DNA from: a virus
DNA: 23,364 bases
Reading direction: 5' to 3' (one strand)
IMG/VR virus record: IMGVR_UViG_3300028008_002168
Span: 1 to 23,364 of that record
Under the pieces are notes generated by a model that saw only the letters and a list, made by a program, of their open reading frames with translations, did no database searches and was not told the origin of the DNA. The position numbers and the translations under genes are program-made. Positions 1 through 23,364 of this stretch are shown here, piece after piece (position 1 is the stretch's first letter; the number at the start of each line of letters is the position of its first letter).

Positions 1-32
1 GCGCCGATCTTCTTGAGGATGATGGGGTTCAT
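1..32 (-). CDS. Partial CDS, N-terminus only, unknown product
   Basis: A minus-strand ATG at 32 begins MNPIILKKIGA and runs off the left edge. It is preceded on that strand by a good ribosome binding site (TGGAG, about 5 nt before the ATG), which is why it is called despite its short visible length. It follows the DUF1566 gene in the leftward operon with a gap of 32 bases. The eleven visible residues do not allow a function to be assigned. Confidence 0.5.
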   Translation of the reverse strand, partial: MNPIILKKIG

Positions 33-64
33 GGTTGCTCCAGGGAAAGGATCAAAAGGGCCAA

Positions 65-616
65 TTACTGACCGGCACGACGCACGGCCAACGCGAACCC
101 GCCGTCGTAGCGGGGGAGGTAGTCGTCGACGCCGCCGCAGTAAAAATTGACGACCCACGCGGACGCCGAGGACCAGGCGGCCGCCGTGCTGGTCCAGTGC
201 CAGCGAGGCAGCACGCCGGGGAACAGCGCGGTATCGATGGCAGGCTCATGGCGGGTGTCATCGACCAGGGCGACCAGCTCTGCGCGGGTGGGAAGACGCC
301 AGTCGTCATGGCCCAGCAGGCGAAGCTCGATGCAGGCCTTCTCGCAGTCGGGCTGGCTCATCGGGTCCCCATCGCTGCCGCCGATGGACTTGACCGCCCA
401 CATCAGGCCGGTGGCGTGGTCGATCACCGCCACGTGATCGGTGCGCGGGTCGGTGCCCGCAGCGCTGGTGCCGTCGGCGAACAGCTTCGTGTGCCCAGTG
501 GGGTGATGGTGGATAGCCTGGTCAGCATTGAGTTCGATCAGCTGCCCGGGCTGGAAGGTTCCGGCGGAGATCGAGATCTCCGATTCACCCTTGGTGCGGA
601 TGGTGATGGCGTTCAA
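65..616 (-). CDS. DUF1566 (Lcl C-terminal) domain protein
   Basis: The 183-aa product has a short N-terminal segment (residues 1-60, Thr/Ile/Gly-rich and beta-like) followed by a DUF1566 domain. Recognisable pieces are DHATGLMW near residue 67, DDWRLPTRAEL near 103, HWTSTAAAWSSASAWVVNFY near 139-158 and a C-terminal ALAVRRAG. DUF1566 domains have a C-type-lectin-like fold and often act in surface or ligand binding. Its role in a phage early operon is not known. The start is TTG (616-614), overlapping the stop of the preceding gene as TTGA, which implies translational coupling. No signal peptide is visible. The fold class is also used by variable target proteins of diversity-generating retroelements, but no reverse transcriptase is in the window. 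Confidence 0.8.
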   Translation of the reverse strand: MNAITIRTKGESEISISAGTFQPGQLIELNADQAIHHHPTGHTKLFADGTSAAGTDPRTDHVAVIDHATGLMWAVKSIGGSDGDPMSQPDCEKACIELRLLGHDDWRLPTRAELVALVDDTRHEPAIDTALFPGVLPRWHWTSTAAAWSSASAWVVNFYCGGVDDYLPRYDGGFALAVRRAGQ

Positions 617-843
617 CGTGCGTTCCTCGCGTTGCGGTGGGTGCCGCCTTCGGCGGCGCGGGTTGGACTGCAGAGAGCTGCCAGGGCTTCCAGACGCACC
701 GCCTCGGCGGTGTAGTGGGCTGCTCGTTCCTGGCGGACCTTGTGGGAGAACTGCACGTCAGTCAGGGCATGCTCGGCAGCGTCGCGGTTTGCCTTTGCGA
801 GGCGTGCCGGGTCGTGGTCGAAGATGTCGAGTTGATTGCGCAT
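613..843 (-). CDS. Small hypothetical protein (76 aa)
   Basis: The ATG at 843 has a GAGG ribosome binding site about 7 nt upstream on the minus strand. The product begins MRNQLDIFDHDPARLAKANR and is predicted largely helical and charged through residue 60, with an Arg/Ala-rich tail. It resembles the many small early proteins of xanthomonad prophages, but I recognise no domain. The stop overlaps the TTG start of the DUF1566 gene. A gap of 76 bases (844-919) separates it from the upstream gene, the largest inside this operon. That gap shows no clear promoter. Confidence 0.65.
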   Translation of the reverse strand: MRNQLDIFDHDPARLAKANRDAAEHALTDVQFSHKVRQERAAHYTAEAVRLEALAALCSPTRAAEGGTHRNARNAR

Positions 844-919
844 GCGGTTCCCTCGAATGGGTTGCCGGCGAGTGGAAGTCCGGCCGGCGCGGAGCCCGGT
901 CACCCGGGCGGGCGGTTGC

Positions 920-1162
920 TCAGTGGGTGTCGTCTGCGGCCAGTGGTGCGCGCTGGCGCTCGGCGCTGCGCCGCTGCATCTCGGCCTTGAAGGCTGGCCA
1001 AGTGGTCTGGAGGTCTTCCCAGCAGCGCCATGCGAAGAACACGGCGCCGATGGCGCAGGCGAGGGCAACGGGTTCGAGCTGGTTGCGCAGCGCCCAAGAG
1101 AGCGTGGCGAGCAGCAGGCCAACCACGACGGCGCAGAAGAAGGGCAGGGCCAGGTGGCGCAT
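920..1162 (-). CDS. Small inner-membrane protein (80 aa)
   Basis: The product begins MRHLALPFFCAVVVGLLLAT and has two hydrophobic stretches (about residues 4-24 and 31-47) joined by a short loop, then a charged cytoplasmic-looking tail rich in Arg and Glu. It is therefore probably a two-pass inner-membrane protein. Small membrane proteins in early phage operons can act in superinfection exclusion, but nothing specific shows that here. The start is chosen from an AGGAG ribosome binding site and the TAATG overlap with the upstream 37-aa gene. A longer reading of the frame, starting near 1405, would run through the upstream coding regions and is not supported. Confidence 0.7.
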   Translation of the reverse strand: MRHLALPFFCAVVVGLLLATLSWALRNQLEPVALACAIGAVFFAWRCWEDLQTTWPAFKAEMQRRSAERQRAPLAADDTH

Positions 1163-1275
1163 TACTCGGTCTCCTGTTCGGTGGTGGGCACGGCCGGCGC
1201 GGGCGCGGGGCCGGCGGGCGGGGTGATGGGCGGGATGCCGACGGCCATGGCGGCGAAGAAGTCGGGGTCGGTCAC
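1162..1275 (-). CDS. Very small hypothetical protein (37 aa)
   Basis: A GTG-initiated frame of 37 residues, beginning VTDPDFFAAMAVGIPPI (initiator Met) and continuing with Pro/Ala-rich sequence to ...TTEQETE. The GTG overlaps the stop of the upstream gene (GTGA), and the TAA stop overlaps the ATG of the downstream membrane-protein gene (TAATG). It therefore fits perfectly into the chain of coupled genes and fills what would otherwise be a gap. Its function is unknown. The short length leaves some doubt, and a coupling peptide is possible. Confidence 0.5.
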   Translation of the reverse strand: MTDPDFFAAMAVGIPPITPPAGPAPAPAVPTTEQETE

Positions 1276-1490
1276 CAGGCACCGCCTTCGAGCTTGCGCA
1301 CTTCCTCGACAAGGAAGATCCAACCGTCGCCGTCCGGCGGGGTGCGGTACGGCCCTGAGTCCATGCAGACCAGCAGCGAATTGCGACCAAAGGTGTCGGC
1401 GACAACTCCGGTCTGCCCTACGGCAAGGTTCGGCTGGTCGTACTCGGATGCCGTGACCTGCACTCGATCACCGCACTTGAAGCGGTTCAT
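1272..1490 (-). CDS. Small SH3-like/KOW-like hypothetical protein (72 aa)
   Basis: The product begins MNRFKCGDRVQVTASEYDQP and contains GQTGVVADTF near residue 25, then LVCMDSG and GWIFLVEEVRKLE. The pattern (GDRVQV ... GQTGVV ... short strands) resembles small SH3-like beta-barrels seen in KOW-type proteins, though this is inference from pattern only. The ATG overlaps the stop of the upstream gene (ATGA, 1487-1490) and its own stop overlaps the next start (GTGA). No strong ribosome binding site is visible, so translation probably depends on coupling. Confidence 0.7.
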   Translation of the reverse strand: MNRFKCGDRVQVTASEYDQPNLAVGQTGVVADTFGRNSLLVCMDSGPYRTPPDGDGWIFLVEEVRKLEGGAW

Positions 1491-1783
1491 GCAACACCAT
1501 CCTGAGCGCTTGCGCCCTCGGTGGAGGCAATGAACGCCCGCAGCTTCTTCTGGCTCGCTGGCGGGAGTGCGATGTAGGTGCGACCGGCAATGACGTGGTG
1601 CTGGCCGGCGGTCTCCATGAAAGTCGGCGCGGAGTCGGTGGACACGTACACGGCCATGGCCGTTGCGCCTTTCGTCCGGCGCCAGCCCGACACGCTCCAG
1701 CCGGCCGGATCCTTCATCACTCGCAAGCGCATGCCACAGCCAGGCACTTCGATGACGGGGAGGCTCGGGGCGGCGGCGCTCAT
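1487..1783 (-). CDS. Hypothetical early protein (98 aa)
   Basis: The product begins MSAAAPSLPVIEVPGCGMRL and looks like a compact alpha/beta protein with segments RVMKDPAGWSVSGWRR, AVYVSTDSAPTFMETA and ALPPASQKKLRAFIAS. I recognise no catalytic motif. The start is fixed by the ATGA overlap with the upstream gene (1780-1783); longer readings of the frame would cover that gene. Its downstream end overlaps the next gene in the same way, so it is an integral member of the coupled leftward operon. Confidence 0.7.
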   Translation of the reverse strand: MSAAAPSLPVIEVPGCGMRLRVMKDPAGWSVSGWRRTKGATAMAVYVSTDSAPTFMETAGQHHVIAGRTYIALPPASQKKLRAFIASTEGASAQDGVA

Positions 1784-1995
1784 GCAGCACCTGCCTGCGC
1801 ACGCGCTGCGCGACGAGCGGCGGCGACAGCACCTGCAGCGCTCTTGCCCTGCCGCAGTACGGCATTGGCGGCGAAGCTGGCGGATGCGACGACCTGGTGG
1901 GGGAGGAGGCCCCAGCGGCGCCCGGCGCGGGCAACGATGCCGGCGGCGGCGGCCGCGCGCTGGGCGTTGGAGTGGTGGGCGAGGGCGACGCTCAT
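1780..1995 (-). CDS. Small Ala/Arg-rich hypothetical protein (71 aa)
   Basis: The product begins MSVALAHHSNAQRAAAAAGI and is rich in Ala and Arg throughout, with a predicted helical, basic character. High GC makes such sequence easy to obtain by chance, but the frame is supported by ATGA overlaps with the genes on both sides (1992-1995 and 1780-1783). The function is unknown; a nucleic-acid-binding role would fit the charge but is not shown. Confidence 0.6.
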   Translation of the reverse strand: MSVALAHHSNAQRAAAAAGIVARAGRRWGLLPHQVVASASFAANAVLRQGKSAAGAVAAARRAARAQAGAA

Positions 1996-2180
1996 GCGGC
2001 GGCCGCCGTACTGCTGCGCAGCTCCAGCGCTGCCTGCTGAATATCCAGGGCGAGGCGATCCGCCTCCTCCTGCTCAACGTACAGGCTGGCGGCGCCGACC
2101 TTGATTGCGACCATGCCCACTGCGGGCATGGCGACTACGGAGGGTGGCGCCTTGCTGACGCCGACAGACATGGTGGCCAT
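1992..2180 (-). CDS. First gene of the leftward operon, hypothetical (62 aa)
   Basis: The product begins MATMSVGVSKAPPSVVAMPA and ends with a helical segment containing EQEEADRLALDIQQAALEL. The N-terminal half is Val/Ala/Gly-rich but not hydrophobic enough for a confident membrane segment. The ATG at 2180 is preceded by an AGGAG site about 7 nt upstream. It is the first gene after the leftward promoter at 2235-2263, so it should be the first early protein made from that transcript. No family is recognised. Confidence 0.65.
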   Translation of the reverse strand: MATMSVGVSKAPPSVVAMPAVGMVAIKVGAASLYVEQEEADRLALDIQQAALELRSSTAAAA

Positions 2181-2234
2181 GGGTGATCTCCTGCGCCCGG
2201 CCCCGGGATGGGGCTGTATGGGTGGCTGTGGAGA

Positions 2235-2263
2235 ACATTACCGAAACGGTTATTGATCGTCAA
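2235..2263 (-). promoter_or_regulatory. Leftward early promoter (PL-like)
   Basis: On the minus strand a TTGACG -35 (plus 2258-2263) is followed by a 17-bp spacer and a TAATGT -10 (plus 2235-2240). The -35 matches consensus in five of six positions; the -10 is weaker. The start site would fall near 2228, giving a leader of about 48 nt before the ATG at 2180. One operator overlaps the -10 edge and spacer and a second lies just upstream of the -35, so repressor binding should control it. Confidence 0.65.
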
Positions 2264-2275
2264 TACCAAAACGGT
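2240..2275. promoter_or_regulatory. Left operator pair (ACCGAAACGGT type)
   Basis: Two 11-bp sites, ACCGAAACGGT at 2240-2250 and ACCAAAACGGT at 2265-2275, have centres 25 bp apart. Each is a hyphenated palindrome (ACCG-AAA-CGGT) as expected for a dimeric helix-turn-helix protein. The same sites with the same spacing occur at 3203-3238 on the other side of the repressor gene. The binding protein is inferred to be the repressor, the Cro-like protein, or both. Confidence 0.75.
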
Positions 2276-2315
2276 AATTGGTATCGAATGAGCCAGCCGG
2301 TGAGGCTTCACCGCC

Positions 2316-2343
2316 ACAAAAAAGGCCCCGTAGAGGGGCCTTA
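2316..2343 (-). terminator. Intrinsic terminator of the repressor operon
   Basis: A perfect 8-bp stem (AAGGCCCC at 2322-2329 and GGGGCCTT at 2335-2342) with a 5-nt loop is followed on the minus strand by a run of six T. It lies 14 bases beyond the stop of the 119-aa gene and before the leftward promoter, so it separates the repressor transcript from the leftward early transcript. Confidence 0.85.
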
Positions 2344-2356
2344 GTTCAAGGGGAGA

Positions 2357-2716
2357 CTATTCGTACCTGGGGCGGAGTAGGCCCGCATCCTCGAATGAAA
2401 CGCCGTCGCGCATGCACTCCATTCCTCGTTCCATGTCGCGGTGCAGGGCAATGAGCTGGTTGTCCTCCAGTTCTTCAATGCCGGTTAGCCCGAAGCACGC
2501 CTGATCGATCAGCATTTGCATCGCAGGTCCCCAATGCCGCCGATAGTGGCGAATCATGCGGTAATGCGAGTCCTTGGTGAGGCTGTTCATGCCTCGCGGT
2601 GCCTTTTCGGGCACAAGGCGGAGACGTGGTGCGGGCACTGCCGGCGCTCTGTCCCCATCCATCGCCCTAGCCAGCCGCTGCGCCAGTTCCTGCAGCTGGT
2701 CCTCTCGTAACGCCAT
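2357..2716 (-). CDS. Repressor-operon partner, hypothetical (119 aa)
   Basis: The product begins MALREDQLQELAQRLARAMD, has a Pro-rich middle (residues 25-42) and a helical C-terminal half containing HYRRHWGPAMQMLI and an acidic ending ELEDNQLIALHRDMERGMEC ... GVSFEDAGLLRP. That acidic ending looks like a segment I associate with other xanthomonad prophage proteins, but I know no assigned function. The ATG at 2716 follows a GGTAAGG purine-rich site. Its first 50 bases overlap the 3' end of the repressor gene in another frame, so the two are co-transcribed and probably co-regulated. It could modulate the repressor or immunity; that is inference from position only. Confidence 0.75.
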   Translation of the reverse strand: MALREDQLQELAQRLARAMDGDRAPAVPAPRLRLVPEKAPRGMNSLTKDSHYRMIRHYRRHWGPAMQMLIDQACFGLTGIEELEDNQLIALHRDMERGMECMRDGVSFEDAGLLRPRYE

Positions 2717-3164
2717 CCTTACCCCCCTTTCGCTCCAACCGCTCGACAAATGCGCGCATGAAATCCAACACGTTGTTGTCATCGAGCGTCCGCGCCTCTG
2801 CCGCAATCGTCTCGTAAGCGATGGCGAGGGCGTTGGCGTCGATGGTCGGTACAGGGCCGCCACCGCGGATCTCTGACACCAACTGCAGCAGCCGTATTGC
2901 GGAGCGAAGAGTAGGAACGTCGAGTCCCATAGATTGAGATTCGCCGGAAGCACGGTCGAGAGCCCCGGTCGGGAGGCCCATCGCTGCCTCTAGATCGCGC
3001 GCCAGGCGATGGCCGATTCCTTTCGGATTCGTCTCTGAGATCCACTGACTGACCTGCGGCTGCTGCCAGCGAGTTCCGCCGAACTGGCGTGCCCAGTCGG
3101 CCGGGCCGCCAGCGGCGGCCACGCGTTGGCGCATGTTGATGGTTCTGAGGGTGCTGGCGTCCAT
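2667..3164 (-). CDS. CI-like phage repressor without peptidase domain
   Basis: From the ATG at 3164 the product is 165 aa. The N-terminal part (about residues 5-65) carries a helix-turn-helix of XRE type, with the likely recognition region around QQPQVSQWISETNP and the supporting helices RLARDLEAAMGLP. The C-terminal part (about 80-150) is helical and ends in a Gly/Ala-rich tail. It lacks the LexA-like (S24) peptidase region and its Ala-Gly, Ser and Lys signature, so RecA-stimulated self-cleavage is unlikely. In-frame ATGs at 3191 and 3185 are alternatives, but they overlap a degenerate operator and have poor ribosome binding sites; the chosen start has AGGA 11 nt upstream. The flanking paired operators support a repressor role. 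Its own promoter was not clear to me. Confidence 0.8.
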   Translation of the reverse strand: MDASTLRTINMRQRVAAAGGPADWARQFGGTRWQQPQVSQWISETNPKGIGHRLARDLEAAMGLPTGALDRASGESQSMGLDVPTLRSAIRLLQLVSEIRGGGPVPTIDANALAIAYETIAAEARTLDDNNVLDFMRAFVERLERKGGKDGVTRGPAAGTGAAAG

Positions 3165-3199
3165 GGTCGCAATGGTCCTATCCATTACCATTTCAGGAA

Positions 3200-3229
3200 A
3201 TGACCGAAACGGTATTGCGCTCGTATAAC
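3200..3229 (+). promoter_or_regulatory. Rightward early promoter (PR-like)
   Basis: ATGACC at 3200-3205 (four of six matches to the -35 consensus) and TATAAC at 3224-3229 (five of six to the -10) are separated by 18 bp. The start site would be near 3236, about 15 nt before the ATG of the Cro-like gene. Operators at 3203-3213 and 3228-3238 sit on the -35 and -10 regions, so occupancy would block the polymerase directly. Confidence 0.65.
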
Positions 3230-3238
3230 CGAAACGGT
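3203..3238. promoter_or_regulatory. Right operator pair (ACCGAAACGGT type)
   Basis: Two identical ACCGAAACGGT sites at 3203-3213 and 3228-3238 have centres 25 bp apart, the same spacing as the left pair. A more degenerate relative, ACCATTTCAGG at 3187-3197, overlaps the upstream alternative starts of the repressor gene and may be a third site for autoregulation; this last point is weak. Confidence 0.8.
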
Positions 3239-3250
3239 AATGTGCAGGGT

Positions 3251-3748
3251 ATGAACCTCACCGACTACGCCATATCGAAGGGGGGCACCGCCAAGATCGG
3301 GTGCCCGGTGTTGGGCAGCACGGCGTCTAACGCCAGATGCAGCGCCGCCACTCTCTACATGATCGCCAGGGGCCACAAAACGGTAAGCGCCAGACTGGCC
3401 GTTCGGATCGCGGACGCGACCGACAATGCCGTTGCAGCTGCTGACCTTCGCCCGGACCTGTTCCGGGCCGCCACTCCAGCAGCCATGAGCGGCGAGTCTG
3501 AGCCCATGGTCGATGCGAAGTGGACGAAGCGCGCGCTGCGTAGCTATCTGCACATGGCAAACGACGGGCAGCTGGCCAAGGTTCTGCAGTTGCCTGCCGA
3601 GCAGGTAGCTGGCTGGTCCGAAGAGGGCGCGCTGCCGGCGCTGCCCCAGGTGATGAAGCTGCTGGGACACATCGAGCAGCGGGAGCCGGTCAAACCGGCG
3701 AACGAAGACCCCGATGCAGAGCGAATCGCCCCAATTGAGGTGGCTTGA
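3251..3748 (+). CDS. Cro/YdaS-like regulator with a second HTH-like region
   Basis: The 165-aa product begins MNLTDYAISKGGTAKIGC. Residues about 3-65 resemble small Cro/YdaS-type helix-turn-helix proteins, with the likely recognition helix around SAATLYMIARGHKTVSARLA and a loop insertion just before it. A second region near 95-145, containing NDGQLAKVLQLPAEQVAGWS and LPQVMKLLGH, also has helix-turn-helix character, which is unusual for a Cro protein. The start at 3251 is preferred over 3200 because the earlier frame would run through the promoter and operators. The ribosome binding site (AGGG) is very close to the ATG. It is divergent from the repressor and first in the rightward operon, the classical position of cro. 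Confidence 0.75.
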   Translation: MNLTDYAISKGGTAKIGCPVLGSTASNARCSAATLYMIARGHKTVSARLAVRIADATDNAVAAADLRPDLFRAATPAAMSGESEPMVDAKWTKRALRSYLHMANDGQLAKVLQLPAEQVAGWSEEGALPALPQVMKLLGHIEQREPVKPANEDPDAERIAPIEVA

Positions 3749-3752
3749 TGGG

Positions 3753-3962
3753 CTACAGCCGAACCAAGCGCTCCCCAGTCGCGACCACCTCAAATCCGTC
3801 TGCGACGGCATTGACGGCGCTGCCGTCTCCGAGCGTGTGCCTTGCCATCCCCTCGATCCAGCTTGGCCCGTCGAGGTCCGAGGTGTCGATGCGTGTGAAG
3901 TGCTTGATGACCCACACCCTGCGGCCGTCCGCGCCGCGAGTTTCGATTTGTTCCGTCTCCAT
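3753..3962 (-). CDS. Antisense-oriented small hypothetical protein (69 aa)
   Basis: The product begins METEQIETRGADGRRVWVIK and continues HFTRIDTSDLDGPSWIEGMA to ...EVVATGERLVRL. Its residue mix (alternating hydrophobic strands, few low-complexity runs) is far more protein-like than the plus-strand frames over the same bases. It is convergent with the Cro-like gene (5-base gap between stops) and divergent from the next rightward gene (11-base gap between starts). A G-rich stretch upstream of the ATG may be a ribosome binding site. The function is unknown and no promoter of its own is obvious. Confidence 0.6.
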   Translation of the reverse strand: METEQIETRGADGRRVWVIKHFTRIDTSDLDGPSWIEGMARHTLGDGSAVNAVADGFEVVATGERLVRL

Positions 3963-3973
3963 GGAGAACCCCA

Positions 3974-4138
3974 ATGCCTGACCAGACCCCCGAGCAGGTG
4001 CGGGAGCACCACCTGTCGCGCATCCGCGAATACGCGGTGCAGCACGACCTCGCTGGCGAGGATATCGCACTGATCTTCAACGCGGGGTTGGCCGCAGCCA
4101 GAAGTCTCCGGCCGGACCTGATCAAGAAACGTGGCTGA
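3974..4138 (+). CDS. Small hypothetical protein (54 aa)
   Basis: The product begins MPDQTPEQVREHHLSRIREY and ends ...ARSLRPDLIKKRG; it is predicted fully helical and charged. The start is well supported by a GGAG site 7 nt upstream of the ATG. It is the first plus-strand gene after the convergent pair. No domain is recognised; size and position fit the small accessory proteins that follow cro in lambdoid phages. Confidence 0.6.
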   Translation: MPDQTPEQVREHHLSRIREYAVQHDLAGEDIALIFNAGLAAARSLRPDLIKKRG

Positions 4139-4196
4139 CGTGCCGCGCGCTGTAGCAGTTCGTTCCACCACTCCCTCCTGAACTTCTCATACGGAT

Positions 4197-4382
4197 ATGT
4201 ACGCAGATCCTTCGAACCTTCGTGACAACCCGATCAAGGTCCGGTTCAACGACACGGAAAAGGCCTTGATCGATGCGGCAGCGAACTTCAACGGGCGTCA
4301 GCCTGCGGTGTTCGTTCGTGACCTGGTGCTGGCCGGCCTTGCCGCGTTGGAACAGCGTAGCCCCGACCGTGATGTGGCCTGA
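4197..4382 (+). CDS. Ribbon-helix-helix (Arc/CopG-like) DNA-binding protein
   Basis: The 61-aa product contains the strand-helix-helix pattern of Arc/CopG or MobC-like ribbon-helix-helix proteins: a short basic strand NPIKVRFNDTEKALIDAAAN (residues 11-30), then VFVRDLVLAGLAALEQ as the second helix. Such proteins bind DNA as dimers, usually as repressors. The ribosome binding site is weak. A gap of 58 bases precedes the gene and shows no clear promoter. A target site is not evident. Confidence 0.65.
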   Translation: MYADPSNLRDNPIKVRFNDTEKALIDAAANFNGRQPAVFVRDLVLAGLAALEQRSPDRDVA

Positions 4383-4411
4383 AGGACCCAACGAGTCCCT
4401 GGGGAGGGTCC

Positions 4412-4603
4412 ATGGAAATTCAGCTGTCGCGCGACCAGCGAAAGCAGCTTGATCAATACGCGGCCTCGCGGGGAATCACTCCCGAGGAGGCCGCGACAGA
4501 GCTGGCACGCGGCGAACTTGGGCGCCGCTACCGGCTCCCGCGAAGCAACGGCGAAGTGGTCCCTTTTCAGGGACTGAAACGGCCCGAAGACCCTACGAGG
4601 TAG
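4412..4603 (+). CDS. Small hypothetical, possible RHH-like protein (63 aa)
   Basis: The product begins MEIQLSRDQRKQLDQYAASR, continues GITPEEAATELARGELGRRY and ends in a basic, Pro-containing tail. A strand followed by two helices is compatible with a ribbon-helix-helix protein, and the position after another such gene is suggestive, but the match is weak. A strong GGGAGGG ribosome binding site lies just before the ATG. The gene is 29 bases downstream of its neighbour and clearly in the same operon. Confidence 0.65.
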   Translation: MEIQLSRDQRKQLDQYAASRGITPEEAATELARGELGRRYRLPRSNGEVVPFQGLKRPEDPTR

Positions 4604-4608
4604 TACAG

Positions 4609-4923
4609 ATGAGCAGCCTACGCGCGCGCTCCACCGATCCGCACACCAGCCACGCCGCTGCTACCGACCTTGTCGCCAGCGGTGCGTTGCGCGTCCAGCA
4701 TGCCAAGACGGAAGCCGCGGTGATCCGTCATCCGGGGCACAGCAGCCTGCACCTGTCGGCGCTGACCGGCCTTGACCGCCACATGTTGGGCCGTCGTCTG
4801 CCGGAGCTGGCCCGCGAGGGTCGCATCTGGCGCGGCCCGTCAGCGCCTTGTGCCACTACTGGCAAGCCGGCCTGCACCTGGTGGCCGGTGGCCCCGGGTC
4901 AGAACATGTCGCTGGGGCTCTGA
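4609..4923 (+). CDS. Winged-helix-like phage protein (104 aa)
   Basis: The product begins MSSLRARSTDPHTSHAAATD and carries AVIRHPGHSSLHLSALTGLD (about 43-62) then RHMLGRRLPELAREGRIWRG (about 63-82), the helix-turn-helix plus wing pattern of small MarR/winged-helix modules. The DPHTSHAAA opening is common in short phage proteins placed just before replication genes. It probably binds DNA, but its target and its role in replication or regulation are unknown. Its stop is directly followed by the replication gene start, with one base between, suggesting coupled translation. Confidence 0.75.
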   Translation: MSSLRARSTDPHTSHAAATDLVASGALRVQHAKTEAAVIRHPGHSSLHLSALTGLDRHMLGRRLPELAREGRIWRGPSAPCATTGKPACTWWPVAPGQNMSLGL

Positions 4924-4924
4924 T

Positions 4925-5815
4925 ATGTCGACCATCATCATGTCGCAGTGCTGGCCGCTGCAGGGCCTGAGCGTCACGCAGAAGGCCGTGCTGATCTCGC
5001 TGGCGGACCAGGCCAATGACGAGGGCGTGTGCTGGCCGGCCATCGCTACGATCGGCAAGCGCTGCTGCATGTCTGCGCGCGCTGTGCGCACGGCCATGGA
5101 TCATCTGGAGGTGGTTGGCCTGCTGACTCGCGAGCGTAGGTTCAACAGCAGCAACGTCTATGCGGTCACGCCGGACAAGTTCAACGCCGATGCCGCCGCG
5201 GCGAAGGGCAAGCGGAAAACGGCGAAGGGTGGGGATGCACGGGGCGCAGGTGATGCGCCCCGTGCAGGGGGTGCGCCCGATGCACCCCCGGGTGCGCCCC
5301 ATGCAGTGGGGGATGCACCGGGCGCAGGTCTGGAGGTGCGCCCCGTGCCGCCTAACCGTCATATAACCCCCATTGAACCGTCAGATGAACCGCCAGTTCC
5401 GGCGCTGGTCGCGCCGCCGACGGAGGAGGAACTGGAGGCGCAGATGCAGGAAGCCTGCAAGGCGACGTGGACCGCCTACCGGACGGCCTACCGCCTGCGC
5501 CACGGCGTGGACCCGGTCCGCAACGCCAAGGTCAACACCAACGTACGAGGCCTGGTGAAGCGGCTTGGCCGGGAGGAAGCACCCCAGGTTGCCCGCTGGT
5601 TCCTGAGCGTCAACGAGCAGTACGCCGCGAAGCGGATGCACGACTTGGGCGTGCTGCTGGCCGGTGCAGAGGCATACCGCACCCAGTGGGCAACTGGCCG
5701 CCAGATGACTCAGGCCAGCGCCCACCAGCAGGACCAAACCCAGAGCAACGCCAACGCTGCATACGAGGCCAAGGCGAAGCTGCGCAAACTTAGGGGGGCG
5801 ACCAATGCTCACTGA
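4925..5815 (+). CDS. Phage replication initiator, winged-helix (lambda O analogue)
   Basis: The 296-aa product opens MSTIIMSQCWPLQGLSVTQK; residues 10-85 form a helix_turn_helix_36-type domain (AVLISLADQANDEGVCWPAI, then SARAVRTAMDHLEVVGLLTR and a wing). Residues about 95-145 are a Gly/Ala/Pro/Asp linker encoded by the iteron repeats. The C-terminal part (about 165-295) is helical and may contact the helicase loader or helicase. This layout, N-terminal DNA-binding domain plus linker plus C-terminal interaction domain, is that of phage O-type initiators. The ATG at 4925 is one base after the preceding stop. Its 3' end overlaps the next gene by 11 bases, so initiator and partner are co-expressed. 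Confidence 0.8.
   Translation: MSTIIMSQCWPLQGLSVTQKAVLISLADQANDEGVCWPAIATIGKRCCMSARAVRTAMDHLEVVGLLTRERRFNSSNVYAVTPDKFNADAAAAKGKRKTAKGGDARGAGDAPRAGGAPDAPPGAPHAVGDAPGAGLEVRPVPPNRHITPIEPSDEPPVPALVAPPTEEELEAQMQEACKATWTAYRTAYRLRHGVDPVRNAKVNTNVRGLVKRLGREEAPQVARWFLSVNEQYAAKRMHDLGVLLAGAEAYRTQWATGRQMTQASAHQQDQTQSNANAAYEAKAKLRKLRGATNAH
5236..5349. repeat. Six 13-bp iterons inside the replication gene (candidate phage ori)
   Basis: Copies of TGCGCCCCRTGCA or close variants lie at 5254-5266, 5272-5284, 5293-5305 and 5337-5349 in direct orientation, and at 5236-5248 and 5314-5326 in inverted orientation. Start-to-start spacing is 18, 18, 21, 21 and 23 bp, about two helical turns. A less GC-rich stretch (5353-5400, containing ATATAA) follows. 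The arrangement resembles the lambda origin, where iterons and an AT-rich segment lie within gene O. A simple low-complexity protein linker is the alternative explanation. Confidence 0.6.
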
Positions 5816-6467
5816 CGCAGAGCAGGATCAGCTGGTGGACATGCTGACCGCTACCGCCGAGGTCATGGGCGAGCAGATCACCTCAAACGCGGCGACGTAC
5901 ATGGTGCTGGATCTGGTGGCGTATCCGCTGCGGGTGCTGGCCGCTGCGCTTACTGCCTGCCGCCGTGAGGTGAAGGGTCGACTGAGCCTGGCAGCGATCT
6001 TGGAGCGGATTGACGATGGCCACCCGGCCCCCAACGAAGCTTGGGCATTGGCAATCCGGGCGGCTGACGAGGCGGTTACGCTGGTTTGGACCGAGCAGAC
6101 CCGGGATGCTTGGGCAGCCGCGCTGCCGCTGGTTCGGGCGGGCGACAAGATCGCAGCTCGGCAGGCGTTCCTGGAGGTGTATGCGCGGTTGGTGAAGGAG
6201 ACGCGCGCTGCACACCGGGTGGCGACCTACCAGCTGTCCCTCGGCGTTGACGTGTCAGGCCGGGATGGTGTGCTGCAGCAGGCCGTGGCTGCCGGGCGGC
6301 TGACGCATGAGCAGGTCGCGGAACACCTCGCGTTGCCGCCGGCCACCCCGGCATTCAATCCGGTGGCGCTGCTGGCCGGCACGGTAGAGGCATCGCCGAC
6401 CGCCGACGCTCGGACCCGCGCGCACCTGGCCGCGATCGCGGACCTACTGGGGGGCAAAGCGGCATGA
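5805..6467 (+). CDS. Replication-operon partner protein (220 aa)
   Basis: The product begins MLTDAEQDQLVDMLTATAEV and is predicted almost entirely helical; segments include YPLRVLAAALTACRREVKGR and AAILERIDDGHPAPNEAWAL. I recognise no Walker motif, so it is not an AAA+ DnaC-type loader. It directly follows and overlaps the O-like initiator gene, which is the position of lambda P or another helicase-recruiting factor, so a helicase-loader role is a reasonable inference. A GGGGGG-rich ribosome binding site precedes the ATG. The stop overlaps the next ATG (ATGA). Confidence 0.7.
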   Translation: MLTDAEQDQLVDMLTATAEVMGEQITSNAATYMVLDLVAYPLRVLAAALTACRREVKGRLSLAAILERIDDGHPAPNEAWALAIRAADEAVTLVWTEQTRDAWAAALPLVRAGDKIAARQAFLEVYARLVKETRAAHRVATYQLSLGVDVSGRDGVLQQAVAAGRLTHEQVAEHLALPPATPAFNPVALLAGTVEASPTADARTRAHLAAIADLLGGKAA

Positions 6468-6661
6468 GGAGCCCCGATCACTTCGACGTTGAGGTGCGCC
6501 CGGTGAGTGAGCCGGTGGCCGTGGCCGGCTGGTATCTGGCCTATGGCTATGGGGTGAAGCCGCTGGTGATGTACGCATCCCGCGGCATGACAGTGTGGCG
6601 CGATGGCATGCGGCAGATCCCGATCACCCGGTATGCCGGCCCGATTCCGGAGTTGCGCTGA
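6464..6661 (+). CDS. Small hypothetical protein (65 aa)
   Basis: The product begins MRSPDHFDVEVRPVSEPVAV and continues AGWYLAYGYGVKPLVMYASR; it is aromatic-rich and probably a small beta-protein. It overlaps both neighbours (ATGA at 6464-6467, TGATG at 6659-6663), so it is a genuine coupled operon member. No family is recognised and there is no hydrophobic segment long enough for a membrane anchor. Confidence 0.65.
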   Translation: MRSPDHFDVEVRPVSEPVAVAGWYLAYGYGVKPLVMYASRGMTVWRDGMRQIPITRYAGPIPELR

Positions 6662-7023
6662 TGTGGTCGAAGGCACCGCCGCCGGCGAAGGAAGAGGCCG
6701 CCCGTATCGAGCTGGCCAAGACGGGCCCTTGCATGGCCTGCCTGGCGCTGCTGGAGCAGCAGCTGCTGGAGGCGGAGCTGGTGGTCTACGGCTGCGACTA
6801 CAACCACGCCAAGAGCGGGAATCTGCGGCGCGGTCACATGTTCGGCTACGCCCTCTGCAAGTGGCACCACATGCGGCATCCAATGGAGGGGAACACCTTC
6901 GCGACGATGCGCCAGATCTACGGCCCGAGCCTGATGGATGGCTCGCGGACCTTCCACGAGACGTATGGCTCCGATGACGAGCTGATTGCCAATCAGACCT
7001 ACGTGAACGAATTGAGGGCATGA
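6661..7023 (+). CDS. Ref-like RecA-dependent nuclease
   Basis: The 120-aa product has the HNH-like zinc architecture of the phage P1 Ref family: C24-x2-C27, a GCDYNHAKSG segment with H49, RRGHMFGYALCKWHHMRHP with H59, C66 and H69-H70, and the C-terminal YGPSLMDGSRTFHETYGSDD typical of the family. Ref cuts DNA at RecA-made displacement loops and stimulates homologous recombination, so this protein probably acts with the host RecA during phage recombination. The start at 6661 follows from the TGATG overlap; a longer reading from 6595 would run through the upstream gene. The length is shorter than P1 Ref, which has an extra N-terminal region. Confidence 0.8.
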   Translation: MWSKAPPPAKEEAARIELAKTGPCMACLALLEQQLLEAELVVYGCDYNHAKSGNLRRGHMFGYALCKWHHMRHPMEGNTFATMRQIYGPSLMDGSRTFHETYGSDDELIANQTYVNELRA

Positions 7024-7538
7024 CCATGATGGAAAGGAGTAAGACCAATGCAGGCCGAGTGCGCGCGCTGTTCGAGCGCCAGCCATCCGCGGCGCTGATG
7101 GCCCGCGAGATCTACCAGGGCGTGGGGGCAACGACGCCCACCGACCGTGATCGAATCCGCTGCGCGCTGCGAGACCTGACCGAGGCCAGCTACCTGGTCA
7201 AGGATGGCATTGGCCAACGGGCGGTGTTCCGCCTGTCGGGTATCGGCATGCCCCGGGCGTTCGTTGTGACGGACGAGCAGCGCGAGCACTGCCGTCTCGA
7301 CAAGGCACACAAGCAAGCGCTGCGCCGGGCCGCGAGGCGAGGCGGGGCGGCAGGCCTGCGCACGGCGGACAAGATGACCATCAACAGGGCGCAGGTGGAG
7401 CGGCTGTCCGGCCTGGCCCCGGCGAAAGCATGGGGCAAGGAAAAGGACGGCCAGCGGCCGGCCGAGACAGTGGAGCAGTTCGAGGCTCGCGGCGGGCAGG
7501 TGCAGCGCCTGACGGCCAGCTGGGAGCAGCGAGCATGA
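7020..7538 (+). CDS. Winged-helix-like regulatory protein (172 aa)
   Basis: The product has an N-terminal winged-helix-like module: VRALFERQPSAALMAREIYQ (about 13-33), DRDRIRCALRDLTEASYLVK as the recognition region, then a short wing ending FRLSG. The C-terminal half is basic and charged (HKQALRRAARRGG). It is probably a DNA-binding regulator of unknown target. The ATG at 7020 overlaps the preceding stop, but the GAGGG site at 7014-7018 is better spaced for the in-frame ATG at 7026 or 7029, so the true start may be two or three residues later. Confidence 0.7.
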   Translation: MTMMERSKTNAGRVRALFERQPSAALMAREIYQGVGATTPTDRDRIRCALRDLTEASYLVKDGIGQRAVFRLSGIGMPRAFVVTDEQREHCRLDKAHKQALRRAARRGGAAGLRTADKMTINRAQVERLSGLAPAKAWGKEKDGQRPAETVEQFEARGGQVQRLTASWEQRA

Positions 7539-7912
7539 GCAAGCGGAAGATCATCGCAGCGGCCAAACGCCGTGGCCTGTCGGTCGTCAACGCAGCTTGG
7601 GAATGGACGGTGGGTGGTGGCGAGCGCTATCCCCAATGGGTTGTCGACTTCGGACCGGAGATCGATGAGCTATACGGCGAAAGCGAGGAACAGTTCTTCG
7701 AGGACACCGACACAGCCCTGCAGTGGCTGGAGGACCTGATCTCGCTTCCGCCGAGGCCCGAGTGGCTTCCTATCGCCGAGGCGCCGCAGGACGGCACGCG
7801 GCTGATGCTGTGGGACTCGGTGAGCAAGCGGCCGGTGTTCGGCAGCTGGCGGGGTGACAACCATGCAATCACGCACTATGCCGCAGAGCCCGCTGGGCCG
7901 GGGGCGTCCTGA
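7535..7912 (+). CDS. DUF551-like hypothetical protein (125 aa)
   Basis: The product begins MSKRKIIAAAKRRGLSVVNA. The N-terminal 65 residues form an alpha/beta piece with WVVDFGPEIDELYGESEEQF. Residues about 70-112 read EWLPIAEAPQDGTRLMLWDS and GSWRGDNHAITHY, the pattern of DUF551, a module frequent in phage early proteins with no established activity. The start at 7535 is set by the ATGA overlap with the upstream stop. Its last 37 bases overlap the 3' end of the opposite-strand zinc-ribbon gene. Confidence 0.7.
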   Translation: MSKRKIIAAAKRRGLSVVNAAWEWTVGGGERYPQWVVDFGPEIDELYGESEEQFFEDTDTALQWLEDLISLPPRPEWLPIAEAPQDGTRLMLWDSVSKRPVFGSWRGDNHAITHYAAEPAGPGAS

Positions 7913-8142
7913 TGGGAGCCGCCGGGGAGCGGGAACTGGTCGATCAGCGCTCCGCACTCATCCCTGCCGACGACGTGAAGGTCGTTGCGGCGTCCGCATC
8001 TGGGGCACATGAAGTGCAACCCGAAGCCGTCGACGTTGGGCTCGACCTGGTCGAATCCGGCGAGCGCGATATGGCAGCGGATGCACTGGAGCATGAGGCC
8101 GGTGTACGCCCGAATGGTGACGGTGAGGCTACAGCCGACCAT
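7876..8142 (-). CDS. Zinc-ribbon small protein, antisense to the early operon
   Basis: Up to 88 aa. The core reads LQCIRCHIALAGFDQVEPNV then FGLHFMCPRCGRRNDLHVVG, giving two Cys-x2-Cys knuckles about 26 residues apart, a plausible zinc ribbon. The plus-strand frame over the same bases (7912-8241) looks like a low-quality mirror, so I prefer the minus strand. The start is uncertain: the ATG at 8142 has AGGGAG directly against it, and the ATG at 8094 (beginning MLQCIRC, 72 aa) would match the usual start of such proteins but has no clear ribosome binding site. It is the second small gene opposing the rightward operon. Confidence 0.55.
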   Translation of the reverse strand: MVGCSLTVTIRAYTGLMLQCIRCHIALAGFDQVEPNVDGFGLHFMCPRCGRRNDLHVVGRDECGALIDQFPLPGGSHQDAPGPAGSAA

Positions 8143-8231
8143 CTCCCTGTAGAGGGCCTCAAAAGGGCCTCAGCAATCAACGAACCGGCGCGATCACGCG
8201 CTGCACGAGCAAACCACCAAGGGGAAGGCAC

Positions 8232-8936
8232 ATGGAAATGATCAACGCACGCGAACTGCTGTCCAGCCGGACCGGGCCACGGACCATGAGCTTTGAAGGG
8301 GGCGTCGGCGGCCCCTCTACCCAGGAGATCGTTGCTGCGTTGGCGGATGTCCCACATGGTCTCGGGCATGAGCTTCTGCAGGCGCTGTGGTGGCCCGAGA
8401 GCGGTCAGCGCCGTCGCGAACAGCTGCGCCAGGCAGTTGTCGGCCTGGTGGCGCCGGAGTTCACCCGTCAGATGCATGCCCTTGCCGATGCCCGGACGGA
8501 GTTCGGGATTGCCAAGGCCAGTATGGGCTGGGGCGGCGGCACCGTAACTGATGTGCAGCGCCGCGAGCTACGCCGCGCGGAGCAGGCGCTGGAAGACGCG
8601 CGGGCAGCGGCCTGGCCGAACAACACGATGGAGCAGCTGGGCGTGCTGGCCGGCGCGGTAATCGCAGAGATGGCCGGCGCATGCGAGTGCTCTCGATGCG
8701 GTGGGAAGAAGGTCTTGCGTAATCCTGTGCTTGCCGGAGCCGTGGAGTGCGAAGACTGCGGCGGCACTGGCTTCGAGCCGCTGAGTGGTCGTAAGCGTGC
8801 TGGCGCCATCGGCGCGGACTGGTCCGCCTACAGCCGGTTCTGGCGCGTGGTCTACGAATGGATGCTGGCCAACTTCCGTTCGGCTGAAGCGCGCGCTGTA
8901 AGGCAGTTCAACAAGGCGCTGTCCAAGGTCGCTTAG
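8232..8936 (+). CDS. Putative late antiterminator (Q-like), zinc-motif protein
   Basis: The 234-aa product has a helical N-terminal part, a DnaJ-like zinc motif (C153-x2-C156-G-G ... C173-x2-C176-G-G-x-G) and a C-terminal helical region containing YSRFWRVVYEWMLANFRS. Several lambdoid Q-type antiterminators have such a Cys motif, and this gene occupies the Q position: last of the early operon, followed by a strong terminator and then the lysis genes. Q would load onto RNA polymerase at the late promoter and let it pass the terminators of the late region. Family assignment is by motif and context, not by clear homology. An AAGGGGAAGG ribosome binding site supports the ATG at 8232; 8238 is an alternative. 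Confidence 0.65.
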   Translation: MEMINARELLSSRTGPRTMSFEGGVGGPSTQEIVAALADVPHGLGHELLQALWWPESGQRRREQLRQAVVGLVAPEFTRQMHALADARTEFGIAKASMGWGGGTVTDVQRRELRRAEQALEDARAAAWPNNTMEQLGVLAGAVIAEMAGACECSRCGGKKVLRNPVLAGAVECEDCGGTGFEPLSGRKRAGAIGADWSAYSRFWRVVYEWMLANFRSAEARAVRQFNKALSKVA

Positions 8937-8937
8937 C

Positions 8938-8956
8938 GATGACTTCCTAGGTCATC
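8938..8956. promoter_or_regulatory. Inverted repeat after the Q-like gene
   Basis: GATGAC at 8938-8943 and GTCATC at 8951-8956 form a perfect 6-bp inverted repeat around TTCCTAG. No T-run follows, so it is not a terminator. Lying between the putative Q gene and the late terminator, it could be an operator or part of a late-promoter or antiterminator site. I could not identify a convincing -35/-10 pair nearby. Confidence 0.35.
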
Positions 8957-8990
8957 GAAAAAGCGGGCAATCTTGCCACCATCCAATCGC

Positions 8991-9020
8991 AAGCCCCGGC
9001 CAAGCCGGGGCTTTTTCTTT
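8991..9020 (+). terminator. Intrinsic terminator before the lysis genes
   Basis: A perfect 9-bp GC-rich stem (AGCCCCGGC at 8992-9000, GCCGGGGCT at 9004-9012) with a 3-nt loop is followed by TTTTTCTTT. It ends the early rightward transcript and is in the right place to be the tR'-type terminator that a Q-like protein overcomes. The rest of 8937-9096 holds no gene. Confidence 0.85.
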
Positions 9021-9096
9021 GCCCGCGATCCCAAACCGGATCAACCCAAGAGACAAACCGGCAACGGGGCGGGCACCAATCAACCGGGAGGGGCAT

Positions 9097-9324
9097 ATGC
9101 CGAACCGGACGAGCCACGGGGCCACCATGAAGGACGAAATCATTGGCACTGCTGCTGGTGCTGTAGCGAAGGCTGCACCCCCGGTAACGGTTGCCAGCGC
9201 GGTTGCCGCAGGCGCGGACCTAGATCGCGTAGTGGTGGTGCTGACGATCATCTATCTGGTGGGCCAGATCAGTTACCTGGCCTGGCGATGGGTGCGGGAA
9301 TGGCGACAGAGGGCACGCGCATGA
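9097..9324 (+). CDS. Putative holin (75 aa)
   Basis: The product begins MPNRTSHGATMKDEIIGTAA and has two hydrophobic stretches, a weak Ala/Val-rich one (about residues 18-40) and a strong one (about 46-66, VVVVLTIIYLVGQISYLAWR), then a basic tail WVREWRQRARA. Size, topology and position directly before the endolysin indicate a class II holin or a pinholin, which would depolarise or perforate the inner membrane at the lysis time. A GGGAGGGG site 2-9 nt before the ATG supports the start; the in-frame ATG at 9127 could give a shorter form, as in dual-start holins. Confidence 0.75.
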   Translation: MPNRTSHGATMKDEIIGTAAGAVAKAAPPVTVASAVAAGADLDRVVVVLTIIYLVGQISYLAWRWVREWRQRARA

Positions 9325-9785
9325 AGGGCAAAATCATCGGGAGCAGCGCGGCCGCCATCATCGCGCTGGCTGCGGCAGCACTGGTCAAGCCGTGGGAAGG
9401 CTACTCGCCCACCCCCTACGTCGACATGGTTGGGGTTGCCACCTACTGCTATGGCGATACCGGCCGCCCGGAGAAGGCGGTCTACACCGAGCAGGAATGC
9501 GCCGAGAAGTTGAACAGCCGGCTGGGTCAGTACCTGACCGGGATTCAATCCTGCATCCGCGTCCCGCTGGAGCCCCACCAAGCTGCCGCGTTACTGAGCT
9601 GGACCTACAACGTCGGCGTGGGCGCAGCCTGTCGCTCGACGCTGGTGGCTCGTATCAATGCAGGCCAGCCCGCCGCGAGCTGGTGCGCTGAACTGGACCG
9701 CTGGGTCTACGCCGGCGGCAAGCGCGTGCAGGGCCTGGTGAACCGCCGCGCTGCTGAGCGCGCCATGTGCGAGGGCGGATCGTGA
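9321..9785 (+). CDS. Endolysin, GH24 lysozyme with SAR signal anchor
   Basis: The 154-aa protein has the GH24 catalytic triad in canonical E-8-D-5-T spacing: E26, D35 and T41 (WEGYSPTPYVDMVGVATYCY). The motif SWTYNVGVGAACRSTLVARI is typical of the P22/R-type phage lysozymes. It hydrolyses the beta-1,4 bond between MurNAc and GlcNAc in peptidoglycan. The N-terminus (residues 4-22) is a weakly hydrophobic, Ala/Gly/Ser-rich segment, the sign of a signal-arrest-release anchor, so the enzyme is probably exported by Sec and released when the membrane is depolarised. Six Cys residues, including C43 by the active site, could allow disulfide control. The ATG overlaps the holin stop. Confidence 0.9.
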   Translation: MKGKIIGSSAAAIIALAAAALVKPWEGYSPTPYVDMVGVATYCYGDTGRPEKAVYTEQECAEKLNSRLGQYLTGIQSCIRVPLEPHQAAALLSWTYNVGVGAACRSTLVARINAGQPAASWCAELDRWVYAGGKRVQGLVNRRAAERAMCEGGS

Positions 9786-10258
9786 ACCGCGTCGCCAGCG
9801 CCGTCGCTGCCTTTGCCCTGTGGTCCGCTGTCATGTTTGGTGCTGGCTGGGCTTGGCGTAGTGACCGGGCGGAGAGTACAGAGGCCGACCAGCGCGCCGC
9901 CGGCGCCGCGGCAGTCGCGGACCAGGTGAACCGGACCCGCGCCGTCGAACACCGCCAGGCCGACAACCTGGCCACCATTGGAGCGAAACATGAAGAAGAC
10001 CGCACTGCGGCCGCGACCGTCCCTGCTGCTGTTGTGGCTGACCTGCGCTCTGGGCGTCTCCAGCTGCGCGACGACCTCGCCACCTGCAGCACCAGCCTCC
10101 TGTCCCAAGCCGTCGCCGGCGCCGTCGAACGTGATGCGCACGCCGAACTACGAGCAGAGGTTGCGGGAGCTGCTGTTCAAATCGGTCGCGACGCCGACGA
10201 CCACGTCCGCGGCACCCAAGCAGTGATAGCGGCTGACCGTGAAGCGGTGAGGCCGTGA
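9782..10258 (+). CDS. Rz: Rz-like inner-membrane spanin subunit
   Basis: The 158-aa product starts with GTG (overlapping the endolysin stop as GTGA) and has one N-terminal membrane segment (about residues 3-25, ending GWAWRSD). A long periplasmic helical region rich in Ala, Glu, Arg and Gln follows. This is the layout of Rz i-spanins, which join with the outer-membrane lipoprotein Rz1 to fuse the two membranes at the last lysis step. The nested Rz1 gene at 9990-10226 confirms the assignment. Its stop overlaps the GTG of the next gene. Confidence 0.85.
   Translation: MNRVASAVAAFALWSAVMFGAGWAWRSDRAESTEADQRAAGAAAVADQVNRTRAVEHRQADNLATIGAKHEEDRTAAATVPAAVVADLRSGRLQLRDDLATCSTSLLSQAVAGAVERDAHAELRAEVAGAAVQIGRDADDHVRGTQAVIAADREAVRP
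9990..10226 (+). CDS. Rz1: Rz1-like outer-membrane spanin lipoprotein, nested in Rz
   Basis: Entirely inside Rz in another frame. The 78-aa product begins MKKTALRPRPSLLLLWLTCA, a lipoprotein signal peptide with lipobox VSSC (modified Cys at residue 26), then a Pro/Ala/Ser-rich stretch (ATTSPPAAPASCPKPSPAPS) and a short helical end. Proline richness and the nested position are hallmarks of Rz1 o-spanins, which are anchored in the outer membrane and bind Rz across the periplasm. A GGAG site 6 nt upstream supports the ATG at 9990. Confidence 0.85.
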   Translation: MKKTALRPRPSLLLLWLTCALGVSSCATTSPPAAPASCPKPSPAPSNVMRTPNYEQRLRELLFKSVATPTTTSAAPKQ

Positions 10259-10599
10259 ATCGTCGGTTGCTGGCGCTTGGCCGGCTGAAGACTGGCGAGA
10301 TGAACAAGACCGAGGCGGCCTATGCCGAGCGCCTGCGCGCGCTGGAGGCATCGGGACAAATCCTCTGGCACAAGTTCGAGGGCCTGAAGCTGAGGCTTGC
10401 CGACAACACGTTCTACACCCCGGATTTTGCTGTAGTGGCTGCTGATGGCGTAATCGAGTGCCATGAGGTGAAGGGCCACTGGCAGGATGATGCGCGGGCC
10501 AAGATCAAGATCGCAGCGGCCCTGTACCCGTTCCGCTTCATTGCGGTGAAGGTCAAGCGCAAGCGCGACGGCGGCGGCTGGGCAGTGGAGGAGTTCTGA
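10255..10599 (+). CDS. DUF1064 protein, PD-(D/E)XK nuclease-like
   Basis: The 114-aa product contains NKTEAAYAERLRALEASGQI, then TPDFAVVAADGVIECHEVKG (residues 55-74) with D57, E71 and K73 in the PD-(D/E)-x-K arrangement of small endonucleases. DUF1064 proteins are common in phage genomes and are predicted nucleases, possibly Holliday-junction or packaging-related; the activity is not established. The start is GTG at 10255, overlapping the Rz stop. The in-frame ATG at 10300 (MNKTEAAY) is a possible internal alternative. Its position between lysis and packaging genes fits a packaging role. Confidence 0.8.
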   Translation: MNRRLLALGRLKTGEMNKTEAAYAERLRALEASGQILWHKFEGLKLRLADNTFYTPDFAVVAADGVIECHEVKGHWQDDARAKIKIAAALYPFRFIAVKVKRKRDGGGWAVEEF

Positions 10600-10781
10600 T
10601 GCACGCGACAGTGACTGCGTCGGTCCGCATGCGCTGGTGGCTGCGTTGCTATCTGGCTGCCGTGGTGTGGACTGCCCGGGCGACGGGTTTGGAGCCGAAC
10701 TGGGAGCGGGTCGAGCGGTGGATACGCCGCGGCCTGGTACTGCAAACGACGAGGGTTGGTGATGGACGCTGCACGGATTGA
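10599..10781 (+). CDS. Small hypothetical protein (60 aa)
   Basis: The product begins MHATVTASVRMRWWLRCYLA and continues AVVWTARATGLEPNWERVER. A single moderately hydrophobic segment (about residues 12-28) may associate with the membrane but is rich in Arg and Trp. It overlaps the preceding gene by one base (TGATG) and the following gene by 20 bases. Small basic proteins of this sort occur between lysis and terminase genes in xanthomonad prophages. The function is unknown. Confidence 0.6.
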   Translation: MHATVTASVRMRWWLRCYLAAVVWTARATGLEPNWERVERWIRRGLVLQTTRVGDGRCTD

Positions 10782-11052
10782 AGAGGTGGCGGCTGCATTG
10801 TCTGCTGAGCAGGTGGCGCGCGCTGGTGCCGACGCCGCCCTGGCGGCGCTTATCGAAGACAGCACCGACAGTCGAATCGACCGACTGGTCGGGATCATTG
10901 AGCAGCAGGGCAAGCAGATCGCCGAGCTGGCCATGCATGTGGGGCTGCTGGTGCAGGCCGTGGCCCAGCTGCTGGGCGAGGAAGCCGGCGCGCCGGTGCA
11001 GGAAGAGGGTGCCGAGCCTGCGCGCCTTGACCTGGACGGGAAGCCCTACTGA
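10762..11052 (+). CDS. Coiled-coil hypothetical protein (96 aa)
   Basis: The product begins MDAARIEEVAAALSAEQVAR. It is acidic and almost entirely helical, with a heptad-like segment DRLVGIIEQQGKQIAELAMH (about 34-53), so a small coiled-coil oligomer is likely. The GAGGG site 6 nt before the ATG at 10762 supports this start. It overlaps the next gene by one base (TGATG). No homologous family is recognised; the location directly before the HNH and terminase genes makes a packaging-related role possible but unproven. Confidence 0.65.
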   Translation: MDAARIEEVAAALSAEQVARAGADAALAALIEDSTDSRIDRLVGIIEQQGKQIAELAMHVGLLVQAVAQLLGEEAGAPVQEEGAEPARLDLDGKPY

Positions 11053-11450
11053 TGCCCACGAGGCCACCGCAGCACCGCGCAGCCGGCTGGCGCCCCTACA
11101 AGGAGACCAGTGCTCAGGTGCGCAAGAGACAGGGGCGCCGCGCGCTGCCTACCAACTCGTCGCTGTGGCGCCGGATCCGGGCGGTGGTGCTGGCCCGTGA
11201 GCCGCTTTGCAGGTGCTGTGCTGAGCAGGGAAGGGTGCGCGCGGCCACTGAGGTCGACCATGTTGACGGTGACGACGCCAACCACGCCGACAGCAACCTG
11301 CAGCCGCTGTGCCGGCCATGCCACAGCGCCAAGACAGCGCGGGAGAACGGTGGGTTCGGCAGGGTAGCGAGCGCCCCTCGTGAACCTGAATGGATCGAGA
11401 GTTATCCACAGAAAGCTGAGCGAAAAGGGAGGGGGGAGGGTCAAAGTTGA
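11052..11450 (+). CDS. HNH endonuclease next to terminase
   Basis: The 132-aa product has a basic N-terminus and an HNH domain: zinc pairs C53-x2-C56 and C87-x2-C90, and catalytic positions around EVDHVDGDD (H70), N82 and H91 (LQPLCRPCHSAKTARENGGF). HNH proteins encoded beside the terminase, such as HK97 gp74, work with the terminase in cos cleavage and are needed for head morphogenesis. The same role is inferred here. The start overlaps the previous stop (TGATG). A perfect DnaA-box-like TTATCCACA occurs in the coding end at 11402-11410 and is probably incidental. Confidence 0.85.
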   Translation: MPTRPPQHRAAGWRPYKETSAQVRKRQGRRALPTNSSLWRRIRAVVLAREPLCRCCAEQGRVRAATEVDHVDGDDANHADSNLQPLCRPCHSAKTARENGGFGRVASAPREPEWIESYPQKAERKGRGEGQS

Positions 11451-11468
11451 GGGCCATCCTCGACCGAT

Positions 11469-11494
11469 ACGCGCGCCCCCCTTTCGTCGCGCGT
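11469..11494. other. Candidate cos region (inverted repeat around a C-rich core)
   Basis: A perfect 7-bp inverted repeat, ACGCGCG (11469-11475) and CGCGCGT (11488-11494), flanks the 12-nt core CCCCCCTTTCGT. It lies in the 82-bp non-coding gap between the HNH and small terminase genes, where cos sites of HK97-like phages are usually found. A G-rich tract GGGAGGGGGGAGGG lies about 30 bp upstream at 11427-11440. The assignment is inference from symmetry and position; a pac-type phage would not need it. Confidence 0.35.
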
Positions 11495-11532
11495 CCACAG
11501 AATTTGAATTTCGGATTTGGAGCTGACCGGCG

Positions 11533-11913
11533 ATGGCCAGGCACAAGCAGCCCGCCGAGCTGGCCAAGCTCAAGGGGGCGGACAAGCGCAACCCGCAGCG
11601 CTACAAAACAGAGGTGCCGAAGACGGGGAAGGCCTTGGGCACGGTGCCCGGCCATCTACCGGACGAGGTTGCCGTGGTCTGGAAGGAGCTGGAGAAGTGC
11701 GCCCTGCCGGGTGTCCTGACCAGCGCCGACCGTTTCATCATGGAAGTGGCGTCCTCGCTGCTATCCGAGTTCCGTGCCAACCGAGGCGAGTTCGTCGCGG
11801 CCAAGTACTCCCACCTGATCGGCTGCCTGGCGCGTCTGGGGCTGACCCCGGCCGACCGCCAGAAGCTGGGGACCGAGAAGACCCCGGAGGGCAACCCATT
11901 CGACGAGTTCTGA
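11533..11913 (+). CDS. terS: Terminase small subunit (P27-type)
   Basis: The 126-aa product begins MARHKQPAELAKLKGADKRN, has a basic N-terminal region, and a helical core with LTSADRFIMEVASSLLSEFR and HLIGCLARLGLTPADRQKLG, the pattern of the P27/Terminase_4 family. The small subunit recognises the packaging start in concatemeric DNA and hands it to the large subunit. The gene lies immediately before the large subunit gene with a 3-base gap. An alternative frame starting at 11517 on the same strand reads as low-quality sequence and is rejected. Confidence 0.85.
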   Translation: MARHKQPAELAKLKGADKRNPQRYKTEVPKTGKALGTVPGHLPDEVAVVWKELEKCALPGVLTSADRFIMEVASSLLSEFRANRGEFVAAKYSHLIGCLARLGLTPADRQKLGTEKTPEGNPFDEF

Positions 11914-11916
11914 TCC

Positions 11917-13587
11917 ATGACGCCCACCGAATCAGCCAAGGCCTACGCCAAGGGCGTGACGGCTGGGAAGATCATCGCAGGCGAGTACATCCGGTTGGCG
12001 TGCCAGCGGTTCCTCGATGACCTGAAGCGCAAGGGGGCCGACTGGCCCTACAAGTACGACGCCGACAAAGCCGATCGTGCGGTACGTTTCATGGAGAAGA
12101 TGCCGCACACCAAGGGCAAGTGGGCTTCGCAGAAGAAGCTGCTGGTGCTGGAACCCTGGCAGCGGTTCATCGAGTGCAACCTGTTCGGCTGGGTCCACAA
12201 GAAGACCGGGCATAGGCGGTTCCGCCGGTCCTACGAGGAGATCGCCCGTAAGAACGGCAAGTCGCTCCGGCTGGCCGCGCGCGGCCTGTACCTGTTCTGT
12301 GCCGACGGTGAGGCTGGTGCCGAGGTGTACTCAGGCGCCACCAGCGAGAAACAGGCATACGAGGTGTTCCGCCCGGCCTGGCAGATGGTGCAGAAGCTGC
12401 CGGCGCTGCGCTCGCGGTTCGGCATCGAGCAGGCCGGCAACCCGAAGAACCCCGGTCCGCTCTTCGTCATGGAGGACATGTCGAAGTTCGAGACGATGAT
12501 TGGCAAGCCGGGCGATGGCTCCAGCCCGCACGCGGCGCTTGTGGACGAGTACCACGAGCACGACGACGACCACATGGTCGATGCGATGGAAACCGGCATG
12601 GGCGCGCGTGAGCAGCCCCTTTTGTCGATCATCACCACGGCGGGAACCAACCTGTCCGGCCCGTGCTTCGAGATGCGGAGCGATGCGGTCCGCATTCTGC
12701 GCGGGGAAGTGACTGACGAGACGGTGTTCGCCGCGATCTACTGCATTGACGAGGGCGACCGCTGGGACGATCCGGAGGTGCTGCGAAAGGCCAACCCGAA
12801 TTTCGGGGTGTCCGTGTTCGAGCAGTTCCTGGTCGACATGCTTGCCAAGGCAAAGCGCTCTGCCAGCAAGCAAAGTGCATACCGCACCAAGCACCTGAAC
12901 GACTGGGTGGGCGCCAAGCTGGCATGGATGAACATGCTGGCCTGGCAGCGGCAGAAACGTCGGTTTGAGATCTCGGACTTTGCTGGATGCCCCTGCTGGG
13001 TCGGCGTCGATCTGGCGTCGAAGCTGGACGTGGCCGCGGTCGTGCTCCTGTTCGAGAAGGGCGACAGCTTCTACGCCATCCCGCGCTTCTATGTTCCCGA
13101 ATCAGCGGTGGAGGAAAACGAGAAGTACCAGCAGTTCCTGCTGGATGACCTGATCGTGGCCACGCCGGGAAACATGACCGACTACGCCTTCATCGAAGAG
13201 GAATTGAAGGAGCTTGCGGCGCAAGGCATCGATGTGCGGGACATTGCCTTCGATCCGGCCCAGGCGGCGTATCTGATGACCCGTCTGGAGCAGGAGAGCT
13301 TGCCGGTTGTCGAGATGGCGCAGTCCGTGCGCAACCTATCTGAGCCGATGAAGGAAGTAGAGGCGCTGATCCTGTCGCGCCGCCTGTGGCACGACGGCAA
13401 CGCGGCGATGACCTGGATGATGGGCAATGTCGTGGCGAGGGTGGATGCCAAGGAACACGTCTATCCACGCAAGGAAAAGATGGAAAACAAGATCGACGGC
13501 GCGGTGGCGCTAATCATGGCCATGGGCCGCGCCATGCAGGCGCGGGACACCGGCATAACCCAACAAGGCTTCGTGGTGATCGACTGA
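11917..13587 (+). CDS. terL: Terminase large subunit (HK97-type)
   Basis: The 556-aa product is a Terminase_1 family packaging motor. The N-terminal ATPase has a Walker A-like ARKNGKS near residues 110-116 and a Walker B with VDEYHEH near 209. A threonine-containing coupling motif IITTAGTN follows. The C-terminal nuclease domain begins around GVDLASKLDVAAVVLLF (D near 365) and has further acidic residues (FIEEELKEL, DIAFDPAQ). It translocates DNA into the prohead and cuts the concatemer. The length is typical for the family. Its stop overlaps the portal start (TGATG). Confidence 0.93.
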   Translation: MTPTESAKAYAKGVTAGKIIAGEYIRLACQRFLDDLKRKGADWPYKYDADKADRAVRFMEKMPHTKGKWASQKKLLVLEPWQRFIECNLFGWVHKKTGHRRFRRSYEEIARKNGKSLRLAARGLYLFCADGEAGAEVYSGATSEKQAYEVFRPAWQMVQKLPALRSRFGIEQAGNPKNPGPLFVMEDMSKFETMIGKPGDGSSPHAALVDEYHEHDDDHMVDAMETGMGAREQPLLSIITTAGTNLSGPCFEMRSDAVRILRGEVTDETVFAAIYCIDEGDRWDDPEVLRKANPNFGVSVFEQFLVDMLAKAKRSASKQSAYRTKHLNDWVGAKLAWMNMLAWQRQKRRFEISDFAGCPCWVGVDLASKLDVAAVVLLFEKGDSFYAIPRFYVPESAVEENEKYQQFLLDDLIVATPGNMTDYAFIEEELKELAAQGIDVRDIAFDPAQAAYLMTRLEQESLPVVEMAQSVRNLSEPMKEVEALILSRRLWHDGNAAMTWMMGNVVARVDAKEHVYPRKEKMENKIDGAVALIMAMGRAMQARDTGITQQGFVVID

Positions 13588-14909
13588 TGAGCGCACAGAT
13601 TGCGAAAGACCGTCTCACCATTGCGGTTGGAATCGATCGCGGGATCAGAGCGAACGCGGCGAGCATGAACGCCCTGGTCGGTGGGGAGGTGATCGAATCG
13701 TCAAGCCTCCGCATGTTCGAGGTGTTTGGAAATCCGACGACGGCCTCCGGTGCTGTCGTCAGCCCCGAATCGGCAATGCGGGTCTCGGCGGTGTTCGCTG
13801 CCGTTTCACTACTTGCCGGTGCGATATCTCAGCTTCCGCTGCCCGTCTTCGAACGGGTGGACGGGCACCGCACGCGGGCTGAGCACGATTACTGGTGGCT
13901 GCTGAACGAACAGTTTTCCTCCGGTTGGTCGAGCGCCACCGGCTGGGAGTTCACGGTCGGCCAGATGCTGCTGCGCGGTGATGGTGTGGTGTACGTGACG
14001 CGCAACCGCGCGGGCGTGGCGACCGGGCTGATTCCATGGCCCCGCGACAGGGTGATGATCCTCAAGCAGGAGAAGACCAGCCCACGGGAACCGACGCGCC
14101 TGCAGTACACGTTCCACGACGCGGACGGGTACTTCACCGTTGACCAGGACGATGTGCTCCATTTCCCCGGCTTCGGTTTCAACGGCGTGCACGGCATGTC
14201 AGTGATCCAGTGGGGCGCGCGGAACGGCATCGGCATCGCCATCCAAGGCGACGAGCACGCCGGCAAGTTCTTCAGCGAGGGCGGCAAGCCAGAAGTGGCC
14301 ATCCGAACGCCCAACAAGATGACCAAGGAACAGCAGGACGATTTCCGCGACGCCTGGGTCAAGAAGTACGGCGGGGTGCAGGGCAACCGTCGCATTCCGC
14401 TGGTTTTGACCGAGGGGCTGGAGGTTCACGAGCTGACCATGTCGGCGGTTGACCAGCAGCTGCTGGAATCGCGGCAGTGGCAGGTCATCGACGTGGCTCG
14501 TGCCTTCGGTGTTCCGCCCCACATGATTGGCGAGACGAGCAAGGCAACCAGCTGGGGTAGCGGCATCGAAAGCATGGGCATCGGCTTCGTGAAGTACACG
14601 CTGGGTCCCCATTTGAAGCGGATCAAGGATGAGCTGAACCGCAAGCTGTTCCGCACCCCTCGCTACTTCGTTGAGCACAACGTGGACATGTTCATGGCCG
14701 GCGACTCGAAGACGCAGGCGGAGTACTTCAGCAAGGCGTTGGGTGGCCCCGGTACGCAAGGCTGGATGGTCGTCAACGAGGTCCGCCGCCTCAAGAACCT
14801 GCCTCCCATCGAGGGCGGCGACAAGCTCTACCAACCGAAAGACCCCGCGCCACCGGCCAAGCCGGGTGGCGACGACCCTGAAAGGAACCCTGAAGATGCC
14901 GATTCCTAA
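13587..14909 (+). CDS. Portal protein (HK97 family)
   Basis: The 440-aa product shows the HK97-type portal pattern: AVFAAVSLLAGAISQLPLPV near residues 70-90, a central beta region with DDVLHFPGFGFNGVHGMSVI, and the strongly conserved end FGVPPHMIGETSKATSWGSG followed by the long helix region LGPHLKRIKDELNRKLF. It forms the dodecameric channel at the unique capsid vertex through which DNA enters and leaves. The start at 13587 is set by the overlap with the terL stop. The extreme C-terminus is Pro/Asp-rich and overlaps the protease gene by 14 bases. Confidence 0.93.
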   Translation: MSAQIAKDRLTIAVGIDRGIRANAASMNALVGGEVIESSSLRMFEVFGNPTTASGAVVSPESAMRVSAVFAAVSLLAGAISQLPLPVFERVDGHRTRAEHDYWWLLNEQFSSGWSSATGWEFTVGQMLLRGDGVVYVTRNRAGVATGLIPWPRDRVMILKQEKTSPREPTRLQYTFHDADGYFTVDQDDVLHFPGFGFNGVHGMSVIQWGARNGIGIAIQGDEHAGKFFSEGGKPEVAIRTPNKMTKEQQDDFRDAWVKKYGGVQGNRRIPLVLTEGLEVHELTMSAVDQQLLESRQWQVIDVARAFGVPPHMIGETSKATSWGSGIESMGIGFVKYTLGPHLKRIKDELNRKLFRTPRYFVEHNVDMFMAGDSKTQAEYFSKALGGPGTQGWMVVNEVRRLKNLPPIEGGDKLYQPKDPAPPAKPGGDDPERNPEDADS

Positions 14910-15633
14910 GCTGCTGCAGCTGGCCAAGAACAACGCCGGGCAATCCAAATCCATCCGGGCGGAGACCGAGGGCAAGGAGGCGACCATCTACCTGCACGGC
15001 GTCATCGGCGGGTGGTGGGGCGATATTGACGAGACGATGTTTGCTCAGGCCATGGCCGGCATCGACGCGGACGTGATCCATCTGCGCATCGACTCGCCCG
15101 GCGGCGACGTGTTTGCGGCCCGATCGATGATGACCGCCATTGCCCAACACAAGGCAACGGTCATCGCCCATATCGATGGCTTGGCCGCCTCGGCTATGAC
15201 GGGGGTTTGCATGGCATGCGACAAGGTCGAGATCAGCCAAGGCGCCGGTTTCATGATCCACAACGCGTGGACGATCACAGTCGGGAACAAGGCAGACATG
15301 ATCAAGACCGGCGAGCTGTTGGCCAAGATCGATGCCGGCCTGGCGGGTGACTACACCCGCCGCACCGGCAAGGATCAGTCGCAGATCGTCCAGTGGATGG
15401 ATGAAGAGACCTGGTTCACGGCTGACGAGGCCAAGGAACACGGCTTCGCAGACGAGGTGGTGGAGATCGTGGGCAAGAAGAAGGCGGCGAACACCTGGGA
15501 CCTGTCCGCCTACGACAACGCCCCTGCCGCGCTGGCCAGCCGTAAGCCCGAACCCGACGACGGCGCCGCCGCCGCGGCCCATAAAGCCAACCTGTCGCGC
15601 CGCTTGGCGCTGCTGGAACGCCCTGCTGCGTAA
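14896..15633 (+). CDS. ClpP-like prohead protease
   Basis: The 245-aa product is an S14/ClpP-fold protease: IDSPGGDVFAARSMMTAI near residues 65-82, catalytic Ser99 in DGLAASAMTG, catalytic His122 in GFMIHNAW, and the later helical region with WMDEETWFTADEAKEHGFAD. It should mature the capsid by removing the N-terminal delta or scaffold region and digesting scaffold. The C-terminal 40 residues are Ala/Asp-rich and may serve as a scaffold-like tail. The ATG at 14896 has an AAAGGAA site upstream and overlaps the portal stop by 14 bases. Confidence 0.92.
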   Translation: MPIPKLLQLAKNNAGQSKSIRAETEGKEATIYLHGVIGGWWGDIDETMFAQAMAGIDADVIHLRIDSPGGDVFAARSMMTAIAQHKATVIAHIDGLAASAMTGVCMACDKVEISQGAGFMIHNAWTITVGNKADMIKTGELLAKIDAGLAGDYTRRTGKDQSQIVQWMDEETWFTADEAKEHGFADEVVEIVGKKKAANTWDLSAYDNAPAALASRKPEPDDGAAAAAHKANLSRRLALLERPAA

Positions 15634-15659
15634 GCGACTCCCGCCCGCAGTTCATCCCG

Positions 15660-15682
15660 ACCGCCGAAAGGCGGTTTTTTTT
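15660..15682 (+). terminator. Intrinsic terminator between protease and capsid genes
   Basis: CCGCC at 15661-15665 and GGCGG at 15670-15674 (extended by an A-T pair) form a stem with a GAAA tetraloop, followed by eight T. It lies inside the structural operon, 20 bases before the capsid start. It would stop part of the upstream transcript unless antitermination is active, or it may stabilise RNA ends. Confidence 0.8.
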
Positions 15683-15701
15683 CGACACAAGGAAATCACC
15701 A

Positions 15702-16946
15702 ATGCCCTTCAACATTCAGGCCGAGCGGGAGCGCCGCACCGCGCTGGCAAAGGAAACCCGCAACCTGCTGGACACCAGCACCGGTGACGGCAACAAGTGG
15801 ACGCCGGATAACCAGGCCAAGTACGACGACAACATCTCCGAGATCGAGCGCATCGACGCGGCGATCGAACGTCACCAGAAGGTCATGGACCTGACCGCCG
15901 ACGAGGCACTGCGCGAGCAGGGCGTGCGTGAACACGACACCGCCAACCGCGGCGGCCGCAACCTCTCGAACGAGGAGCGCCTGTTCGACCGCTGGGCGCG
16001 CGGCGGCGACAGCGCCCTGAGCGCCGAAGACTGGAAGCAGGTCAATGCGGCCATGTCGGGTAACCCGAACGTGAATCCGGAGCAAGGTGGCTACACGGTT
16101 CCGACCACGCTGGCCCAGCAGATCCTGGACGCCCTCAAGGCGTTCGGCGGCATGCGCCAGGTGGCCGATGTGTTCAGCACAGCCGGCGGCGAGCCGATGC
16201 AGTACCCGACCAGCGATGGCACCTCCGAAGAGGGCGAGCTGGTTGCCGAGAATCAGTCCGCGACCGACCAGGACGTGGCCTTTGGCACCAAGGGCCTGCA
16301 AGTCTACAAGTACAGCTCCAAGGTGGTGACCGTGCCGTGGGAGCTGCTGCAGGACAGCACCACCGATGTCTCCGGCTTCATCGAGAAACGCCTGCAGACC
16401 CGTCTCGGTCGCGTTACCAATCGCAACTACACCGTCGGCACCGGTGTGGGTCAGCCGATGGGCGCCTTCACCGCCGCGGCTGTCGGTAAGATCGGCGCCG
16501 TCTCGGCGCTGCCGATCATCACCTACGACGACCTGGTGGACCTGGAGCACAGCGTCGATCCAGCGTACCGCCAGCTGGCCAAGTGGATGTTCCACGACGA
16601 CATGCTGAAGTTGATCCGCAAGGTCAAGGACGATCAGGGCCGGCCGATCTTCGTGCCGGGCTACGAGCAGGGCAATCCGGGCGGTGCGCCGGATCGTCTG
16701 TTGAACCGCGATATCCAGATCAACCAGCACGCGCCGGCCCCGGCCGCAGGTGCTACGTCGATCGCGTTCGGCGACTTCAGCTACTACAAGATCCGCGACG
16801 TGATGGCGGTGACCCTGTTCCGCTTCAACGACTCGGCCTACGTCAAGAAGGGGCAGGTGGGCTTCATGGCCTGGATGCGCTCCGGCGGCAACCTGGTTGA
16901 CGTGGGTGGCGCGGTGAAGACCTTCAAGCACGGCGCCGCGGCTTAA
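15702..16946 (+). CDS. Major capsid protein (HK97 fold)
   Basis: The 414-aa product has an N-terminal charged helical delta-like region (residues 1-100, rich in Glu/Arg/Lys) that the prohead protease probably removes. The HK97-fold body follows: NPNVNPEQGGYTVPTTLAQQ, then YSSKVVTVPWELLQDSTTDV, YTVGTGVGQPMGAF and KWMFHDDMLKLIRKVKDDQG. It assembles into the icosahedral shell. The gene has a clear AAGGAAATC ribosome binding site and follows the terminator at 15660-15682. No separate scaffold gene is seen, which agrees with a fused delta domain. Confidence 0.94.
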   Translation: MPFNIQAERERRTALAKETRNLLDTSTGDGNKWTPDNQAKYDDNISEIERIDAAIERHQKVMDLTADEALREQGVREHDTANRGGRNLSNEERLFDRWARGGDSALSAEDWKQVNAAMSGNPNVNPEQGGYTVPTTLAQQILDALKAFGGMRQVADVFSTAGGEPMQYPTSDGTSEEGELVAENQSATDQDVAFGTKGLQVYKYSSKVVTVPWELLQDSTTDVSGFIEKRLQTRLGRVTNRNYTVGTGVGQPMGAFTAAAVGKIGAVSALPIITYDDLVDLEHSVDPAYRQLAKWMFHDDMLKLIRKVKDDQGRPIFVPGYEQGNPGGAPDRLLNRDIQINQHAPAPAAGATSIAFGDFSYYKIRDVMAVTLFRFNDSAYVKKGQVGFMAWMRSGGNLVDVGGAVKTFKHGAAA

Positions 16947-16966
16947 TCGCCTCGGCCCACGAACGG

Positions 16967-16992
16967 AGGGACGCCCGATCGCGGGCGTCCCT
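16967..16992 (+). other. Strong RNA hairpin after the capsid gene
   Basis: A perfect 11-bp stem (AGGGACGCCCG at 16967-16977, CGGGCGTCCCT at 16982-16992) with an ATCG tetraloop lies 20 bases after the capsid stop and 11 bases before the next ATG. There is no T-run, so it is not a canonical terminator. It may protect the capsid mRNA 3' end from exonucleases or limit translation of the next gene, whose GGAG site directly follows it. Confidence 0.6.
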
Positions 16993-17003
16993 TGGAGACG
17001 ATC

Positions 17004-17417
17004 ATGGCAAAGCAGAAGAACACTCCAGCGCCGGTGGAGCCGACTGGGGATGCCGCGCTTGTTACCCCGGAAGCGCCCGCTGCGGCGGTTGACGCTGCTA
17101 CCGGTGAGGATGAGCAGCCGAACACCCAAAGCGCCGACGCTGCCGCGCTGGCCGCTGCCGGCGAGGGGGGTACGGAGGAAAGCGGCTCCAGCCAGGCAAC
17201 CGACACCGTAGATGCGGACAGCGACCGGCCGCCATCGGATGATGAGCTGGCTCCGCCAAACGGCGAAACCGTTCCGGCGCTGGTGCTCAGCGACAACCAC
17301 CTGGGCAAGGTCGGGCAGGTGATCCAGGTCAATGCCGCCCATGCGGAGGCGTTGCGCCTTGGCGGGCTGATCGACCCCCACCCCAACGCCATCAAGGCGG
17401 CCGTGCCGGAGGAATGA
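17004..17417 (+). CDS. Head-region protein with acidic disordered arm (137 aa)
   Basis: The product begins MAKQKNTPAPVEPTGDAALV. Residues 8-90 are almost entirely Ala, Pro, Glu, Asp, Ser and Thr, so probably disordered and acidic. The last 48 residues (ALVLSDNHLGKVGQVIQVNA, then EALRLGGLIDPHPNAIKAAV) form a small structured domain. The position between capsid and head-tail connector genes suggests a capsid-associated or decoration protein, but no family is confidently named. The GGAG site with a 6-nt spacer supports the ATG at 17004 over the earlier in-frame start inside the hairpin. Confidence 0.7.
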   Translation: MAKQKNTPAPVEPTGDAALVTPEAPAAAVDAATGEDEQPNTQSADAAALAAAGEGGTEESGSSQATDTVDADSDRPPSDDELAPPNGETVPALVLSDNHLGKVGQVIQVNAAHAEALRLGGLIDPHPNAIKAAVPEE

Positions 17418-17420
17418 CCC

Positions 17421-17843
17421 ATGCTGCGCACGTTGACCCCGGCGACTGAGGAGCCTGTGTCGCTGAGCGAAGCGAAGGCGCATCTGGTCGTGATACACGA
17501 TGCCGACGATGTGCTGATCGGAGCATTCATCACGGCGGCAAGGGAGTCGGTGGAACGCACTACCGGCTACGCCTTGGCGGAGGCATCCTACGAGTGGACG
17601 CCGGTCGGGGAGGGGCGCACGCCGCTCCCCATTGAGCCGGCAGTCTTGGATAGCGAGGTCGGCGCCTACCCGGTGAAGTTCAAGACCACACCCGGCCCGT
17701 TGCCGGGACCGCTGCGCGCGGCGGTGCTGCTGCTCCTGGGGGATCTGTACGCCAACCGCGAGGCTGTGGTGGCCGGCACGCAGCTGGCTGAGAACCCGAC
17801 GCTGGACAGGCTGATGTTCCCCTACCGGCGGGTGCTGCCGTGA
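17421..17843 (+). CDS. Head-tail connector protein (gp6-like)
   Basis: The 140-aa product begins MLRTLTPATEEPVSLSEAKA and contains the family pattern of HK97 gp6-like connectors: VSLSEAKAHLVVIHDADDVL (about 13-32), IGAFITAARESVERTTGYAL and later LPGPLRAAVLLLLGDLYANR. These proteins form the ring under the portal that joins head and tail. The length is slightly above the usual 100 residues. The stop overlaps the GTG of the next gene. Confidence 0.88.
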   Translation: MLRTLTPATEEPVSLSEAKAHLVVIHDADDVLIGAFITAARESVERTTGYALAEASYEWTPVGEGRTPLPIEPAVLDSEVGAYPVKFKTTPGPLPGPLRAAVLLLLGDLYANREAVVAGTQLAENPTLDRLMFPYRRVLP

Positions 17844-18172
17844 GGCGGGCCGGGAAGTACCGTCAAAGAGTGACCATTCGGCACCGCACCCTGATCGAGG
17901 ACGAGTACAACGACCAGATAGAGGTGTGGGCGGACTGGCGAACCGATGTGCCGGCCGAAGTCGTTCCCTTGTCAGGGAAGGAGTTCATCGAAGCCGGCGC
18001 GAGCCAAGACCAGCTGAGCGCACGCATCGAGATCCCGTATCTGCCTGGCGTGGACGCGACCATGCGAATTCTGCATGACGGAAACCTGTACGCCGTGCAA
18101 GCCGTGCTGCCTGATCCAACAGCGCGACAGCACCTGACCTTAATGGTGGCCACGCGGAGGGGAAATGACTGA
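17840..18172 (+). CDS. Head closure / head-tail joining protein
   Basis: The 110-aa product starts with GTG (GTGA overlap with the connector gene) as MRRAGKYRQRVTIRHRTLIE, then DEYNDQIEVWADWRTDVPAE and a C-terminal beta region ending RQHLTLMVATRRGND. This is the Phage_H_T_join (SPP1 gp16-like) pattern: a small beta-barrel stopper ring that closes the filled head. The order connector, closure, gp10-like, completion is standard for HK97-type siphoviruses. Confidence 0.88.
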   Translation: MRRAGKYRQRVTIRHRTLIEDEYNDQIEVWADWRTDVPAEVVPLSGKEFIEAGASQDQLSARIEIPYLPGVDATMRILHDGNLYAVQAVLPDPTARQHLTLMVATRRGND

Positions 18173-18566
18173 TTTCGACATTCATATCTCCGGCCTGGCT
18201 GAGCTCGAGCGGGCGTTGCTAGAGCTATCGGACAGGGCCGCTCGCCGCGCATTGCGGAAAGGGATGCGCCGCGGTGCCATCGTGGTCCGAAACGACGCCA
18301 GAAACAGGGTCAGAATCGCGCGCGGGAAACTGCGCCGATCGATCCGGGTTCGGGAGCGGAGCGAAGAGCAGGGCTGGATGCGTTTCGCCGTGGAGGTGCC
18401 GCGCTCGGCCTTCTACGGCAAGTTTGGCGAGTACGGCACATCGAGGATGGCCGCCTGGCCGTTCATGCGGCCTGCAGCTGAGTCGAAGACCGAGGAGGCG
18501 GTAAGCACCATGCGTGATGCGCTCGGTGAGGCAGTGCAGGAAGAGATGCGGAGGGCACGCCAATGA
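18165..18566 (+). CDS. HK97 gp10-like tail protein
   Basis: The 133-aa product begins MTDFDIHISGLAELERALLE and continues with ARRALRKGMRRGAIVVRNDA, then FYGKFGEYGTSRMAAWPFMR, the signature of the HK97 gp10 family. These proteins act at the head-tail interface or in tail completion. The gene overlaps both neighbours (8 bases upstream, 4 bases downstream), as expected for coupled tail assembly genes. It is basic in the N-terminal half. Confidence 0.88.
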   Translation: MTDFDIHISGLAELERALLELSDRAARRALRKGMRRGAIVVRNDARNRVRIARGKLRRSIRVRERSEEQGWMRFAVEVPRSAFYGKFGEYGTSRMAAWPFMRPAAESKTEEAVSTMRDALGEAVQEEMRRARQ

Positions 18567-18898
18567 ACCTCGATACCCGGCTGGCGGCAGCTGGCAAGTC
18601 GGTGACCGCATCGTTCAGACCGTTCCCGTACAAGGATCCGCCTGCGCTCTACGCGACGTATCAGCGAGCGACAGGGCGCCGGCATAGCACTCTGAACTCC
18701 GGTGCAGGCGCTGAGCGTGCAACCTTCCAGATCGATGTGTGGGGCAAGGCTAAGGGGCCGGTTCGAGAGCTGGCTGATCAGCTCAAGGACGCGTTCCCGG
18801 GGCTGCTCAAGGTCGGGGAGATCACCGACAACCCTGACGACTACGAAAACGATATCGAGCTCCACCGCGCCAGCTTCGACGTAACCGTCTGGGCCTGA
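18563..18898 (+). CDS. Tail completion/terminator protein (DUF3168-like)
   Basis: The 111-aa product begins MNLDTRLAAAGKSVTASFRP and contains PFPYKDPPALYATYQRATGR, FQIDVWGKAKGPVRELADQL and a C-terminal beta segment FDVTVWA. The pattern fits DUF3168/gp17-like tail completion proteins that cap the tail tube. Its ATG overlaps the previous stop. A terminator lies 27 bases after its stop. Confidence 0.85.
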   Translation: MNLDTRLAAAGKSVTASFRPFPYKDPPALYATYQRATGRRHSTLNSGAGAERATFQIDVWGKAKGPVRELADQLKDAFPGLLKVGEITDNPDDYENDIELHRASFDVTVWA

Positions 18899-18924
18899 CA
18901 GCCGCCCAACCCTGCAACCACCAT

Positions 18925-18948
18925 GCCGCCTCCGGGCGGCTTTTCTTT
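18925..18948 (+). terminator. Intrinsic terminator before the tail tube gene
   Basis: GCCGCC at 18925-18930 and GGCGGC at 18935-18940 form a 6-bp stem with a TCCG tetraloop, followed by TTTTCTTT. It sits directly before the tail tube ribosome binding site (AAGGAG). The region 18899-18965 has no gene. Confidence 0.8.
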
Positions 18949-18965
18949 ACCCCAAGGAGCCAACC

Positions 18966-19418
18966 ATGGCCAAGAACGAAGCGATCTCCGCGCAGGACTC
19001 TGCGCTCTACGTGAAGAAGGGCACGGAGCCCACGACCCCGAACGATCCGACCGGCTATACCGAGGTCGATGGCCTGACGGGCTTCCCGTTCGGCCGTGGC
19101 CAGGCCAACACGCTGGACGCCACCAATCTGAAATCCAAGCAGGTCGAGAACATTGCCGGCCTGGCTGGCGGCCAGACCGTGCAGGTTGCCGGCCACCGCT
19201 GGCCGGTGGGCAAGTCGGCTGGCCAGGAGATCCTGCGCGATGCCGACCAGGACGAGGACCTGCACTTCCTGATGGTGCTGCCGACTGGCGACGCCGCCAC
19301 GTTCGTCGGCAAGGTGGCCGGCTTCAATGTCACCCCGGGCACCAATGCGGTCCTGACCTTCACTGCGGACCTGCTGCCGCGCGACTTCACCATCGTCACC
19401 CTTCCGACCGGACCGTAA
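18966..19418 (+). CDS. Major tail tube protein
   Basis: The 150-aa product begins MAKNEAISAQDSALYVKKGT, contains TEVDGLTGFPFGRGQANTLD and LKSKQVENIAGLAGGQTVQV and ends with beta-rich segments (FVGKVAGFNVTPGTNAVLTF). This is the pattern of siphovirus tail tube proteins, which stack as hexameric rings around the tape measure. A strong AAGGAG ribosome binding site follows the terminator, suitable for a protein made in high amount. The downstream chaperone gene starts 3 bases after its stop. Confidence 0.9.
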   Translation: MAKNEAISAQDSALYVKKGTEPTTPNDPTGYTEVDGLTGFPFGRGQANTLDATNLKSKQVENIAGLAGGQTVQVAGHRWPVGKSAGQEILRDADQDEDLHFLMVLPTGDAATFVGKVAGFNVTPGTNAVLTFTADLLPRDFTIVTLPTGP

Positions 19419-19421
19419 GCC

Positions 19422-19769
19422 ATGACCCTGCTGAACAAGAGCCAGATCCTCGCCGCCTCCGACCGCAAGACCGAAGACCTGGAGGTCAAGGAATGGGGCG
19501 GCATCGTCCGCATCTCCACCATGTCGGCCAGCGACCGCGACAAATGGGAGCAGGACACCTACGGCGGTGAGAAGACGAAGACCGAGGACTTCCGCGCCCG
19601 CTTCGTGGCGTTGTGCCTGGTGGATGAGAAGGGCGACCGCCTGTTCACCGACAAGGACGTGGCCCAGCTGGGAGCCAAGTCGGCCGCGGCACTGGATCGC
19701 GTGTTCCGCGCCGCGCAGAAGCTCAACGCGCTGGGCGATGCTGCGATCGAGGAAGCTGAAAAAAACTGA
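19422..19769 (+). CDS. Tail assembly chaperone G-like
   Basis: The 115-aa product begins MTLLNKSQILAASDRKTEDL, with EVKEWGGIVRISTMSASDRD and VALCLVDEKGDRLFTDKDVA, the tail assembly chaperone (phage lambda G-like) pattern. It binds the tape measure protein and recruits tail tube subunits during assembly and is not in the virion. The frame ends GAA AAA AAC TGA, in which A AAA AAC is a slippery heptamer, so a fraction of ribosomes shift to make the GT fusion. Confidence 0.88.
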   Translation: MTLLNKSQILAASDRKTEDLEVKEWGGIVRISTMSASDRDKWEQDTYGGEKTKTEDFRARFVALCLVDEKGDRLFTDKDVAQLGAKSAAALDRVFRAAQKLNALGDAAIEEAEKN

Positions 19770-20092
19770 CGAGCCGGCCTGAGCGCCGGCTCCAGTTTCG
19801 GATCGCGTGGCGCCTCGGCTTCCCGCATCCAGACCAGATGCTGGCGGGGCTGGATTCCCGCCAGCTGACGGAGATGTACGCCTTCGCGCGCGTTGAGCCG
19901 CTGGACCAGCCCCTCCAGGACATGCTGGCCCAGCTGACCGACGTGCTGGCAAGGGTCCATGGCAACGAGACCAGCCCGAAGGACTTCCTCTTGGTGCGAG
20001 AGCCACCGCAGCCAGTGGACGAAAGCGCTGCCCGTGCGCAACAGATTGCCGAGCTATTCCAGGCGGCGTCGGCCAAGAACTCCATTCACTGA
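19422..20092 (+). CDS. Tail assembly chaperone GT fusion (-1 frameshift product)
   Basis: After a -1 shift at 19760-19766 translation continues CTG ACG AGC ... (from 19766) to the stop at 20090-20092. That gives a predicted fusion of 223 aa: 115 from the G part and 108 from the T part. The T part contains RIAWRLGFPHPDQMLAGLDS, YAFARVEPLDQP and LTDVLARVHGNETSPKDFLL and is without a start codon and ribosome binding site of its own at its beginning. In lambda the G:GT ratio, set by the same mechanism, is essential for tail assembly; the same is inferred here. Confidence 0.8.
19760..19792 (+). promoter_or_regulatory. Programmed -1 frameshift signal
   Basis: The slippery heptamer A AAA AAC (19760-19766) lies in the right phase of the G frame and is followed after 4 nt by a perfect 8-bp GC-rich hairpin, GAGCCGGC (19771-19778) and GCCGGCTC (19785-19792), with a 6-nt loop. 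The G-frame stop TGA follows the heptamer directly. Heptamer, phase, hairpin and an open -1 frame all agree. Confidence 0.85.
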
Positions 20093-20126
20093 GCTACCAT
20101 TCGCCCAGCCACATGGAGGAATGGAC

Positions 20127-20603
20127 ATGCGACATCGGGTGATTCTTGTCTCGTTGATGCTACTCGCTGGGGGCTGCTCCCCAAGCGCTGAGGAAGTTGA
20201 AAAGCAGAAGACGGAGGCAATCAGATCCAAAGTTGACGCTGGCGTTCGTCAGGCTCTAAAGGATCCTGACTCCGCCAAGATCGTTGTTCGTCAGGTCTTT
20301 CCGCTCTTTGACGGGATAGTTGCGTGTGGAGTGGTGAACGCAAAGAACAGCTTCGGCGGTTACACGGGCGACATGGCGTTCAACATTGGTGTCAACGCCG
20401 ATGGAAGAGCAACAACGCCAAATATTGCGAATGACGAGATGAGTAGCGCGGTATCTGCAGCCATGTGCGACTTCGAGAAGGAATATGCCTCGCTTCCAGG
20501 CCATTATGGGAAGCCGGCAACTTCGGAGCAGAGCAAGCAGCTCGTTTCAGCTTATGAAAGGAAGGTTCGGGAAGTGATTGAGAAGATTTCTTCAGAGAAG
20601 TAG
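20127..20603 (+). CDS. Phage lipoprotein, probable moron
   Basis: The 158-aa product begins MRHRVILVSLMLLAGGCSPS, a lipoprotein signal with lipobox LAGGC (Cys17). The mature part contains RQALKDPDSAKIVVRQVFPL and CGVVNAKNSFGGYTGDMAFN, a pattern I associate with small bacterial and prophage proteins of unknown activity. It sits between the tail chaperone and tape measure genes, where no tail protein is needed, uses AT-richer codons than its neighbours and is closed by its own terminator. These are signs of a moron acquired separately and perhaps expressed in the lysogen. Exclusion of related phages is a plausible role. Start 20127 is preferred over 20121 because GGAGGA abuts 20121 but is well spaced for 20127. 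No clear promoter was found. Confidence 0.8.
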   Translation: MRHRVILVSLMLLAGGCSPSAEEVEKQKTEAIRSKVDAGVRQALKDPDSAKIVVRQVFPLFDGIVACGVVNAKNSFGGYTGDMAFNIGVNADGRATTPNIANDEMSSAVSAAMCDFEKEYASLPGHYGKPATSEQSKQLVSAYERKVREVIEKISSEK

Positions 20604-20628
20604 CGCACGATCGACTTAATCCGTTGAT

Positions 20629-20653
20629 AACCCGCCGAGAGGCGGGTTTTTTA
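20629..20653 (+). terminator. Intrinsic terminator after the lipoprotein gene
   Basis: A perfect 8-bp stem (AACCCGCC at 20629-20636, GGCGGGTT at 20641-20648) with a GAGA tetraloop runs into a T-tract ending near 20652. It would isolate the lipoprotein transcript from the tape measure gene that starts at 20670. Confidence 0.85.
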
Positions 20654-20669
20654 TTGCTTGGAGAGAAAA

Positions 20670-23364
20670 ATGACTTCGACGGCCGCTACCATTGACGTGC
20701 AGCTGCGTGCGAACACTGCCGCCTACCGCGCCGAGATGGTGAACTCTGCGCGCACCACTACGCAGCAGCTTGGCCTGATCCGTAAGGAGGCCTCCCAGAC
20801 AGCGGTTTCTATTGCGAACCTCAACAAGGCAGCAGTCGGTTTCGTAGGCTTCGAAGCGGTCAAAAGTGGGGTGTCGGCACTGCTGGACGCACAGAAGTCG
20901 ATCCAGCAGATCCATTACGGCCTCATGGGTGCAACGGGATCCGCCCAAGCGGCAGACAAGGCCTATGGATTCGTCGCACAGACGGCGAAGGACCTTGGCC
21001 TGAACTTGGAGGAGGCCGGCAAGAGTTTTACCAGCATGTCGGCGGCTGCGACCGCCAATGGCATTGCTATGAAGGATCAGCAGGAGCTGTTCCGGCAGCT
21101 GTCGCGGTCGGCGACGGTGATGCACTTGACCAGTGAGCAGATGGGGCGCGCGACGACCGCGCTCGGGCAGTCTTTCAGCAAGGGCAAGTTCCAAGCCGAA
21201 GAACTGCGGCAGCAGCTTGGCGAGGCCATCCCAGGCATCGTGCCTCGCTTCATTCAGGCTGTTGCCAAGATGAACGAGGGCACGGCTCTTGCCGGAAAGT
21301 CCTTCGACAAGCTTCTGCAGGACGGCGACCTGAGCGTCCAGAAGTACCTGCCGGCGATGATCAAGGCGCTGGAAGCCTCTGGTACTGGAGCGGAGGAGGC
21401 CGCAAAAGGGCTGAGCGCAGAGCTGAATCGCCTTTCCACGGCATGGTTCAATTTGAAGGTCAAGGCTAGCGGCGGGGTGTTCAGCGATGCTGCCATCTCG
21501 TCCGTTCGCTTCATGGCCGAGAATCTGGAGAACGTCGCCGGCGCCGCGACGGTGGCCGCGGGTGTCATTGCTGGCCGTCTCGTCGGCGTCGGCGCCGGCA
21601 AGGCATATAGCGCGGTCGCCGCGCCGATCAATGAGCGAATGGCTGCGTCAAGCCAGGCGTCTGACTTGGCAAACGTCGCGCGGGAGCGCGTCAAGGAGGC
21701 TGCCGCAACAGTCAACCAGGCTAGGGAGTCTGTACGCCTTACCACGACCTGGAAAGCCCAAGCTGCAGCCGCCCAGGATACTGCTCGTGGTCAGTTGGCT
21801 GTGGCCGCGGCTGCACACGAAGCCGCACAACGGACGCTAGAACACCAGCAGGGCGCGGCAACGCTGTCGGCCAACTTGCGGGCGCAGAAGGAGGCTCAAG
21901 CCGCAGTAGTTGTCGCCCAACGCAATCTTGAGCGGGCCCAGCGCGAGTACAACGCAGCATCTCTGTCCGGAACGCGGGCAGATGCCGCAGCTACCGCGGC
22001 GAAGGGGCGGCTGATCCTGGCCCAAGAGGCTGCTGCCGTAGCAACCAACAACCTCACCGCGGCGCGCGGGAGGGAGGCCGCGGCGGCGTCGGCATCCTCC
22101 CTCGGTGGCATGCTGGCTGGCGGACTGCGCAGTGCCGGTAGCGGCCTGTTGGCGCTGGCTGGTGGCCCGTGGGGTGCTGCAGCGATCGCCATTGGAGCGC
22201 TCGGCATCGCATATGTGGATGCCCAGAAGAAGGCCGAGGCGGCAAGGGCTGAGTTCGATGCCCAAGTTAAGTCGATGGACACGCTTCGTGTCGCCATCCA
22301 GGACACGTCAGCCGAGTATGGGCGGATGGATGGTTCCAAGTCGATTCGCTCCGCTGCTGAGGACTGGAACCAGTACGGCGTGGCTGTGCGCAAGGCCGAT
22401 GCCGAGATCGAGAAGGTCAAGAAGGAGATTGCAGACTACCGCCGGGATATAGAGGCGGCGAAAGACCAGTTGGAGATGGGGGGCGGCGGGTTGGGGGTTG
22501 GCTTCTACACCACCAAGCTGGAGGATGCCCAGGCTCGACTGCAGCAGCTGTCCAAGGAGACGGAATCGACTCGCGTTGCCTTCCAGACACTGGAGGGACA
22601 GTTGAAGAAGTCGATGGATCCCGACCTGTTCGAAAAAATGCGCCAGGCCGCGTTGAACGCAGACGACGTGAAGTTTGACAGCCTTCGAGCAAAGCTCGAC
22701 AGGACGAGTCAGGCTGCGCTCGACGTATATCTCGCCATTCAAAAGATCAACAGTTCCGGTCAGGACGACGTGTGGAACCGGCGGCTTGAGAGGCTGAAGC
22801 GTGAGCAGGGGGACCTGGCGGCGTGGGACGCTGAGAGGCTCAAGTCCTACGCCTCGGCAAAGAACATCAGCCTGGAAGGCATCTCGCCTGCTTCGCTGGC
22901 GGATCCCAACGGAATGGCTGCGCAGATGGCTCTCTCTGCGCTAACCAAGGAACAACAGCGGGACTACCGCGCTCAGCGCGCTGAGGTTGCCGAGAACATC
23001 GCGGCCGAGAAGGCATGGAAGGAGTCGAAGAAAGACACCGCTAAGGCCACCCGTGAGTCGTTGAGCGAGTCCAAGGCTCAGGAGAACCAGTACACCTCGA
23101 TGATGGACCGGATCAAGCGGCAGATCGCTCTCGATAAGGAGCAGATGGGCCTGACCGACGACATGACGGCGGCGCAGAAGCTGCAGGTTCTCATCACGAA
23201 CGAGATGGCATCTGCCAAGAGCAAGCTGAGCGCGGAGGAGCAGAAGCGGGTCAAGGCACTGTTGGAGGAGGCGGTCGCTCAGGGCAAGGCTCTGGCGGCG
23301 CAAGAGTCGGCGAAGAAGGCCGCACAGGACATGCTGCGGCTCCAGAAGGAGCTGAATGAGGCTG
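20670..23364 (+). CDS. Tape measure protein, N-terminal part (cut by window end)
   Basis: An open frame of 898 codons from the ATG at 20670 (GGAGAG site upstream) to the right edge without a stop. It begins MTSTAATIDVQLRANTAAYR. The N-terminal 230 residues match the tape-measure N-terminal domain pattern (SIQQIHYGLMGATGSAQAAD, QLGEAIPGIVPRFIQAV). Residues about 330-470 are an Ala/Gln/Arg-rich coiled coil, a hydrophobic Gly/Ala-rich segment lies near 478-515, and a further long helical part follows. It sets tail length and the hydrophobic part may enter the host membrane during DNA injection. The tail tube and chaperone genes upstream agree. The rest of the protein lies outside the window. Confidence 0.9.
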   Translation, partial: MTSTAATIDVQLRANTAAYRAEMVNSARTTTQQLGLIRKEASQTAVSIANLNKAAVGFVGFEAVKSGVSALLDAQKSIQQIHYGLMGATGSAQAADKAYGFVAQTAKDLGLNLEEAGKSFTSMSAAATANGIAMKDQQELFRQLSRSATVMHLTSEQMGRATTALGQSFSKGKFQAEELRQQLGEAIPGIVPRFIQAVAKMNEGTALAGKSFDKLLQDGDLSVQKYLPAMIKALEASGTGAEEAAKGLSAELNRLSTAWFNLKVKASGGVFSDAAISSVRFMAENLENVAGAATVAAGVIAGRLVGVGAGKAYSAVAAPINERMAASSQASDLANVARERVKEAAATVNQARESVRLTTTWKAQAAAAQDTARGQLAVAAAAHEAAQRTLEHQQGAATLSANLRAQKEAQAAVVVAQRNLERAQREYNAASLSGTRADAAATAAKGRLILAQEAAAVATNNLTAARGREAAAASASSLGGMLAGGLRSAGSGLLALAGGPWGAAAIAIGALGIAYVDAQKKAEAARAEFDAQVKSMDTLRVAIQDTSAEYGRMDGSKSIRSAAEDWNQYGVAVRKADAEIEKVKKEIADYRRDIEAAKDQLEMGGGGLGVGFYTTKLEDAQARLQQLSKETESTRVAFQTLEGQLKKSMDPDLFEKMRQAALNADDVKFDSLRAKLDRTSQAALDVYLAIQKINSSGQDDVWNRRLERLKREQGDLAAWDAERLKSYASAKNISLEGISPASLADPNGMAAQMALSALTKEQQRDYRAQRAEVAENIAAEKAWKESKKDTAKATRESLSESKAQENQYTSMMDRIKRQIALDKEQMGLTDDMTAAQKLQVLITNEMASAKSKLSAEEQKRVKALLEEAVAQGKALAAQESAKKAAQDMLRLQKELNEA

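Follow-up and report, generated by a model that had tools for sequence, protein, structure and literature searches.

A predicted lambda-type lysis/lysogeny switch with paired operators around the repressor gene of a temperate siphovirus

Analysis of a 23,364-base viral record (hereafter the window, meaning the whole stretch of DNA) indicated that it very probably contains the immunity region, or lysis/lysogeny switch, of a temperate siphovirus, working by the mechanism set out below. A repressor gene and a cro-like gene diverge with operators between them (OR), a second operator region (OL) lies at the leftward early promoter, and the whole is arranged in the register of phage lambda. By this architecture we class the region with the lambda-type immunity regions, as a variant, and place it outside the self-cleaving CI family.

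The sequence ACCGAAACGGT occurs exactly at 2240-2250, 3203-3213 and 3228-3238 of the window, and ACCAAAACGGT, a one-mismatch copy, at 2265-2275. These four sites form two pairs, both with a centre spacing of 25 bp, as the initial annotation had described; its remark that the window holds no other close match also held, as no further ACCGAAACGGT match at ≤1 mismatch was found in the 23,364-base record. When the window was resampled with an order-1 Markov model, at most three such sites arose, and never four, in 300 trials. The distance from OL to OR in the window is 938 bp between the inner sites and 988 bp between the outer ones. Among IMG/VR contigs, 16 carry the exact pair with a gap of 14 nt; same-strand ACCGAAACGGT pairs with gaps of 4–34 nt numbered 24, of which 16 had the 14-nt gap, and opposite-strand pairs were seen at one locus only.

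The pairs are conserved with the repressor. Searching with the repressor protein, without regard to the operators, retrieved 16 viral loci at 45–100% identity; in each of them the pair lies upstream of the repressor gene, its two sites beginning 74 and 49 nt ahead of the ATG. A profile search widened the set to 33 loci (30 viral contigs, two genomes and the window) with 28 distinct OR regions. The OR pair was present at exactly 25 bp in all 28 distinct sequences, with repressor identity down to ~41%, although this count overstates independence because the sequences are related and do not stand for 28 separate events. The OL pair was found beyond the repressor gene in 15/15 close relatives with enough DNA, a count that leaves out L158 and several short contigs. 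The initial annotation had proposed a lambda-like OL/OR switch and had named beforehand the lack of the sites in related phages as the finding that would speak against it; the comparison came out in favor of the lambda-like reading. The OL pair was not found in the distant clade L179-L183 nor in L191, and the two-pair design is therefore not universal; no recognizable version of the operators was present in the distant relatives L159-L162. In L179-L183, what lies ~897 bp downstream of the repressor start is one near-perfect palindrome, ATTACCTTAAAGGTAAT, or else a series of ATTACC half-sites.

Repeats of this kind could in principle be unrelated to a switch and serve as replication iterons, partition sites or coding repeats. 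A loose pattern scan of GTDB genomes did return mostly coding repeats, with Stenotrophomonas maltophilia D5.1 as the only true member. However, the repeats of the window family are not tandem, no exact site lies outside OL and OR in seven phage records of 30–51 kb, and fixed positions are held at two promoters around the repressor gene in 28 distinct loci, so that the probability left to this explanation is negligible. An exact pair also occurs in Sphingobium sp. SYK-6 (L007:7773-7808 / L034:7137-7172), at a promoter before an ORF with ASATG repeats; it was rejected as a family member, as the promoter is different and the genome contains no such repressor.

Beyond the close family, the central five bases of the operator vary (GTGCA, GTGGA, GCCCC, GAACC, GTATC), and the arms, ATTAC(C/T) and a GGTAAT-like sequence, are kept. 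Because the center varies freely while the arms persist, the operator is, on this comparison of relatives, a 17-bp ATTACC-N5-GGTAAT element of the same length as lambda's, and the 11-bp core is a part of it; the description of the sites as short 11-bp palindromes was corrected accordingly. The claim of two sites per operator was upheld at OR, where a third, OR3-like repressor site was absent from all 28 distinct regions. All 64 operator sites of the close family, at OL as well as OR, place the central TTT on the repressor-coding strand despite the opposite directions of PL and PR; in the distant relative L188 this strand rule is broken at one OL site.

The operators are fitted to predicted promoters. 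The leftward promoter PL (2235..2263, minus strand; TTGACG-17-TAATGT) has its −35 at 2263-2258 and its −10 at 2240-2235, and equivalents exist in all relatives with OL. The OL1-like promoter-proximal operator, with an exact core (2240..2250; 17-bp operator 2237-2253), overlaps the PL −10 with its final base, and the OL2-like promoter-distal operator with one mismatch (2265..2275; 17-bp operator 2262-2278) stops 1 nt short of the PL −35. The rightward promoter PR (3215..3243, plus strand; TTGCGC-17-TAATGT) has its −35 at 3215-3220 and its −10 at 3238-3243, with the cro-like ATG 7 nt on. Here the OR1-like operator (exact core 3228..3238; 17-bp operator 3225-3241) reaches from the PR spacer into the −10, and the OR2-like operator (exact core 3203..3213; 17-bp operator 3200-3216) lies between the −35 elements of PRM and PR, its center lying 44 bp before the repressor ATG. 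The fit is repeated in all close relatives, where the distal operator stops a single base short of a TTGNNN −35 and a TAAYNT-like −10 begins on the final base of the proximal operator. The proposal that one pair overlies a rightward promoter and the other a leftward one was thus borne out, with the sites locked to −35 and −10 in close relatives.

Alignment of the OR regions on the repressor ATG revealed a conserved ATTT adjoining OR2 and a GACCAT hexamer ~17 nt beyond. Positions 2 and 6 are the bases of greatest importance in a −10 element, and in GACCAT the A at position 2 and the T at position 6 are present in 28/28 distinct OR regions and the A at position 5 in 27/28; outside the key A and T the hexamer matches TATAAT poorly. 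Its distance to OR2 is fixed, and its gap to the repressor ATG is 6 or 7 nt. We read these blocks as a predicted weak PRM whose −35 abuts OR2, with OR2 centered at −44; in the window, PRM and the repressor mRNA start would occupy 3165..3200 on the minus strand (−35 TTTCCT at 3200-3195, −10 GACCAT at 3177-3172, ATG 7 nt on). Alternatively, the GACCATT block before the repressor start (3171-3177) could be a Cro-specific OR3-like site, given that it is invariant or nearly so, is placed as lambda OR3 is, and corresponds in position to the one site bound by a telomere-phage Cro (PMC4488713). However, the block is not palindromic, it keeps a constant distance from OR2 and the −35 while the gap to the ATG changes (6 or 7), and the variants GAGCAT, CAGACT and CACTAT retain exactly the A2 and T6 of a −10, and we consider a Cro site unlikely. 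With GACCAT taken as the PRM −10, the gap from −10 to ATG is 6–8 nt in nearly all loci (for the cro-like ATG after PR, 6–8 nt, and 10 nt in L190), and the repressor and Cro-like mRNAs are for this reason predicted to be leaderless or nearly so, starting at or adjoining the AUG. A consensus promoter scanner detected none of PL, PR and PRM in the window because it requires 4/6 matches in the −10.

The prophage repressor (2667..3164, minus strand) is a 165-aa protein with an XRE-type helix-turn-helix (HTH; helices 21-29 and 35-41) and without an S24 protease domain. Its structure was modeled as an HTH domain, with 35-41 as recognition helix, followed by a short helical C-terminus of low confidence, and the model has the helical HTH fold of XRE and lambda repressors. 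The protein matched a PHROG annotated 'transcriptional repressor' (5e-20), and its best structural match was Rep of phage SPC32H (5d50; Z 10.6, rmsd 2.0 over 71 residues, 21% identity). Pfam gave no hit for the window repressor and no Peptidase_S24 C-terminal domain, and a PDB sequence search with the repressor profile gave no meaningful match. An upstream start at 3191 was rejected, as L151 has no start codon there and the frame is broken in L158. Residues 1-76 are 71–89% identical in L142-L156, and the remainder falls to ~20%. The L190 repressor (3001-3696) joins this DNA-binding half to a Peptidase_S24 C-terminal domain (4.6e-20), and the phage keeps both the OR pair and the OL pair. The DNA-binding half and the operators behave as a single unit, retained when the C-terminal half is exchanged.

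The repressor shares its operon with a conserved second gene, a 119-aa ORF (phrog_27415; 2357..2716, minus strand) whose start overlaps the 3' end of the repressor gene and which occupies the position of lambda rex. An intrinsic terminator (2322..2342, minus strand) closes the operon just before OL. Variable small genes, predicted lipoproteins among them, stand between the 119-aa gene and the terminator in some phages. Variable lipoprotein or membrane-protein predictions fill the rex position at L148:4818-5237, L149:4824-5072 and L155:4863-5354, and these small genes are candidates for lysogenic-conversion cargo expressed with the repressor.

On the other side of OR, the Cro-like protein (3251..3748, plus strand; 165 aa) has an N-terminal HTH nearest to YdaS of prophage CP-933P. 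Its first ~76 residues gave YdaS 8co2 as best fold match (Z 8.7, rmsd 2.8 over 70 residues, 26% identity), and its Pfam YdaS_toxin score was below the cut-off (17.8 vs 30 bits). Downstream of PR follow an O-like replication gene and a Q-like antiterminator. The leftward early operon begins with a 62-aa ORF (1992..2180, minus strand) preceded by an AGGAGA ribosome site, and what lies downstream of PL varies among phages. An RNA family scan of the window gave no match.

As the N-terminus of the Cro-like protein has an HTH fold and is conserved over the same loci, and no separate Cro site is evident, the sites might primarily be operators of this YdaS-like protein and not of the repressor. However, the OL pairs adjoin the repressor operon and not cro. 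Repressor residues 1-76 are strongly conserved in L142-L156, where the operator cores are invariant, while the C-terminal half diverges, and in phiKO2 the Cro protein binds OR3 only and the repressor all five sites (PMC4997575). We regard a primarily Cro-directed role as improbable and take the sites to be repressor operators, which the repressor and the Cro-like protein may both bind.

The initial annotation had taken the shared spacing to suggest cooperative side-by-side dimers. Site spacing equals the promoter spacer plus 8 in every case: at OL it is 26 bp, with an 18-nt PL spacer, in L154, L156, L008 and L018, and L155 and L156 have a common C-terminal domain yet differ at OL (25 vs 26 bp). 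The OR spacing stays at 25 bp with C-terminal domains only 20–29% identical and also with the S24 domain of L190. Because the sites are locked to −35 and −10, move to 26 bp with an 18-nt spacer and keep 25 bp across C-terminal swaps, the shared spacing is weak evidence for cooperativity, and promoter geometry is enough, judging from these alignments, to account for it. Among relatives, OL and OR lie 936–1,751 bp apart and no helical phase is preferred, and an OL-OR DNA loop is for this reason possible but unsupported. Geometry alone could thus set the spacing, each dimer blocking one promoter element independently, with neither cooperativity nor a loop. Lambda sites, however, are likewise promoter-locked, at 24 bp, and yet cooperative, so the lock does not exclude cooperativity; moreover, the 26-bp cases may reflect no more than three evolutionary events, or as few as one, and extra bases inserted between the sites would frequently land in the promoter spacer anyway. 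We give this purely geometric explanation a substantial chance, though one clearly below even.

A lambda control computed from J02459 gave OR1-OR2 and OL1-OL2 spacings of 24 bp, PR and PL spacers of 17, an OR2 center 42 bp from the cI ATG, and a PR whose −35 overlaps the end of OR2 and whose −10 overlaps the end of OR1. As in lambda, two operator regions flank the repressor operon of the window, PR and PL have 17-nt spacers, with the distal site at the −35 and the proximal one at the −10, and accessory gene(s) and a terminator stand between the repressor and OL, where lambda has rexAB. The site spacing (24 bp in lambda, 25 bp in the window) and the distance from OR2 center to leaderless repressor start (42 and 44 bp) are close. 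In contrast to lambda, which has three sites per region, the window has two and is missing OR3 and OL3. Its repressor also has no S24 domain, its cro message is predicted to be leaderless, with the cro ATG 18 bp from the OR1 center and not 35, the OL-OR distance in the window family is 0.9–1.8 kb and not 2.36 kb, and the operator sequence is unrelated. The immB region of the telomere phages N15, phiKO2 and PY54 is a lambda-like switch with 16-bp operators and a repressor without cleavage residues; N15 and phiKO2 have two sites at OL, and the PY54 cI and cro mRNAs are leaderless (PMC4997575, PMC4488713). The window resembles them in its repressor, which lacks the S24 self-cleavage domain, its two-site OL and its predicted leaderless repressor and cro messages, and differs in that they have three OR sites (N15/phiKO2) or one (PY54) and an OL that controls plasmid replication. 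SPC32H Rep, the closest solved structure to the DNA-binding domain of the repressor, is of similar length and also without an S24 domain. It has a tetramerization domain bound by Ant (PMC9638917, PMC9986798) and is relieved when this antirepressor breaks the Rep tetramer (PMC9638917), whereas neither such a domain nor an ant gene was recognized in the window, where the C-terminus of the repressor model is of low confidence. YdaS of the E. coli O157:H7 prophage CP-933P shares the fold of the Cro-like N-terminus and lacks the additional C-terminal region of the Cro-like protein, which scores under the Pfam YdaS cut-off.

Taken together, the layout suggests how the switch would operate. In the prophage, dimers of the 165-aa repressor would occupy both OR and both OL sites. 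At PR as at PL, the proximal site covers the −10 together with the spacer, and its distal neighbor stands against the −35; with this placement, binding would shut off both early operons. Since OR2 directly abuts the PRM −35, 44 bp from the start codon, repressor bound there is predicted, by analogy with lambda, to activate its own synthesis through sigma contact, while OR1 would block cro. Upon loss of the repressor, the leftward operon would be expressed from PL, and the cro-like gene, the O-like replication gene and the Q-like antiterminator gene from PR. Induction would probably come through an antirepressor or other input, because the repressor has no S24 self-cleavage domain.

Searches of INPHARED with the switch region, the repressor and the Cro-like protein, at DNA and protein level, gave no match, and the literature on Stenotrophomonas phage switches yielded no description of the present system; the closest named carrier is S. 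maltophilia D5.1 (L123/L157). The terminase large subunit (11917-13587) shares 68% identity with its counterparts in Pseudomonas phages, PMG1 among them; known phages thus have the structural module in common with the window, but not the switch. To our knowledge, no switch with two plus two sites and such a repressor has been described. We tentatively propose, at a little short of even probability, a phage family whose switch works without OR3, with two sites per region, a leaderless repressor that is purely positively autoregulated, a leaderless cro, and a fixed, tradable immunity module of DNA-binding half and operators joined to an exchanged C-terminal half that provides S24 self-cleavage or another mode of induction. 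If this is true, C-terminal exchange would let phages of the same immunity answer different induction signals. L190 shows in natural sequences that immunity specificity can stay fixed when the domain that governs induction changes. The family would also serve as a natural experiment on whether a stable switch needs OR3 and on whether repressor cooperativity or promoter geometry fixes the distance between operators. These results provide a complete and testable map of a lysogeny switch, with four operators, three promoters and two regulators, for a Stenotrophomonas-associated phage family.
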